Assembly: GCA_020438865.1 (NCBI GenBank)
Contig: JAGQTU010000006.1
Location: forward strand, 25,797-89,796
Direction of reading: 5' to 3'
DNA length: 64,000 nt
From: Mycobacterium sp.
GTDB lineage: Bacteria; Actinomycetota; Actinomycetes; Mycobacteriales; Mycobacteriaceae
Positions 1 through 64,000 of the stretch are shown one piece after another. The translations under genes were made by a program, and so were the position numbers. The notes beneath the pieces were generated by a model. That model saw nothing but the letters and a program-made list of their open reading frames with translations, made no database searches and was not told the DNA's origin. Within the stretch, counting starts at the first letter, position 1, and the number at the start of each line of letters is the position of its first letter.

Positions 1-2290
1 CGTATGCGGCCGCCCGCACATACCCGACCCACTTCCCGTCGACCAGCACGGGCTCGTTGCCGAACAGGTCGGCCGCGGGGTCTTCGACCAGGAGGTTGAC
101 CACCCGGTTGCGCGGCGGTCCCTGCGCCTTGAACTCCAGCAGAGCATCGCGGCCGATGAAGCCGCCCGGTTTGTCCCATGCGATGGTGAATCCGAGGCCG
201 GCCTCGATGGGGTTGTCGGTGTTGTCGATGTCCACACCGATGTCCCGGTAACCCTTCTCCAGGCGCAGGCTCGACATCGCCGCCAGCCCGACGGGCCGCA
301 GCCCAAGATCGGCTCCGGCCATGGTCAGTTCGTCGAAGACACCAGCGGCATACTCGGCGGGGATGTGCAGCTCCCAGCCGAGCTCGCCGAGGTAGGTCAC
401 CCGCACCGCGAGCACCGGTGCGTAGCCGACGTGGATCTGCTTCGCCGACAGATACGGGAACGCGGCATTGGACAGGTCGGCATCGGCGAGCCGGGACAGC
501 AGGGTCCGCGATTTCGGCCCCTGAACCGAGAGAAGCGTTGTGCCCGAGGTGATCTCGGTGACGACGACGACCTCGCCGGAGCGGGTCTCGCGGCGGATCA
601 TGGGCTCGACGCGACGGTGGATGAGATCGCTGGTGACGACCAGGAACTTCTCCTCCCCCAGCTTGGTGACCGTCAGGTCGGTGGCGATGCCGCCCGCGGG
701 GTTGAGCCATTGCGTGTAGACCAGCCGCCCGATCTCGCGGTCGACGACGCTGACCGAGAGCCGCTCGAGTACCCGCGCCGCATCGGGCCCCTGCACCAGA
801 AACTTGGCCATCAGGCTCATGTCCAGGACGCCGACGTCTTCGCGCACCGCCCGGTGCTCGCGGCCGACGATGTCGAACGAGGCCTGCCGGGCGAAGTCGA
901 GCGTGGTCGCCGGGTGCTCGCCGTCGGTGTCGTACCACTCGGCGAACTCCCAGCCCACCGAGGTGTTGAAGTGCCCGCCGGCCGCCACCAGTCGGTCGTG
1001 CAGCACCGAGTGGCGCACGTCGCGCGCCGAGCCCGGCTTCCAGGTGGGCCAGACCGCGTCGCCGAACAGCACACCGAGTTGCTCGACGGTGCGGTCGGCG
1101 CGGAAACGCCGGGAGGTCTCGTGGGTGGCCGCGCGGTCGATCGCGTAGCCGGTGACGTCGACGGGCGGTACGCCGTCGACGATCCAGTGCGCCATCACGG
1201 TGCCGACGCCGCCCCCGGTGAGGATGCCCAATGAGTTCATCCCCGCGGCGACGTAGTACCCGTCGAGTTCCGGTGCGGGCCCGAGCATGGGTCGGATGTC
1301 CGGGGTGAAGGACTCCGGGCCGCAGAAGAACAGCCGGACCCCGACCTCGGACAGCGACGGGATCCGCGCGAGTGCGGCATCGAGGTAGGGGCCGAGGCGG
1401 TCCCAGTCCGGCGGCAGGGTGCCGAACGCGAAATCGTTCGGCACCCCGTCCAGCGACCAGGGCGCGCCGACCGGCTCGAACAGTCCGACCAGCATCCCGT
1501 CGCCCTCCGGCCGGTAGTAGCCGTAGCGGTCCGGGTCCTCGATCACCGCAAGGTCGTGCGCCATGCCGGGGACGGTGTCGGTGATCAGGTAGTAGTGCTC
1601 GGCGGCCTGCAGCGGAATGCACACGCCGTCGCGCTCGCCGAGTTGGCGGGCCCACATGCCCGCGGCGTTGACGACGACCTCGGTTTCGATTCGGCCCTGG
1701 TCGGTGTTGACCGCCGTCACCCGGCCGCGTTCGGTCTCGACGCCGGTGACGGTGACGCCCTGGACCACGCGCGCGCCGAGTGCTTTGGCGCCCTTGGCCA
1801 TCGAGGTGGCCACGCCGACCGGGTCGGCGCGGCCCTCGTCGGGCACGTAGAAGCCGGCCAGCACATCGGAGGTGTCCAGCAGCGGCCACATGTCCTGCAG
1901 TTCACGGGCGCTGATCTCGTGCTCGTGAACGCCGAATCCGTGCATCCACGCCGACGAGCGGCGCAGCGCATCGAGCCGTTGCGGATTGGTGGCCAGGCTG
2001 ACGTGTCCGACCGGGTTGAACCCGGTGGAGTGGCCGGTCTCCTGTTCAAGGCGTGCGTACAGGTCGCGTGAGTAGCGGCTCAGGAACAGCGCGGTCTCGT
2101 CGGTCATGCCCGCGGAGGTGATCAGCCCGGCGGCGTGCCAGGTGGTGCCCGCGGTGAGTTCATGCTGCTCCAGCAGCACGATGTCGGTCCAGCCCAGGTG
2201 CGCCAGGTGGTAGGCGATGCTGCATCCGGTGACACCGCCGCCCACGATCACCGCGCGCGCCCGGTCCGGAAGGCCTTTCTCGCTGCTCAC
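1..2290 (-). CDS. FAD-dependent oxidoreductase with C-terminal GcvT folate domain (dimethylglycine/sarcosine oxidase-like), 3' end outside window
   Basis: About 763 codons are in the window; the C-terminus is cut by position 1. The N-terminus has a Rossmann FAD-binding motif (VIVGGGVTGCSIAYHLA, residues about 14-30), followed by a DAO-type oxidase domain. From about residue 430 it reads as a GcvT-like domain (for example YLGELGWELHIPAEYAAG, GLAAMSSLRLEKGYRDIG). This order is that of dimethylglycine and sarcosine dehydrogenases, which demethylate N-methyl glycines and pass the one-carbon unit to tetrahydrofolate; the exact substrate is an inference. The GTG start at 2290 is chosen because an in-frame TGA lies only eight codons upstream and the FAD motif follows within 15 residues. 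It is divergent from the amine oxidase gene, with a 70-nt gap that must hold both promoters. Confidence 0.85.
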   Translation of the reverse strand, partial: MSSEKGLPDRARAVIVGGGVTGCSIAYHLAHLGWTDIVLLEQHELTAGTTWHAAGLITSAGMTDETALFLSRYSRDLYARLEQETGHSTGFNPVGHVSLATNPQRLDALRRSSAWMHGFGVHEHEISARELQDMWPLLDTSDVLAGFYVPDEGRADPVGVATSMAKGAKALGARVVQGVTVTGVETERGRVTAVNTDQGRIETEVVVNAAGMWARQLGERDGVCIPLQAAEHYYLITDTVPGMAHDLAVIEDPDRYGYYRPEGDGMLVGLFEPVGAPWSLDGVPNDFAFGTLPPDWDRLGPYLDAALARIPSLSEVGVRLFFCGPESFTPDIRPMLGPAPELDGYYVAAGMNSLGILTGGGVGTVMAHWIVDGVPPVDVTGYAIDRAATHETSRRFRADRTVEQLGVLFGDAVWPTWKPGSARDVRHSVLHDRLVAAGGHFNTSVGWEFAEWYDTDGEHPATTLDFARQASFDIVGREHRAVREDVGVLDMSLMAKFLVQGPDAARVLERLSVSVVDREIGRLVYTQWLNPAGGIATDLTVTKLGEEKFLVVTSDLIHRRVEPMIRRETRSGEVVVVTEITSGTTLLSVQGPKSRTLLSRLADADLSNAAFPYLSAKQIHVGYAPVLAVRVTYLGELGWELHIPAEYAAGVFDELTMAGADLGLRPVGLAAMSSLRLEKGYRDIGVDIDNTDNPIEAGLGFTIAWDKPGGFIGRDALLEFKAQGPPRNRVVNLLVEDPAADLFGNEPVLVDGKWVGYVRAAAY

Positions 2291-2360
2291 CGCGGGAAGC
2301 CCCGGGCGTCATCCCCCAACTCGGCGAAGTGGTGTCTGAACATTCAGTCAGCGTGCCACA

Positions 2361-3683
2361 ATGCCCGACATGAGCGAAGCCGAACTGCATGACGCGATCG
2401 TGATCGGAGCCGGCTTCGCCGGCTTGGTCGCGGCCCGCGACCTGATCGAGGCGGGCCGCAAAGTTCTGGTCCTGGAGGCTCGGGACCGGGCCGGCGGACG
2501 CACCTACACCTCCACCTTCCCCGGCACCGACGTCGTGATCGACCTCGGCGCGGAATGGTTCGACCCACAGCGACATCACTTCATGGCCGCCGAGGTGAAC
2601 CGCTACGGGGCGCGGTTCGTCGAAGCGGACAAGGACGGCGCCAACCGGTGGTACCTGGACGGACGCCACGGCGAGGGAGAGGAACCCGACTCGCTCGTCG
2701 ACATGGCCGAGTTGGAGACGGTCCTAGACCGGCTCAAGGCCGACGTCGCACCGGTGGTCTTCGCCAAGGGCTTCGACCAGGTCAACACCGCTGAACTCGA
2801 CATCCCGTTCAGCGAGTATCTCGACAATCTCGATGCCCCGCCGGCGATCGCCGACCTGCTGCGGGCCCAGTCCTATACGCTCACCGGAGCGCTGCCCGAG
2901 GAGTTCTCGGCTCTGGTGTACCTGCGCGAGATCGCGGGTTTCGACAACGATCCCGCCTATTCCTTCTTCGCCTCCCTGGCGCGTGTCGACATCGGCAGCG
3001 GCGGCCTGGCCCAGCGCGTCGCCGACGAGATCAGCGATCACATCCGGCTGGGCGAGCCGGTCACCGTGGTGACCGACAGCGGCGACCGGGTCGACGTCAT
3101 CACCGCCGCCGGCAAGACCTACTCGGCCCGCAGGGTGGTGCTGGCCGCCCCGCTGAACACCCTGGGTGACATCACGTTCAGCCCGGGACTGCCGGCCCCC
3201 CTGGCCCGGCTGGTGCGTCAGGGCCACACCGGCCGGTGCATCAAAGTCTGGTCCAGACTGGCCGGACTGAAGTACGTCTTCGCGATGGGCTGGCCGGGAA
3301 TCGTCGAGTGCACGGTGATCGGAGAGGTCAACGAGCGGGATGGCAAGCGGTCCATCATGGCGTCGTTCGGCCTGGCACCCGACCTGGCCGTCGACCGGGT
3401 CGATCTGGTGCAGGCCGGCCTCGACCGCCTCGAAATGGGCGCCACCGTCGAGGAGGTCTACGGCCACGACTGGATCGGCGACCCGTTCTCCAAGGGCACC
3501 TGGCTGGCCCTGCGACCGGGACAGGCACCCGACCTCGCCGGCGTCGAAAACAACTGGGGTGCAATCCATCTGGCTGGTGCCGATTTCGCCGGGGTGTGGT
3601 CGGGGTGGGTCGACGGCGCCATCCAGTCCGGCAGGGAGACGGCGGCCGCGGTGGACGCGGCCCTGGCGGCCACGGAGACCTAG
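2361..3683 (+). CDS. flavin-containing amine oxidase (AofH-like)
   Basis: A 440-aa flavoprotein of the monoamine oxidase family, which oxidises amines to aldehydes with release of H2O2. The N-terminal dinucleotide motif IGAGFAGLVAARDL is followed by LEARDRAGGRTYT, the typical second FAD contact. The C-terminus has the family's last FAD-binding segment (WSGWVDGAIQSGRETAAAV). The length matches the family (about 450 aa). ATG codons at 2361 and 2370 are both possible starts; neither has a strong ribosome site. The gene is convergent with the metallo-beta-lactamase gene and their stop codons overlap in a shared CTAG. Substrate is unknown; the neighbouring N-methyl-glycine oxidase suggests amine catabolism, but that is inference. 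Confidence 0.85.
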   Translation: MPDMSEAELHDAIVIGAGFAGLVAARDLIEAGRKVLVLEARDRAGGRTYTSTFPGTDVVIDLGAEWFDPQRHHFMAAEVNRYGARFVEADKDGANRWYLDGRHGEGEEPDSLVDMAELETVLDRLKADVAPVVFAKGFDQVNTAELDIPFSEYLDNLDAPPAIADLLRAQSYTLTGALPEEFSALVYLREIAGFDNDPAYSFFASLARVDIGSGGLAQRVADEISDHIRLGEPVTVVTDSGDRVDVITAAGKTYSARRVVLAAPLNTLGDITFSPGLPAPLARLVRQGHTGRCIKVWSRLAGLKYVFAMGWPGIVECTVIGEVNERDGKRSIMASFGLAPDLAVDRVDLVQAGLDRLEMGATVEEVYGHDWIGDPFSKGTWLALRPGQAPDLAGVENNWGAIHLAGADFAGVWSGWVDGAIQSGRETAAAVDAALAATET

Positions 3684-5056
3684 AGACCGAAGACTTGCCC
3701 CGGCCGGGGAACGGTTGCCTGCCAACCGAACTCACGGCCCAGTCGGCTACGCAGGGTGTCGGCCGGCTGCGGCTCGCCGTGGACGACGAACACCTGCCGC
3801 GGCGCGGTCGTGAACCCGGCGGCCCAGCGGATGAGTTCGTCGGCGTCGGCATGCGCGGAGAGCATCTGCAGGTCGGCCACCTGCGCGTTGATCGGGACCC
3901 ATTCGCCGTAGATCCTGACGTGACGCTCACCGGCGGCGATGGATCGCCCGCGGGTTCCGGGCACCTGGTAGCCGGTGATGACGATCGTGTTGCGCGGATC
4001 CGGCACGAATGCCTTGAGGTGGTGCAGAATTCGGCCACCGGTGGCCATGCCGCTGGCCGAGATCACAATCTTCGGCTCGGGGCTCTCCGAGATCTTCTTG
4101 GACTGGTCGGCCTCCCGGGTGTAGGCGGCCATGGCGCACATGCCCTCGTAGACCTCGGGCGAGAGCCGATGGTCGGCCCGGTGGGTGCCCAACAGTTCGC
4201 TGGCGTTGATCGCCATGGGGCTGTCCAGGTAGACCGGGATCTCCGGCAGCCTTCCGGCCGAGCGCAGCTGCCAGAGGTAGTAGAGCAGCGTCTGGGCCCG
4301 GCCCACCGCGAACGCCGGTATCACCACGGTGCCCCCGCGATCCACCGTCGCGGCGATTACGTCGGCAAGGGTGCCCGCCGGGTCGGTGCGCTCGCGGACC
4401 CGGTCACCGTAGGTGGACTCCATCACCAGATAGTCGGCACTCTGCACGGGCTCGGGGTCGAACATGATCGGGTCGTCGTAGCGGCCGAGGTCGCCGGTGA
4501 ACACGATGCGCCGGCCGTGCCACAGCAGGTCCACGGTGGCGGCCCCGAGGATGTGGCCCGCGCGCCGAAACGTCACCACCGGTCCGTCGCCGGCCAGGGT
4601 GAACTCCTGACCGAACGGGCGGGTGTCGAACAGTTCCAGTGCTCGCCGGGCGTCCTCGCCGTCGTACAGCGGCAGGGCCGGATGGTGCTTGCTGGCCCTG
4701 TGCTTGTTCAGGAACGCCGCGTCACGCTCCTGGAGGTAGGCGCTGTCGCGCAGGATGATCTCGGCGACGGCGGCGGTTCCGTCCGTGGACACGATGGGTC
4801 CGCTGAAACCGTCACGCACCAGCCGGGGCAGGTATCCGGTGTGGTCGAGGTGGGCGTGGCTGACGATGACCGCATCGATGCTCGCGGGGTCCACCGCAAG
4901 TGGTGCCCAGTTGAGCTCGCGCAGATTCTTCAGCCCCTGGAACAGGCCGCAGTCCAACAGGATTCGCTTACCCTGGGCTTCCAGGAGGTGTTTGGAGCCG
5001 GTGACCGTGTTCGCCGCCCCGAGGCTGCGGAAGGTGAGCTCCACCCGATCGGTCAT
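3680..5056 (-). CDS. beta-CASP metallo-beta-lactamase-fold hydrolase (CPSF/Ysh1-like RNase family)
   Basis: A 458-aa protein with the zinc motif HxHxDH (SHAHLDHTGY, His67-His72), a beta-CASP insert (STYGDR, AFAVGRAQTLLYYL) and a C-terminal RMMBL segment (ISASGMATGGRILHHL; VVHGEPQ). This is the architecture of bacterial relatives of the CPSF-73 RNA endonuclease, distinct from the longer RNase J type; RNA as substrate follows from the family. The ATG at 5056 overlaps the upstream peptidase stop as ATGA, so translation is probably coupled. It is the last gene of the fas-acpS-peptidase run. Confidence 0.85.
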   Translation of the reverse strand: MTDRVELTFRSLGAANTVTGSKHLLEAQGKRILLDCGLFQGLKNLRELNWAPLAVDPASIDAVIVSHAHLDHTGYLPRLVRDGFSGPIVSTDGTAAVAEIILRDSAYLQERDAAFLNKHRASKHHPALPLYDGEDARRALELFDTRPFGQEFTLAGDGPVVTFRRAGHILGAATVDLLWHGRRIVFTGDLGRYDDPIMFDPEPVQSADYLVMESTYGDRVRERTDPAGTLADVIAATVDRGGTVVIPAFAVGRAQTLLYYLWQLRSAGRLPEIPVYLDSPMAINASELLGTHRADHRLSPEVYEGMCAMAAYTREADQSKKISESPEPKIVISASGMATGGRILHHLKAFVPDPRNTIVITGYQVPGTRGRSIAAGERHVRIYGEWVPINAQVADLQMLSAHADADELIRWAAGFTTAPRQVFVVHGEPQPADTLRSRLGREFGWQATVPRPGQVFGL

Positions 5057-6387
5057 CCGGGCTCTCCCAGCTTCGCCAGCAGCAGCGCCTCGGTGACGGC
5101 GGCACGCTGGAGAACACCCAGGTGCAGGCTCTCGTTGACGCTGTGGGCCTGGGTGCCGGGGTCCTCGACGCCGGTGACGAGGATCTTCGCCTGCGGGAAG
5201 GCGGCCGCGAACTCGGCGATGAACGGGATGGACCCGCCCATACCCATGTCGACGACGTCGGTTCCCCAGGCCTCGCGAAACGCCTCGCGGGCCGCGGCGT
5301 ACACCGGCCCGGTCGCGTCGATCGCGTAGGGTTGGCCGACGTCGCCGGGAGTGACCGTGACATGCGCACCCCACGGGGCGTGCCCTTCGAGGTGGCGGCG
5401 CAGCGCCTCGAGGTGAGCATGCGCATCACCGCCCGGGGCGATGCGCATGCTCACCTTGGCGCGCGCCCGCGGAATCAGGGTGTTCGACGCCTTGGCCACC
5501 GGAGTGGTGTCGATGCCGATCACCGTGATGGCCGGTTTGGCCCACATGCGTTGCGCGACTGTGCCCGAGCCGATTTCGCGAACTCCGTCGAGCAGGCCGG
5601 ACTCGGCGCGCACCCACTGCGGTCCCCGGTCGACGTCAGCGGCGCTGGATTCGTGCAGGCCGGATACCGCCACGTTGCCGTCGTCGTCGTGCAGACCGGC
5701 CAGCAGCCGCACCAGCACCGTCAGAGCGTCGGGCACCACCCCGCCCCACAGCCCGGAATGCAGCCCATGGTCCAGGGTCTGCACCTCGACCACGCAGTCG
5801 GCCAGACCGCGCAGCGACACCGTCAGTGCCGGCACCTCGGGCGTCCAGTTGTCGGAGTCGGCGATCACGATGACGTCGGCGGCCAGCTTGTCGCGGTGCG
5901 CCGCCAGCAGCCCGCCGAGCGAGGGCGAGCCGGACTCCTCCTCCCCTTCGACGAACACCGTCACCCCGACCGGCGGGCTGCCCCCGTGCGCCCGGAAAGC
6001 CGCCAGGTGCGTGGCGATTCCGGCCTTGTCGTCGGCGCTGCCGCGGCCGTACAACCGGCCGTCACGTTCGGTCGGCTCGAACGGAGGCGAATCCCATTGG
6101 GCTGCATCACCTTCGGGTTGGACATCGTGATGGGCGTAGAGCAGCACCGTCGGCGCGCCGGGCGGTGCCGGATGACGCGCGATGACCGCGGGCGCGCCGC
6201 CTTCGGAGACGATCTCGACGCTGGCGAACCCGGCCTCGCTCAGCAGGTCGGCAACCGCCCGCGCGCTGCGCCGCACCTCGTCGCGGCGGTCCGGGTCGGC
6301 CCACACCGACTCGATGCGCACCAGGTCCTCGAGGTCGGCGCGCACCGACGGCAGCACCGCCTTCACCCGTGCGACGAGATCGTCCAT
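5053..6387 (-). CDS. M20 family metallopeptidase (dipeptidase, Rv2522c-like)
   Basis: A 444-aa zinc hydrolase of the M20/ArgE/DapE family. Metal-ligand segments are present: LLYAHHDVQ (residues 82-90), YGRGSADDKAG (113-123), the general-base/metal pair in VEGEEESGS (147-155) and the C-terminal TGVEDPGTQAHSVNE. Members hydrolyse dipeptides or N-acyl amino acids in the cytoplasm. The ATG at 6387 is preferred because AGGATTGTGAG precedes it and the conserved sequence begins there; an in-frame ATG at 6450 would add 21 residues. The same neighbour is found beside acpS and fas in M. tuberculosis (Rv2522c), from memory. The gene contains an unusual perfect inverted repeat (5411-5456). Confidence 0.88.
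   Translation of the reverse strand: MDDLVARVKAVLPSVRADLEDLVRIESVWADPDRRDEVRRSARAVADLLSEAGFASVEIVSEGGAPAVIARHPAPPGAPTVLLYAHHDVQPEGDAAQWDSPPFEPTERDGRLYGRGSADDKAGIATHLAAFRAHGGSPPVGVTVFVEGEEESGSPSLGGLLAAHRDKLAADVIVIADSDNWTPEVPALTVSLRGLADCVVEVQTLDHGLHSGLWGGVVPDALTVLVRLLAGLHDDDGNVAVSGLHESSAADVDRGPQWVRAESGLLDGVREIGSGTVAQRMWAKPAITVIGIDTTPVAKASNTLIPRARAKVSMRIAPGGDAHAHLEALRRHLEGHAPWGAHVTVTPGDVGQPYAIDATGPVYAAAREAFREAWGTDVVDMGMGGSIPFIAEFAAAFPQAKILVTGVEDPGTQAHSVNESLHLGVLQRAAVTEALLLAKLGEPG
5411..5456. repeat. perfect 17-bp inverted repeat inside the M20 peptidase gene
   Basis: The arms AGGTGAGCATGCGCATC (5411-5427) and GATGCGCATGCTCACCT (5440-5456) are exact reverse complements around a 12-nt loop. It encodes part of the segment KVSMRIAPGGDAHAHLEAL without breaking the reading frame. 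No function is known. Confidence 0.9.
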
Positions 6388-6465
6388 CTCACAATCCTGC
6401 GCGAGCGTGCGTGAAATGCCCGCATGTGACGGCATGTCGGGTGCAGACACGCCCGCTCGCCCGGG

Positions 6466-6858
6466 TCAAGGCGTCTCGAGGATGGCCACCGCGGCGGCGG
6501 TGTCACCCTCGTGCGTCAGCGAGACGTGGATCTGCACGTCGGCCAGATGCTCGGCGATGGCGCCGGTCAGCCGGACCTTGGGCCGGCCCCACATGTCGGT
6601 GATCACCTCGATGTCGCGGTGAATGCCCTCGGGCAGCACCGGGCGCTGCGCGAAACGGGAACCCGACCAGGCCTTGATCACGGCCTCCTTGGCGGCCCAC
6701 CGCGCCGCCAGGTGCCGGGCGGCCACCGAGCTCTTGTCGGCGGCGTCGCGACGCTCGCCGGGGGTGAACGTCGCGGCGAACACCGTTCCCGGCTGGTCCA
6801 CCTGCTCGGCGAAATCGGGAATGGAGACCACATCGATGCCCACGCCGACTATCGCCAC
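6466..6858 (-). CDS. acpS: holo-[acyl-carrier-protein] synthase AcpS
   Basis: A 130-aa phosphopantetheinyl transferase that moves 4'-phosphopantetheine from CoA to the serine of an acyl carrier domain, here most likely the ACP domain of FAS-I, which in mycobacteria has no transferase domain of its own. The two family motifs are present: GVGIDVVSI with Mg-binding Asp9, and RWAAKEAVIKAW with Glu58. It starts nine nucleotides after the fas stop codon, so the enzyme and its substrate are almost certainly cotranscribed. Confidence 0.95.
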   Translation of the reverse strand: MAIVGVGIDVVSIPDFAEQVDQPGTVFAATFTPGERRDAADKSSVAARHLAARWAAKEAVIKAWSGSRFAQRPVLPEGIHRDIEVITDMWGRPKVRLTGAIAEHLADVQIHVSLTHEGDTAAAVAILETP

Positions 6859-6867
6859 GCCGGAACC

Positions 6868-9800
6868 CTAGCGCACGTAGGTATCACCGTCGCCAAGACG
6901 CGACGCCGGGTCGAGCAGCATCGCCGCCTCCTGACGCTTCTCCGGCAGGTCGTGGTCGAACCGGCGATCGGCGGGCTTTTCGTACATCGGCCGCCCGCCG
7001 GCGATGGCCGCGACCAGCCTGCGCTGTCCGGCCAGCACCCGCTCCCGGGCCCGCCGCGTGTAGTCGTCCCGCTCCTCGGCACCGAGTGCGGCCAGGAACG
7101 CCTGCGGATGCACCAGGGCGATCAGACCGGACACGTGGCCGAAGCCGAGGCTGGTCACCAGGCCCGCCTTGAGCGGGAACTTCCCGCCCAGCCGCAGGGT
7201 CTCGCGCGGCCAGACGAAGTGCGCCGAGGTGGCCAGTTCGTCGTCGACGCAGTCCAGGCTGCGGTTCGGCGGGATGACGCCGTCGCGCAGGATCTGGCAC
7301 AGCCCCATCATCTGGAAGACCGCCGCCCCGCCCTTGGCGTGGCCGGTGAGGCTCTTCTGCGACACGATGAACAGCGGGGCCCCGGCCGAGCGGCCCATCG
7401 AGTCGGCCAGCCGCTCGTGCAACTCGGTCTCGTTGGGGTCGTTGGCCAGCGTCGAGGTGTCGTGCTTGGAGATCACCGCGATGTCGTCGGGTCCCACGCC
7501 CAGCTTGGCCAGCGAGCGGGCCAGCACCGAATCGCGCCCGCCGCGGCCGGCGCCCAGGGCACCGAGGCCCGGCGCCGGGATCGAGGTGTGCACACCGTCG
7601 GCGAAGCTCTGCGCGTATCCGACCACGGCCAGCACCGGCAGACCCATCTTCAGCGCCAGGTCGCCGCGAGCCAGCAGCACGGTGCCACCGCCCTGGGCCT
7701 CCAGGAAGCCCAGGCGTCGACGGTCGTTGGCGCGGGAGAACTTCGCGTCACTGATGCCCTTGGAGCGCATCATCTCGGTGTCGGCGGTGGCCGCCATGTC
7801 ACCGAAGCCGATGACCGCCTCCAGCGTCAGGTCGTCGAACCCGCCGGCGACCACGAGCTCGGCCTTGCCGAGGCGGATCTTGTCCATCCCCTCCTCGACC
7901 GACACCGCCGCGGTGGCGCACGCACCGACCGGGTGGATCATCGAGCCGTAGCTGCCGACGTAGGACTGGATCACATGTGCGGCAACGACGTTGGGCAGGA
8001 CCTCCTGCAGGATGTCGTTCGGCTTGGCCACCCCCAGCAGGTTGCCGTGGTACATCGTCTGCATCGACGTCATGCCGCCCATGCCGGTGCCCTGGGTGCT
8101 GGCCACCAGGCTCGGGTGCACCCAGCGCATCAACTCCTCCGGGGTGAAGCCCGAGGACAGGAACGCGTCGACGGTGGCGACGATGTTCCACAGCGCCACC
8201 CGGTCGATGGAGCCGGCCATGTCCGGGGTGATGCCCCAGACCGTCGGGTCGAAGCCGGTCGGGATCTGCGCACCCACCGTCCGCGACAGCTTGGTCTTGC
8301 GGGGGACGCGAATCTCGGTGCCCGCCTTGCGGATCACCTCCCAGTCCGCCGAGTCGGGAACCGGACGCGCGACGGTGTGTTCCGGATCGACCTCCACGAA
8401 CGCGCGGGCCTCGGCCTCCGAGGACACCACGAAGGTGAAGTCCTTGTCGAGGAAGACACTGACCAGCAGCGGCGAGGCGTGATCCGCCCCGATGGCGCCG
8501 TCGTCGACGAACTCCCGGATGCCGCACCGCTCCACGACCACGTCGTGATACCGCTCGACCAGGTCCGCCTCGTCGACCAGCTCACCGCTGGCGGTGTCGT
8601 ACCACCCCGGCTTGGGATCGTCCTCCCACTTGATCAGGCCGGTGGTCCAGGCCAGTTCGAGCACGCCGGCGGCGGACAGTTCGTTGTCGACCTCCATCTC
8701 GAAGCGGGTGCGCGACGAGCCGTACGGACCGAGTTCGGCGCCACCGACGATGACCACCAGGTCGGCCGGGTCGACGTCGAGGTCGGCCCAGTCGGGCGCG
8801 GGAGCGGGCCGGTGGCCGCGCGGCGGGGACGGCAGCGCGGCGATGGTGCCTGCGGCCGGCGCGTCCCCGGCGGCCTCCGATTCACTGGTCATCTCCTCGC
8901 GGGCCTTGGCGGCCAGCTCGGCCATGTCGAGCTCGATGTCGCCGAGCCCGCCGGTCAGGTCCACCTTCAGCGGGGTGTGCGCGGCGGCGACCTTGGCCTC
9001 GACCGTGCACAGGTCGAGCAGCATCGCGGCCATCTCCGCCGTCGTGTAGGTGGTCACGCCGGCCTCTTCGACAGCACCGACGATGGCGTCGTTGTGGCCC
9101 ATCAGGCCGGTGCCCTTGGTCCAACCGATCAGCGCGTGCGCGAAGCTGACCCGCTGCGCCCAGGAGGCCTCGGCGTTCCAGCGGTTGACCACCGCGTCGA
9201 GCGCGGACTTGGATTCGCCGTAGGCGCCGTCGCCGCCGAACATGCCGCGGTTCGGCGAACCGGGCAGCACCACATGCAGCCGTGAGGCGATGTCGCGTTC
9301 GGCGCCGATCGACGACAGCCCGCCGACCAGTCGCTCGACCGCCCACAGCAGGACCTTCATCTCCATCTCGGAGCGCGAGCCGGCCTCCGACATGTCACCG
9401 GCCACCCGCGGTGCGGCGAACGGGAACAGCAGCGTGGGCGTCTGCGCGTCCTTGATGTGAATCGATTGCGGCCCAAGGCTTTCCGACTGTTCGCTGCCGA
9501 CCCAGGACACCAACGCGTCGATGTCGGCGTAGGAGGCCATGTTGGCCGGGACCACCCACAGCGCCGCGCCGTAGCGGGCGTGATCGCGGTAAAGCGACTT
9601 GTAGAAGTCCAGCCGGTCGTCGTCGAGCCGAGACGTCGTGGCGATCACCGTCGCGCCCCCGTCGAGCAGCTGGCCGACCACCGATGCCGCGATCGACCCC
9701 TTCGACGCGCCGGTGACGACGGCCACCTCGTCGGAATAGCGCCCGGTTCCCGGGTTTTCGGCACCGGCGGCGATCCGCCCGAACAGCGAGGCGTGGATGG

Positions 9801-12800
9801 TCCGACCGGCCGCCAGGGCCTTGCCCTGCCACCAGGTGGCCTGGGTGGCCACGGTGTGGCCGGCGCCCTCGAAGCGCTCCGAGAGCCGCACCCAGTCGGC
9901 GTCGACGTCACCCTCGTCGGCCAGCCACAGCTTGACCAGATCCTCGCGCGCACTGGCCCAACGGTCGTCGAGCAGCACCGCCTTGCGCCCGTCGAAGGAC
10001 GGGGCAACCAGTCGCGGCCAGTCCGAGCCCAGCTCGGCGGTCACCAGGTCGATCAGCTCGGCGTCGGTGGCCGCCGGCTGCGCGGTCTCCGGATTGTCCA
10101 GGCCGAGCTGGCCCAGCACCATCCGGGCCGCCGTGGCCAGCACACCGTCGCGACCGGTCACCTTCTCGGCGAACTCGCCTAGGGCGGCCGAGTCGACCAC
10201 ACCGCCACCGCCACCGCCGGCCGACGGGAGCGCGACGGCGATGCCCTTGCGGGCCGCCACCGAGGCGACCGCCGCGTCGATGGCCTTGTCCACGGCGGCG
10301 GCGTCGGCAAGCGCACCCTCGTGCAGCCCACCGAGGCTGCCGCCACGCACGCTGGCGCCCTCGCGGGTGCCCAGCGCGAGCTCGGCGGTGACGTGCTTGG
10401 CCCAGCCGTCTCCCAACTCCCAGGTCTTCTTGACCCGCTCGGCGATGGCGGCGGGCCGCTTGCCGGACGGGCCGAGCACGGTACGCAGCTGGTCGTTGAT
10501 GGCGTCGGAGAGCACCGGACCGAACGGCTTGTAGGTCCGGGCGAGCTTGGACACCTGACCCTTCAGCGAGTTCAGGTCGGCCTCGGCGGCGCCGTCGATG
10601 GCGCCGAGGTTCAGCTCGGACCCGAGATCCACCAGCAGCTGGTTGCGCCGCGAGGACGCCCCGTCGGTGATCGACTCGATGGAGTCCAGCGGCTCGATCT
10701 GGTCGATGCGCATCTTGGCGCTCAACGCGATCAACGCCAGGGTGGCATCGCCGGCGTCGAAGACGATGTCCTCGGGGCGCGGAGCGCCGGCGGGCGCGAC
10801 ATTGGGCGACGGGCCACCGGTGGGGGCAGCGGCGGGAGCCGGTGCCGGTGCGGCCTCCGCCGCAGCGGGCGCTGCCTCGGCGGCGGGCGCCTCGGCGACC
10901 GGCTCGTCGTCCGGCTCCGGATCGGTGTCGGTCGCGAACAGCACCGCGGCGTCCCGCTCGGCGTTGAGCACTTCCACTGTGCTGTGGGCGTATTCGGGCA
11001 GCTTCAGGGTGTTACTCGCCAGGCCGGCGACGGTCGGTGCGGACTTCACCCCGATCTCCACGAAGCGCTCGACGCCCAGGCCGCCCGCGGCCTCCTCGAT
11101 GAACAGCAGGTCCTGGGTTTCGATCCAGCGCACCGGGCTGGCGAACTGCCAGGCCAGCAGTTCGATGACGACCTTGCGACACAACTCGTGCGGCTTCTCG
11201 TTGCGCCAGGTGTCGTAGTCGGCGAGCACCTCGTCGAGCGGTTCGGCGGGCACCAGGTCACGGATCTCCTGAATGAATTCGCGGTCCAGGGTGAACGGCC
11301 GGGGCACCAGGTTCGGGATGTAGCGCCCGATGATCAGGTTCGGGTCGGCGTCGCGGGGCATGACGCGGTCCAGCGAGCGGCGGAACTCGTCGACACCCAC
11401 GCGCAGCACGCTGGAGTGGAACGGCACGTCGATACCGGGCACCAGGATGAAGGAGCGCTTGCCGCCGGAGATCTCGCGACGCCGCTCCACCTCCTCCTCG
11501 AGGGCCTCCAGGCCGCGCACAGTACCGGCGATCGCGTACTGCGAGCCGCGCAGGTTGAAGTTCACGATCTGCAGGAATTCCCCGGTGCGCTCGGAGATCT
11601 CGGCGACGAAGCCGGTGACCTCGGCGTCGGGCAGGTCGATCTGCGACGGGCGGATCGCGGCCAACCGGTAGTTGGACCGGCCCATCTCGTCACGGGGAAC
11701 GATGTCGTGCATCTTGCTGCCGCGGTGGAACACCACCTCGAGCAGCGCCTCCAGCTCGTAGACCCCGGACACACACGCCAGGGCGGTGTACTCGCCCACG
11801 GAGTGGCCGCAGGCGATGGCGCCCTCGACGAAGGCGCCCTGCTCGCGCATCTCGGCGACCTGGGCGGCCGCCACGGTGGCCATCGCCACCTGGGTGAACT
11901 GCGTCAGGTACAGCACGCCCTCGGGGTGCTGGTAGTGCACGCCGCCGGCGATCAGGCTGGTCGGGTTGTCCCGCACCACGTGCAGCACCGAGAAGCCGAG
12001 GGTTTCGCGGGTGAACTTGTCGGCGGTGTCCCACACCTTGCGGGCCGCTTTGGAGCGGGCACGGACCTCCATGCCCATGCCCTTGTGCTGGATGCCCTGG
12101 CCGGGGAAGGCATAGACGGTCTTCGGCGCCGCCAGCCGGGCGGTGGCGCTCATCACCAGATCGGAGCTCGCGCCACTCCCCCCAGTCGCTTCGCTCCCGC
12201 CCCGCCGGGCCTTGGCGGTGACCTCCAAAACCTCTGCGCCGAGATCGATTCCGACCCGGTCGACCCGGAAGTCGATCTCGTCACCCGGCTTGACCATGCC
12301 CAGGAAGCGGGCGGTCCAGCCGAGCAGCTTGGCGGGTGGGACCGGCCTGCCGTCGGTGGCGGTGACGACGTGCTGGGCCGCGGCCGACAGCCACATCCCG
12401 TGCACGATCGGCGAATCCAGGCCCGCCAGCAGGGCGGCAGCCTGATCGGTGTGGATCGGGTTGTGGTCACCGGAGACCACCGCGAACGGCCGCATGTCGA
12501 CCGGCGCGGTGATGGTGACGTCGCGGCGGCGCCGGCGCGGGGTGTCGGTGGCGTTCTCCGACACCGCTCCCCCGGCGCGAACCGGGTCGGTCAGTTCGAC
12601 CGAGCCGGTGCGGCCGCGGATCGCGAATCGCTCCTCGAGGACCGCCAGGATGATGCCGTTCGCGTCGGTCACGTTCACGGTGACCGGAACGACGCGGCCG
12701 ACCTCGGTGTCGGTGGCGACCGAAGCCGTTGCGGTTACCCGCAATTGGGTCTTGTCCTTGGGCAGCGGCTTGAGCAGCTGCGCGGCGTGGTCAAGGTGCA

Positions 12801-13998
12801 CCAGGCTGAGCAGGCCCTCGACGACCGGGAATCCGGTGTCGGTGACCGCGCCGCCGATCGCGGCGAACACCGCGGGCCAGCAGCGGCCGACCAGGGCATC
12901 CGGAACGATGGAAAGGGTTGGGGCCAGCGGTGATCCGAACGTGGCCGTCACACCGGTGTGGTCGGCGACCCGCTCGGGGTCCCACTCCACGGTGACGGTG
13001 GTGGAGCCGCCCGTCACGGGGGGCAGCGCGGCGGGTCCGTCGACCCCGGCGGCGATGGCCAGCACCGCACGCATCGCGGCGGCCGCGTCCTCGGTGCGGA
13101 CCACCGGCGCTCCGCCGTCGACGACGGTGGCCGGCAGCGTGAAGGCGATGTCGATCCAGGTGCCCGACAGCGGGACGCTCAGCACGACCCGGTCGGGAGC
13201 GGTGACTTCCAGGCGGGCGCCGGTGGAATGATTTGTCGCGCTGCCGAATTCCCGGTTCGCTTCGCCCCTGCCCTCCGAACGGTTGTCGTGCACCAGCCAC
13301 TCCGACGGCGCGGCGATGCGGTGCACCGGGTTGGTGGCGGTGCGACCGGCCCACAACACGTCCGGAGAGTCCAGCACGATCGCCAGCGGGCCGGTCGCAT
13401 CGGTACGAACCTGCAACCGGGAGGCGACCGGCGTGGGAGCGGAGCCCGCGGCCAGCGCCTGGTCGACGGCAGCCTTCTCGAAGCGGTCGAGCAGGTCGCC
13501 CACCGGCTCGTCGACCCGCGTGATGCCGGCGACCGCCGCCGTGCCGGGGATGACGCAGACCTGATCGGCGCTGTAGCGCGCGTCGTGGGCCTGCCACAGC
13601 GAGTCGCTGCGCCACCAGCGGCGGACATCCTTGTCGATCACCGGGACGAAGTTGACCGGCTTGCCCAGCGTCTTGCACAGCTCGATGAAGAACGGCACAT
13701 CGGCCGGGTGCAGCACGACCGCCGCGGCGTCGGGATATTCGGCCAGCAGCGCGGCGATCGCCTGATCGGGGTTCTCCAGCAGCCGGTCACCGTCGGCCGA
13801 TTCGGCGTCGAACCGGGTCTCGATCGGGCCGACGTCGGCCGGGTTCAACCGGGCCTCCGCGCGCTGCAGCATCGCGGCGAACCGGTCGCGCCAGCTGATG
13901 TCCAGCCACGGTGAGCCCTCGGCCTTGGTGTCGGCGGTGCTGTCGCCGTCGCCGATCGCCAGCTCGACGTAGCGCTGCAGCCACTGCAGGTAGGTCAT
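6868..13998 (-). CDS. fas: type I fatty acid synthase, C-terminal part (DH-MPT-ACP-KR-KS), frameshifted from its 5' part
   Basis: About 2,377 codons of FAS-I lie in a different frame from the first 698 codons. Domains in order: MaoC-like dehydratase (VVSGDHNPIH, near 12.46 kb); malonyl/palmitoyl transferase (GHSVGEY, near 11.80 kb); ACP with the DGASS phosphopantetheine-serine motif near 10.66 kb; ketoreductase (VVTGASKGS, near 9.71 kb); ketosynthase with active Cys at codon 7918-7920 (PVGACATAAVS) and histidine motif LTGHAKGG. The frame stays open upstream to 14277, but the homologous sequence begins about 14036 (TAKPYFGDVAEMTY). The start given is the first in-frame ATG after the 5' ORF's stop, usable only if translation restarts. 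In an intact gene this would be one protein of about 3,100 aa making C16-C26 acyl-CoAs. Confidence 0.9.
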   Translation of the reverse strand: MTYLQWLQRYVELAIGDGDSTADTKAEGSPWLDISWRDRFAAMLQRAEARLNPADVGPIETRFDAESADGDRLLENPDQAIAALLAEYPDAAAVVLHPADVPFFIELCKTLGKPVNFVPVIDKDVRRWWRSDSLWQAHDARYSADQVCVIPGTAAVAGITRVDEPVGDLLDRFEKAAVDQALAAGSAPTPVASRLQVRTDATGPLAIVLDSPDVLWAGRTATNPVHRIAAPSEWLVHDNRSEGRGEANREFGSATNHSTGARLEVTAPDRVVLSVPLSGTWIDIAFTLPATVVDGGAPVVRTEDAAAAMRAVLAIAAGVDGPAALPPVTGGSTTVTVEWDPERVADHTGVTATFGSPLAPTLSIVPDALVGRCWPAVFAAIGGAVTDTGFPVVEGLLSLVHLDHAAQLLKPLPKDKTQLRVTATASVATDTEVGRVVPVTVNVTDANGIILAVLEERFAIRGRTGSVELTDPVRAGGAVSENATDTPRRRRRDVTITAPVDMRPFAVVSGDHNPIHTDQAAALLAGLDSPIVHGMWLSAAAQHVVTATDGRPVPPAKLLGWTARFLGMVKPGDEIDFRVDRVGIDLGAEVLEVTAKARRGGSEATGGSGASSDLVMSATARLAAPKTVYAFPGQGIQHKGMGMEVRARSKAARKVWDTADKFTRETLGFSVLHVVRDNPTSLIAGGVHYQHPEGVLYLTQFTQVAMATVAAAQVAEMREQGAFVEGAIACGHSVGEYTALACVSGVYELEALLEVVFHRGSKMHDIVPRDEMGRSNYRLAAIRPSQIDLPDAEVTGFVAEISERTGEFLQIVNFNLRGSQYAIAGTVRGLEALEEEVERRREISGGKRSFILVPGIDVPFHSSVLRVGVDEFRRSLDRVMPRDADPNLIIGRYIPNLVPRPFTLDREFIQEIRDLVPAEPLDEVLADYDTWRNEKPHELCRKVVIELLAWQFASPVRWIETQDLLFIEEAAGGLGVERFVEIGVKSAPTVAGLASNTLKLPEYAHSTVEVLNAERDAAVLFATDTDPEPDDEPVAEAPAAEAAPAAAEAAPAPAPAAAPTGGPSPNVAPAGAPRPEDIVFDAGDATLALIALSAKMRIDQIEPLDSIESITDGASSRRNQLLVDLGSELNLGAIDGAAEADLNSLKGQVSKLARTYKPFGPVLSDAINDQLRTVLGPSGKRPAAIAERVKKTWELGDGWAKHVTAELALGTREGASVRGGSLGGLHEGALADAAAVDKAIDAAVASVAARKGIAVALPSAGGGGGGVVDSAALGEFAEKVTGRDGVLATAARMVLGQLGLDNPETAQPAATDAELIDLVTAELGSDWPRLVAPSFDGRKAVLLDDRWASAREDLVKLWLADEGDVDADWVRLSERFEGAGHTVATQATWWQGKALAAGRTIHASLFGRIAAGAENPGTGRYSDEVAVVTGASKGSIAASVVGQLLDGGATVIATTSRLDDDRLDFYKSLYRDHARYGAALWVVPANMASYADIDALVSWVGSEQSESLGPQSIHIKDAQTPTLLFPFAAPRVAGDMSEAGSRSEMEMKVLLWAVERLVGGLSSIGAERDIASRLHVVLPGSPNRGMFGGDGAYGESKSALDAVVNRWNAEASWAQRVSFAHALIGWTKGTGLMGHNDAIVGAVEEAGVTTYTTAEMAAMLLDLCTVEAKVAAAHTPLKVDLTGGLGDIELDMAELAAKAREEMTSESEAAGDAPAAGTIAALPSPPRGHRPAPAPDWADLDVDPADLVVIVGGAELGPYGSSRTRFEMEVDNELSAAGVLELAWTTGLIKWEDDPKPGWYDTASGELVDEADLVERYHDVVVERCGIREFVDDGAIGADHASPLLVSVFLDKDFTFVVSSEAEARAFVEVDPEHTVARPVPDSADWEVIRKAGTEIRVPRKTKLSRTVGAQIPTGFDPTVWGITPDMAGSIDRVALWNIVATVDAFLSSGFTPEELMRWVHPSLVASTQGTGMGGMTSMQTMYHGNLLGVAKPNDILQEVLPNVVAAHVIQSYVGSYGSMIHPVGACATAAVSVEEGMDKIRLGKAELVVAGGFDDLTLEAVIGFGDMAATADTEMMRSKGISDAKFSRANDRRRLGFLEAQGGGTVLLARGDLALKMGLPVLAVVGYAQSFADGVHTSIPAPGLGALGAGRGGRDSVLARSLAKLGVGPDDIAVISKHDTSTLANDPNETELHERLADSMGRSAGAPLFIVSQKSLTGHAKGGAAVFQMMGLCQILRDGVIPPNRSLDCVDDELATSAHFVWPRETLRLGGKFPLKAGLVTSLGFGHVSGLIALVHPQAFLAALGAEERDDYTRRARERVLAGQRRLVAAIAGGRPMYEKPADRRFDHDLPEKRQEAAMLLDPASRLGDGDTYVR

Positions 13999-14008
13999 CT
14001 CCGCGACG

Positions 14009-14040
14009 TCACCGAAGTACGGCTTGGCGGTCGGCGCCGA
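14009..14040 (-). other. fas: frameshift with apparent small deletion in fas, end of ER domain
   Basis: Reading the minus strand, the 5' frame gives GRSQLGAD and then reaches TGA (14009-14011) after six more codons (RQAVLR). The family sequence resumes in another frame as TAKPYFGDV a few bases after GAD. In related FAS-I proteins, and by analogy in the yeast FAS ER domain, a segment of roughly 35-40 residues lies between these two blocks (from memory), so a stretch not divisible by three appears to be missing, not just one base. Confidence 0.8.
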
Positions 14041-16105
14041 GCTGGCTGCGCCCGGATGCCATGCCGCCCTGGGCCGTTCCGGCCCCGACCCACTGGTCGG
14101 TGCCGGCGGTCTCGACGAGTAACTGCTTGACGGCCGGTGATGTGGTGGCCTCCAGGCAGGCCATCGCCGCCGTGCCGACCAGGATGCCGTCAACCGGCAT
14201 CTGCGGGTAGCCGTACGCCTCCGACCAGCGGCCGGACAGATACTCGGCGGCCCGCTCAGGGGTGCCGATGCCGCCACCGACGCAGACCGTGATATTCGAT
14301 CGCGACCGCAGTTCCGAGTAGGTGCTCAGCAGCAGGTCGTCGAGGTCCTCCCAGGAGTGGTGGCCACCGGCGCGGCCGCCCTCGATGTGGGCGATGACCG
14401 GCTTGGTGGGCACCTCGGCGGCGATCCGGATGACCGACCGGATCTGCTCGACGGTGCCGGGTTTGAAGCAGACGTGGGCGATGCCGATGCCGTTGAGCTC
14501 GTCGATCAGCGCGACTGCTTCCTCGAGTTCGGGGATCCCCGCGCTGACCACCACACCGTCGATCGGCGCGCCCGACTGCCGGGCCTTCTGTACCAGGCGC
14601 TTACCGCCCAGCTGCAGCTTCCACAGGTAGGGGTCCAGGAACAGCGAGTTGAACTGGATGGCACGGCCCGGCTCGAGCAGGTTCTCCAGCTCGGCTATGC
14701 GCTTGTCGAAGATCGCCTCGGTGACCTGTCCGCCGCCGGCCAGCTCGGCCCAGTGGCCGGCGTTGGCCGCCGCGGCGACGATCTTGGCGTCGACGGTGGT
14801 GGGGGTCATGCCGGCCAGCAGGATCGGCGACCGGCCGGTGAGGCGGGTGAACTTCGTCGACAGCTTCACCGAGCCGTCGGGCAGGGTGACGACCGACGGC
14901 GCGTAGCTCGACCACGGCCGGGCCACCTCGGGCACCGCCCCGACGGTGAACAGGTTGCGCTGACCACCGCGGGTGGCGGCCGGCACGATCCCGATGCCCA
15001 GGCCACGGATGACCGGCGCGGTGAGGCGGGTCAGGATGTCGCCCGGGCCCAGATCGAGAATCCAGCGGGCGCCGGCGTCGTGCAGGGCGGTCACCTCGTC
15101 GACCCAGTCCACCTGCTTGACCAGGATGGCCTCGGTCATGGCCCGGGCCAGTTCCACGTCCAGCCCGACCGCCTCGGCCCAGCGCCCCACGATGTCGATG
15201 CCGTCGGCCAGCCGGGGGGTGTGGAACCCGACCTCGACCGCGACCGGGTCGAACACCGGGCTGAACACCGCACCGCCGCGCACCTTGCTCTTGCGCTCGG
15301 CGGCCTCGGCCTCGGCGATCTGCTCGCAGTACAGCTCGAATCGGGACAGCTGTTCGGGGGTACCGGTGATGACCACCGAGCGGCGGCCGTTGCGGATCGA
15401 CAGCACCGGCGGCAGCACGGTGCGGACGTCCTTGGCGAACTCCTGGAGCAGCTCGTAGATGCGCTCGGGCTCAGCGTTGGTGACCGAAACCATGGGCGGG
15501 CGGTCGCCGAGCACCGAAATGCCGCGGCGGCGAGCCACCAGGGTGCCGGCGGCCCCGATCAGCTGGGCGAGGGCCAGCAGCTGGACGTCCTCGGCGCCAC
15601 CGGCCCGCAGGGCCTCGACGGCCAGCACACCCTGGGAGTGGCCGGCCACGGCCACCGGCGGGGTGGCGGTCAGATCCATGCCCTGGCGGGCCAGGGCGCG
15701 GATGGCGGCGATCTGGGTGAGCAGCACACCGGGCACCGACACCGCGGCCGAGGTCAGCTGTTTGGCCGACGGCACCGGCTCCTCGGCAGCCAGCAGGCGA
15801 ACCCAGCGCAGCGGCTCGAAGCCGATGGGACGGACCACGACCAGTTCCTTGGCCACCGGCTCGAGCAGCAGCTCGGCCTCACCGGCCAGCGTCGCCAGCT
15901 CCGATTCGATACCGGCCGAGGTCACCAGCTCCTCGAGGGTCTCCAGCCACGCGCTGCCCTGCCCGCCGAAGGCAACGGCATACGGTTCACCAGCATTGAG
16001 ACGGTCGACCAGCGCGTGGGTGGTGCTCTGCGGGGCATCACCCCGTTCCGAGCCCCGTCCCGACCCGTCGCCCGTGGACAGCCTGTCGTGCTCGTGGATC
16101 GTCAC
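14009..16105 (-). CDS. fas: type I fatty acid synthase, N-terminal part (AT-ER), truncated by frameshift
   Basis: 698 codons carrying the acetyltransferase domain (GHSQG nucleophile motif, Ser157) and the FMN-type enoyl reductase domain (LLAGMTPTTVDAKIV from about residue 425; AHIEGGRAGGHHSWED; CVGGGIGTPERAAEYL). The last homologous residues are QGGMASGRSQLGAD; the next six codons are out of the true frame. The GTG start at 16105 has GAGGGAG about 12 nt upstream. Together with the 3' part this is the mycobacterial FAS-I gene, usually a single polypeptide of about 3,070-3,100 aa. FAS-I is regarded as essential in mycobacteria, so an artefact must be considered before inactivation. Confidence 0.9.
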   Translation of the reverse strand: MTIHEHDRLSTGDGSGRGSERGDAPQSTTHALVDRLNAGEPYAVAFGGQGSAWLETLEELVTSAGIESELATLAGEAELLLEPVAKELVVVRPIGFEPLRWVRLLAAEEPVPSAKQLTSAAVSVPGVLLTQIAAIRALARQGMDLTATPPVAVAGHSQGVLAVEALRAGGAEDVQLLALAQLIGAAGTLVARRRGISVLGDRPPMVSVTNAEPERIYELLQEFAKDVRTVLPPVLSIRNGRRSVVITGTPEQLSRFELYCEQIAEAEAAERKSKVRGGAVFSPVFDPVAVEVGFHTPRLADGIDIVGRWAEAVGLDVELARAMTEAILVKQVDWVDEVTALHDAGARWILDLGPGDILTRLTAPVIRGLGIGIVPAATRGGQRNLFTVGAVPEVARPWSSYAPSVVTLPDGSVKLSTKFTRLTGRSPILLAGMTPTTVDAKIVAAAANAGHWAELAGGGQVTEAIFDKRIAELENLLEPGRAIQFNSLFLDPYLWKLQLGGKRLVQKARQSGAPIDGVVVSAGIPELEEAVALIDELNGIGIAHVCFKPGTVEQIRSVIRIAAEVPTKPVIAHIEGGRAGGHHSWEDLDDLLLSTYSELRSRSNITVCVGGGIGTPERAAEYLSGRWSEAYGYPQMPVDGILVGTAAMACLEATTSPAVKQLLVETAGTDQWVGAGTAQGGMASGRSQLGADRQAVLR

Positions 16106-16635
16106 CTTGTCTAACTCCCTCGATACTTCTTCATCGCGTCGTCTGTCGGCTTCACTCGGACCTACGTTGCCCCGGCGGAGGTATTCGGCGATTCCTGAGT
16201 CGAATCACGGACGGGCCGGGTGGACCCGTCCTGGGCCGGTGCAATCCGGGGCGTCCCTCACGGGGAAGGGCCTGGCGGAAAACTCGGCTGCAGTAAGAGT
16301 CTCATAAGAAGAGGGTGCGATTTTTCGGCCATATCGGTTACTGACGAGTTCTACGCGCGGGTAACAGTGCCGTGGGTAACACGACGCTCAATGAGCGCTC
16401 CGAATGCCCGCGACAAACGTCCTGCGTGCAGGTGGTTACGGTCGAGTAGCCACAACTGTGCAGATCAAAGCATGATTGTTATCGAATCGTAACCTGAAAA
16501 TTCGCTGTCGGACTCGGCGTCGCCGTGGGCCCGGCCAAGCGGTTGCTCAGTTCCCGAGTCCACAAATGTTCACCGAAATAGCGCGCAAGAGTTTGCTGGC
16601 AAATCTTACTAGTCAGTAAGGTTTGCGGGTCGCGG
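16106..16635 (-). promoter_or_regulatory. 530-nt region upstream of fas, with no convincing gene
   Basis: This gap precedes fas and must hold its promoter. The stretch from about 16290 to 16620 is clearly richer in A/T than the genome around it. The short open frames here lack ribosome sites and homology. The recognisable elements are the ribosome site just before 16105 and a palindrome at 16605-16620. In M. tuberculosis fas is activated by the TetR-family FasR; I could not identify its operator with certainty here. Confidence 0.6.
16605..16620. promoter_or_regulatory. TetR-type palindrome CTTACTAGTCAGTAAG
   Basis: A 6+4+6 inverted repeat (CTTACT-AGTC-AGTAAG) with perfect arms, between the Rv2525c-like pseudogene and fas. 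The TTACT-N4-AGTAA form is typical of TetR-family operators. It could be an operator for fas or a leftover site; no cognate regulator lies beside it. Confidence 0.5.
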
Positions 16636-17208
16636 TCAATCCCACTGCCCGAATTGCGGCTGCGGGATCTCGTTCACATCCACCCCGACGCCGGCGGCCT
16701 CGCGCGTGTCGATCTCGACCTGGTGCGGCGCGCCGCCGGATGGGTGAACCCCGCACCGCCCAATCGATGGTCTTGGAGTTCGCGTAGAGGCCGACCTGCT
16801 GGTGGCCGAGCACCGGCTCCCTGGCCCGCAAACACGGCGCTAGCAGCTGTTTGTACTGGTCACAGGACGAGTCGTCGTCGATCGTGGCGGACACCGGTGC
16901 GCCCGCCGGGCCGGCGGCGGCGGTGGGCAGTTCCCAGCCCGTCCCGGCGTGGGCGATCCCGGCCGATTCGCCGCCCGGCCAGAGGCGTTGTCGGCCTTGC
17001 CGTACTGGTAGTCGGCGACGATTTTCGGCCCCGCCGAGTAGAGATCACGCGGCTCCGGCAACTGGATCGGCGTGCCGAGCATCCAGTCCGCGCCCGGCCT
17101 GCGATCGGAGACGTAGCGAATGGCCCGGCCCGCCGCGGCGGCCTTGAGATCGGCCGCGGTGATGACACCGGCCGCGCAATCCCACAGCACGCCCGCCGGC
17201 GCGGGCAC
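16636..17208 (-). pseudogene. Rv2525c-like DUF1906 protein, degraded
   Basis: Three fragments in order match what I recall of Rv2525c, a Tat-exported DUF1906 (glycoside-hydrolase-like) protein encoded just upstream of fas in M. tuberculosis. Frame 1: DCAAGVITAADL, AIRYVSDRRPGADWMLG and KIVADYQYGKADN. Then a one-base shift near 16980 leads to LWPGGESAGIAHAG, SATIDDDSSCDQYKQLL and VGLYANSKTIDWAV. A second jump near 16758 reaches HQVEIDTREAAGVGVDVNE and FGQWD, then TGA at 16636. About 20 residues (including a WQHNWGS-like block) seem to be missing at the second jump. The twin-arginine signal sequence cannot be found upstream, so the 5' end is uncertain. The mix of frameshifts and losses makes an intact product impossible. 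Confidence 0.8.
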
Positions 17209-17302
17209 CCCGGTGATACCGGATCGGTGGCCGGATACCCCACCGACCGACGATACGGCTCATGGTGCTGCGACACGACAACGCGATCCGTACTATCCAC
17301 CC

Positions 17303-18397
17303 ATGCCTTCGGGGAGTGTCGCGTCCGCGGTCGACAACGGCCCCGGAGCCGCGGTCGACGATCCCCAGATCGAGCTGCGGGGCGTGCGAAAGGTCTTCGA
17401 CGATGTCGTCGCCGTGGCAGGCGCGGACCTGACCGTCGGCGACGGTGAACTGTTCGCGATCCTGGGCCCGTCCGGCTCGGGCAAGACCACGGTGTTGCGG
17501 ATGATCGCCGGCTTCGAGCAGCCCACCGCCGGCACCGTTCACCTCGGCGGCCGGGACGTCACCGCGCTGCCACCCGCGCGCCGCGACACCAACACGGTGT
17601 TCCAGGACTACGCGCTGTTTCCCCATATGACCGTCGCGCAGAACGTGGAGTACGGGCTTCGGGTCAAGGGGGTGGCCAAGGCCGAACGCCGGGACCGCAC
17701 CGCCGCGGCGCTGGAGATGGTGCGATTGTCCGGCCACGCCGGCCGAAAACCCGCGCAACTGTCCGGCGGACAACAGCAGCGGGTGGCGCTGGCCCGCGCG
17801 CTGGTCGGCCGACCCAGGGTTCTGCTGCTCGACGAGCCGCTCGGCGCGCTGGACCTCAAGCTACGTGAGCAGATGCAGGTCGAACTCAAAGCCATCCAGC
17901 GCGAGGTCGGCATCACGTTCGTGATCGTCACGCACGACCAGGATGAGGCGCTGACGCTGTGCGATCGGCTGGCGGTGTTCAACAACGGCCGGATCGAACA
18001 GATCGGCGCCGCGCGAGAGGTCTACGAGAATCCGGCCAACCGGTTCGTCGCCGACTTCGTCGGCACCTCCAACGTGTTCGACGGTGCGGCGGCCGAGACC
18101 CTGGTGGGCCGAGCGGGCAGCTTCGCCATCCGGCCCGAACGCATCGTGCTGCTGCAGCCGGGCCAGGCCGTACCCGCCGGCATGCGCAGCGTCGAGGCCG
18201 TCATCGCCGAGGTGGTCTATGCCGGTCCGATAACCCGCGTCGCCGCCGATACCGCGGCCGGCCTGCGCCTGACCGCCACGGTGCTCAGCGCGGACGTCGC
18301 CACTCCAGTCGCGCACGGCTCCCCTGTGGTGCTCGCCTGGCCCGATGACGCGATCCGAGCCCTGCATGACACGCCAACCCCCTCTCCGCACGAATAG
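17303..18397 (+). CDS. ABC transporter ATP-binding protein, polyamine type (PotA-like)
   Basis: A 364-aa ATPase with Walker A GPSGSGKTT, Q-loop FQDYALFPHMT, signature LSGGQQQRVALARAL, Walker B VLLLDEPLGALD and switch His in VTHDQDEAL, followed by a TOBE-like C-terminal domain (FAIRPERIVLL). It would power uptake by the two permeases downstream. ATG 17303 is preferred to the open frame further upstream, since that extension overlaps the pseudogene on the other strand and has no homology. First gene of a four-gene operon with spacings of 24, -4 and -1 nt. Confidence 0.9.
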   Translation: MPSGSVASAVDNGPGAAVDDPQIELRGVRKVFDDVVAVAGADLTVGDGELFAILGPSGSGKTTVLRMIAGFEQPTAGTVHLGGRDVTALPPARRDTNTVFQDYALFPHMTVAQNVEYGLRVKGVAKAERRDRTAAALEMVRLSGHAGRKPAQLSGGQQQRVALARALVGRPRVLLLDEPLGALDLKLREQMQVELKAIQREVGITFVIVTHDQDEALTLCDRLAVFNNGRIEQIGAAREVYENPANRFVADFVGTSNVFDGAAAETLVGRAGSFAIRPERIVLLQPGQAVPAGMRSVEAVIAEVVYAGPITRVAADTAAGLRLTATVLSADVATPVAHGSPVVLAWPDDAIRALHDTPTPSPHE

Positions 18398-18421
18398 CCC
18401 GGCCCGACAAAGGAGTTCGCC

Positions 18422-19615
18422 ATGACATCCACCACCCGCCGCCTCGGCATCGCGCTGGCCGCGTGCGCCGCGCTGGTCGCCGCCTGTTCGAGCCCCTCGA
18501 CCCCGGGCGGCGGAACCGCCTCGGCGCCACCGAAACTCGAGCCGCTGTCCGCGATCGGCAACGGGGAGGGCCAGCTGAACCTGGTCGCCTGGGCCGGCTA
18601 CGCCGAGGACGGCTCCAACGACCCGAAGACCGACTGGGTGCATCCGTTCGAGCAACAGACCAGCTGCAAGGTCAACGTCAAGATCGGCAACACCTCCGAT
18701 GAGATGGTGCAGCTGATTCGCACTGGGCAGTACGACGGCGTGTCGGCCTCCGGGGATGCCACCCTGCGGCTGATCTACGCCGGCGACGTCGCACCGGTCA
18801 ACACCAAGCTGGTGCCGAACTACGCCACCATCGCGCCGTTCCTGAAGGACAAGTCCTGGAACTCGGTGGACGGCCAGATGTACGGGATCCCGCACGGCTG
18901 GGGCGCCAACCTGTTGATGTACAACACCGACGTGGTCAAGGGCGACCCCGACTCGTGGGGCGCGGTGTTTCCCGGCGCCCCGGAGTACAAGGGCAAGGTG
19001 ACGGCCTACGACTCGCCGATCTACATCGCCGACGCCGCGCTGTATCTGTCCAAGACCAAACCCGACCTCGGCATCAAGAACCCCTATGCACTGACCGAGG
19101 ACCAGCTCAACGCCTCGGTCGACCTGCTCAAGCAACAGCACGCCAACATCGGCGAGTACTGGTCGGACTACACCAAGGCGGTGCAGGCCTTCGAGTCCGG
19201 CACCTCGGTGATCGGCACCAGCTGGCAGGTGATCGCGAACATGCTCAAGACCGACGACAAGGTCAAGATCGCCACCGTTCTGCCCAAGGAGGGTTCCACC
19301 GGCTGGTCGGACACCTGGATGGTCTCGTCGAAGGCGGCCCACCCCAACTGCATGTACAAGTGGCTCGACTACATCGTCTCCCCACAGATCAACGCCCAGG
19401 TGGCCGAATACTTCGGCGAGGCGCCCGCGCAGACCAAGGCGTGCGACCTCACCGCCGACAAGAACTTCTGCGCGGCCTACCACGCCACCGACGAGCAGTA
19501 CGCGAAGCAGATCAGCTACTGGACCACACCGCAGAAGCAGTGCGTGGACGGCAGCGGTGACAACTGCACGGCCTACAGCGAGTGGGTCGACAAGTGGCAG
19601 CAGATCAAGGGGTGA
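18422..19615 (+). CDS. polyamine-type ABC transporter substrate-binding lipoprotein (PotD-like)
   Basis: A 397-aa extracytoplasmic solute receptor. The signal peptide ends in a lipobox (LVAAC, lipidated Cys22), so it should be anchored to the outer face of the membrane. The body shows the PotD/PotF family pattern (NLVAWAGYAEDG; IPHGWGANLLMYNTD; SYWTTPQKQC). A short linker (SSPSTPGGGTASAPP) follows the lipidated Cys. Spermidine or putrescine is the family assumption; the ligand cannot be read from sequence. AAAGGAG lies before the ATG. Confidence 0.88.
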   Translation: MTSTTRRLGIALAACAALVAACSSPSTPGGGTASAPPKLEPLSAIGNGEGQLNLVAWAGYAEDGSNDPKTDWVHPFEQQTSCKVNVKIGNTSDEMVQLIRTGQYDGVSASGDATLRLIYAGDVAPVNTKLVPNYATIAPFLKDKSWNSVDGQMYGIPHGWGANLLMYNTDVVKGDPDSWGAVFPGAPEYKGKVTAYDSPIYIADAALYLSKTKPDLGIKNPYALTEDQLNASVDLLKQQHANIGEYWSDYTKAVQAFESGTSVIGTSWQVIANMLKTDDKVKIATVLPKEGSTGWSDTWMVSSKAAHPNCMYKWLDYIVSPQINAQVAEYFGEAPAQTKACDLTADKNFCAAYHATDEQYAKQISYWTTPQKQCVDGSGDNCTAYSEWVDKWQQIKG

Positions 19616-20451
19616 GTGTCGCGGGCCGATCCACCCATCGGCTCGCCCTGGCCTTGCTGCTCGTTCCACCGCTGGCCTGGCTGGTGGTCGCGTACCTGGG
19701 TTCCCTTGCGGTACTGCTGGTTTCGGCGTTCTGGGGCACCGAGGCGTTCACCGGCGCGGTGGTGCGGACGTTCACCGGCGACAACGTCGTGCGGGTGCTG
19801 ACCGATGCGGTGTTCCGAACCGCGACGCTGCGCACGCTGGGCATCGCGCTGGCGGTCACCGTGATCTGCATGGTGCTGGCGGTGCCGCTGGGGTTCTGCA
19901 TGGCCAAGGTCGCCTCGCCACCGGTGCGGCTGGGGTTGGTGGTGGCGGTCACCACGCCGCTGTGGGCCAGCTATCTGGTGAAGGCCTACGCCTGGCGGAT
20001 GATGCTGTCCCCGGAAGGACCGCTCAAGTCGGTGGCGGGCTACACACCGGGCTACGGCATCACCGCGACGGTCCTGACGCTGGCCTATCTGTGGTTGCCC
20101 TACATGGTGATTCCGGTCTTCGCCGCCTTCGAGCGAGTGCCGAACGCTTTGATCGACGCCAGCGCGGACCTGGGCGCATCGGATCTGACGACATTGCGGA
20201 CGGTGGTGGCGCCGTTGGTGTTCCCCGGTGTCGCCGCCGGTTCGATCTTCACGTTCTCGCTGTCGATGGGTGATTACATCGCGGTCACCATCGTCGGCGG
20301 CAAGACCCAGATGCTGGGCAACATCATCTACGGCCAACTGGTGACGGCGAACAACCAGCCGCTGGCTGCCGCGCTGTCGTTGATTCCGCTGGTCGCCATC
20401 ATCGGCTACCTGTTGGCGATGCGGCGCACCGGCGCACTGGAGAACGTCTGA
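19612..20451 (+). CDS. ABC transporter permease, polyamine type (PotB-like)
   Basis: A 279-aa inner-membrane protein with about six transmembrane helices and the cytoplasmic EAA loop (ASADLGASDLTTLRTVVAP) that docks on the ATPase. The GTG at 19612 overlaps the receptor gene's TGA as GTGA, which argues for coupled translation; an in-frame ATG at 19582 would overlap the receptor by 34 nt. Confidence 0.9.
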   Translation: MSVAGRSTHRLALALLLVPPLAWLVVAYLGSLAVLLVSAFWGTEAFTGAVVRTFTGDNVVRVLTDAVFRTATLRTLGIALAVTVICMVLAVPLGFCMAKVASPPVRLGLVVAVTTPLWASYLVKAYAWRMMLSPEGPLKSVAGYTPGYGITATVLTLAYLWLPYMVIPVFAAFERVPNALIDASADLGASDLTTLRTVVAPLVFPGVAAGSIFTFSLSMGDYIAVTIVGGKTQMLGNIIYGQLVTANNQPLAAALSLIPLVAIIGYLLAMRRTGALENV

Positions 20452-21251
20452 TGCTCTCGACGTCGATGCGCCGGCTGGTGTGGGCCTGGACGACGCTGGT
20501 GCTGGTCTTTCTCTACGCACCGCTGCTTCTGGTGGTGCTCAACGCCTTCAACACCTCCAAGACGTTCGCCTTTCCGCCCACCGGCTTCACCTGGAAGTGG
20601 TGGGCCGACGCGTGGGCCAGCGCCGGGATGTGGCGGTCCCTGGGCAACTCGGTGATCGTGGGTCTGTGTGCGACGGCACTGGCGCTGGCGTTGGGCACGA
20701 TGGCGGCGTTCGCGGTCCAGCGCTACCGGTTCTTCGGCAGGCAGACCATCAGTTTCCTGGTGGTGCTCCCGATCACGTTGCCCGGCATCGTCACCGGTAT
20801 CGCCCTGAACGCGACCTTCACCTCGGCGCTGGGCGTCACGCTGGGGTTGGCGACGGTGATCGTCGGGCACACCACCTTCTGCATCGTGATCGTGTTCAAC
20901 AACATTCAGGCCCGGCTGCGCCGGTTGGGCACCAGCCTGGAGGACGCCTCGGCCGACCTGGGCGCCTCGAGTTGGCAGACCTTCCGGTACGTGACGTTCC
21001 CGATGATGCGTGGCGCCCTGCTGGCCGGCGCGATCCTGGCATTCGCGCTGAGCTTCGACGAGATCGTCGTGACCACGTTCACGGCGGGTCCGACGGTCCA
21101 GACCCTGCCGATCTGGATCTTCGGCAACCTGTTCCGGCCCAACCAGGCGCCGGTCATCAACGTCGTCGCGGCGACGCTGACCATCGTGGCGGTGATTCCG
21201 GTGTGGCTGGCACAGCGATTCGGCGGTGACCCGACCACGGCCCGGGTCTGA
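20451..21251 (+). CDS. ABC transporter permease, polyamine type (PotC-like)
   Basis: A 266-aa permease with several hydrophobic helices and the EAA loop (ASADLGASSWQTFRYVTFP). It starts at the last base of the upstream stop codon (TGATG), the usual arrangement for the second permease of a PotABCD-type importer. It completes the transporter; the following 139 nt to the MFS gene hold no recognised site. Confidence 0.9.
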   Translation: MLSTSMRRLVWAWTTLVLVFLYAPLLLVVLNAFNTSKTFAFPPTGFTWKWWADAWASAGMWRSLGNSVIVGLCATALALALGTMAAFAVQRYRFFGRQTISFLVVLPITLPGIVTGIALNATFTSALGVTLGLATVIVGHTTFCIVIVFNNIQARLRRLGTSLEDASADLGASSWQTFRYVTFPMMRGALLAGAILAFALSFDEIVVTTFTAGPTVQTLPIWIFGNLFRPNQAPVINVVAATLTIVAVIPVWLAQRFGGDPTTARV

Positions 21252-21390
21252 GCCGACCAGGCGTAGGCCGCCGCGGGAATGAATCTGCGTCCCCGCGGGA
21301 TGATGGGTGTGTCGTGTCAGCGCTGTCACGGGGTAACCAGGGCCCGCGGTTCGGGCCGGGTCGACAGACCGCCGAGAGGGGACGAGGGCA

Positions 21391-22686
21391 GTGCGAGCCT
21401 GGATCGTGTGGTCTACCGGACTGTTGGCCTACGTCGTGGCCGTCCTGGACCGGACCACGCTGGGCGTCTCGGGCCTGGACGCGGCGAGCCGCTTCTCGGC
21501 GAGTCCGGGCGTGTTGTCGACCTTCGTGGTGCTGCAGGTGGTGGTTTACGCGAGCGCCCAGATCCCGGCCGGCCTGCTACTGGATCGCTTCGGGTCGAAG
21601 CTGATGATCCTGTCCGGCGGCGCCCTGATGGTCCTGGGTCAGCTGGCGCTGGCGTTCACGGAGTCGCTGCCCGCCGCGATCGGGGCGCGCGCGGTGGTGG
21701 GCCTCGGCGATGCGTTCACGTTCATCTCAGTGCTGCGGCTGGTTCCGCACTGGTTCGCCCCCCGCCAGATTCCGCTGGTGACCCAGTTGACCGGTATCTC
21801 GGGTCAACTCGGGCAGGTGCTGTCCGCGGTCCCGTTTCTGAGCCTGCTCATCGGGTCCGGTTGGACGACGGCCTACACCACCGTGGCCGCGCTGGGTGTG
21901 CTGTCGCTGGTGCTGACCACGGCCCTGGTCCGCAACACACCGCCGGGCACGATCGCCCACGACCCGGTGGTGAGCCTGCGCGAGACCCTCGGCAGCGTCA
22001 AGACGGTGTGGCTGCGGCCCGGCACGCGGCTGGGGTTCTTCACCCACATGGGCACCCAGTTCTCGGTGACCGTATTCGCGCTGATGTGGGGTGTCCCGTA
22101 TCTGACTGCCGCGCAGAATATTCCGCGCAGCGCGGCAGGCACGCTGTTGACCATCTCAGTGGTCGCGGCCATCGCCTCCGGGGTGCTCATCGGCATCATC
22201 ACCGGCCGGCACCCGCACCGGCGGTCGTGGCTGGTGCTGGGCATCATCGCCAGCAACGCCGTGATGTGGACGGTGGTGCTGGCGCTGCCGCACCCGGCGC
22301 CGCACTGGCTGCTGGTGCTGCTCATCGTCGTGATCTCGGTAGGCGGCCCGGGCTCGATGGTCGGCTTCGACTTCGCGCGCACCTTCAACCCGCGCTCCAC
22401 CCTGGGCACCGCGCAGGGCGCGGTCAACATGGGCGGCTTCCTGGCCTCGCTGCTGGTGATGCAGGCCATGGGTCTGATCATCGGCGCGGCGGGCGGCTAC
22501 TCGTTCTCGTCGTTCCGGCTGGCCTGGTCCGTCCAGTATGTCGTGTGGGCGGTGGCCGTGGTCGGCATCCTGGTCACCCGCCGCAAGGCACGCCGCACCA
22601 TCGGCGACATCGAGGAGAGTCAGTATCTGCTTGAGTTCTTCGCCGACGCCGAACTGCAATCGGCCAACCCGCGGCCGAATCGCTAG
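21391..22686 (+). CDS. MFS transporter
   Basis: A 431-aa membrane protein of the major facilitator superfamily, with about 12 hydrophobic segments and the loop 2-3 signature-like stretch PAGLLLDRFGSKLMIL. Substrate not recognisable. GTG at 21391 is supported by GAGAGGGGACGAGG just upstream. The stop overlaps the convergent ChaB-like gene's stop in a shared CTAG. Confidence 0.85.
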   Translation: MRAWIVWSTGLLAYVVAVLDRTTLGVSGLDAASRFSASPGVLSTFVVLQVVVYASAQIPAGLLLDRFGSKLMILSGGALMVLGQLALAFTESLPAAIGARAVVGLGDAFTFISVLRLVPHWFAPRQIPLVTQLTGISGQLGQVLSAVPFLSLLIGSGWTTAYTTVAALGVLSLVLTTALVRNTPPGTIAHDPVVSLRETLGSVKTVWLRPGTRLGFFTHMGTQFSVTVFALMWGVPYLTAAQNIPRSAAGTLLTISVVAAIASGVLIGIITGRHPHRRSWLVLGIIASNAVMWTVVLALPHPAPHWLLVLLIVVISVGGPGSMVGFDFARTFNPRSTLGTAQGAVNMGGFLASLLVMQAMGLIIGAAGGYSFSSFRLAWSVQYVVWAVAVVGILVTRRKARRTIGDIEESQYLLEFFADAELQSANPRPNR

Positions 22687-23102
22687 CGGTTGCGGCTGGT
22701 CTCCCGCCGGTTGGCCTTCTCGATCGCCGACACCAACTCGTCCTTGCTCATCGACGATCGGCCGGTGATGTCGAGGCGGCGGGCCACGTCGAGCAGATGT
22801 TTCTTGGTGGCGTTGGCGTTGACGCCCTCGGCGGTCTGGCCCTTGGGGTCGGGGCCACCGCTGCGGGCCCGGGCGTCCGACGGACCCTTGTGGTCCTTGG
22901 CCTCCCAATGGTCCCCGACCCTTTCGTAGCTGTGCTTCAGCGCGCCGTAGGCAACCCGGTGGGCGCGCTCGCCCTCGCCGTACTCCTTGACGGCCGAATC
23001 GTGGGCCTTGGCGAATGTGCGCTGCGCCTTGGCGTCGGACTTCTTCAAGGTGCTGGGCAATTCGCTCTTCTTGGCGCTGCCGGTCTTGGTGGTCTTCGGC
23101 AT
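22683..23102 (-). CDS. ChaB-family protein with C-terminal Rho_N/SAP-like motif
   Basis: A 139-aa basic, Lys-rich protein. The centre resembles ChaB (LPSTLKKSDAKAQRTFAKAHDSAVKEYGEGERAHRVAYGAL is the family region, residues about 14-55), and the C-terminus carries a helix-extension-helix of Rho_N/SAP type (TKKHLLDVARRLDITGRS and MSKDELVSAIEKANR), often nucleic-acid binding. A strong GGAGGTGAGACC precedes the ATG. Role unknown; ChaB was first linked to a cation antiporter in E. coli, which does not establish function here. Confidence 0.85.
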   Translation of the reverse strand: MPKTTKTGSAKKSELPSTLKKSDAKAQRTFAKAHDSAVKEYGEGERAHRVAYGALKHSYERVGDHWEAKDHKGPSDARARSGGPDPKGQTAEGVNANATKKHLLDVARRLDITGRSSMSKDELVSAIEKANRRETSRNR

Positions 23103-23205
23103 GGTCTCACCTCCGTGTACTGGTCGGACGGCTACCCGCTGCGCTGCGGAGAAAAACTTCGAACGCCACGCGTAACGCCCGCGCGGCCCGGGTCGATAAC
23201 CCCAA

Positions 23206-23250
23206 CAGCCCCGGCCCCCGAGCACACCGACTCCTCGGCGGCCGGGGCTG
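23206..23250. terminator. long GC-rich hairpin between ChaB-like gene and the fadE remnant
   Basis: Outer arms CAGCCCCGGCC (23206-23216) and GGCCGGGGCTG (23240-23250) pair perfectly over 11 bp, and inner CCGAG/CTCGG can extend the stem. No T-run follows. It lies upstream of both flanking genes, so it could be a leftover terminator or a leader structure. Confidence 0.5.
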
Positions 23251-23337
23251 CACCATGTGCGTGGTGTGCACCCGTTTGGCCCGGGTTCGACGCAGCGGTA
23301 CCGGAGGTATCACCTGAGGCGTCGAAAGGGACGCACG

Positions 23338-23623
23338 ATGGGCTTCGACCTCACACCGACATCGGCACAGCACGACCTCGCCCGGCGTACGCATGACCAG
23401 TGAGATCCAGCGCATCGTGATCTCGGCCGCCCTCGGCGCCGGCGACGGGGCGCCGCCGTTGCACGTCGAACTCGAACCCACCGGCGGTCCGTTCAACCGG
23501 CTGTTCGGCCGCAGTACCCCGGCGCGCACCCGGGTCGCCAACGCCGCCCTGGCGATGCGGGACAAGGTGCCCACGCCGGCGATGCGGGTGGCGATGAAGG
23601 TGCTGCAACCACCGCGCGGCTGA
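23338..23623 (+). pseudogene. acyl-CoA dehydrogenase remnant: N-terminal and C-terminal ends joined by a large internal deletion
   Basis: After GAAAGGG, an ATG at 23338 begins MGFDLTPTSAQHDLARRTHD, a typical acyl-CoA dehydrogenase N-terminus, then stops at TGA 23401-23403. Overlapping it in another frame, from about 23393, is TSEIQRIVISAAL, the hallmark C-terminal motif of the same family (usually EGTSEIQRLVI), followed by about 60 more residues to the stop at 23623. About 300 residues of the catalytic core are absent. The short 76-codon frame by itself should not be taken as an independent gene. Confidence 0.75.
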
Positions 23624-23634
23624 GCTGGGACGCC

Positions 23635-26241
23635 CTACCGCGGCAATCGGCCGCCGTGGCTGAATCGCGCTGCCCGCCGGTGGATTCGGTGCTCGACCCC
23701 GCGGCTGCGCTCGGCGGGGACCATCCGCACCGGCTCGGCGTAGAACACCACCTTGGTGATCTCCACCAGCACCAGGTAGGCCACCACGAACAGGGCCAGC
23801 GCCCCGAAGAACTGCCACGGCAGCGCCGTGAAGCCCAGCGCGTGCGCCAACGGTGACACGGTCAGGGCAATCCCAATCACGATGACCGTGCAGGTGGTCA
23901 GCACCAGCCAGCCCCCCGGGCGGCTGCGCAGGAACGGGATTCGCCGCGTGCGGATCGCGAAGATGATCAGCGTCTGGGTGGCCAGCGACTCGACGAACCA
24001 GCCGGTGCGGAACTCGACCGGGCCGGCGTGCAGCACGCCGAGCATCAGCCCGAACGTCAGGAAGTCGAACAGCGAGCTGATCGGACCGAAGGTCAGCATG
24101 AAGCGGCGGATGAACGCGATGTTCCAATGCGACGGTGCGTGCAACTGCTCGTCGTCGACCCGGTCGGTCGGGATGGCCAATTGCGAGGTGTCGTAGAGCA
24201 GGTTGTTCAGCAGGATCTGGCTCGGCAGCATGGGCAGGAAGGTCAGCACCGCCGAGGCGGCCGCCGCGGAGAACATGTTGCCGAAGTTGCTCGACGTGCC
24301 CATCAGCACGTACTTGATGGTGTTGGCAAAGATCCGGCGACCCTCGGCGACGCCGGTGGCGAGCACCCCGAGGTCCTTCTCCAGCAGCACCACGTCGGCG
24401 GCGTCCTTGGCCACGTCGGTGGCGGTGTCCACCGAGATGCCGACATCGGCCGAGTGCAGCGCCAGCGCGTCGTTGACCCCATCGCCGAGGAAGCCCACCG
24501 AGCGTCCGGTGCGGCGCAGCACGCTGATCAGCCGCGCCTTCTGTTCCGGCGAGATCCGGGCGAACACCGTTGATTCGCGCGCCGCCGCCTCGAATCCCGC
24601 ATCGCCCAGCCCGTCGAGCTGCGCCCCGGTCACAATGCCGCGGGAGACCAATCCCAAATCAGCGCAGACCTTTTCGGCAACCGCCGCGTTGTCGCCGGTC
24701 GCGACCTTCACCTCGATACCCAGGCCGGCCAGCTCCGCCAACGACGCCCGGGCGGCCTGCTTGGGCGGGTCGGCGAACACCAGGAAGCCGTCCAGTCGCA
24801 GGCCGGTCTCGTCGGCGGGGTCGATGGCGGTCAACTCCGGGGCGGGCCTGCTCGCCACCGCCACCACCCGGCGGCCGTCGGCGAACAGCCGATCCAGAAC
24901 CGCGGTCTGCGGCACCTCGACGCAGTGCTCGATCACCTGTTCGGGGGCGCCCTTCACGATGAGCACCCGGCCGTGCGCATCGTCGACGAGCGCCGAGCAC
25001 GCCCGCCGCTGGTGGTCGAAGGGCAGTTCGCCGATCCGGCGCGCACCCGCCGTGACCATCCGGCGCCCGGCATCGGAATCCCACAGCGCGGCGTCCATCT
25101 CGTTGGCGCTGGTTCCCCCGATGCGCGGATCGACATCGGTGGCCAACAGCCCGGTGCGCAGAACCCATTCCGAGGGCGCACCCGACGGGTCGATCGCCTC
25201 GACGAGGGTGATTCGGCCCTCGGTCAGGGTGCCCGTCTTGTCGGTGATCAGGATGTCGATGTCGCCCAGGTCCTCGATGCACACCAACCGCTTGACCAGA
25301 ACCTTGAGGTTGGCCAACCGCCGTGATCCGGTGGCGAGGCTGGTGCTGACCACCGCGGGCAGCAGTTGCGGGGTGATGCCGACCGCGATCGCCAGCGCGA
25401 ACAGCACCGAGTCGATCACCGGGCGGCGCAGCAACAGGTTGGTGACCAGGATCAGCACGGTCAGCGTCATCGCCACCTGCAGCAGCAGATAGGAGAAGCG
25501 GCGCAACCCGACCTGGAAGTCGGTCTCGGGTTGGCGCTCTCCCAAACCCGCGGCGATCCTGCCGAACTGCGCGCTGAGCCCGGTGGCGTAGACGACGGCG
25601 GTGGCATCACCGGCACTGACTACGGTCCCCATGAACGCCAGGTCGTCGGCGTCGGCGAGGTCCACGCCGTTCCGCGCCGGAGCCGCCGATTTCTCGGTGG
25701 CGGTGGACTCCCCGGTCAGGATGCTCTCGTTGCATTCCAGGCCGTTCACGGTGATCAGCCGCACGTCGGCGGGAACCAGTTCACCCAGGGTCAGTTGGAT
25801 GACGTCGCCCGGAACCAGCGCGTTGACGTCGAGTTTGACGTAGCGCCCGTCGCGGCGGGCAAGGGCAGTGTGCCGCACCCTCGAATGCAGTGCGGCGCTG
25901 GCCCGTTCGGCCCGGTACTCGTTGAGGAATCCGAGGCCGATGCTGACCACCAGGATGATGCCGATGATGACGGCCTGGGTGGCGTCGCCGAGGAAGAACG
26001 ACACCACCGCGGTCACCGCCAGCAGGATCAGCACCGCGTTGTTGAGCTGCCGGCGTAGCACCCCCCAGGCGCTGACCCGATGGGTGCGAAGCGAATTCGG
26101 TCCCACGCGGGCCAGCCGGGCGGCCGCCTCCGCGCTCGTCAGCCCGCCGGTGGTGGTCTCCAGCCGCCCCAGGACGTCGGCCAGTGGCGCGGCGGCGACG
26201 ACGGGGACGGTCAGCGCACGGTCATCCTCGATCGCCGTCAC
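23635..26241 (-). CDS. P-type ATPase, magnesium-importing type (MgtA-like)
   Basis: An 868-aa membrane ATPase. Phosphorylation motif DKTGTLT (Asp334), actuator motif LTGESTATEKS and hinge GDGVNDALALHSADVG are intact, with four N-terminal and about six C-terminal membrane helices. The C-terminal region (HAGPVEFRTGWFVESLATQT) fits the type III Mg2+ importers. The GTG at 26241 overlaps the last 20 nt of the PEP synthase gene, so both sit in one operon with the Rv2004c-like gene. Confidence 0.87.
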   Translation of the reverse strand: MTAIEDDRALTVPVVAAAPLADVLGRLETTTGGLTSAEAAARLARVGPNSLRTHRVSAWGVLRRQLNNAVLILLAVTAVVSFFLGDATQAVIIGIILVVSIGLGFLNEYRAERASAALHSRVRHTALARRDGRYVKLDVNALVPGDVIQLTLGELVPADVRLITVNGLECNESILTGESTATEKSAAPARNGVDLADADDLAFMGTVVSAGDATAVVYATGLSAQFGRIAAGLGERQPETDFQVGLRRFSYLLLQVAMTLTVLILVTNLLLRRPVIDSVLFALAIAVGITPQLLPAVVSTSLATGSRRLANLKVLVKRLVCIEDLGDIDILITDKTGTLTEGRITLVEAIDPSGAPSEWVLRTGLLATDVDPRIGGTSANEMDAALWDSDAGRRMVTAGARRIGELPFDHQRRACSALVDDAHGRVLIVKGAPEQVIEHCVEVPQTAVLDRLFADGRRVVAVASRPAPELTAIDPADETGLRLDGFLVFADPPKQAARASLAELAGLGIEVKVATGDNAAVAEKVCADLGLVSRGIVTGAQLDGLGDAGFEAAARESTVFARISPEQKARLISVLRRTGRSVGFLGDGVNDALALHSADVGISVDTATDVAKDAADVVLLEKDLGVLATGVAEGRRIFANTIKYVLMGTSSNFGNMFSAAAASAVLTFLPMLPSQILLNNLLYDTSQLAIPTDRVDDEQLHAPSHWNIAFIRRFMLTFGPISSLFDFLTFGLMLGVLHAGPVEFRTGWFVESLATQTLIIFAIRTRRIPFLRSRPGGWLVLTTCTVIVIGIALTVSPLAHALGFTALPWQFFGALALFVVAYLVLVEITKVVFYAEPVRMVPAERSRGVEHRIHRRAARFSHGGRLPR

Positions 26242-28507
26242 GGCCCCGCGCCGACTCGAGCAGCAGCCGCCGCTCGGCAGCGGCCACGTTGCGCCGGGTC
26301 TTCTGAGCGACGTCCGGCGTGACCGAGATCGACGTGATGCCCATCCGCACAAGGTGTTCGGCGAAGTCCGGCCGGCTCGACGGTGCCTGACCACACAGCG
26401 AGGCGGTGATGCCCAGCCTGCGGGCGGTGCCGATGATCCGGCCGATAGCGTCGAGCACCGCGCCGTCGGATTCGTCGTACAGTTCGGCGCACAGGTCGGA
26501 GTCGCGGTCGACGCCCAGCGTCAGCTGAGTCAGGTCGTTGCTGCCGATCGACACCCCGTCGATGCCCATGCCGACGTACTCGGGCAGCCAGTACGCCACC
26601 GAGGGCACCTCGGCCATCACCCAGCGGTGCAGGCCGCGCTGACGGCCCAGTGGGCTGGCGTCGACCAACTCGAGGCACTTCTCCAGCTCCCACTTGGTCC
26701 GGACGAACGGGATCATCAAGTGCAGGTTGGGATTCTGCTCGCGAACCCGGGCCAGCGCCCGCAACTCCAGATCGAACAGGTCCGGGTTACTGACATACCG
26801 ATAGCAGCCGCGATAGCCGATCATCGGGTTGTGCTCTTCGGGCTCGTACTTGTCGCCGCCCTTGAGGTTGCGGAACTCGTTGGTGCGGAAGTCCGAGGCC
26901 CGATAGACCACCGGGCGCGGGGCGAACGCGGCGGCCACCCGGCCGACGGCGGTGGCCAGCGAGTCGACCAGGCTCTCCTGCTCACCGTGCTCGATCAGGT
27001 CGCGGGGATGCCGGTTATTCAGGGCGTCCTCGAGGATCAGCTCGGCGCGCAGCAGGCCCACCCCGTCGACGTCGAGAGCGGCGGCCTGCTCGGCCTTGTC
27101 CGGCATCGCCACGTTGACGTAGATCTTGGTGGCGGTGACCTCGCTGGCGGGGGCGGCCACGACCGCCGTCACGACCGACTCGGTCTGCGCACCACCGACG
27201 GCCCGGCCGGCCAGCACGCGGCCGTGGGTGCCGTCGACGGTGACCACGGTCCCGTCCTTGAGATCCTTGGTGGCGGTGCGGGCGCCGACGATGCAGGGTA
27301 CGCCGAGTTCGCGGGCGACGATGGCGGCGTGACAGGTCATGCCGCCGCTGTCGGTCACCAGCGCCGACGCCCGGCGCATGGTGGGCAGCCAGTCGGGGTT
27401 GGTCATCTGCGCCACCAGCACCTCGCCGTCCTGCAACCGGGCGCCGTCCTTGACGTCGGCGAGTACCCGGACCACACCGGAGGCCTCGCCGGGCACCGCG
27501 GGCAAGCCCTGCAGCAGCACCTCATGGGTCTCCGGCACCGGCTTGCCGACGCGGTGCAGGGTGGTGATCGGGCGGGTCTGCACGATGTAGGTCTTGCCAC
27601 CGGCGATCGCCCATTCGGTGTCCTGCGGGCAGCCCGAGTGCCGCTCGCTGCGCACCGCGATATCGGCGATGGTGCGCACCTCGTCGTCGTTGAGCACCTG
27701 GGCCTCGGCCTCGGCCGGGCTGAGATCGACATTCTGGTCGCTGCCGTCGGCGCCGCGGACGATCTTGAACTGCTTGAAACCGATTCGGCGGGAGATGATC
27801 TCGCCGGTCTCCTTGGACACCACATAGGTGTCGGGCTCAACCGACCCGGACACCACCACCTCACCCTGGCCGAACGCACCCTCCACGACCACCCGGTCGG
27901 TGGCGTCGGTGGTGGGGTCGGCGGTGAAGGCGACACCGGAGCGCTCGGAGGCGATCATCTGTTGGACCACCACCGCCATCGCCGGGTCCGCGGTGAACCC
28001 GCGGCTGGCCCGGTAGGCGACCACCCGGGCCCCGAACAGTGAGGCCCAGCAGCGCTGTACCGCGTCGATCAACTCGTCCTCACCGGAGATGTTGGTGAAG
28101 GTGGAGTTCATCCCCGCGAACGAGGCGTCGGCACCGTCCTCACCGGTAGCCGAAGAGCGCACGGCCACAATCACATTCGGGCCCATAGTCCGGTAGGACG
28201 ACAGGATCCGCTCGCGCACGTCGTCGGACATCCCGGCTTTCAGCACCAGAGCCTGCATCTTCTCGCACATCTCGGTGAACCGATCCTGGTCGGCGACGCT
28301 GCGCATGGCATCGCGGTGCGCGGCATTGAGCTCGTCGGCCACCCCCGCGTCGCGCATGGCGGCCAGGTAGCTGTCACGCAGCACAACGAACCCGAGCGGG
28401 ACCGGAAGGCCGGCGGCCACCATCTCCCCCATGTTGGCGCCCTTGCCGCCGGCCTCCTCGGCGTCGGCCATTCTCAGGTTGGCAATGTCTTCGACGAATC
28501 TCGGCAT
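26222..28507 (-). CDS. ppsA: phosphoenolpyruvate synthase (pyruvate, water dikinase)
   Basis: A 761-aa enzyme that makes PEP from pyruvate and ATP, a gluconeogenic step. The N-terminal ATP-grasp-like domain (GGKGANMGEMVAAGLPVP) is followed by the swivelling phosphohistidine domain (SGGMTCHAAIVAREL, His393) and the C-terminal TIM barrel (SIGSNDLTQLTLGVDRDS). Length matches the family (about 790). GAGGAGAG precedes the ATG. It lies 41 nt after the Rv2004c-like gene, putting it downstream of a candidate DosR box and suggesting use in hypoxic metabolism. Confidence 0.93.
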   Translation of the reverse strand: MPRFVEDIANLRMADAEEAGGKGANMGEMVAAGLPVPLGFVVLRDSYLAAMRDAGVADELNAAHRDAMRSVADQDRFTEMCEKMQALVLKAGMSDDVRERILSSYRTMGPNVIVAVRSSATGEDGADASFAGMNSTFTNISGEDELIDAVQRCWASLFGARVVAYRASRGFTADPAMAVVVQQMIASERSGVAFTADPTTDATDRVVVEGAFGQGEVVVSGSVEPDTYVVSKETGEIISRRIGFKQFKIVRGADGSDQNVDLSPAEAEAQVLNDDEVRTIADIAVRSERHSGCPQDTEWAIAGGKTYIVQTRPITTLHRVGKPVPETHEVLLQGLPAVPGEASGVVRVLADVKDGARLQDGEVLVAQMTNPDWLPTMRRASALVTDSGGMTCHAAIVARELGVPCIVGARTATKDLKDGTVVTVDGTHGRVLAGRAVGGAQTESVVTAVVAAPASEVTATKIYVNVAMPDKAEQAAALDVDGVGLLRAELILEDALNNRHPRDLIEHGEQESLVDSLATAVGRVAAAFAPRPVVYRASDFRTNEFRNLKGGDKYEPEEHNPMIGYRGCYRYVSNPDLFDLELRALARVREQNPNLHLMIPFVRTKWELEKCLELVDASPLGRQRGLHRWVMAEVPSVAYWLPEYVGMGIDGVSIGSNDLTQLTLGVDRDSDLCAELYDESDGAVLDAIGRIIGTARRLGITASLCGQAPSSRPDFAEHLVRMGITSISVTPDVAQKTRRNVAAAERRLLLESARGRDGDRG

Positions 28508-28548
28508 CGGGGCTCTCCTCTGGTGGATGTTCGGGGTCGGGGTCGGTT

Positions 28549-30009
28549 TCAGATGGCCAGGCAGCAGATCTCGGTCGCCTCGGTGATCGACTCGGCCAGC
28601 GGTCTGCTGGTGTCGATCCGGTGCGCGCCCCGCCAGGGCGGCTCGTCCCGGTCAGCGAGGGCGGTGGCGATCTCCGGTGTCACCTGGGAGGTGGTCTCGG
28701 TGCGAGCCCGGATCCGCGCCACGCTGGCGTCCAGCGGCGCGGTGCAGGCGAACTGCAACAGCACCGCCGAGACGTCCTCGGCCAGCCGGCGGGCGGCGTC
28801 GCGGTGCCCGCCGTCGCGCCAGGTGCCGTCCAGGATCACGCTGCGGCCCTCGCACAGGCCCAGGTGCGCGCGGCGCAGCACCGCGTCGTAGACGGCGTCG
28901 ACGTTGGCCGCGGCGTACAGGCCCTCGTCGAGCGTTCCGGGCGTTCCGGTGAGCTCACCGCGGCGAACCAGCTCGGCGCGCACGTCGTCGGTGGAGACGA
29001 CTTCGGCACCGACGCGTTCGGCCAGCGACCGCGCCAGCGTGGTCTTGCCGGTGCCGGGACCGCCGCCGACCAGGATCAGCCGGACCGCCCCGGACCGCAG
29101 GTGCCGGCGCGCGATGTCCAGGTGAGCGTGGGCATCGGCGGCCGCCTCGGCATGGCCCTGGGTGTAGCGGACGCAGTCGACCTTCGCGCGCACCACCGCG
29201 CGGTAGGCGATGTAGAAGTCACGCAGCGAGGCCGGGGCGGCGTCACCGGACAGCCGGGCGTACTCCTGCAGGAAGAACCGCCCCAGGTCGGGGCGGCCGA
29301 GGAAGTCGAGATCCATCGCCAGGAACGCGGCATCGTCGACGACGTCCACGTAGCGCAGCCGGTCGTCGAACTCCAGGCAGTCCAGCAGCGCCGGGCCGTC
29401 GTCGAGGCAGAAGATGTCATCGGCCAGCAGGTCGGCGTGGCCGTCCACGATCTTGTGCTCGGCGATGCGCCGGGCGAACAGCACCGCGCGCCCGGCGACG
29501 AAGTCGGTTGCCAGCCTGGCGGTTTCGGCGACCGCATCCGGGTCGAGGCCCGGGACGACGCCGTCCGCATACCGCTCGAGTTCGGCGAGGTTCTCCGCCC
29601 AGCGTGCGGTGATCGCATCCACCCGCGCCTCGGCGTCCACCTCTCGCCCCCGCACGGCCGAGGCGTGGAAGCGGGTCAGCACCAGGGCGATGGTGCTCAG
29701 TTCCGGCTCGACGGAGTCGCCGCGGCGGACCATGGTGGCCAGCCGGCGCTCGTCGGGGTGGCGGCGCATGACGAGGACGGGCTCACCCTGACCGCCCCCG
29801 GGCGGGTTGAAGTGACCGATGCCCAGGTAGCTGTCGGGGGCCAGCCGGCTGTTGAGCTCCAGCTCGTGGGCGCAGGCCCGCTCCCGGCTGTCGAGGGTGC
29901 TGAAGTCGAGGAAATCGGTGACCACCGGCTTCTTCACCTTGTAGGCCCGGTCGCCGATGAGAAACACCATCCCGGTGTGCGTCTCGGCGGTCAGCGGACC
30001 CTGCTGCAT
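28549..30009 (-). CDS. Rv2004c-like protein: APH-type kinase domain plus P-loop kinase domain
   Basis: A 486-aa protein. The N-terminal half is aminoglycoside-phosphotransferase-like (GDRAYKVKKPVVTDFLDFS; FCLDDGPALLDCLEFDDRL), the C-terminal half an AAA/zeta-toxin-type P-loop kinase (LILVGGGPGTGKTTLARSL, Walker A about residue 345). The same fusion is the DosR-regulated Rv2004c of M. tuberculosis, whose substrate is not known. Start at ATG 30009 keeps the conserved LTAETHTGMVFLIG segment; the GGAGG before it is unusually close, so a slightly different start is possible. A candidate DosR box lies 56-75 nt upstream. Confidence 0.88.
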   Translation of the reverse strand: MQQGPLTAETHTGMVFLIGDRAYKVKKPVVTDFLDFSTLDSRERACAHELELNSRLAPDSYLGIGHFNPPGGGQGEPVLVMRRHPDERRLATMVRRGDSVEPELSTIALVLTRFHASAVRGREVDAEARVDAITARWAENLAELERYADGVVPGLDPDAVAETARLATDFVAGRAVLFARRIAEHKIVDGHADLLADDIFCLDDGPALLDCLEFDDRLRYVDVVDDAAFLAMDLDFLGRPDLGRFFLQEYARLSGDAAPASLRDFYIAYRAVVRAKVDCVRYTQGHAEAAADAHAHLDIARRHLRSGAVRLILVGGGPGTGKTTLARSLAERVGAEVVSTDDVRAELVRRGELTGTPGTLDEGLYAAANVDAVYDAVLRRAHLGLCEGRSVILDGTWRDGGHRDAARRLAEDVSAVLLQFACTAPLDASVARIRARTETTSQVTPEIATALADRDEPPWRGAHRIDTSRPLAESITEATEICCLAI

Positions 30010-30064
30010 ACCTCCGATCCTTGCCGTGCCGCTCGGCCGACACAGCGGTACTACGGCCACTAGG

Positions 30065-30084
30065 GCCGGGTGCAAGGTCCCCAC
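30065..30084 (-). promoter_or_regulatory. DosR (DevR) box candidate, for the Rv2004c-ppsA-mgtA operon
   Basis: Minus-strand reading GTGGGGACCTTGCACCCGGC; its core agrees with the M. tuberculosis DosR core GGGACTWWAGTCCC at 10 of 14 positions, including GGGAC and CCC. Confidence 0.55.
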
Positions 30085-30100
30085 CACCGAGGGCACAAAG

Positions 30101-30186
30101 GCCTTTAGCGGCCGTTAGCGGCCGTTAGCGGCATTTAGCGGCCTTTCGGCCGCGGCGGCCGTCGGCGGCCCTTTCGGCCGCGGCGG
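30101..30186. repeat. 10-bp tandem repeat followed by two GC hairpins
   Basis: Four head-to-tail 10-mers of form GC(C/A)NTTAGCG occupy 30101-30140. A 17-mer CCTTTCGGCCGCGGCGG then occurs twice, at 30142 and 30170. Each copy forms a hairpin, GCGGCC-TTTC-GGCCGC (30138-30153) and GCGGCC-CTTTC-GGCCGC (30165-30181). The array lies between two divergent DosR-type promoters. Confidence 0.85.
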
Positions 30187-30192
30187 GCGCGC

Positions 30193-30212
30193 AAGGTGAC
30201 TTCTGACCCCTG
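30193..30212 (+). promoter_or_regulatory. DosR box candidate, for the nitroreductase at 30245
   Basis: AAGGTGACTTCTGACCCCTG; core GTGACTTCTGACCC agrees with the DosR core at 10 of 14 positions. It ends 32 nt before the ATG. Confidence 0.5.
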
Positions 30213-30244
30213 GCGTCACGGCGGCGGCGTTCTAGGGTTGAGTC

Positions 30245-31228
30245 ATGACCGGAGCGGTGCCTGATCCCCAGCTGATGGCGAATGCGGTGGAGTTGGCCTG
30301 CCGGGCCCCGTCGGTGCACAACAGCCAACCGTGGCACTGGATCGCGGAGGGCCTGCAGCTGAAACTGTTCTTCGAGCCGCACCGGGTTCCGCACGCCACC
30401 GACATCACCGGCCGGGAGGCGGTGATCAGCTGCGGAGCGGTGCTCGACCACCTGCGGGTCGCCATGGCGGCGGCCGGCTGGCACGCCGAGATCTCCCACT
30501 TCCCCAACCCCAACGACCTCGACCACCTGGCGACCGTCGACTTCACCCCGATCGAGTTCGTCACCGACGCCCATCGCGCCCGTGCCGACGCGATCCTGCG
30601 GCGCCGCACCGATCGGCTGCCGTTCGCACCGCCGCCGAACTGGGCGGAATTCGAACCCGCGTTGCGCAGCACCGTCGACACCGAGTTGGCGGTCCTGCAT
30701 GTGCTGCCCGACAGTGCGCGGTCCCAGCTGGCCGAGGCCTCCCGGCTCACCGAGTCGCTACGCCGCTACGACTCCCACTACCACGCCGAATTGGAATGGT
30801 GGACAGCACCTTTCGAAGTTTCCGACGGCGTCCCCTACAGCACCCTGGTCTCGCCGGGAGAACGCGAACGGGTGGAGGTCGCCCGCGCCTTCCCCGCCGG
30901 GGAGCATCCCGACCGCCGGCCGGAGGTCGACCACGACCAGTCGAAGATCCTGGCGCTGTCCACCTATTCCGACAGCCGACGCGATGCGCTGGGCTGCGGC
31001 GAGGTGCTCTCCAACGTGTTGCTCGAGGCGACCATGGCCGGGTTGGCCACCTGCACCCTGAGTCACCTCACCGAACTGGAGGCCAGCCGCGCGATCCTAC
31101 GCGCACTGATCGGCGGCTCCGACGACCCGCAACTGCTCATCAGGATCGGTGTGGTGCCCGCGCTGGGCGAGGTGCCGCCGGCCACCCCGCGCCGGCCGCT
31201 GTCGGACGTGCTGGAGATCCGCGGCTGA
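30245..31228 (+). CDS. Acg-family nitroreductase-like protein (Rv2032/Rv3131 type)
   Basis: A 327-aa protein of the actinobacterial Acg family, diverged nitroreductases that bind flavin in a covered pocket. The family motif CRAPSVHNSQPWHW is near the N-terminus, with ILRRRTDRLPF in the middle and ATPRRPLSDVLEIRG at the end. Acg family genes are among the most strongly DosR-induced genes of M. tuberculosis; the biochemical role is unsettled. It is convergent with the SRPBCC gene, with only a 3-nt gap. Confidence 0.9.
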   Translation: MTGAVPDPQLMANAVELACRAPSVHNSQPWHWIAEGLQLKLFFEPHRVPHATDITGREAVISCGAVLDHLRVAMAAAGWHAEISHFPNPNDLDHLATVDFTPIEFVTDAHRARADAILRRRTDRLPFAPPPNWAEFEPALRSTVDTELAVLHVLPDSARSQLAEASRLTESLRRYDSHYHAELEWWTAPFEVSDGVPYSTLVSPGERERVEVARAFPAGEHPDRRPEVDHDQSKILALSTYSDSRRDALGCGEVLSNVLLEATMAGLATCTLSHLTELEASRAILRALIGGSDDPQLLIRIGVVPALGEVPPATPRRPLSDVLEIRG

Positions 31229-31231
31229 CGC

Positions 31232-31888
31232 TCATTCCGGCGGCGAATCCTTCGCCGTGGACTGCCAGGCCGCCTCGGCGCGCCGCTTGATGCCCAACAG
31301 CATCCCGCGGGTCATCAGCGCGGTCACCGGTCCGGCCAGTTCGGCGCCCACCACCTCACCCGGCAGCCGCATCCGCGACCGACTGCGCACGAGCAGCCGG
31401 CAGCGGTCCTCCCAACGCGGCTGCACGTGGAACGACCAGACCCCGTCGAACGGGAACTTCGGCGGGGTCTGGCGAAGCACGATCGACTGGCCCTCGATCA
31501 GTTGGGCGACCGGCAGGGACATCCCGTCGCTAAGCCCCAACCAACCGCGGGGCACCAGCCGGACGACGTCGCCGACGGCCAGCTGCTGCCATTCGGGATG
31601 AATCCGGTCAGCGTTGCGGTACTGCAGTCCGATCAGGTTCTCCAGCGACTCGTAGCTGTAGAGCCCGCCGCGATCCTGGCCCATCTGCACCAGCCAGGGC
31701 CAGACCGCACTGGCCGGGGCGTCGATCCAGACCCCCTCGGTGGTCTGCACGGCAGGCCCGCCGACGAGTTCGTCACCGGGAAGCGGTGTTTCGCACTCTT
31801 CCTTGGTCGTCCCCCAGTTCCGGTAGAAGCGTCTCGCCGCGTACAACCCGGCGCCGGCCACCGCCGCACCCGCCACGTTCTTCCACAT
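31232..31888 (-). CDS. SRPBCC-like membrane-anchored protein
   Basis: A 218-aa protein with a short hydrophobic N-terminus (VAGAAVAGAGLYAARRF) and a START/SRPBCC-like ligand-pocket fold (IDAPASAVWPWLVQMGQDRGGLYSYE; GVWSFHVQPRWEDRCRLLVRSRSR). Ligand unknown. ATG 31888 is chosen; an in-frame GTG at 31906 would add six residues. A good DosR box lies 33-52 nt upstream, so it is probably part of the dormancy response. It occupies the place near an acg-type gene where M. tuberculosis has hspX. Confidence 0.82.
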   Translation of the reverse strand: MWKNVAGAAVAGAGLYAARRFYRNWGTTKEECETPLPGDELVGGPAVQTTEGVWIDAPASAVWPWLVQMGQDRGGLYSYESLENLIGLQYRNADRIHPEWQQLAVGDVVRLVPRGWLGLSDGMSLPVAQLIEGQSIVLRQTPPKFPFDGVWSFHVQPRWEDRCRLLVRSRSRMRLPGEVVGAELAGPVTALMTRGMLLGIKRRAEAAWQSTAKDSPPE

Positions 31889-31920
31889 GCCGCCAGTGTT
31901 CCCCACCCGCGCCGCGCTGC

Positions 31921-31940
31921 GTAGGGTCTGTGGTCCCCGA
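31921..31940 (-). promoter_or_regulatory. DosR box candidate, for the SRPBCC gene
   Basis: Minus strand TCGGGGACCACAGACCCTAC; core matches the DosR consensus at 11 of 14 positions. Confidence 0.65.
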
Positions 31941-31968
31941 CCCGGTCGCCGGACGAACGGCCCGCATC

Positions 31969-31988
31969 GACAGGACTTCGGTCCCTAC
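31969..31988 (+). promoter_or_regulatory. DosR box candidate, for the Rv2030c-like gene
   Basis: GACAGGACTTCGGTCCCTAC; core AGGACTTCGGTCCC matches the consensus at 11 of 14 positions and lies 94 nt before the ATG. It pairs with the box at 31921 in one divergent promoter region. Confidence 0.65.
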
Positions 31989-32082
31989 CGGTATCGATGC
32001 CCGAGTGGTCGGATTGCGCTTGACGACGTCTGTTGCCTGCCCGCCGACCCGGGCAGACGCCAGATCTTGAGGGGGCAGCGAG

Positions 32083-34122
32083 ATGACACCCACCACCGGC
32101 ATACGGCGCCAACAACCCCGACGTGTGTTCAAAGATCGCCGGGAGGCCGGTCAGGTCCTGGCCGGCCTGCTCGAGGCCTACCGCGGCCGACCCGATGTGG
32201 TCGTTCTCGGGCTGGCCCGCGGTGGCATCCCGGTCGCCTACGAGGTCGCCAGGGCGCTGGGGGTGCCGCTGGACGCATTCATCGTGCGAAAGCTCGGCGC
32301 GCCCGGACACGAGGAATTCGCGGTGGGCGCGCTGGCCAGCGGCGGGCGGGTAGTGGTCAACGACGACGTGCTGCGCGGCCTGGGTGTCAGCCCGGAGCAA
32401 CTGCGCGAGATCGCCGAACGGGAGGCGCGGGAACTGGTCCGCCGGGAGGCGGCCTACCGCGGCGATCGGCCACCGCTGGAGGTCACCGGCAAGACTGTCA
32501 TCCTGGTCGACGACGGGGTCGCCACCGGGTCCAGCATGCTGGCGGCGGTGCAGGCGCTGCGCGAGTCGGAACCCGCCGAGATCGTGATCGCGGTTCCCGC
32601 CGCACCGGAGTCGACCTGCCGCGAGTTCGCCGGCATCGTCGAGGACATGGTGTGCGCCTCGATGCCGACACCATTCCTCGCCGTCGGCGAATCCTTCTGG
32701 GATTTCACCCAAGTAAGCGACGGGGAGGTCCGCGAACTGCTGACGACGCCCACCGTGGGCACACCGGCGCCGCCAACCGGCCGGCGCGCGGCCGACCTGG
32801 TCGCCGAGGCCGCCGTCGACGCGCCGGGTGGTGTGCCGCCCCGCGCGGTGCTGATGGACCTCATCGGGGACGCCCGGATCGTGCTGATCGGCGAGAGCTC
32901 GCACGGCACCCACGAGTTCTACGAGGCGCGGGCCGAGATCACCAAGTTGCTGATCGAGGAGAAGGGCTTCAACGCCGTCGCCGCCGAGGCGGACTGGCCG
33001 GACGCCTACCGGGTCAACCGCTATGTGCGCGGCCTCGGGGATGACGATTCCCCCGACGCCGCACTGCGCGGTTTCGAACGGTTCCCGGCCTGGATGTGGC
33101 GCAACACCGTGGTGCGCGACTTCGTCGGGTGGCTGCGCTGGCACAACGGCCGGCGCGCGACCGACGGCCGGCGCCAGACCGGCTTCTACGGACTGGACCT
33201 GTACAGCCTGCACCGCTCGATGCAGGAGGTCATCGCCTACCTCGACGACGTCGACCCGAAGGCGGCCGACCGGGCCCGCGCCCGCTACGCCTGCTTCGAC
33301 CATTCCCGCGGCGACGACGGGCAGGCCTACGGCTACGCGGCGGCGTTCGGCGCGGGCCCGACCTGCGAGCGCCAGGCCGTCGAGCAACTGGTGGAGCTGC
33401 AACGCGACGCGGCGAAGTACCTCGCCGGCGACGGCCGGCTGGCCGAGGACGAACTGTTCTACGCGCAGCAGAACGCCACCACGGTCCGCAACGCGGAGGC
33501 CTACTACCGCAGCATGTTCCGCGGCCGGGTCACGTCATGGAACATGCGCGACAAGCACATGGCGCAGACGCTTGGCGCGCTGGTCGCCCATCTGGACGCG
33601 CACGGCGGCCCGGAGCCGGCCCGGATCGTGGTGTGGGCGCACAACTCCCATGTCGGCGACGCCCGCGCCACCGAGGTGGCCGCCGACGGGCAGCTGACCA
33701 TCGGGCAGCTGGCCCGGGAGCACTACGGCGAGAGCTGCAGGCTGATCGGCTTCTCGACGCACCGCGGCAGCGTCACCGCCGCCAGCGACTGGGGCGGCAT
33801 CGCCGAGCGCAAGGTGGTGCGACCGGCGCTGGCGGGCAGCATCGAGGAGTTGCTGCACGAAACGGGCCGGTCGTCGTTCATCGTGCCGATGCACGACGGC
33901 TCACCGGCCGCCCGCGCGCTGGACGTGGTGCGATTGGGTCGCGCCATCGGCGTGATCTACCGGCCGGAGACCGAACGGCAGAGCCACTATTTCCACGTGC
34001 GGCCGTCCGATCAGTTCGACGCGATGATCCACATCGACGAGACCCGCGCCCTGGAGCCGCTGGAGCCCACCAGCGTGTGGATCGCCGGGCAAAACCCGGA
34101 AACCTATCCGAGCGGTCTGTAG
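32083..34122 (+). CDS. Rv2030c-like fusion: phosphoribosyltransferase domain plus erythromycin-esterase-like domain
   Basis: A 679-aa protein (Rv2030c is about 680). Residues about 20-215 form a type I phosphoribosyltransferase domain with the PRPP loop [14 protein letters not shown]. Residues about 255-670 are an EreA/ChaN-like domain ([33 protein letters not shown]) with the histidines and glutamates typical of that fold. Both activities are inferred; the natural substrate is unknown. GAGGGGGCAGCGAG precedes the ATG. The pfkB gene follows after 30 nt, as in the M. tuberculosis Rv2030c-Rv2028c operon. Confidence 0.92.
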
Positions 34123-34152
34123 AGAAGGGTCGAAGAACTTGGAGTCGCACCG

Positions 34153-35127
34153 ATGAACGAGCCCGTCGTCACCGGACATCGCATCGTGACATTGACGATG
34201 AACCCGGCGCTGGACATCACGACGAGTACCGACGTGGTGCACTCCACGGACAAGCTGCGCTGCACCGCAGCTCGCTATGACCCGGGCGGCGGTGGTATCA
34301 ACGTCGCCCATGTCGCCGACGTGCTCGGCGCGTGGGCCACCGCCATCTATCCCGCCGGCGGTGCGGCCGGTGACAACATCACCAAACTGCTCATCGCCGA
34401 GGGTGTTTCCGTTCACCCGGTGCACATCGGCGGAGCGACGCGGGAAAGCATCACCGTCAACGAACGCAGCACCGGCGAGCAGTACCGGTTCGTGCTGCCC
34501 GGCCCCGAGCTCACCTTGGCCGAGCAGACCGAATGCCTGCTGCGGCTGCGCAGGGCGGCGAAGTCGTCGACCATCGTGGTGGCCAGCGGCAGCCTGCCAC
34601 CGGGGGTGCCCGCGGACTTCTACCAGCAGGTCGCCAACGTCTGTGAGGAGATCGGTGCGCTGTTCATCCTGGACAGCTCCGGCGGCGGCCTCAAGCACAT
34701 CACCTCCGGGGTGTTCTTGCTCAAACCCAGCGTGCGCGAATTGCGCGAACTGGTGGGCCGGGAACTGCTCACCGAGACCGAGCAGGTCGCCGCCGCGCGT
34801 GAGCTGATCGGCCGGGGTTGCGCCCGCTACATCGTGGTCTCCCTCGGCGCGCAGGGCGCACTGCTGGTCACCGCGGACAGCGCGCACCGCTTCCCGGCGG
34901 TTCCGGTGCCGACCGGCAGCGGTGTCGGGGCCGGGGATGCCATGGTGGCCGGCATCGTGGTCGGCCTGACCCGCGGCTGGCCCCTGACCAAGGCCGTCCG
35001 GCTCGGCAGCGCCGCGGGCGCGGCCAAGCTGCTCACCCCGGGAACCGCGCCCTGCACCCGCGACGACACCGAACGGCTCTTCGAGCAGACCGCGAACCCG
35101 ATCGACATCGATCTGGTGAACAGCTGA
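34153..35127 (+). CDS. pfkB: PfkB-family sugar kinase (Rv2029c-like phosphofructokinase)
   Basis: A 324-aa ribokinase-fold kinase. The N-terminal substrate motif (TMNPALDITTS; YDPGGGGINVAHV) and the C-terminal ATP/anion-hole motif with catalytic Asp (TGSGVGAGDAMVAG) are intact. Closest in type to 6-phosphofructokinase 2 / 1-phosphofructokinase. Cotranscribed with the Rv2030c-like gene, so likely induced under hypoxia, which fits a glycolytic role when respiration is limited. Confidence 0.9.
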   Translation: MNEPVVTGHRIVTLTMNPALDITTSTDVVHSTDKLRCTAARYDPGGGGINVAHVADVLGAWATAIYPAGGAAGDNITKLLIAEGVSVHPVHIGGATRESITVNERSTGEQYRFVLPGPELTLAEQTECLLRLRRAAKSSTIVVASGSLPPGVPADFYQQVANVCEEIGALFILDSSGGGLKHITSGVFLLKPSVRELRELVGRELLTETEQVAAARELIGRGCARYIVVSLGAQGALLVTADSAHRFPAVPVPTGSGVGAGDAMVAGIVVGLTRGWPLTKAVRLGSAAGAAKLLTPGTAPCTRDDTERLFEQTANPIDIDLVNS

Positions 35128-35167
35128 GGCGGTGGCCGCGGGTGGATCACCGACCTTTTCCCGCCCA

Positions 35168-35187
35168 CCGGGGACTTTCTGCCCTCC
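35168..35187 (+). promoter_or_regulatory. DosR box candidate, for the universal stress protein at 35251
   Basis: CCGGGGACTTTCTGCCCTCC; core GGGACTTTCTGCCC has the classic GGGACTTT half and a CCC end (11 of 14). It ends 63 nt before the ATG. Confidence 0.7.
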
Positions 35188-35250
35188 GAGTCGCAGCGCC
35201 GCGGGATTAACGTCGGCAGAATAGGAACCTCACCTCTCGGGGAGTTCAAC

Positions 35251-36105
35251 ATGCCGGAACCGTTCACATCGCCGGCGGTGGTCGTCGGCGTCGACGGCTC
35301 CCGGGCCGGGGTCCGCGCGGCGCTGTGGGCCATCCCCGAGGCGGCCAGCCGCGAAATTCCGTTACGCCTGGTGTCCTCCGTGGAGTCGGCCGGCTCGAAT
35401 GACGACGCCCGCGGGCACGGCGCCGCCGAGGCGGCGATCCGCGAGGCGCTCACCGCGGTCGAGGCCACCGAGCGGCCGGTCAAGATCGACACGGACATCG
35501 TCGAGGGCCGCCCGACCGCCACGCTGCTGGAGGCATCCCGGACGGCGGCGATGCTGTGTGTCGGGGCGGTCGGCATCCGCCATCTCGAGCACAACCGGGT
35601 CGGCTCCACGGCCGCAGCGCTGGTGGCCGACGCGCACTGCCCGGTGGCGATCATCCGCGACAGCGAGCGGGTGGGTCCACGCGCCGCGGGCTGGGTGGTC
35701 GCCGAACTCGACGAATCCCCGGACAGCGCGACCGTGCTGGCCTGCGGCGTCGAGGAGGCCCGCCTGCGCGGCGCGGCGCTGAGGGTGCTGGGATCGTGGC
35801 AGTCGCGCTACACCGACGTGCACGACTCGCACGCGGTGGCGGACGGTAACCGCATGGTTCGCGCCCGCCTGGACCGCCGGCTGTCGCACTGGCGACATCG
35901 CTACCCCGACCTGGACGTCCGGCCGGTGCCGGTACACGGCAGCGCCCTGCACTATCTGGCCAAACACGCCAATGAGATCCAGCTGGTGGTGGTCGGCGCC
36001 AGAAACGCCGAGAGCGTCGGCGAACTGATCGGCCCAGTCGGCCTGGGGGCGCTGCACAACACCGACTGTTCGATCCTGATCGCCGATCGGCAACACTTGT
36101 TGTGA
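35251..36105 (+). CDS. universal stress protein, two Usp domains (Rv2028c-like position)
   Basis: A 284-aa tandem Usp protein. Domain 1 (VVVGVDGSRAGVRAALWAI to HCPVAIIRD) and domain 2 (GWVVAELDESPDS to CSILIADRQ) each keep the alpha/beta fold. The ATP-binding glycine pattern is only partly kept in domain 2 (VGARNAESVGELIGPVGLGAL). Follows the pfkB gene as in M. tuberculosis and precedes devR. GGGGAG lies before the ATG. Confidence 0.88.
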   Translation: MPEPFTSPAVVVGVDGSRAGVRAALWAIPEAASREIPLRLVSSVESAGSNDDARGHGAAEAAIREALTAVEATERPVKIDTDIVEGRPTATLLEASRTAAMLCVGAVGIRHLEHNRVGSTAAALVADAHCPVAIIRDSERVGPRAAGWVVAELDESPDSATVLACGVEEARLRGAALRVLGSWQSRYTDVHDSHAVADGNRMVRARLDRRLSHWRHRYPDLDVRPVPVHGSALHYLAKHANEIQLVVVGARNAESVGELIGPVGLGALHNTDCSILIADRQHLL

Positions 36106-36188
36106 CGATGTGGCCTGCCCAGCCGGATATCGTTGGTTAGCGTTGCTGCACCGCCGCGCCGCAAGCACCAGGATCCGGAAGGCTCGCC

Positions 36189-36836
36189 ATGGTCACAGTC
36201 TTTCTCGTCGATGACCACGAAGTCGTGCGTCGAGGGCTGATCGACCTGCTCAGCGCCGACCCCGAACTCGACGTCATCGGGGAGGCCGGCTCCGTGGCAC
36301 ATGCGATGGCGCAGATCCCGGCGCTGCGCCCGGACGTCGCGGTGCTCGACGTCCGCCTGCCCGACGGCAACGGGATCGAGCTGTGCCGCGACCTGCTCTC
36401 GAAGATGCCGGACCTGCGCTGCCTGATGCTGACGTCGTTCACTTCCGCCGAGGCCATGCTCGACGCGATCCTGGCCGGTGCCAGCGGATACGTCGTCAAG
36501 GACATCAAGGGCATGGAGCTGGCCAGGGCCATCAAGGATGTCGGGGCCGGCCGCTCGCTGCTGGACAACCGGGCCGCGGCCGCGCTGATGGCCAAGCTGC
36601 GCGGTGCGGCCGAACGGTCCGACCCGCTCTCCGGTCTCACCGAGCAGGAGCGGGTGTTGCTCGGCCTGCTCGGTGAGGGCCTGACCAACAAGCAGATCGC
36701 CGCCCGGATGTTCCTGGCTGAGAAGACAGTGAAGAACTACGTCTCCCGGCTGCTGGCGAAGCTGGGGATGGAGCGCCGCACGCAGGCGGCGGTGTTCGTC
36801 TCCAAACTCGACCAGAGCCATCACCCGGAAGAGTGA
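36189..36836 (+). CDS. devR: DevR/DosR dormancy response regulator
   Basis: A 215-aa NarL/FixJ-family regulator, very close to M. tuberculosis DevR over its length as I recall that sequence (217 aa). Phosphoacceptor Asp54 sits in [10 protein letters not shown]; acidic pair in [10 protein letters not shown]; the C-terminal LuxR-type helix-turn-helix is [27 protein letters not shown] split over about residues 165-191. It activates hypoxia/NO/CO-induced genes by binding DosR boxes, seven candidates for which lie within 16 kb. The devS gene follows after 24 nt. Confidence 0.97.
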
Positions 36837-38594
<1,758 letters not shown>

Positions 38595-38602
38595 GGCCGC
38601 GG

Positions 38603-38788
38603 CCCGCATCGTCACCGGGCTCCGGCTGGATCGCCCGCTCCTCCCCGGACCCGACCGGCCCGCATCGTCACCGGGCTCCGGCTGGATCGCCCGCTCCTCC
38701 CCGGACCCGACCGACCCGCATCGTCACCGGGCTCCGGCTGGATCGCCCGCTCCTCCCCGGACCCGACCGGCCCGCATCGTCACCGGGC
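38603..38788. repeat. 56-bp tandem repeat, three full copies plus an 18-bp partial copy
   Basis: Copies begin at 38603, 38659, 38715 and 38771, exactly 56 bp apart and nearly identical. Each starts with CCCGCATCGTCACCGGGC, which can fold with a five-base GCCCG/CGGGC stem where G precedes it. The array fills the gap between the convergent devS and Usp genes, and the last partial copy runs into the Usp stop codon. Confidence 0.95.
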
Positions 38789-39661
38789 GACGATGACCGG
38801 CATGCGGGCGGCGTTGACCACCGCGGTGCTCACCGAGCCCAGCAGCATGCCGGCGAAGCCGCCGCGACCGTGGCTGCCCACCACCAGCAGCTGAGCCGAC
38901 TCGGACTGCTCGATGAGCTGACGGGCGGGCCGGTCGGCGATCACGACGCGGCGCACCAGGACATCGGAGTAGCGCTCCTGCCAACCGGCGAGCCGCTCGG
39001 CGAGGATCTCCTCTCCCAGGGCGTGCATCGTCGACCAGTCCACACCGGGGAACTCGAACACTCCGCTGTCGCTCCATGCGTGCACGGCCACCAGATCCAC
39101 GCCGCGGAACGAGGCCTCCTCGAACGCGATCGCGGTGGCCTGTTCGGAGGCCGGCGAGCCGTCGATGCCGACCACTACCGGTGCCTTCGACGGATGCGGC
39201 ATCAGCGGATCCTCGTCATGGATGATGGCTACCGGGCCGTGCGCATGGTGCACCAGCGCGGTGCTCACCGAGCCCAGCAACCCACGGGCCAGCGCGCCGC
39301 GGCCGCGGCAGCCGACGACGAGCAGTCGCGACTCCGTGGAGAACTCCACCAGGGTGGGAACCGGTGGACCGCTGACCATCTCGCTCGTGATCTCGATCGG
39401 ATGTTCCTTGGTGGCCTCGGTCGCGGTCTCCAGCGCCTCGGCGAGGAGCTTCTGGCCCTCCTCCTCCTGCCACTTGAGGTACCCGGGCGGCATGGGCACC
39501 TCCGGGAAGGTCATCACCACCGGCGGGCTCAGGACGTGCACCAGCTTCAGCGGCGCCCGCCGCAGCGCCGCATCCCGGGCCGCCCAGTCGACGGCGACCT
39601 TGGACTGCGGCGATCCGTCGACCCCGACGACGATGCCCTCTTTGATTGCCGGAGTTGACAT
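38780..39661 (-). CDS. universal stress protein, two Usp domains (Rv2005c/Rv1996-like)
   Basis: A 293-aa tandem Usp protein. Both halves have the full ATP-binding motif G-2X-G-9X-G(S/T): [18 protein letters not shown] and [18 protein letters not shown]. In M. tuberculosis such proteins (Rv2005c, Rv1996) belong to the DosR regulon, and Rv2005c is divergent from otsB1 exactly as here. ATG 39661 has GGGAGGGACAGG in front. A DosR box lies in the shared divergent region. Confidence 0.92.
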
Positions 39662-39719
39662 CCTGTCCCTCCCTCTCACGGCCGATGGTGATGACGCTAA
39701 GCGGGCCGGTCCTACCGAT

Positions 39720-39739
39720 CATGGGGCATTGGTCCCCTA
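39720..39739. promoter_or_regulatory. DosR box candidate in the Usp/otsB1 divergent region
   Basis: CATGGGGCATTGGTCCCCTA; core GGGGCATTGGTCCC matches the consensus at 11 of 14 positions. It lies 56 nt before otsB1 and 58 nt before the Usp gene and may serve both. Confidence 0.6.
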
Positions 39740-39795
39740 CCGCATGGCCGGAAGGCCCTCATCGGAGCCCTGATCAGTGTGGCAGGGTCGCTGTC

Positions 39796-42700
39796 ATGGC
39801 GAGCCCGGGCGCGTTTGGAAACCGTGATGCCGGCACGGGCAACGGCCCGGACATCGGCCTGCCGGTCGCGATCGACCCGCGCTACCACGATGCCGTGCTG
39901 TTCGACGTCGACGGCGTCATCACCGATACCGCATCGCTGCACCAGGCGGCCTGGACGCAGTTGTTCGACGACTTCCTGCACCGTCGGACCCCCGCGAACG
40001 GCGAGAACCACGACCCGTTCACCGCCGACGACTACAAGCATCACGTGGACGGCAAACCCCGCTACGACGGCGTCCGGGACTTCCTGGCCTCCCGCGGCAT
40101 CACGCTGCCGTGGGGATCGGAGTCCGACCGGGGCGAGGACACCGTGTGCGGGCTCGGCAACGGCAAGCAAAGTCTGTTCCTCAAGCAGATCGCCGCGGGC
40201 GTACCGACTTTCGGGTCCACCGTGGCCCTGGTGCACCGGCTCAACCAGATCGGTATGCGCACAGCGGTGTACTCGGCGAGCCGCAACTGTGCGACCGTCC
40301 TGGAGTCGGCCGGTGTCGGTGACCTGTTCGAGGTCCGGGTCGACGGTGTGGTCGCCGAGGAACTCGGGCTACCCGGCAAGCCGGATCCGGCGACGTTGCT
40401 GGAAGCCGCGCGACGTCTCGGTGTCCGGCCCGGCCGTTGCGTGATCGTCGAGGACGCCGAGGCGGGGGTGGCCGCTGGCCGCGCCGGCGGGTTCGGTCTG
40501 GTCATCGGCGTGGACCGCAGCGGCACCGAACGGGAGCGGTTGCTGGAGCGCGGCGCCGATGTCGTGATCGGCGAGCTCGCCGAGGTCACCGTCCGTGCCA
40601 TCGACCGACGGATGTCGGAGCTGCCCGACGCCCTGCTGTCGTTCGGCCTGCTGGCCGGTGTGGTCTCGGCCCGACGGCCGGTGCTGTTCTTCGACTTCGA
40701 CGGCACCCTGTCGCAGATCGTCGATGACCCCGCCGCGGCCACCCTGGTGCCCGGCGCCGACAAGGCGCTGCTGTCGCTGGCCGCGCTCTACCCGGTCGCC
40801 ATCCTCTCGGGCCGCGATCTCGCCGACATCCACAGCCGCGTCGGCATTCCCGGCCTGTGGTACGCGGGCAGTCACGGGTTCGAGATGATCGGCCCGGACG
40901 GCCGGCATCACGAGAACGAGACCGCGGCGGCGGCGGTCCCGGTGCTGGAACGGGCAGCCGCCGAGCTCGCCGCGGAACTCGACATCCCCGGAGTCATGGT
41001 GGAGCACAAGCGGTTCGCGGTCGCGGTGCACTACCGCAATGCCGCGCCGGAGGCCGCCCCGAGAGTGTCGGCGAAGGTTCACGAGATCGGGGCGCGCAGT
41101 GGCCTGCGGGTCACGTCGGGCCGGATGGTGGTCGAACTTCGCCCGAACCTGGACTGGGACAAGGGCAAGACCCTGGAATGGATCCTCGACCAAGTCGCCG
41201 GGCAGGAACCGCTGCTGCCGATCCACATCGGCGACGACCTGACCGACGAAGACGCGTTCGACTCGGTGCTGCACGACGGCGTCGGCATCGTCGTCCGGCA
41301 TGACGAGGACGGGGACCGCTCGACCGCGGCGCGGTTCGCCCTGGCCGACCCCGACCATGTTCGCGAGTTCGTCGAGCGACTGGTTGAGCAGTGCGACATC
41401 GACCGCCAGATGCTCTCCAGCCCCTGGTCTTTCACGTTTGGCGGCTACCTTCCCGAACAGGAGCGGTTGCGGGAGGCGTTGTGCACCGTGGGCAACGGCT
41501 ACCGCGCCACCCGTGGCTGCGCGCCGGAGGCGGACGCCGGGCAGTTCCACTATCCCGGTACCTATGCCGCCGGGCTGTACAACCGCCTCTACGACGAGAT
41601 CGCCGGCGTGCGCATCGAGAACGAGAGCCTGGTGAACCTGCCGAACTGGCTGTCGCTGAAGTTCCGGATCAACGGTGACGACTGGTTCGACATCGACTCC
41701 GCGGACATCCTGAGCTATCGGCAGAGCATGGACCTCCGCCAGGCGGAACTGACCCGGGAGTTCCGGTTCCGCGACCCCGCGGGCCGCACCTGCCGGGTCG
41801 TGCAGCGGCGTATCGCGGCGATGCACCTCCCGCACGCCTGCGCGCTGGAAACCACCGTCTGGGCCGAGGATTGGTCCGGCACAATCGAATTCCTCTCCAT
41901 CCTCGACGGCGATGTGCGCAATGCCGGCGTGGAGCGCTACCAGGCGCTGTCCAGCGACCACCTGGTGGCCACCACGACCCAGGAAGTGGCGCCGAATTCG
42001 GCCCTGCTGGTTTGTGAGACCGTGCAGTCCAGGATTCCGATCGCGGTGGCGGCCCGCACCACCGTCTGGCGCGGCGAGGCGCCGCTGGAGGCCGACGGCC
42101 GGTTCGTCGACGAGCCGCGACGCACCGGACACGACTATGTCCTCACCGTCGAACCCGGCGAGTCGGTGACGGTGGAGAAGATGGCCGCGATCTTCACCGG
42201 CCGCGACGACGGCATCTCCGAACCCGGTGACGCCGCGCAGCGCCTGCTCGGCCAACTCGGCCGTTACAGCGACCTGCGCGCGGGCCACATCCGCGAATGG
42301 GCCCACCTGTGGGAGCGTTTCGACATCGCCTTCGACGACAACCCGGACGCGCTGCGGGTGGTGCGGCTGCACCTGCTGCATCTGCTGGTGACGGTGCCCA
42401 ACCGCGCGGCCGACCTGGACGCCGGTGTGCCGGCCCGCGGCCTGCACGGTGAGGCCTACCGCGGCCACATCTTCTGGGACGAGCTGTTCGTGTTCCCGGT
42501 GCTGAACCTGCGCTCCCCCGCGAGCACACGATCGCTGCTGCGCTACCGCTACCGCCGGCTGCCCGAGGCCCGCCGCGCCGCCCGCGAGGCCGGCTACGCA
42601 GGGGCGATGTTCCCGTGGCAGTCCGGCAGCGACGGTCGGGAGGAAAGCCAGAAGCTGCATCTGAATCCCAATTCCGGGCGCTGGAATCCCGACGCCAGCG

Positions 42701-43833
42701 CGCGGGCCCACCACATCGGGATCGCGGTGGCCTACAACGTGTGGCAGTACTACCAGGTGACCGGCGACTTGGAGTACCTGATCGAGAACGGCGCGGAGAT
42801 GCTCGCCGAGATCGCCCGGTTCTGGGTCAGCCGCGCGGAATTCGACGATCAGCTGGGCCGCTACGTGATCCGCGGGGTCATCGGCCCCGACGAGTTCCAC
42901 TCCGGCTACCCGGACCGGCCTTATGACGGTATCGACAACAACGCCTACACCAATGTGATGGCGGTCTGGTCGATCGTGCGCGCGCTCGATGCGATCGACG
43001 CGATGCCGTTGCGCGACCGACTGGACCTGATGGAGTCGCTCGGCATCCACGGTCGCGAACTCGACCAGTGGGATGACGTCAGCCGGCGCATGTACGTGCC
43101 CTTCCACTCCGCCTCGAATTCCGCCGCCACGCCCGGGGACGAGGTGATCAGCCAGTTCGAGGGCTATGGGGACCTCGAGGACCTCGACTGGCACGGCTAC
43201 CGCGAGCGGTACGGCAACATCCAGCGACTGGACCGCATCCTCGAAGCCGAGAACGACAGCGTGAACCGGTACAAGGCCTCCAAGCAGGCCGACGTGCTGA
43301 TGCTGTTCTATCTTCTCTCCTCCGACGAGTTGCGGGAACTGATGGCGCGCATGGGCTATCGGTTCACCCCCGAACAGATCCCGAAGACCGTCGACTACTA
43401 CTTCCACCGCACCTCGCACGGCTCGACCCTCAGCGGTGTGGTGCACGCCTGGGTGCTGGCCCGCGGCAATCGCGAACGCGCGATGCGGTACTTCCAGCAG
43501 GTGTTGATGTCGGATGTCGCCGACATCCAGGGCGGAACCACCGCCGAGGGCATTCACATCGCCGCGATGGCAGGCAGCATCGACCTGCTGCAGCGCTGCT
43601 TCACCGGCCTGGAGACCCGCGGCGACCGGCTCATCCTCAACCCGATGTGGCCGGAAAGCCTTGGTGCGCTACGGATGCCGATCTACTACCGCGGGTATCG
43701 GCTGCACCTGACGATCTCCGGGCGCAGGGCCGAGATCAGCGTCGACCCGACCGATCACCGCCGCCCGATCGAGGTGGAGTGCCGGGGCCGGGTGCACACC
43801 GTCACGCCGGGGACCACCCTGCAGCTCGGCTAG
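39796..43833 (+). CDS. otsB1: OtsB1-like three-domain protein: HAD phosphatase/mutase, trehalose-6-phosphatase, GH65 phosphorylase
   Basis: A 1,345-aa fusion like Rv2006 (about 1,327 aa). Residues about 30-260 are a HAD domain of beta-phosphoglucomutase type (LFDVDGVITDT; DVVIGELAEV). Residues about 285-545 are the trehalose-phosphatase domain (FFDFDGTLSQIVDDPAA; HIGDDLTDEDAFDSV). Residues about 550-1340 form a GH65 glycosidase/phosphorylase domain with the catalytic-acid motif RGVIGPDEFHSGY and WQSGSDGREESQK. The set could interconvert trehalose phosphate, trehalose and glucose phosphates, but the Rv2006 activity is disputed. ATG 39796 has only a weak GCAGGG ahead. Confidence 0.92.
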   Translation: MASPGAFGNRDAGTGNGPDIGLPVAIDPRYHDAVLFDVDGVITDTASLHQAAWTQLFDDFLHRRTPANGENHDPFTADDYKHHVDGKPRYDGVRDFLASRGITLPWGSESDRGEDTVCGLGNGKQSLFLKQIAAGVPTFGSTVALVHRLNQIGMRTAVYSASRNCATVLESAGVGDLFEVRVDGVVAEELGLPGKPDPATLLEAARRLGVRPGRCVIVEDAEAGVAAGRAGGFGLVIGVDRSGTERERLLERGADVVIGELAEVTVRAIDRRMSELPDALLSFGLLAGVVSARRPVLFFDFDGTLSQIVDDPAAATLVPGADKALLSLAALYPVAILSGRDLADIHSRVGIPGLWYAGSHGFEMIGPDGRHHENETAAAAVPVLERAAAELAAELDIPGVMVEHKRFAVAVHYRNAAPEAAPRVSAKVHEIGARSGLRVTSGRMVVELRPNLDWDKGKTLEWILDQVAGQEPLLPIHIGDDLTDEDAFDSVLHDGVGIVVRHDEDGDRSTAARFALADPDHVREFVERLVEQCDIDRQMLSSPWSFTFGGYLPEQERLREALCTVGNGYRATRGCAPEADAGQFHYPGTYAAGLYNRLYDEIAGVRIENESLVNLPNWLSLKFRINGDDWFDIDSADILSYRQSMDLRQAELTREFRFRDPAGRTCRVVQRRIAAMHLPHACALETTVWAEDWSGTIEFLSILDGDVRNAGVERYQALSSDHLVATTTQEVAPNSALLVCETVQSRIPIAVAARTTVWRGEAPLEADGRFVDEPRRTGHDYVLTVEPGESVTVEKMAAIFTGRDDGISEPGDAAQRLLGQLGRYSDLRAGHIREWAHLWERFDIAFDDNPDALRVVRLHLLHLLVTVPNRAADLDAGVPARGLHGEAYRGHIFWDELFVFPVLNLRSPASTRSLLRYRYRRLPEARRAAREAGYAGAMFPWQSGSDGREESQKLHLNPNSGRWNPDASARAHHIGIAVAYNVWQYYQVTGDLEYLIENGAEMLAEIARFWVSRAEFDDQLGRYVIRGVIGPDEFHSGYPDRPYDGIDNNAYTNVMAVWSIVRALDAIDAMPLRDRLDLMESLGIHGRELDQWDDVSRRMYVPFHSASNSAATPGDEVISQFEGYGDLEDLDWHGYRERYGNIQRLDRILEAENDSVNRYKASKQADVLMLFYLLSSDELRELMARMGYRFTPEQIPKTVDYYFHRTSHGSTLSGVVHAWVLARGNRERAMRYFQQVLMSDVADIQGGTTAEGIHIAAMAGSIDLLQRCFTGLETRGDRLILNPMWPESLGALRMPIYYRGYRLHLTISGRRAEISVDPTDHRRPIEVECRGRVHTVTPGTTLQLG

Positions 43834-43845
43834 GGGTTCGCGGGC

Positions 43846-44442
43846 TCAGCGCTCGCTGCTCGTGCGGCCACCGCCGTCGCCGACCAGATCGCGCAGCGCG
43901 CGGTCCCAGGCGGCGTGGCGAACCCGGGTCAACCGGTACCGAACCAGGCCGACCGCCATGGCGCCGACCGTCACCGCCGCCAGCCACATCACCACCCCCG
44001 CGCAGATGGCGTCGCTCGCGGCGCGTCCCGCCGGGGCGGGTGGTCCGGCGTAGTCGCCGGCTCCATCCACCCAGATCCTCAGGTGCGCACCGGCTTCGGC
44101 GGCCCGGTCCCATGCGAAGGTGGCCTCGTGGTTGCGGCCCCGATCCTGCCACCGGGCGTGCACGGTGGCCGTCACGCTGTAGGGCCGCACCGTCAGCGGG
44201 CTGTCCTGCACGACCGTCGCCGTCACCGCGTGGCGGCCGCTGGCCTGCTCGGCATAGGCCGCGCTGTGGCTCGAGTACACACCGGTGCCGACCGCGCCGG
44301 CGATCGGTGCGGTGATCACCACCAGCGCCGCGGCCAACAGCAGGGTCAGGGCCTCGACCCGGTCAGTGGTGCGCACCAGCGGGCTGCGGCCGAACAACCG
44401 GGTGAGCCGGCCGCGGCGCAGGCCGAGGGTGAAGGTGTACAA
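43846..44442 (-). CDS. Rv1733c-like two-helix membrane protein
   Basis: A 198-aa protein with one hydrophobic helix near residues 30-52 (ALTLLLAAALVVITAPIAG), an exported central domain (ARWQDRGRNHEATFAWD; RIWVDGAGDYAGPPAP) and a second helix near 145-167. This layout and the RSPLVRTTDRVEALTLL block match Rv1733c, a DosR-regulated T-cell antigen of unknown function. The start is a TTG six bases after the nitroreductase stop, with no clear ribosome site, so coupled translation is likely; a later start is possible. Confidence 0.82.
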   Translation of the reverse strand: MYTFTLGLRRGRLTRLFGRSPLVRTTDRVEALTLLLAAALVVITAPIAGAVGTGVYSSHSAAYAEQASGRHAVTATVVQDSPLTVRPYSVTATVHARWQDRGRNHEATFAWDRAAEAGAHLRIWVDGAGDYAGPPAPAGRAASDAICAGVVMWLAAVTVGAMAVGLVRYRLTRVRHAAWDRALRDLVGDGGGRTSSER

Positions 44443-44448
44443 CGCGGG

Positions 44449-45462
44449 CTAACCGGCGTGGCTGACCACGCCCGAACCGACGCCCACGCCCTGCCAGTCG
44501 GCGATATCGGACAGCGGACGGCGCGGGGTGGCCGGCAGCGGATCGGCATTGACGGCCGCCCAGCCGACCCGCAGCAGCATCTGCGGGTGGCCGCTGGTTC
44601 CGAACACGTCGGCGCGGACCGCCTCACGCGTCTCCGGAATCTCCAACGGCTCGGTCACCGGGCAGCTGGCCAACCCCATCGCGGTCGCCGACAGCAGCAC
44701 CAGGCTGGTGGCCTCACCGGCGCGGAGCCGGGCGAGGTCATCATCGGATTCGGTCCCCAGCGCCAGCATCACCGCGTTGTCGTCGTCGGGCGAGACGTCC
44801 GGCGGCTGTTGCAGGGCGGGCCCGGCGAAGACGCGGGCCGGGATCCGGGCGCTCGGATTCGGCGGCGGGGTATTGCGCGCAGGCACTCCGGCGACCGATC
44901 CGTACCGCCCGCTCCATGCGTTCAGTTCGGCCAGGTAGTCCGAGTCGTTGGCGTGCTTGGACACCGAGGCCGCCACTATCGCGTGGAGTTGGGGCAGTAG
45001 GTCGATCTGGCGCAACATGACCCCGGCGCGGGCCGCGCGGGCGCCCATCAAGGCGATGTCACCGCCCGGCACGGGCCAGGAGCTGTAGTTGCGGCGGTCG
45101 GTGCGTCGTCGCGCGATGGCGGCCGCCAGCGTGACGTCGAGTTCACCGGCCGGCTGCGGTTGCAACTCCATTGACGCCAGATGGTTGGGATCGTGCGGGC
45201 TCGGGAAACGGTGAACCTTGGCATGCCACCCCAGGGCGGCCAGCGCGACGGTGCAGTGGTGCAGGGTCGCCCCGCAGCTCAGCAGCAGGTCGCGACGATC
45301 GGGGTCGGCCCGTTGCAGATGCCGGCTGGCATCGGCGTACAAGTCGATGCCGCGGCTGCCCACATGCCAGTGCCAGGGCTGGGAGTTGTGCACCGACGGG
45401 GCCTGCGTCGCCATTGTCAGCGCAGCGCGGACCGTTTCGGGTTCGGGAAACTGCGCGTTCAT
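44449..45462 (-). CDS. Acg-family nitroreductase-like protein (second copy)
   Basis: A 337-aa member of the same Acg family as the protein at 30245. It has ATQAPSVHNSQPWHWHVG near the N-terminus, IARRRTDRRNYSSWP and TPRRPLSDIADWQG at the end. The order nitroreductase then Rv1733c-like gene makes a two-gene operon with a DosR box 67-86 nt upstream. ATG 45462 is preceded by GGCGAGATCG. Confidence 0.9.
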   Translation of the reverse strand: MNAQFPEPETVRAALTMATQAPSVHNSQPWHWHVGSRGIDLYADASRHLQRADPDRRDLLLSCGATLHHCTVALAALGWHAKVHRFPSPHDPNHLASMELQPQPAGELDVTLAAAIARRRTDRRNYSSWPVPGGDIALMGARAARAGVMLRQIDLLPQLHAIVAASVSKHANDSDYLAELNAWSGRYGSVAGVPARNTPPPNPSARIPARVFAGPALQQPPDVSPDDDNAVMLALGTESDDDLARLRAGEATSLVLLSATAMGLASCPVTEPLEIPETREAVRADVFGTSGHPQMLLRVGWAAVNADPLPATPRRPLSDIADWQGVGVGSGVVSHAG

Positions 45463-45528
45463 CGATCTCGCCACCTTGTCGCCGGGAGTGGTCTGATAGC
45501 CACTGTCGCGCATAGCCGCCCGGCCCGG

Positions 45529-45548
45529 ACAGAGACGTAAGTCCTCAG
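45529..45548 (-). promoter_or_regulatory. DosR box candidate, for the nitroreductase at 45462
   Basis: Plus-strand reading ACAGAGACGTAAGTCCTCAG; core GAGACGTAAGTCCT matches the symmetric consensus at 11 of 14 positions. The rest of the 290-nt gap from 45463 to 45752 holds no gene that I can support. Confidence 0.55.
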
Positions 45549-45752
45549 CTGCGGGGACCTGTGCAGCCCCGACCGCCCGCGCGACCGCCCGAAATGCGGC
45601 CGGAGGTCACCCGCCGGCACCCGCCCTCAGGACGAGGCCCAGCGCCATCCGCCCAGGTGAGGCCCCGTTTGCGCGGTCTTCACCCGGGGTCTCGGCCGCC
45701 GGGTGCCGATGGCGACGCGGGGCGGGGACGATGGCCCTCGACCTACAGCCAG

Positions 45753-46211
45753 CTAGGCCTGGTCCTGCAGTGCCGCCCGGGCCTGCGGGCTCGGCGGGTT
45801 GTCGAACCACAGGTTCTCCTCCCGCAGTTGCGCACTGAGCCAGCCGCTTTCGGTACGCACCAGTCGGTGGTGGTAGTAGCCGCCGCACGCGCTGATCGTC
45901 GTCGCGCCGGGCAGCAGCATGGGGTTGTAGAACATCGCCCGTACGGCGGCGGTGTCGCCGGCGATCTCGGCCTCGACGTTGGTGACGTAGTGCTGCGTCA
46001 TCGGCAACAGCGCCAGCGAACGCTCCAGCCAGGCCGAGACCTCGTCCCGGCCGCCCACCAGTCCGCCCGCCGAGCTGTAGTCGATATGGGCGTCGGGGGT
46101 GAACAACGACCGCCACAGGTCCCAGTCCCGGCCGTCGACGGCCCGGGCGTAGCGGTGCAGCAGCCGGGTGATCTCGAGTTCGTCACTGATGCGTTGCAGG
46201 TCCATCCTCAT
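45753..46211 (-). CDS. SnoaL-like / NTF2-fold protein
   Basis: A 152-aa protein of the SnoaL_4 type (ITRLLHRYARAVDGRDWDLWRSLFTPDAHIDYSS; TQHYVTNVEAEI; YYHHRLVRTESGWLSAQL). Relatives are ring-hydroxylating dioxygenase beta-like subunits, isomerases or dehydratases; the reaction cannot be assigned. ATG 46211 overlaps the ferredoxin gene stop (ATGA); ATG 46205 is an alternative. Last gene of the operon that begins at 50294. Confidence 0.82.
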   Translation of the reverse strand: MRMDLQRISDELEITRLLHRYARAVDGRDWDLWRSLFTPDAHIDYSSAGGLVGGRDEVSAWLERSLALLPMTQHYVTNVEAEIAGDTAAVRAMFYNPMLLPGATTISACGGYYHHRLVRTESGWLSAQLREENLWFDNPPSPQARAALQDQA

Positions 46212-46408
46212 CCTCGGTGTAGGAATCCGCGGCGCCGCTTCGGCTCGACGCCGGTGGCCTCGATGATGGCGCGCACGGTATGCCGGCAGCGGCCGCATTC
46301 CGAGCCCGCCCCGCAGGCCTTGGCCACCTGTTTGGTGGTGGCCGCACCGGCCGCCACCACCTCGGCCACCGTTTGGCTGGTGACCCCGTTGCACAGGCAG
46401 ACGAACAT
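46208..46408 (-). CDS. Bfd-like (2Fe-2S) ferredoxin
   Basis: A 66-aa protein of the bacterioferritin-associated ferredoxin fold. Cys4, Cys6, Cys38 and Cys41 (FVCLCNGVT and ECGRCRHT) match the CxC...CxxC ligand pattern. Bfd normally reduces bacterioferritin to release iron, but no bacterioferritin gene lies nearby; in this operon it may instead donate electrons to an unknown partner. GGCAGG precedes the ATG. Confidence 0.88.
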   Translation of the reverse strand: MFVCLCNGVTSQTVAEVVAAGAATTKQVAKACGAGSECGRCRHTVRAIIEATGVEPKRRRGFLHRG

Positions 46409-46417
46409 GGGCCTGCC

Positions 46418-47056
46418 TCAGGAGTTCTCATCGAGGCGCATCAGGTGCGCGAGGCGCCCGACGAAGACCGGCGGATAGGGACCGACACCGGAACTGGCCA
46501 TCCACTCGGCCACCGAGTCGGGGTGGTCGATCCAGCGACTGGCGTCCTCCTCGGTGTCGATCTCCTGCAGCACCATCGCTTCGTGCTCGTCATCGAACGC
46601 CCGGAACACGCGCAGGTTCCGGATGCCGGCGTCGGCGAAACGTGGGAGCGTGGCGCGGATCCGGGAGATCAGCACCGGCAGGTCGTCGACCCTGGCGATC
46701 GTGCCCACGATGACCCCCGGCGCCTCGTGCGGGTCGAGGTCGGACACCGCGATCTTCTCGACCGTCTCCCCGGCGAAGATGGCCGGGATGTCCTGCAGGC
46801 CCACGGAGTCGAACCAGTCAAGGAAGATTCGGGACCGCAGCACCTCGAGGATCGGCTCCTTGCTGCGCAGCGACATGGTCACCAGCACCCGGCCCGCGTC
46901 CCGGGTGGAGACGTAGACCAGAACGTAGTGCGCACCGAGATCGACCAGGGCGGGCTTGCTGCGCTGCAGCACCGGCCACACCCGGGCGGGGTCCGGCACC
47001 CGGTAGTCCATGGCCAGGACGAGGGTGTGCTCGTCGCTGTCCGCGGTCGCGCTCAT
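46418..47056 (-). CDS. conserved hypothetical protein, two ABM-like halves
   Basis: A 212-aa soluble protein that I do not recognise. Two halves look like ferredoxin-like alpha/beta barrels of the antibiotic-biosynthesis-monooxygenase type: LVLAMDYRVPDPARVWPVL with VLVYVSTRDAGRVLVTMSL, then IRNLRVFRAFDDEHEAMVLQ with ASRWIDHPDSVAEWMASSG. No cofactor motif is visible. Tight spacing on both sides (9-10 nt) places it in the operon with the acyl-CoA ligase. Confidence 0.75.
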   Translation of the reverse strand: MSATADSDEHTLVLAMDYRVPDPARVWPVLQRSKPALVDLGAHYVLVYVSTRDAGRVLVTMSLRSKEPILEVLRSRIFLDWFDSVGLQDIPAIFAGETVEKIAVSDLDPHEAPGVIVGTIARVDDLPVLISRIRATLPRFADAGIRNLRVFRAFDDEHEAMVLQEIDTEEDASRWIDHPDSVAEWMASSGVGPYPPVFVGRLAHLMRLDENS

Positions 47057-47066
47057 GGCGTATCGA

Positions 47067-47369
47067 CTAGTCGCTGGCGGGAAGGGGTTTGGCGGTCTTC
47101 TGCTCCAGCGGGATGGTGCCGATGCTGAGCGAACCGGCGCCCGCCTTGGTGACCAGCAGTTCGGCGCCGGCCTCGTCGACGTAGCGCTTGCCCATCACGG
47201 TGCCGCCCGCGAAGGCCGGGTCGAGTTGGGCATCCGCGGACTTCTCGGCGTCCAGGGGGATCATCGGGACCCCGCCGGCGCGCAGGTCGTCCAGGCTGTC
47301 TGACGACCGCACGACGATGACCTGGGTGTCACATACCTGGCTCTGCAGTCGGGTGCCGGTCTTGACCAT
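47067..47369 (-). CDS. conserved hypothetical protein (100 aa)
   Basis: A 100-aa protein of no family that I recognise. It contains a single Cys (LQSQVCDTQVIVVRSSD), a Gly/Val/Thr-rich middle (AGGTVMGKRYVDEAGAEL) and a Lys/Pro tail; no membrane segment. AGGAGGACAAC gives a strong start. It sits 16 nt after the acyl-CoA ligase gene, which suggests a joint task such as a small partner or carrier, although there is no phosphopantetheine-serine motif. Confidence 0.75.
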   Translation of the reverse strand: MVKTGTRLQSQVCDTQVIVVRSSDSLDDLRAGGVPMIPLDAEKSADAQLDPAFAGGTVMGKRYVDEAGAELLVTKAGAGSLSIGTIPLEQKTAKPLPASD

Positions 47370-47385
47370 GTTGTCCTCCTCGGGT

Positions 47386-48876
47386 TCAGGCGGTTGGTGA
47401 CTTGAGCTCGTCGGCCAGCTGGCGCCGTAGCACCTTGCCGGTCGGCGTGGTGGGCAGTTCGTGGCGAAACACCACCCGGTCCGGGGTTCTTGAGCCCCGA
47501 AGGTGCTGGCGCACATGGGCCCGCAGGTCCTCGGGGTCCGGGGTGATGTGGGCGACCGGTACCACGACGGCCACCATGATCTGGCCCCACTCGGCGTCCT
47601 CGACCCCGACGACGGCCACGTCGCGCACGTGCGGATGTTCGACGAGGACGTCCTCGACCTCGGCCGGGGCGATGTTCTCCCCGCCGCGGATGATGGTGTC
47701 GTCGGAGCGCCCGCCGATGAACAGGTAGCCGTCGGCGTCGAGGTAAGCGACATCCTTGGTCGGGAACCAGCCCTCGTCGTCGAGCACCGAGCCGATCTCG
47801 GCATACTTGCCCGACACCTGATCACCGCGCACGAACAGTTCGCCGACCTCCTCGGGGCCGAGCACGGTGCCGTCCTCGGCGCGGATCTGCACCTCGATCC
47901 CCGGCACCGGCTGCCCCACCGAGCCCAGCCTTCTGCGGGTCGGCTCGTTCTCGGCCGCGTGCGCGGCGCGGTGGTCCTCCGGGGTGAGAACCGCGATGGT
48001 GGAACTGGTTTCGGTCAACCCGTAGGCGTTGACGAACCCGACGTCGGGCAGCAACCCGAGCGCCTTGCGCACCAAGGGCAAGGCAACCTTGGATCCGCCG
48101 TAGGCCAGGGTCCGCAGTGCCGGCAGCGGGGTCGGGTCTGCCTCCAGTTCGGTGATGATCCGGTCAAGCATCGTGGGTACGACGGTGGCACTGGTCACCG
48201 CTTCACTCTGCGCCAGCCGGATCCATTCCCTGGGCTCGAACCTGGTCAGATACACCATCTTGCGGCCGGCGTACAGGTTCGACAATGCCGCGCCCACACC
48301 GGCGATGTGATACGGCGGCACACAGATCAGCGCGGCGTCGCCGGGCTCGGCCGAGGCGAACTCCACGGTGCCGGTCACATAGCTGGTGAGGTTGTTGTGC
48401 GACAGCTCAACCGCTTTGGGTCGCGACGTGGTACCCGAGGTGAACAGCACCACCGCGACGTCGTCGGGATCGGGGAACTCGGCGACAGGCTCGGCCTCAC
48501 CGGCCGCCGCGACGAAGTCCGCCGATTCCATTCGGCTGACGCCCAAACCGGCTGCCACTTCGGCATATTCGGCGTCGAAGACGACGAGCGGTTCGGGCAG
48601 CCGACCGACCAGCTCGGCCAGCGCCTCGGCGGAGAGCCGGTAGTTCAGCGGTGTGAACGGTCGTGCGGCCCGGGCCGAGGCGAAGATCAGCAGCGGCAGC
48701 ATGAGTCCGCCGGTACCGACGTACACCACGCTGTTGGCTCCGGATCGGGCGATCACGCCCGCGCCGCCGTCGGCCAGCGCGTTGAGTTCCCCGACGGTCA
48801 GCCGCTGGCCGTCGGAGACCACGCCGACCCGGTCGGCATCCGAGGCCGCCATCTCCAGGAGTAGCGCAACGCTCAT
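47386..48876 (-). CDS. acyl-CoA synthetase / AMP-forming ligase (FadD-like)
   Basis: A 496-aa ANL-superfamily enzyme that activates a carboxylic acid as acyl-AMP and then CoA thioester. P-loop motif VLFTSGTTSRPKAVELSH, A5-like YGLTETSS, A8-like GGRSDDTIIRGGENIAPAEVE and the C-terminal catalytic Lys in LPTTPTGKVLRRQL are present. Substrate is unknown. AGGAG precedes the ATG; the two Mce-associated genes lie directly upstream with a 9-nt gap. Confidence 0.9.
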   Translation of the reverse strand: MSVALLLEMAASDADRVGVVSDGQRLTVGELNALADGGAGVIARSGANSVVYVGTGGLMLPLLIFASARAARPFTPLNYRLSAEALAELVGRLPEPLVVFDAEYAEVAAGLGVSRMESADFVAAAGEAEPVAEFPDPDDVAVVLFTSGTTSRPKAVELSHNNLTSYVTGTVEFASAEPGDAALICVPPYHIAGVGAALSNLYAGRKMVYLTRFEPREWIRLAQSEAVTSATVVPTMLDRIITELEADPTPLPALRTLAYGGSKVALPLVRKALGLLPDVGFVNAYGLTETSSTIAVLTPEDHRAAHAAENEPTRRRLGSVGQPVPGIEVQIRAEDGTVLGPEEVGELFVRGDQVSGKYAEIGSVLDDEGWFPTKDVAYLDADGYLFIGGRSDDTIIRGGENIAPAEVEDVLVEHPHVRDVAVVGVEDAEWGQIMVAVVVPVAHITPDPEDLRAHVRQHLRGSRTPDRVVFRHELPTTPTGKVLRRQLADELKSPTA

Positions 48877-48885
48877 CGTCGGCTC

Positions 48886-49542
48886 CTACACCGGGTTGAA
48901 TTCGGAGATCAGCCAGCGGCCGTCCTGGTTGACCATCGTCACCAGCACGCTGCTGGTGGCCAGCGCGGGATCCGGCCGGTCCTTGCTGGTGGTCACCTGG
49001 TTGACGAACACCAGCACCACCGCACGGTCGGGCTGCATCTCGGATACCGCCGCGCGGGCGACGGTGGCCTCGGTCTTGACACCCTTCTGCTTGGCCGCGG
49101 GAGCCACGATCTTGTCGGTGAAATCGCTGTAGTACTTCAGGAATTCGCCGGTCAGGTGTGACTTGGCGGTGGCCAGGTCCTTGTCGAGGGTCTCGGGGGC
49201 GTACGACAGCAACGCCACCGTGCCGTCGCGCGCGGCGTCGGTGACCCGCTGCTGGGAGGCGGCGTTGGTCAGCTGATCGGGGCGGTAGATCCACCAGTAG
49301 ACGCCACCAGCCGCGGCGATCGACGCCACCAGCAGCGCGGCGAGCACGATCGCCGGCCACGGCAGGCGGCGCTTGGTGCCGGTAGTGGCGCCCTGCAGGT
49401 CGGGCTCGACCGAGATCTCGGCGCCCGTAGCGCCTTCGGTGTCGTCGACCTCGCTCGCGGTGGTTTCGGCGATCGCATCGGCTGTCTCATCGGCCGCGCT
49501 GTCGCCGTCGACGGCGTCGGGGCTGGTCTTCTCATCGCTCAC
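48886..49542 (-). CDS. Mce-associated membrane protein
   Basis: A 218-aa protein with an acidic Ala/Asp/Glu-rich N-terminus, one membrane helix near residues 62-83 (AIVLAALLVASIAAAGGVYW) and an extracytoplasmic NTF2-like domain ending WLISEFNPV, as in proteins encoded after mce genes (Mas/Mam). GTG 49542 overlaps the upstream gene stop as GTGA. There is no mce operon in the window. Confidence 0.85.
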   Translation of the reverse strand: MSDEKTSPDAVDGDSAADETADAIAETTASEVDDTEGATGAEISVEPDLQGATTGTKRRLPWPAIVLAALLVASIAAAGGVYWWIYRPDQLTNAASQQRVTDAARDGTVALLSYAPETLDKDLATAKSHLTGEFLKYYSDFTDKIVAPAAKQKGVKTEATVARAAVSEMQPDRAVVLVFVNQVTTSKDRPDPALATSSVLVTMVNQDGRWLISEFNPV

Positions 49543-50294
49543 GGCACGAACTCCACATCCGACATCTTCAACTTGTCTCCGTCCCGGGTCATCGTCACGC
49601 TCATCCGCCACGCGCGGGGATCCTGGCGGGCCCCGTTCGCGTTGGTCACCTGGGACGTCGCCGCGAGCAACACCACCCCGGTGTCACCGTTCTCGGATTC
49701 CAGCGCGGCCGCGTTGACCTTCCCCACGGTCACCGCCTTGGACTTCTCGGCGGTCGTCACGAAATCCTGCGCGCCCTTGGTGAAGTCATCCCGAAACGTC
49801 CCGGTGGAAAGGTCGATCACCTTCTGCACGTCGGCCTTGGCATGGTTGAAGTCGATCGACAGGAGGGCCACCACGCTCTCCTTCGCGGCGGTCACGAACT
49901 CGGCACGATGGGCGAGTTGCGCACTGACCTGCCGGTGCCGCTGGATCATCAGACCCGTCAACACCAACGCCGCACAGATCACCAGGACACCGGCGACCAG
50001 TCCGATCTTCGAGCACCCCGTCCGCGACCACCTGCCCCGGGCGGGGTCGTCGGCATCCGCGCCGGCCCCGCCGCCGTCGGCCGAATCAACGTCATCCTCG
50101 ATGGGCGCGGCATCGGTGTCCTCCGACGACCCGCGCAGCCGGGCGGCGGTGGCCTTCGCCCGGGCCGCCTCGGCGCGCGCCTCGGCCTCGGCGGCCTCCG
50201 CCTCCGCCAGCTGCGCCAGCACCTCCGACACGGCTTCCTCATCCGGCGAACGGGACGGGACCGCAGCACCCTTGCGGTTCACCTCAGGCGCCAT
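49539..50294 (-). CDS. Mce-associated membrane protein with N-terminal coiled coil
   Basis: A 251-aa paralogue of the following gene. An Ala/Glu-rich coiled coil (EAVSEVLAQLAEAEAAEAE) comes first, then an acidic linker, one membrane helix (LVAGVLVICAALVLTGLMI) and an exported domain (ESVVALLSIDFNHAKADVQK; GDKLKMSDVEFVP). In mycobacteria such pairs help mce transporters import lipids; here they head an operon with an acyl-CoA ligase. ATG 50294 has GTAGGTGGC in front. Confidence 0.85.
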   Translation of the reverse strand: MAPEVNRKGAAVPSRSPDEEAVSEVLAQLAEAEAAEAEARAEAARAKATAARLRGSSEDTDAAPIEDDVDSADGGGAGADADDPARGRWSRTGCSKIGLVAGVLVICAALVLTGLMIQRHRQVSAQLAHRAEFVTAAKESVVALLSIDFNHAKADVQKVIDLSTGTFRDDFTKGAQDFVTTAEKSKAVTVGKVNAAALESENGDTGVVLLAATSQVTNANGARQDPRAWRMSVTMTRDGDKLKMSDVEFVP

Positions 50295-50456
50295 GCCACC
50301 TACACATGTCCGCACTCCTCCTCCGACCAAGCATCCCGCCAGCGTACGGGCGTCCGCTGGACGGTCGACGCCCCCCGCCGCCCACGGCGGGCTACGGGGC
50401 TGCGAGACCCGCACGCCGCTCCCCCCGGGCGCGCGCACCGACCGGTCACCGGCGGT

Positions 50457-50477
50457 GAGAATGAGATTATCATCTCA
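50457..50477 (-). promoter_or_regulatory. palindromic operator (copy 1 of 2), upstream of the Mce-associated/ligase operon
   Basis: Contains GAGAATGAGATTATC followed by ATCTCA on the plus strand, so TGAGAT-TATC-ATCTCA is a perfect 6+4+6 palindrome. Nearly the same sequence, inverted, lies at 53272-53293 before the next operon. TetR-type repressor site by form. The rest of the 261-nt gap 50295-50555 holds nothing else that I recognise. Confidence 0.7.
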
Positions 50478-50555
50478 GGGTAATCACGTTGCCGACGGCA
50501 CCGTAAGGACCACCGAAAAGCGCCCTGAAGGTGCGGGAATGATATTTCCGGCAGA

Positions 50556-52007
50556 TCACCGCAGCTGGTCCTTCATCACCTTGCCGGTCGCGTTGAGCGG
50601 CAGCGCGTCGAGGAATTCGACCGACCGCGGCACCTTGAATCCTGCCATCCGGTCGCGGCTCCAGGCGATCAACTCGTCGGCGCTGACCTCGGCATCGCGC
50701 TTTCGCACCACGAACGCCTTGCCGACCTGGCCCAGCCGCTCGTCGGGCACCCCGATCACGGCGGCCTGGGCCACCGCCGGGTGTTCCATCAGGAAGCCCT
50801 CGATCTCGGCCGGGTAGGCGTTGAACCCGCCGACGATGAACATGTCCTTCTTCCGGCCGACGATGCGCAGCCGCCCCGAGTCGGTGAACTCCCCCAGATC
50901 GCCGGTGTGCAGCCAGCAGTCCACGTCGATCGCCTCGGCGGTGGCGGCCGGGTCGTCGAAGTACCCCTGCATCACGCTGTATCCCCGCACCAGCACCTCA
51001 CCGTCGTCGGCCAGCCGCACCTCGACGTCGGCGACCGGCAGGCCGGCCGTGGTGGCGACATCTTCGAAGGAGTCGCCCGGCCGGGACATCGTGGCCGTGC
51101 CGGCCTCGGTGAGCCCGTAGCCGGTGGCCAGCGTCTGGAACGGAAGCTCCTCGTGCACCCGGCGGATGAGCTCCACCGGGATGTCGGCCGCGCCGGTCAC
51201 CCCGGCGCGCAGGGTGGCCAGCTTGGCCTTGTCCTCGACGGCAAGCAGCGAGTGGTAAAGGGTCGGCGGCCCCGGCAGCATCGTGATGCGCTCCGCAGCA
51301 ATGAGTTCCACAGCCTCGTCGATGTCGAACACCGGCACCGGCAGCATGGTCGCGCCACGGATGAACGATGCGATACAGCCCGCCTTGTAGCCGAACGTGT
51401 GGAAGAACGGGTTGACGATCAGGTAGCGGTCACCGCGGCGCAGGTCGGCCAGGTCGCACCACTCGGCGTACATCCGCAGGTTCTGCGCATGGTTCATCAT
51501 CACGCCCTTGGGCCGGCCCGTCGTGCCGGACGTGTAGATGATGTCGGCGATGTCCGCGCCGGTGACCGCACGCTCGAAGGGTGCCCCGTCTTCGAGGAAA
51601 CCGGATTTGAGGTCGAGTGCGGGCACACCCGGCGGTGTCGCGAAATCCCGCCCCAGGAAACCCTTCTCGACCAGGACCGCCTTCGCGCCGCTTCGGGTGA
51701 TGATGTCGGCGGCTTCGGCCGTCTTGTACCGGGTGCTGACCGGGACCACCACGGCGCCGGCGGTCAGCACACCGAACGCCGCGATCATCCAGTGCGCGGA
51801 GTTGGGTGCCCAAATCGCGACCCGATCACCCTTGTCCACGCCGAGATTCGCGAACGCCCCCGCGGCACGGCGAACCCGATCGGCGACCTCGGCGAAGGTG
51901 AGGCGCAGCGGACCGTCGACGACTGCCTCGGCATCGCCGAACCGGTCCGCTGCGCTCGCGACCATCTCCGAGATGGTCTGAAATGCGTTGGGCGAGGGCG
52001 AAGTCAC
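50556..52007 (-). CDS. acyl-CoA synthetase, FadD family (FadD3-like architecture)
   Basis: A 483-aa ANL enzyme. Motifs: DIIYTSGTTGRPKGVMMNH, INPFFHTFGYKAG-type segment (VNPFFHTFGYKAG), YGLTEAGTATMS, GRKKDMFIVGGFNAYPAEIE and LPLNATGKVMKDQL with the C-terminal Lys. The FFHTFGYKAG block and overall length recall FadD3, which activates a steroid-ring propanoate (HIP), but there are no other HIP-pathway genes here, so the name is not assigned. GTG start with GAGGAG ahead; 52 nt after the amidohydrolase gene. Confidence 0.88.
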   Translation of the reverse strand: MTSPSPNAFQTISEMVASAADRFGDAEAVVDGPLRLTFAEVADRVRRAAGAFANLGVDKGDRVAIWAPNSAHWMIAAFGVLTAGAVVVPVSTRYKTAEAADIITRSGAKAVLVEKGFLGRDFATPPGVPALDLKSGFLEDGAPFERAVTGADIADIIYTSGTTGRPKGVMMNHAQNLRMYAEWCDLADLRRGDRYLIVNPFFHTFGYKAGCIASFIRGATMLPVPVFDIDEAVELIAAERITMLPGPPTLYHSLLAVEDKAKLATLRAGVTGAADIPVELIRRVHEELPFQTLATGYGLTEAGTATMSRPGDSFEDVATTAGLPVADVEVRLADDGEVLVRGYSVMQGYFDDPAATAEAIDVDCWLHTGDLGEFTDSGRLRIVGRKKDMFIVGGFNAYPAEIEGFLMEHPAVAQAAVIGVPDERLGQVGKAFVVRKRDAEVSADELIAWSRDRMAGFKVPRSVEFLDALPLNATGKVMKDQLR

Positions 52008-52059
52008 CTGGCGCTGCTCCTCATCAGGCGTTTCGCCCTTGATCGTCGCAGCGCGAATG

Positions 52060-53250
52060 TCACACGTTGACGAGGCGCGACAGGTTGCCGCCCATGATCT
52101 TCGCCTGGTCCTCCACCGGGAGGTGCTCGATGGCCTTCGCGTAGTAGGTCGGCTCCGCCAGCCCCTCCGGGTGCGGCCAGTCCGAGCCGTACAGCACGTT
52201 GTCCACGCCGATCAGCTCGACCAGGTCGTCGATGCCCTCCTCGTAGAACGGGCTGACGGCGATGCGGCTCTTGACCATCTCGACGGGATCGCTCGGGAAG
52301 GCCTCCGGGGCCTTCTTGAACACCTCGGCCAGACCGTCGAGCAACGGGAACATCCACTTGGCGCCGGCCTCGACGATTGCGATCTTCAGCTTCGGGAAGC
52401 GGTAGAGCAGGCCGTGGATCACGCAGGAGGCCACCGCATCCTGGATCGGGCGCCACTCGTTGAGGATCGACATCGCGTTGGTCTGGAACGGCAGCATCTC
52501 CTGCGCCGCACCGTCCCACTCGGAGGTGTAGCGCGAGTAGCCGCTGTCACTGGAGTGCATCCCGACCAGCAGGTCGTACTCGACGACCCGCTCCCAGAAC
52601 GGGTCGAACTCGGGCAGCGCGAACGACCGCGGGCCCCGGAAGCCGGGCACCGGGGCCGGGCGGATGAGGATGCACCGGGCGCCGCGCTTGACCGCCCACT
52701 CCAACTCCTCGATCGCCTTCTCGACGATCGGCAGGGTGATCACCGGGGTGGTGTAGATGCGGTTCTCGTAGTTGAAGCCCCAGACGTCGGCCAGCCATTC
52801 GTTCAGGGCGTGAATGATGACGTGGATGGCGACCGGATCGTCGCGCAACCGCTCCTCGACGACACTGGCCATGGTCGGGAACATCAGGGTGCGATCCAGC
52901 CCGAGGGAGTCCATCACCTCCAGGCGCGGACCTGGTTCGAAGAACGCCGGGATCGCGCGCATCGGCTCGCCGAACAGCTCGCGCTTGCTCTTGCCGTCCG
53001 GGTTGCCGTACTTGAAGTACTCCTCCCAGGCGCCCGGCTTGGCGACGACCTCGAAGGTCGGGTTGGGAATGTAGTTGCTGATCTGACCGCGCAGCGCGAT
53101 CTTGGTGCGGCCGTTGACCTGCACGTACTGGACGATGTCCTTGTACTCCTTCGGCAGGTACTTGGTCATCGCCTCCGGCGGCTCGTAGAGGTGATTGTCC
53201 GCGTCGAAAAGCGGAAACGGTAAGTCAACACGCGTTGACAGCTGCCCCAT
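52060..53250 (-). CDS. amidohydrolase-2 family metal-dependent hydrolase or decarboxylase
   Basis: A 396-aa TIM-barrel protein of the amidohydrolase_2 (ACMSD-like) group. First metal motif LFDADNHLYEPP, middle His in LLVGMHSSD and ASCVIHGLLYRFP, and the final Asp motif VLYGSDWPHPEG. This group includes C-C hydrolases and decarboxylases of aromatic or cyclic acids as well as hydrolases. TAGGAGGATTCC before the ATG is a strong ribosome site. First gene of the operon with the FadD gene; an operator lies 22 nt upstream. Confidence 0.88.
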   Translation of the reverse strand: MGQLSTRVDLPFPLFDADNHLYEPPEAMTKYLPKEYKDIVQYVQVNGRTKIALRGQISNYIPNPTFEVVAKPGAWEEYFKYGNPDGKSKRELFGEPMRAIPAFFEPGPRLEVMDSLGLDRTLMFPTMASVVEERLRDDPVAIHVIIHALNEWLADVWGFNYENRIYTTPVITLPIVEKAIEELEWAVKRGARCILIRPAPVPGFRGPRSFALPEFDPFWERVVEYDLLVGMHSSDSGYSRYTSEWDGAAQEMLPFQTNAMSILNEWRPIQDAVASCVIHGLLYRFPKLKIAIVEAGAKWMFPLLDGLAEVFKKAPEAFPSDPVEMVKSRIAVSPFYEEGIDDLVELIGVDNVLYGSDWPHPEGLAEPTYYAKAIEHLPVEDQAKIMGGNLSRLVNV

Positions 53251-53271
53251 GGAATCCTCCTATACGGTTCA

Positions 53272-53293
53272 TGAGAACGATATTCTCATTCTC
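53272..53293 (+). promoter_or_regulatory. palindromic operator (copy 2 of 2), upstream of the amidohydrolase-FadD operon
   Basis: TGAGAACGATATTCTCA is a 6+5+6 palindrome, followed by TTCTC. On the minus strand it reads GAGAATGAGAATATC then GTTCTCA, against GAGAATGAGATTATC then ATCTCA at 50457. It lies between the CoA-transferase stop and the amidohydrolase start, where it would block transcription of the latter. Confidence 0.7.
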
Positions 53294-53316
53294 GACTAAC
53301 TGCAATACCCCGGTGG

Positions 53317-55752
53317 TCATCTGGTCGCCGTCGACCCACCCATCGCCGGGGCCGTTCCGATCACGCCCTCGGCCTCGAGCGTGTCGAGCTCCGCCGCGGA
53401 CAGGCCCAGCTCGGCTAACACTTCGCGGTTGTGTTGACCCAGCAGCGGCGCGGCGCTGGCGTGGAAGCGCTGCGGCCCGGACGAGAACCGGAACGGCAGC
53501 GTGCTGAAGTCCGCCGGCGGGTTCACCGGATGCTCGAGGCGCTCGAAGAACCCGCGCGCGGCGAGTTGCTCGAGTTCGTTCTGCCGGTGCGGCTGCATCA
53601 CCTTGGCCACCGGCACGCCGGTCGGCCACAGCGCGGCGACCACCTCGTCGCCGGTACGGGAACGACACCACTCGGCCAGGTGCCCGTCGATGAGGTCCTC
53701 GTGGGCACGGCGTCCGCTCATGGTCGCCAGCGACTCCTCGGTGGCCCAGTCCGGGGCACCCAGCGCGGCACGCAACGCCTCCCACTGCCCGTCGGTCTCG
53801 ACCGCGATCGCCACCCAGGAGTCGTCGCGGCCGAACTCATCGATCTCGCCGGTGCGGTAAAGGTTCTGCGGCACGGCCGCCGGCCCGCGGTTTCCGGTCC
53901 GCTGCAGAACCGCCCCGTAGGCGGTGTACTCGACGACCTGCTCGGCCGCGATGTTCAGCGCGGCGTCCACCATCGCCGCCTCGACCAGCGACCCCTCCCC
54001 CGTGCGCCGCCGGTGCTCGAGGGCGAGCAACACCCCGTTGAGCGCGTGCAGACCGGCGTTGGGATCACCCACCGAGTAGGGCTCGTAGGGATTGCGGTCG
54101 GGGTAGCCGGTCAGCCAGCTGATGCCGGCGGCCGCCTCGATCACGTAGGCGAAGGCCGGGTTGTCCCGCCACGGCCCGGCCAGGCCGAAGCCCGGCATGC
54201 GGAGCATGACGATGGCGGGGTTGATCCGTTGCACGGCAACGTAGTCCAGGCCGAGTTGGTCGAGCACGCGCGGCGTGTAGTTCTCGGCGATCACGTCGGC
54301 GGTGCCGATCAGCCGGGTCAGCAGTTCCCGGCCCCGCTCGGTGGCCAGGTCCAGGGTGATGTCCTTCTTGTTGGTGTTGAGCGCGGCGAAGATCGGTTGC
54401 TTCTCCCACCAGCCGTCCTCGGTCACCGGCACCCCGGAGATCAGCCGGGTGCCGTCCGGGCGGCGGGCCGACTCGACGTGGATCACCTCGGCGCCCAGCA
54501 TCGCCATCGGATGGGTGCAGGACGGTCCCGCCCAGAACGTGGTCAGATCCAGCACGCGAATACCGCTGAGCGGCAGCGGGTTCGACGTGCCACCCGCCGC
54601 GGTCCGTGAGCTACCGGCGGCGAGGCGGTGGGACTCGGTGTGTTCGCCGAGGCGGGGCGCTCGGCCGGGTGGCCGGAGCTCGACGCCGGAGATACGGTAC
54701 GGATGGGCCGGTTGGCGGAATCCGGCCGGGTTGCCGACGAACGATCCGCGGGCGACGAAGTGATCCAGGGATTCGATGTTGGCACCGTTGGCCACCGGCG
54801 CGTTGGGAATGCGGAACGCCGTGGCCAGCTCGCGCACTTCGGCACCGGTGTGATCAGCGACCCAGGCGTACAGGTCGTCGGCCTTCTCGTTGGCCTGTTC
54901 GGTGATCGACAGCGGCGAGTCCTCGTCGATCCAGTCCTCGTGGCCGGTCATCGCGCACAGGTCGAACCACTGCTGGGCGGTACCGCAGCCGAGGTCGATC
55001 AGACCGTCACTGGCCCTTGCGATTCCGGGCACGGTGAGCTTGCGGGCGTCGCGCCATGGCCGGCCCAACATCTCGAAATAGGTCACCGGGTAGTAGGTCA
55101 GGCCCATGACATGGCTTTCCAGCATGGACACGTCGATCAGTTCGCCCGCCGCCCCGCCGCGGATCCGCATGCGGGATGCCAGGATCGCCGCGCTGGCGTA
55201 CGCACCGGACAGGTAGTCGCCGACGCGCCCGCCGACGTACACCGGGGCCCGGTCGGGGGCGCCGCGGCCCAGCCCGACGATGCCGCCGGACCAGGCCTGC
55301 AGGGTGAATTCCGTTGCCGCGCGCCCACTCCAGGGGCCGGTCAGCCCGAACGGCGTGATCGAGGTGGCGATCAGATGCGGGTGGCGGGCCAGCATTTCCG
55401 CCGGCTCGAAGCGCGGCAATTCCGCTACCGGCGATCCGGTCGACCACACCACGGCGTCGGCCGACGCCAGCAGTTCGTCGACCATCTCCAGGTCATCCGC
55501 CACCCCGGGATCGGCAACCACGCTCTGCTTGGCGCCGGCCAGGAAGCCGAACAGCGCCCCGTCCTCACCGGCCGGGATGTGCGCCCCGGACGCGGACCAT
55601 CTGCGCAGTGGATCACCCTGGGGCGACTCGACTTTGATCACCTCGGCACCACCGTCGCACAGCAGCTTGGTGCAATAGCCGCCGGGTATGCCGGTGGCGA
55701 GTTCGACGACGACGAACCCGCTCAGCGGCGGGCCGGCCCGCCCTGGATCCAC
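53317..55752 (-). CDS. fused tandem CaiB/BaiF (class III) CoA-transferase
   Basis: An 811-aa protein made of two complete family III CoA-transferase domains, about residues 10-390 (SGFVVVELATGIPGGYCTKLLCDGGAEVIKVE starts it, cut here by family boundaries) and 405-800 (SGIRVLDLTTFWAGPS onward). The usual catalytic Asp is present in the second half (EAAMVDAALN) but is Glu in the equivalent place of the first (DVSMLESHVM), so only one active site may be normal. The reaction is CoA transfer between carboxylic acids. GTG 55752 follows the hydratase stop by four bases. Confidence 0.85.
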   Translation of the reverse strand: MDPGRAGPPLSGFVVVELATGIPGGYCTKLLCDGGAEVIKVESPQGDPLRRWSASGAHIPAGEDGALFGFLAGAKQSVVADPGVADDLEMVDELLASADAVVWSTGSPVAELPRFEPAEMLARHPHLIATSITPFGLTGPWSGRAATEFTLQAWSGGIVGLGRGAPDRAPVYVGGRVGDYLSGAYASAAILASRMRIRGGAAGELIDVSMLESHVMGLTYYPVTYFEMLGRPWRDARKLTVPGIARASDGLIDLGCGTAQQWFDLCAMTGHEDWIDEDSPLSITEQANEKADDLYAWVADHTGAEVRELATAFRIPNAPVANGANIESLDHFVARGSFVGNPAGFRQPAHPYRISGVELRPPGRAPRLGEHTESHRLAAGSSRTAAGGTSNPLPLSGIRVLDLTTFWAGPSCTHPMAMLGAEVIHVESARRPDGTRLISGVPVTEDGWWEKQPIFAALNTNKKDITLDLATERGRELLTRLIGTADVIAENYTPRVLDQLGLDYVAVQRINPAIVMLRMPGFGLAGPWRDNPAFAYVIEAAAGISWLTGYPDRNPYEPYSVGDPNAGLHALNGVLLALEHRRRTGEGSLVEAAMVDAALNIAAEQVVEYTAYGAVLQRTGNRGPAAVPQNLYRTGEIDEFGRDDSWVAIAVETDGQWEALRAALGAPDWATEESLATMSGRRAHEDLIDGHLAEWCRSRTGDEVVAALWPTGVPVAKVMQPHRQNELEQLAARGFFERLEHPVNPPADFSTLPFRFSSGPQRFHASAAPLLGQHNREVLAELGLSAAELDTLEAEGVIGTAPAMGGSTATR

Positions 55753-55756
55753 GGGG

Positions 55757-56722
55757 CTACTTCTTCTTCGACTTGGCGTTCTTGCGGCCGGTCTTCGACA
55801 GTCGCCACTCCGGAGGGAACTTGGCGTCATTGTCCTTGACCGCCCCGGACAGTCCCTCATCGAGGGCCTCGTGCATGTCCAGGTCATCGGCGTCGTGGGC
55901 GATGGCGGCGCCCATCGACTCGAAGTAGCCGCCGAGCAGGCTGCCCATGTACTCGCCCTGGAACTGCTTCATGACCTCGAAGAAGATCTTCTGCTGAAAC
56001 ACCGTGTCGGTCGGCCGGTTCCGCGCGCAGGCCAGGGCGTACTTGTCGACCTCGGCCTCCAGTTCCTCCCGCGGCACCACGCTGTTGAGAAAGTTGCACT
56101 CGGCCATCTCGGCGGCGGTGAACGGCCGGCCGGTGTAGACCATCTCCTGGAACTTGCGGATGCCCATCATCTGCGCCCACCACCACATCCGGGGGCCCCA
56201 CCCGTAGTACCGGAACGACGGGTGGCCGAACAGGGCGTCGTCGCTGGAGATCACCAGGTCGGCGTCGGCAGCCTGATAGAAGTGCCAGCCGTAGCAGTAG
56301 CCCTTGACCTCCAGGATGGAGATCTTCTTGAAGTCCTGCAGGGTCCGGATGCCCGAGTGCGGGCTGGCGTACCACGCGCTGATCGTGGCGCCGCGGCGAA
56401 ACGAGCCCTTGGGCGGGTACTTCACCTCACCGGCTGCGATCCGGAACTCCGAGAGCCGGGGTCCCTCATCCTCGTCGTCCTGCATCTCCATGAATTCGGG
56501 CAGGTCGGCACCGCTGCCGAGGTCCTCGCCGACGCCCCGGATCACCAGCACCTTCACCTCGTCGTCGACGCCGGCCTGGTACAGCAGGTCCGAATACCGC
56601 AGCCGCGCGGCCGCGGTCGGGGCGTTGAGATATTCGGGCCGGTTGAAGGTGATCGTCGCGATCTTGGTCTTCGGGTCCCGGTCGTAGAGGATGATCTCCT
56701 CGGCCGGTGGCCGCTTCGCCAT
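55757..56722 (-). CDS. enoyl-CoA hydratase/isomerase-like protein, divergent
   Basis: A 321-aa crotonase-fold protein, longer than usual (about 260). It has TITFNRPEYLNAPTAAAR, LGSGADLPEF for the first oxyanion loop and KGYCYGWHFYQAADADLVIS for the second. The Glu usually found in the FG-PE segment is replaced (FGHPSFRYYGWG), while the second Glu seems kept (FQEMVYTGR). A variant reaction such as C-C hydrolysis or isomerisation is therefore as likely as hydration. The C-terminus is Lys-rich. It starts immediately after the M24 stop codon. Confidence 0.8.
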   Translation of the reverse strand: MAKRPPAEEIILYDRDPKTKIATITFNRPEYLNAPTAAARLRYSDLLYQAGVDDEVKVLVIRGVGEDLGSGADLPEFMEMQDDEDEGPRLSEFRIAAGEVKYPPKGSFRRGATISAWYASPHSGIRTLQDFKKISILEVKGYCYGWHFYQAADADLVISSDDALFGHPSFRYYGWGPRMWWWAQMMGIRKFQEMVYTGRPFTAAEMAECNFLNSVVPREELEAEVDKYALACARNRPTDTVFQQKIFFEVMKQFQGEYMGSLLGGYFESMGAAIAHDADDLDMHEALDEGLSGAVKDNDAKFPPEWRLSKTGRKNAKSKKK

Positions 56723-57838
56723 TCACGCGCTCCAGACCGGGCTGGCGGTCAGTACCTCGGCACCGTCGTCGGTGATCAGGACCGCGTCGCGGCGGAAGAC
56801 CGCGCCGACGGCCGACTCGAAGACGTAGCCGGTGACGGCGAGCACCATGCCCGGCTCCAGCTGCTCGGCGGCGGCGGTCGCGGCGAGTTGCGGTGAGACG
56901 ACCGGAGAGTCGAACCCGGCCCCCAGCCCGTGCGCCACCGGTACCACCGGAAGCGCTTCACCGGCGGCCTCGTACGCCGCCAGCAACTCGGCGTTGGCGG
57001 CGCCGGGGCGGCATGCCCCGATCAACCGCTCGTGCAAGGCATCGGATCGCCCGAACAACGTGCGGGCCGCCGCGGTGACATCGCCGACGGGCCAGGTGCG
57101 GCCAACCTCGCCGATGTAACCGCGATCCAGCACCCCGGAGGCGAAGGCCACCAGGTCACCGTCCTGCACCCGGTCACCGTGCACCCGTCGCCACGGGTGA
57201 TCCTTCGCGGTCACCCATACGGCGTCCTGGTGCGCCGGTGTACTCACGCCGCCGGCCGTCATCGCCTCCAGTAGCACCGCGGTCAGATCCTGCACCGAGG
57301 CACCGGTTTCCAGCTTGGCGAGCCCGGCGGCCAGGCCGACCTCGGCCACCCGGATGGCCTCGCGCAGCGTGTCGATCTCATCCGGCGTCTTGATCCGGCG
57401 AGCGTCGCGGATGGCTGGCTCAGCGTCGACCAGCTCGGCGTTGGGGAACGCCTTTGGGAGCAGCTGAGCGAACCCCGGCGACAGCGCATCGGAACCCACT
57501 CGCCGCGCCGTCGCGGCGCCCGGGATCTTCTTGAGGTTCTCGATGGTGTTCATCGGATTCCACGCGATCCCGTAGAGGTTCTCGTGCGGGATGTCCTCGG
57601 GAACACCCTCGTCCCAGGTGCTCAGCAGGTGCACCGCGCCGTCGCGCAGCAGCACGCACGACGGCGCGAACGGTCGGGTTCCGGCCACCCAGAGCTGTTG
57701 TGCGCCACTGACATAGCGGATGTTGGACTGTCTGCCGAGGATCAGAATGTCCAGGTCGTGGGCTTCCATCTGGGCCAGTGCCCGCTCCCGCCGCCCGATG
57801 CGGAGAGCGCGCTCGTCGCCCAGGACCTCAGTCGCCAT
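56723..57838 (-). CDS. M24 (creatinase/prolidase-fold) protein without most metal ligands
   Basis: A 371-aa protein with an N-terminal creatinase_N domain and a C-terminal pita-bread fold. Four of the five metal ligands of M24 peptidases are altered: AFASGVL for the first Asp, YIGEVGRTW for the second Asp, LAVTGYV for one Glu and FRRDAVLIT for the other; the His in VAHGLGAGF stays. Metal-independent catalysis, as in creatinase, or a regulatory role with the next M24 protein is likely. Its ATG lies 11 nt inside the end of the upstream M24 gene. Confidence 0.82.
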   Translation of the reverse strand: MATEVLGDERALRIGRRERALAQMEAHDLDILILGRQSNIRYVSGAQQLWVAGTRPFAPSCVLLRDGAVHLLSTWDEGVPEDIPHENLYGIAWNPMNTIENLKKIPGAATARRVGSDALSPGFAQLLPKAFPNAELVDAEPAIRDARRIKTPDEIDTLREAIRVAEVGLAAGLAKLETGASVQDLTAVLLEAMTAGGVSTPAHQDAVWVTAKDHPWRRVHGDRVQDGDLVAFASGVLDRGYIGEVGRTWPVGDVTAAARTLFGRSDALHERLIGACRPGAANAELLAAYEAAGEALPVVPVAHGLGAGFDSPVVSPQLAATAAAEQLEPGMVLAVTGYVFESAVGAVFRRDAVLITDDGAEVLTASPVWSA

Positions 57839-59066
57839 AGGGCGAGTAGGGGTAGTCGGTCAACTTGATCCAGCCTTCCTCGGTGATGACCACGATCTCC
57901 TCGCTGCGGTAGCCGCCAGTGCCGTCCTCCCAGACCACCGGCTCCAGCACCAGAACCATCCCGGCCTGCAGCACGTAGTTCTCGTCGAACTCCTCACCGA
58001 GATCGGTTCCGATCATCGGCATTTCGGCGGCGTTGACGCCGATGCCGTGGCCGAGGTAGAAGTGCGGCAACCACGGCTTGACACCCTCGTTCGCGTCGGT
58101 CGCGGCCCGGCCCAGATCGGCCGCGGTGGCGCCGGCCTTTGTGACGTCCAGCACCGCGGCCATGATGTCGTGCCAGCGCCGGAACTGGGCCTGCTGGCGC
58201 GGGTTCGGGTCCTGCCCGACCACCCAGGTCCGGCCGAAGTCGGAGCAGTAGCCGCCATAGGTGATCGAGACGTCGGTCCACAGCACATCCCCGCTGCGCA
58301 GTTCACGCTCGGTGGACAGCAACGGCAGCGCGAGGTCCCCGTGGGTGGTCCACACACCCTTGGCTCGGGTGTCCGGCATGACCTGCCATATCGGCTCGAG
58401 CATGCTGGCCACCGCGCCGAGTTCGAAGGCGCGGCGCAGGAATTCGGCCGACAGGTCGATCTGGCGGATACCCGGCGCCAGCGCCCGCTGCACGTCGACC
58501 ATCGCGGTGTCGGTGATCTGGGCGGCCTTGCGGATGCAGCCGATCTCGTCGGCCGTCTTGACGGTCTTGGCGGCGCCGACGATCACCGCCGCATCTCCGG
58601 GTGCCCCGTCCGGGAACAGCCGGCTCGCCGAACGGCGCATGGCGCCAGTGAGCTCGTCGACGGCGACAGCCGTTCCGCGCGGGACGAGGCCAGCGACGAT
58701 GGCGGCGAAATGTTCGACCCCCTCGTCGAACTCGAGGTACACCGGCCCGTGTAGGTGGTCGGCGGGCAGGTCGGTCTCCTCGGCCGCCCCCTCGCGGAAC
58801 GGCAGGAACAGGTGCGGCGCCTGGTCGTCGGCGAGCACGAGGGCGACCGGGCGTTCGACGTGGGACAGCCCGGCGTCCCCGAGCGGCCAGCTGGTGCCGG
58901 TTGCGTAGGTGACCGCGTTGTTGCCCAACAGGATCAACGCACCGACACCGCGCTCGGTCATGGCGGCCCGCAGCCGGGCACCGGTCTCGGCGCGCATCCG
59001 GGCGCGGTCGGGCTGGGCCGGAATGTCGGCGAGGGACCGGACCGGCCCGGTCAGTGATGTGGTCAT
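57828..59066 (-). CDS. M24 family metallopeptidase-like hydrolase (Xaa-Pro peptidase type)
   Basis: A 412-aa paralogue of the following gene in which all five metal ligands appear intact: Asp in LWTDVSITY, Asp in CSDFGRTW, His in YLGHGIGV, Glu in LVLEPVV and Glu in RSEEIVVIT. It would be a di-metal hydrolase cleaving C-N bonds. The ATG at 59066 shares a base with the amidohydrolase stop (TGATG). The active/degenerate pair suggests a heterodimer. Confidence 0.87.
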   Translation of the reverse strand: MTTSLTGPVRSLADIPAQPDRARMRAETGARLRAAMTERGVGALILLGNNAVTYATGTSWPLGDAGLSHVERPVALVLADDQAPHLFLPFREGAAEETDLPADHLHGPVYLEFDEGVEHFAAIVAGLVPRGTAVAVDELTGAMRRSASRLFPDGAPGDAAVIVGAAKTVKTADEIGCIRKAAQITDTAMVDVQRALAPGIRQIDLSAEFLRRAFELGAVASMLEPIWQVMPDTRAKGVWTTHGDLALPLLSTERELRSGDVLWTDVSITYGGYCSDFGRTWVVGQDPNPRQQAQFRRWHDIMAAVLDVTKAGATAADLGRAATDANEGVKPWLPHFYLGHGIGVNAAEMPMIGTDLGEEFDENYVLQAGMVLVLEPVVWEDGTGGYRSEEIVVITEEGWIKLTDYPYSPYGD

Positions 59067-60226
59067 CAGACGCCCAGGAACTTCTTGGCGTTGGTGCTGC
59101 AGATCTTCACTGCGGCCTCCTGACCGACGGCGTCGACCACCGACTTGATCGAGCGCTGCGAGTACCCGAACGTGCTCTCGTTGTGCGGGTAGTCCGAGGA
59201 CCACATGACGTTGTCGACACCGATCTCGTCGAGCAGTCGCAGGCCCAGGGGATCGACCATGAACGATGCACTCATGTGGTTGTCCCAGTAGTAGCGGACG
59301 TCGTGTTCCACCTTGCGGTTGAACATGTGCTGGTAGGACGCCAGCAGGTGCTCGGCGTCCTGCAGTGCGGTGGCGACCCAGGCGATACCGCCCTCGAACC
59401 AGCCCACCTTCAGGCTCGGGTGGCGGTCCAGGATCCCGGAGAACAGGTACTTCGAGAAGGTTTCGCGGAAGCCGTCGACGTTGATCATCATGCCGACGAT
59501 GACGCTGTTCACCTCGCACGGCGTCTTCGGCGGAGTCTCACCGATGTGGTGGGAAATCGGCAGACCCGCGGCCTCGATCTCGTCCCACACCGGGCTGAAC
59601 GCGGTGCCGCCGTAGTCGATGATCTCACCGTCGACACCCTTGCCCGGGTTCAGCGGCAAGAGGAACGTCTTGAGCCCCAACGACTTCACCTCGGCCAGGG
59701 TGCGCCGGGCCCCGTCGGGATCCCACCAGTTGATCAGCCCGACGCCGTAGAAGTGGCCGTTGCTGCGTTCCTGCACCGCGGCGATGTGCTCGTTGTAGAT
59801 GCGGAACACCCGCTCGCGCAGCTCCAGATTCGGGTAGTGGAAGAGCGCCAGAACGGCGTTGGGGAACGCGAGTTCGGTGTCCACGCCGTCGGAGTGCAGT
59901 TCGGCGATACGGGCCTCGATGTTCGTGGTCGCCGCTCCGGCCAGGTCGTCGTACTGCATCAGCACCCGGCTGAAATCCAGGGGCAGGAAGGTCTGGCCCT
60001 TGCCCTTGCCGACCATGTAGGCGCCGTCCTCGTACCAGATGCGCGGCGCCTTCTCCTTGAGCTCCGGCGGGAACTTCTCGTAGAAGATGTCCTCGGACAA
60101 CGAGATGTGGTTGTCGGCGGAGAAGACCTCGGTGCCCGCAGGCAGGCCGTTGTCCTCACCGGCGTGAGTGAGACGATCCTTCGGTGCGCCGAAGCCGCCG
60201 GGGGGGTAGAGGGTGGGTGCTGACAT
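59066..60226 (-). CDS. amidohydrolase-2 family metal-dependent hydrolase or decarboxylase
   Basis: A 386-aa relative of the protein at 52060. Motifs: VFSADNHISLSEDIFYEKFP, LPISHHIGETPP, and MWSSDYPHNESTF near the C-terminus. ATG 60226 is favoured by GGAG eight bases upstream; a GTG at 60235 is also in frame. It follows the P450 gene and is overlapped by the M24 gene, so it belongs to the same operon. Confidence 0.87.
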   Translation of the reverse strand: MSAPTLYPPGGFGAPKDRLTHAGEDNGLPAGTEVFSADNHISLSEDIFYEKFPPELKEKAPRIWYEDGAYMVGKGKGQTFLPLDFSRVLMQYDDLAGAATTNIEARIAELHSDGVDTELAFPNAVLALFHYPNLELRERVFRIYNEHIAAVQERSNGHFYGVGLINWWDPDGARRTLAEVKSLGLKTFLLPLNPGKGVDGEIIDYGGTAFSPVWDEIEAAGLPISHHIGETPPKTPCEVNSVIVGMMINVDGFRETFSKYLFSGILDRHPSLKVGWFEGGIAWVATALQDAEHLLASYQHMFNRKVEHDVRYYWDNHMSASFMVDPLGLRLLDEIGVDNVMWSSDYPHNESTFGYSQRSIKSVVDAVGQEAAVKICSTNAKKFLGV

Positions 60227-60262
60227 CGTTGACACTCCAATCGGGCTGACGGTTAACGGTTT

Positions 60263-61498
60263 TCACCAGGTGACGGGTAGTTCGTAGACGCCGTAGGCGA
60301 GCTTGTCGTTCTTGAACGGGATCTCTTCGATCGGTGTCGCCAGGGCCAGCGTCGGGATTCGGCGCAACAGGGTGGCGAAGACGATCTGCAGTTCGGCCCG
60401 GGCCAACTGCTGGCCGACACACTGATGCCGGCCGTACCCGAAGGCGAGGTTCTTGTCGGCATCCGGGCGCTGCAGGTCCAGGCGGTCCGGGTGCGGGAAG
60501 GCTGCGGGATCCCAGTTCGCCGGGTTGAGGTCGATGATGATGCCCTCGCCGGTTTTGATGGTTTCGCCGGCGATGTCGATGTCTTCGGTGGCGACCCGGC
60601 GCTGACCGTTCTGGATGATCGACAGATACCGCAACAGTTCCTCGACGGCGTTGGCGATGACCTTGGGATCGTCGGTATCACGCAGAATCGCCAGCTGTTC
60701 GGGGTTCTCCAGCAGCGCCAGCACCCCGATGCCGATCATGTTGGCGGTCGTCTCGTGACCGGCGATGAGCAGGCCGCTGGCCAGCTGCGCGGCTTCCTTG
60801 ACACTGATCTCCCCGGCGGTGACGCGTTCGGCCAGATCGGAGACCGCGTCCTCGGCCGGATTCTGCATCTTCGTCTCGACGAGGTTGGACAGGTACTTCG
60901 CCAGGCTCATCGCGCCCTTCATGCTGTCCTCGGGCTTGGCGTAACGGGCCAGTCCGACGTTGGCATGCTCCTGGAAGAAACCGTGGTCTTCGTATGGCAC
61001 CCCGAGCATTTCGCAGATCACTTCGGTCGGCACCGGGAGCGCCAGTGCGGTGACCAGTTCGGCGGGCTTCGGGCCGGCCAGGATTGCATCGATTGCGTCG
61101 TCGGTGATCTTCTGGATCGCCGGGCGCAGGCCCTCCACCCGCTTGAAGGTGAACGGCTTGGACAGCATCCGGCGATAGAAGGTGTGCTCTTCGGCATCGG
61201 AGGTGAACACCGACCGGGGCCGCTTGTCGACCGTGGCGAGCATGTGCTCGTTCCAGTGTGGGAAGCCGGACTTGCGGTCATCGACGCTGACCCGGGAGTC
61301 GGCGAACAGCGCGCGGGCCTCCTCGTAGCCGGTGATCAGCCACGGGGTGCTGCCGTCCCAAATCCGCACCCGGCTCAATGGGGCGACGGCGGCCAACTCC
61401 ATCACCTCGGGTGGCGGCGCGAACGGGCACCGCGCCGAGCGTTCCATCGGGTACTCCGGCGCGGCGACCGCCTCCGTTGACGTCACTGTGTCGGACAT
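60263..61498 (-). CDS. cytochrome P450
   Basis: A 411-aa bacterial class I P450. I-helix oxygen motif GLLIAGHETTANM, ExxR in VEELLRYLS and the haem-thiolate loop FGYGRHQCVGQQLARAE are all intact. It should hydroxylate a hydrophobic substrate using electrons from the 3Fe-4S ferredoxin encoded just upstream. The ribosome site GAGGAG overlaps the ferredoxin stop codon. CYP family cannot be assigned by eye. Confidence 0.95.
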   Translation of the reverse strand: MSDTVTSTEAVAAPEYPMERSARCPFAPPPEVMELAAVAPLSRVRIWDGSTPWLITGYEEARALFADSRVSVDDRKSGFPHWNEHMLATVDKRPRSVFTSDAEEHTFYRRMLSKPFTFKRVEGLRPAIQKITDDAIDAILAGPKPAELVTALALPVPTEVICEMLGVPYEDHGFFQEHANVGLARYAKPEDSMKGAMSLAKYLSNLVETKMQNPAEDAVSDLAERVTAGEISVKEAAQLASGLLIAGHETTANMIGIGVLALLENPEQLAILRDTDDPKVIANAVEELLRYLSIIQNGQRRVATEDIDIAGETIKTGEGIIIDLNPANWDPAAFPHPDRLDLQRPDADKNLAFGYGRHQCVGQQLARAELQIVFATLLRRIPTLALATPIEEIPFKNDKLAYGVYELPVTW

Positions 61499-61500
61499 AC

Positions 61501-61695
61501 CTACTCCTCGACTTCGATGGCCTGGGCGGGACATGCCGCCGCAGCGCGGCGCACGTTGTCGGCCTTTTCGGCCGACGGATTCTCGTTGACCAGCACGACC
61601 ACGCCGTCCTCGTCGCGCTGGTCGAACACCGTGGCCGCGTTGAGCACACACTGTCCGGACGAAACACACTTGTCCTGATCGACGGTGACCTTCAT
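61501..61695 (-). CDS. [3Fe-4S] ferredoxin
   Basis: A 64-aa ferredoxin with Cys10, Cys16 and Cys55 (DKCVSSGQCV and AAACPAQAIEV). The second position of the usual cluster motif is Ser, which gives a 3Fe-4S centre, as in actinobacterial P450 partners. Starts seven bases after the TetR gene stop and ends two bases before the P450 ATG. Confidence 0.95.
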   Translation of the reverse strand: MKVTVDQDKCVSSGQCVLNAATVFDQRDEDGVVVLVNENPSAEKADNVRRAAAACPAQAIEVEE

Positions 61696-61702
61696 CGAAT
61701 CC

Positions 61703-62368
61703 CTACGCCTGTCGTGTCACTGGTGCGCGCCACAGACCGACGATCGCGTCGATCAGTCCAGAAGCGGCTGTGCGCCAACTGTTCGGGGGCAGTGCGGAGC
61801 CCTCGGCAAGGGCCCGCTCATAGTCGGCGCAGGTGTGGATGAGCAGATTGCGCGCCATGATGTTGCGTTCGGTCCGGACGTTGCCCGGCAGTTCGGGCAG
61901 GCACCGGCTGGTGCCCTCCAACACCTTCACCAGCGCCGGCAGCGCCAAGGCGTCGCGGGAGACCGTCTTGTAGTAGGCGGGATCGGCCATCACCTGGGCA
62001 GCGAACCGCGCGTACCAGGTGGGGTTGCCGAGTGCGGTCAGATGATCGGTCAACGGCAGCACCAGGCACCCGATCCAGTCGCGCAACTCGGTGGAGTCGC
62101 CCATCTCGGCCACCCGCTGCTCGCGCAGCCGCTCCACCGGGACGGCGTGCTTGTGCTCGATGGCGCGCACCAGGTCGGTCTTGGTGCCGAAGTGATAGCC
62201 GACGGCGGCGTTGTTGCCCTGCCCGGCGGCCTCACTGACCTGCCGGTTGGACACCGCGAATACGCCGTGTTCGGCGAACAGCCGCTCGGCCGCGACGAGG
62301 ATCGCCTCCCGGGTCAGACTGGCCCGATCGGTGCGGGAGCTCCTCGCTGGACTGGTCGCGGTGGTCAT
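61703..62368 (-). CDS. TetR-family transcriptional regulator
   Basis: A 221-aa repressor. The N-terminal helix-turn-helix (REAILVAAERLFAEHG; NRQVSEAAGQGNNAAVGYHF; KTDLVRAIEH) lies at residues about 19-72, and the C-terminal ligand domain is not conserved. First gene of an eight-gene catabolic operon, with a palindrome 34-45 nt before its start and another before the neighbouring SDR gene, so autoregulation is likely. The inducer is probably a pathway substrate or its CoA ester. Confidence 0.92.
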   Translation of the reverse strand: MTTATSPARSSRTDRASLTREAILVAAERLFAEHGVFAVSNRQVSEAAGQGNNAAVGYHFGTKTDLVRAIEHKHAVPVERLREQRVAEMGDSTELRDWIGCLVLPLTDHLTALGNPTWYARFAAQVMADPAYYKTVSRDALALPALVKVLEGTSRCLPELPGNVRTERNIMARNLLIHTCADYERALAEGSALPPNSWRTAASGLIDAIVGLWRAPVTRQA

Positions 62369-62401
62369 CGGATGCCAGTCAACCGCCCCGAAGTCTTTAA
62401 G

Positions 62402-62413
62402 TCAAGTGATTGA
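62402..62413 (-). promoter_or_regulatory. operator candidate TCAAGTGATTGA upstream of the TetR operon
   Basis: TCAA-GTGA-TTGA palindrome with TTAAG/TTTAG flanks, in the 46-nt gap between the SDR stop and the TetR start. It shares TCAAG(T/C)GATTGA(T/C)TTA with the site at 63265. Confidence 0.65.
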
Positions 62414-62414
62414 T

Positions 62415-63230
62415 TTAGGAATCCGCCGGCTTGTCCTTCTTGGGATTCGGCTTGCCCGCCGCGGTGCCGCCATCGACCGGCAGCACCGTGCCGGTGACGT
62501 AGGGCGAGCGGTCGCCGGCGAAGAACAGCGCCGCCTCGGCGACGTCGTCGGCGGTCCCCTCGCGCTCCAGTGGCCGGTCGGCGCGCATCTGCGCGCGGAT
62601 GCCGGCCTCGAACTTCGCCACCTTCTCGGCGTCCATGCCGTGCGCGGACGAGGCGACGATGGCAGTCCGGATATGCCCGGGCGCAAGGCAATTGACCCGG
62701 ATCTCATACTGGGCCAGCTCGATCGCCGCACACTTGGTGAAGTGGATGATCGCGGCCTTCGAGGCCCGGTAGGTCAGCACACCGCCGCCGGCCTGGATGC
62801 CGCCGATCGACGTCAGGTTGATGATGGAGCCGCCAGTCTCGGTCATGTGCCGGGCGGCGTCGCGCGTTCCGGCCATCACCGCCTTGACGTTGATGGCCAT
62901 CACCCGCTCGAAGTCGCCGAGGTCGTCGGCGAGCAGGCTGCGCTGCATCCTGCCGGACACCCCGGCGTTGTTCACCATGACGTGCAGACCGCCGAAGCGC
63001 TGCACCGCGGCGTCGACCAACTCGGTGACCTGCTCGGTCTGCGCGACGTCGGTCGCCAGGAACAACGCCCGGTCGCCGTGCCGCTCGGCCAGGACCCGCC
63101 CCCGGTCGGTGTCGATGTCGCCGAATGCCACGACGGCCCCCTCGCCGAGGAAGCGCTCGACGATGGCCGCCCCGAGCCCGGATGCCCCTCCCGTGACGAC
63201 CGCGACCTTGCCCGCCATTTCGTTACCCAT
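62415..63230 (-). CDS. short-chain dehydrogenase/reductase
   Basis: A 271-aa classical SDR. Nucleotide motif VVTGGASGLGAA, NNAGVSG, catalytic Ser in INLTSIGG and YxxxK in TYRASKAA are intact. Asp in FGDIDTD suggests NAD(H) preference. ATG 63230 is used; ATG 63218 (MAGKVAVV) is an alternative. It would oxidise or reduce an alcohol/ketone intermediate of the pathway below it. The C-terminus is Lys-rich (NPKKDKPADS). Confidence 0.92.
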   Translation of the reverse strand: MGNEMAGKVAVVTGGASGLGAAIVERFLGEGAVVAFGDIDTDRGRVLAERHGDRALFLATDVAQTEQVTELVDAAVQRFGGLHVMVNNAGVSGRMQRSLLADDLGDFERVMAINVKAVMAGTRDAARHMTETGGSIINLTSIGGIQAGGGVLTYRASKAAIIHFTKCAAIELAQYEIRVNCLAPGHIRTAIVASSAHGMDAEKVAKFEAGIRAQMRADRPLEREGTADDVAEAALFFAGDRSPYVTGTVLPVDGGTAAGKPNPKKDKPADS

Positions 63231-63264
63231 GTCGGCGCAGTCAACTCGCTGAACCGAACTCCGG

Positions 63265-63276
63265 TCAAGCGATTGA
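63265..63276 (-). promoter_or_regulatory. operator candidate TCAAGCGATTGA upstream of the SDR
   Basis: Second copy of the palindrome at 62402 (TCAA-GCGA-TTGA, followed by CTTAA), 35 nt before the SDR start. Same orientation as the first. Confidence 0.65.
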
Positions 63277-63333
63277 CTTAATGCGCTTGGGCGCCGGCCG
63301 AGAATTGTCGTACCCCGCTGTGATGATGGGGTC

Positions 63334-64000
63334 ATGTCCTCGACCGGCGCGGTGCTCAGCCCGACCGAGCGGCTTGATGCGCTGTTCGGGGAGTTGGCGG
63401 AGTTGTCCGGTCAGCGCAATGCCATCGACGGGCGCATCGTGGAGATCGTCGCCGAGATCGATGGCGACGGGTTGTGGGGAGCCACCGGCGCACGGTCGGT
63501 GGCCGGGTTGGTCGCCTGGAAGCTGGGCACCTCGGAGGGCAATGCCAAGACGATCACCACCGTCGCGCAGCGCAGCGCGGCCTTTCCCCGCTGCGTGGGC
63601 CAGTTGCAGCAAGGCCGGCTGTCGCTGGACCAGGTCGGGGTCATCGCCGCCCGCGCCGCCGAGGGATCCGACGAGCACTACGCCCAACTTGCCGCGGTGG
63701 CCACCGTCAACCAGCTACGCACCGCGATCAAACTCGAACCCCGCCCCGACCCCGACCCCCGCCCACAGCCGCACGCCTCGATCACCAAGAACACCGATGA
63801 GCACTTCACCTGCTGGCGCATCAAACTCCCGCACGCCCAGGCCGCCACGCTCGACGCCGCCATCAACGCCCACCGCGAAGCCCTGATCACCGACTGGAAA
63901 CAGGCCCACGACGGCCGCGACCCCACCGCCCAGGCCGCGCCACCGATGCCCGGTGACCTCGAGGCCTTCCTGCGCCTGGTCGAGGCCGGCTGGGACGCCG
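63334..64000 (+). CDS. DUF222 / 13E12 repeat family protein, 3' end outside window
   Basis: 222 codons of a DUF222 protein (GARSVAGLVAWKLGTSEGNAKT; FPRCVGQLQQGRLSLDQVGVIAARA; LDAAINAHREALITDWKQ). Full-length members end in an HNH nuclease domain, which would lie beyond the window. The 13E12 family is a repeated gene family in mycobacteria, often associated with phage-like integration sites. ATG 63334 follows GATGGGG. The frame is open to the end. Confidence 0.88.
   Translation, partial: MSSTGAVLSPTERLDALFGELAELSGQRNAIDGRIVEIVAEIDGDGLWGATGARSVAGLVAWKLGTSEGNAKTITTVAQRSAAFPRCVGQLQQGRLSLDQVGVIAARAAEGSDEHYAQLAAVATVNQLRTAIKLEPRPDPDPRPQPHASITKNTDEHFTCWRIKLPHAQAATLDAAINAHREALITDWKQAHDGRDPTAQAAPPMPGDLEAFLRLVEAGWDA

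What the first reader, a model, noticed from the sequence alone, without database searches (positions are those of the whole stretch)
13998..14040. fas is split by a frameshift with an apparent internal deletion at the ER domain end
The sequence goes from QLGAD to TAKPYFGDV across a frame change, while FAS-I homologues (and yeast FAS by analogy) have roughly 35-40 residues in between. FAS-I is considered essential in mycobacteria. Either the assembly lost about 100 nt, or this strain makes two chains (AT-ER and DH-MPT-ACP-KR-KS) by stop-restart: TGA at 14009 is followed 10 nt later by an ATG at 13998.
Basis: partly seen in the sequence, partly recalled or inferred. Interest (0 to 1): 0.72.

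Follow-up and report, generated by a model that had tools for sequence, protein, structure and literature searches.

The report
Mycobacterial fatty acid synthase gene break
In this draft genome the one gene for a large enzyme that mycobacteria need to make fatty acids lacks a short, strongly conserved stretch and is cut in two; this is most likely an assembly error rather than a new two-part enzyme.

Summary
The fas gene (minus strand, 16105 to 6868) is a FAS-I gene with a single lesion at 14031-14029. There it lacks 116 nt relative to all 138 relatives' loci tested (116 distinct sequences). Each of them has exactly 114 nt (38 codons, no stop) where the window's two frames overlap by 2 nt. The missing 38 residues gave no match elsewhere in the genome, although the same query finds them in 14 of 14 control genomes. 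No second fas copy was found.

The stop-restart idea is not supported. The ATG at 13998 is an internal Met in 114 of 116 relatives, and the out-of-frame TGA occurs in 24 of 116. The break cuts one helical domain, PF08354, in the middle.

FAS-I is reported essential (PMC5356441, passages). The assembly has 366 contigs and N gaps. I judge a local assembly error most likely (0.75) and a real inactivating deletion second (0.18). A working two-chain FAS is unlikely (0.04). Against artefact: fas is the only clear break among 88 genes compared, and no reads could be examined.

The parts
14012..16105 (-). Front piece of fas: 698 codons, of which 692 are native (AT region and most of ER, to QLGAD) and the last 6 are read in a foreign frame
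   Evidence: PDB 4v8v aligned 1-695; Pfam FAS_AT_central, SAT and PF08354 profile positions 1-127
14029..14031 (-). The join: last codon of QLGAD and first codon of TAKPYFG overlap by 2 nt in different frames; 116 nt absent relative to every relative tested
14009..14011 (-). TGA that ends the front frame; an out-of-frame triplet in 24 of 116 intact relatives
13996..13998 (-). ATG proposed as restart; an internal Met codon in 114 of 116 relatives (CTG and TTG in the other two)
6868..13998 (-). Rear piece of fas: 2376 codons from the ATG (rest of PF08354, MaoC-type DH, acyltransferase, ACP, ketoacyl synthase), open to its stop; homology begins at 14031
   Evidence: first 499 residues align to PDB 4v8v from residue 744
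6466..6858 (-). acpS-like gene (4'-phosphopantetheinyl transferase) directly downstream, the neighbour expected in a fas-acpS operon
   Evidence: Pfam PF01648 E 2.5e-15; fas-acpS operon of M. smegmatis in PMC5356441 (passages)

Best explanation
An ordinary mycobacterial FAS-I gene that is damaged only in this assembly. About 116 nt at the end of the ER region were lost when the contig or scaffold was put together (a short-overlap join, a gap closed too tightly, low coverage or a mixture of strains), while the organism carries an intact single-chain fas. Shown: the exact loss, its absence from every relative tested, no copy of the segment found elsewhere in the held genome, and the scaffolded, incomplete state of the assembly. 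Inferred: that the organism's own DNA is intact, and which assembly step failed, since no reads could be examined.
For: Length and content of the missing segment are invariant: 138 of 138 loci, 116 distinct, have 114 nt without a stop, and 31 of 38 residue columns are at least 95% identical, against 27 of 38 flanking columns counted. The first 232 residues of the rear piece find a match at E 0.001 or better in 389 of 396 genomes of the genus and in 361 of 361 good ones (counts include the window's own genome; a few matches are weak or partial); the 7 without a match are 72-84% complete. FAS-I is essential in M. smegmatis, and added palmitic or oleic acid did not rescue the knock-down (stated as data not shown; PMC5356441, passages seen). 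No second fas and no stray copy of the segment was found (14 of 14 controls positive). The lesion is the only one in about 9.2 kb. G000 has 366 contigs, 90.9% completeness and 4.2% contamination, four N runs in the 355,508 bases examined, one beginning right after the window's last base, and no 16S match (its control rang in 9 of 14 named genomes, so this is weak). Broken fas frames with no N in the fetched stretch and no contig end also occur in three other assemblies, each at a different place: G009 (= M. litorale F4), G316 and G181. Errors made during assembly account for many apparent pseudogenes (PMC11017572, abstract seen).
Against: The join itself holds no N, and the assembly is not full of frame breaks. 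Of 88 G004 genes compared, which lie on three of the five contigs sampled (92,115 nt aligned), fas is the one clear break; a second candidate is a spurious upstream extension of the G004 frame, and a third (C110, near 83.6 kb) is unresolved. The run of identity at the join is 2 nt against 92 of 116 relatives and 9 nt against 5 of 116. In a background from five relatives, 2 nt or more arises at about 17% of positions, so the join points to no mechanism. One relative's segment (L031) has no unusual hairpin (z 1.05). A loss of 116 nt is larger than the usual one-base error. The broken frames in other assemblies could themselves be real mutations; their reads were not seen either.
Confidence: 0.75

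Rival explanations
1. A real, recent 116-nt deletion in the sequenced strain or in part of the population inactivates fas. The cell lives on stored or external fatty acids, or the allele is a minority or dying one.
For: The join is clean, without N, and is the only clear break among 88 genes compared. The rest of the gene is intact, as expected for a very young mutation.
Against: Only one fas was found here, and the rear piece of fas was found in 361 of 361 good genomes of the genus, the window's own included. fas knock-down stops M. smegmatis growth and added fatty acids did not rescue it (PMC5356441, passages). A null allele should not come to dominate an assembly (inference).
Confidence: 0.18
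2. A functional two-chain FAS: the front piece (AT plus most of ER) ends at the TGA and the rear piece restarts at the ATG 10 nt later; both assemble into a working complex, like the alpha and beta chains of fungi.
For: TGA and ATG lie 10 nt apart, and both pieces are long open frames. Fungal FAS is made of two chains (PMC2791871, start of abstract seen in the listing).
Against: 38 strongly conserved residues are gone (49 counting the 11 before the ATG). The cut lies inside PF08354, leaving profile positions 1-127 in one piece and 193-353 in the other. The ATG is an internal Met in 114 of 116 relatives and the nucleotides before it are ordinary codons. None of 138 relative loci shows a split at this place.
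Confidence: 0.04

Closest known systems
Mycobacterial type I fatty acid synthase (M. smegmatis FAS, PDB 4v8v/4v8w; M. tuberculosis FAS-I, PDB 6gjc; organism names of the entries recalled, 6gjc taken to be the structure of PMC6155276)
   Same: The front piece matches 4v8v residues 1-695, and the first 499 residues of the rear piece match 744-1233. acpS lies directly downstream.
   Different: Lacks 38 residues at the end of the ER region and changes frame there.
Fungal FAS, beta subunit (e.g. PDB 2uv8, 4v58)
   Same: The front piece and the beginning of the rear piece match the beta chain on either side of the break.
   Different: The fungal beta chain runs through this site in one piece: in 2uv8_G the front piece matches to residue 852 and the rear piece from residue 936 of the same chain. 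The window's split is therefore not the fungal one.
Apparent pseudogenes produced by assembly (Cooley and Wright 2024, PMC11017572; abstract seen)
   Same: A gene expected to be intact is broken by a frame change in a draft assembly.
   Different: A loss of 116 nt instead of a one-base error or internal stop; the assembly is otherwise fairly clean in the genes compared.

Membership tests
Mycobacterial FAS-I | Sequence collinear with solved mycobacterial FAS-I on both sides of the break | tested here: met
   phmmer E 0 (front piece) and 3.7e-239 (first 499 residues of the rear piece) to 4v8v
Mycobacterial FAS-I | Set of catalytic domains | tested here: inconclusive
   Pfam shows AT, DH (MaoC), an MPT-type acyltransferase, ACP, KS and the two parts of PF08354; no Pfam hit for KR at E 0.001. 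The rear frame aligns to G004 fas through to its end.
Mycobacterial FAS-I | One uninterrupted chain of about 3,100 residues | tested here: not met
   Frames of 698 and 2,469 codons, out of phase, in this assembly
Mycobacterial FAS-I | Complete ER region, including the conserved 38-residue segment | tested here: not met
   Segment absent from the gene and without a match in G000 at E up to 10
Mycobacterial FAS-I | acpS next to fas | tested here: met
   ACPS domain at 6466-6858, same strand
Two-chain FAS, fungal style | Break at the chain boundary of the fungal enzyme | tested here: not met
   The fungal beta chain is continuous across this site (2uv8_G matched to 852 and again from 936)
Two-chain FAS, fungal style | Both chains made and assembled | not testable with these tools
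   Needs proteomics
Assembly artefact | Reads disagree with the consensus at the join | not testable with these tools
   No reads available

The most novel reading that the evidence does not exclude
This lineage really carries a shortened, split FAS-I whose two chains together make fatty acids without the end of the ER-side helical domain: a natural two-chain mycobacterial FAS-I, of which my one literature search on a frameshifted fas gave no example.
Probability: 0.04. Interest if true: 0.7.

Novelty: not a real feature. Interest (0 to 1): 0.1.

Why it matters
If taken at face value it would contradict the essentiality of a drug-target enzyme and suggest a split FAS-I. As a probable assembly loss, it warns that the longest genes in draft mycobacterial genomes can look broken when they probably are not. 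Three other assemblies in the genus show fas frame breaks with no N in the fetched stretch and no contig end, each elsewhere in the gene.

Tried and rejected
Segment moved elsewhere in the genome: one search seemed to find it at window 12355-12468 on the plus strand, but I had taken the query from the wrong strand and place of L002. One search exposed this: the query was the antisense of another part of fas, and relatives match it at the homologous place. The corrected query found nothing, with 14 of 14 controls positive.

Second fas copy: none found.

Other frame breaks near by: candidates at 24.0, 36.8, 46.5 and 61.5 kb, and a weak one at 16.7-17.0 kb (42-68% identity), were each supported by one of the four reference genomes only. 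Pfam shows an intact P-type ATPase frame (23635-26394), an intact response regulator and GAF/histidine kinase pair (36189-38594), and a P450 on the opposite strand (60263-61669), which dispose of three. The one at 46.5 kb has no Pfam match in either frame; that one and the 16.7-17.0 kb one are unresolved.

Long direct repeats or a hairpin as cause: the identity at the join is 2 nt against 92 of 116 relatives (9 nt against 5), and the hairpin z-score of one relative's segment is 1.05.

RNA element: no Rfam match in 13500-14500 at the gathering score.

Structure prediction of a relative's ER region (L031, 20 sequences) was of low confidence (mean pLDDT 54.6) and is not used.

Literature: one search for a frameshifted mycobacterial fas (terms mycobacteri, fas gene, frameshift, fatty acid synthase) returned 1 paper, by title and abstract start on transcriptomes (listing only). 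I make no claim that such a case is not in print.

Change made on checking: one search was added, which confirmed the fas frame break in G009 (no N in its 140,000 fetched bases) and placed the N run of G296 at its break.

Full report
What is there. [quoted passage not shown] The front frame (14009-16105, 698 codons) matches M. smegmatis FAS (4v8v; organism recalled) residues 1-695 at E 0. Its last native motif is QLGAD, ending at 14030; six foreign codons and TGA (14011-14009) follow. The rear frame has TAKPYFGDV starting at 14031 and stays open to 6868; its first 499 residues from the ATG at 13998 match 4v8v 744-1233 at E 3.7e-239, and the rest aligns without interruption to the fas of G004. 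The two frames overlap by 2 nt. An acpS-like gene lies directly downstream, as expected.

How much is missing. I placed the end of the front piece and the start of the rear piece separately on relatives by tblastn. In one search, 109 of 109 relative loci had exactly 114 nt between the two motifs, in frame and without a stop (105 distinct). With 29 further loci, 138 of 138 (116 distinct) had 114 nt; the only two rows with another value, -2, were the window itself (L001, L143). The window therefore lacks 116 nt. In the segment, 31 of 38 residue columns are at least 95% identical across the 116, against 27 of 38 flanking columns counted. No length variation at all was seen at this place in the relatives tested.

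Is the segment elsewhere? Not found. The 38-residue segment of G004 gives no match in the 4.96 Mb genome at E up to 10, whereas the same search finds it in 14 of 14 other genomes at E 7.6e-16 or better. Front piece and first part of the rear piece each match once. An earlier apparent copy on the other strand came from my own wrong-strand query and is withdrawn.

Is the stop-restart an evolved device? The evidence says no. The ATG at 13998 is an internal Met codon in 114 of 116 relatives; the TGA is an out-of-frame triplet present in 24 of 116; the nucleotides before the ATG are ordinary codons, mostly for Ala or Gly and then Glu or Asp in relatives. Pfam PF08354 is cut in the middle, with positions 1-127 in the front piece and 193-353 in the rear. 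Fungal FAS beta chains are continuous across this site. Even a perfect restart would leave 49 residues missing (38 plus 11 before the ATG).

Real or artefact? For artefact: the first 232 residues of the rear piece were found in 361 of 361 good genomes of the genus and 389 of 396 in all, the window's genome included. FAS-I is essential in M. smegmatis, with no rescue by palmitic or oleic acid (PMC5356441, passages seen); PMC6155276 also calls it essential in M. tuberculosis (passages seen). The gene has no other lesion. The assembly has 366 contigs and 90.9% completeness, no 16S match (the control rang in 9 of 14 named genomes, so this is weak), and four N runs in 355,508 bases examined, one starting at the base after the window's end. 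Of the 150 matches listed (hand count; 149 relatives plus the window; 389 matched, the list was cut), 18 relatives had an open frame under 2,900 codons. I looked at five of these: two had frame breaks inside fas with no N in the fetched stretch and no contig end (G316, G181), one had a run of N at its break (G296), one stopped aligning 177 nt before a contig end (G268), and one ended in fas sequence in inverted orientation at its contig end (G085). M. litorale F4 (G009) also has fas in two frames, changing near residue 228 in window numbering, with no N in the region. Broken fas frames thus occur in at least three other assemblies, at different places; whether those are errors was not tested.

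Against artefact: compared with G004, only fas is a clear break among 88 genes, which lie on three of the five contigs sampled (92,115 nt aligned). The join has no N. Identity at the join is 2 nt against 92 of 116 relatives and 9 nt against 5 of 116, where the background from five relatives gives 2 or more at about 17% of positions, so neither a slipped repeat nor a short-overlap join is shown. One relative's segment has no special hairpin.

Verdict. The most likely cause is loss of the stretch in assembly (0.75), then a real inactivating deletion in the sequenced cells (0.18); a functional two-chain enzyme is unlikely (0.04). Only reads, a PCR product or another genome of the species can decide.

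Noticed in passing
window 64000 (G000:C333:89796): The window's last base is directly followed by a run of 10 N in the contig, a scaffold gap.
   Followed up: partly
L004/L032 (M. litorale F4, CP019882.1; G009): This complete genome has fas in two overlapping frames, with a frame change near residue 228, probably a sequencing error or a further broken copy.
   Followed up: partly
L173 (G316) and L174 (G181): Two near-complete assemblies have fas frame breaks at other places (G004 numbering): residues 63/64 and 1256-1279 in one, 1814-1862 in the other.
   Followed up: partly
L177 (G085:C65): The contig end carries fas sequence in inverted orientation over fas residues 1390-1573, an assembly-like palindrome.
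   Followed up: no
L182 3355-4846 (G000:C110): An acyl-CoA dehydrogenase frame with 97% identity to G004 follows an N-terminal stretch of 75% identity in another frame; possible second frame break or a misplaced start.
   Followed up: partly
window 6871-13998: Pfam reports a 'DNA polymerase beta N-terminal domain' (PF18094) at residues 207-319 of the rear piece, well above its cut-off; it lies in the FAS region before DH, so the family name looks misleading here.
   Followed up: no
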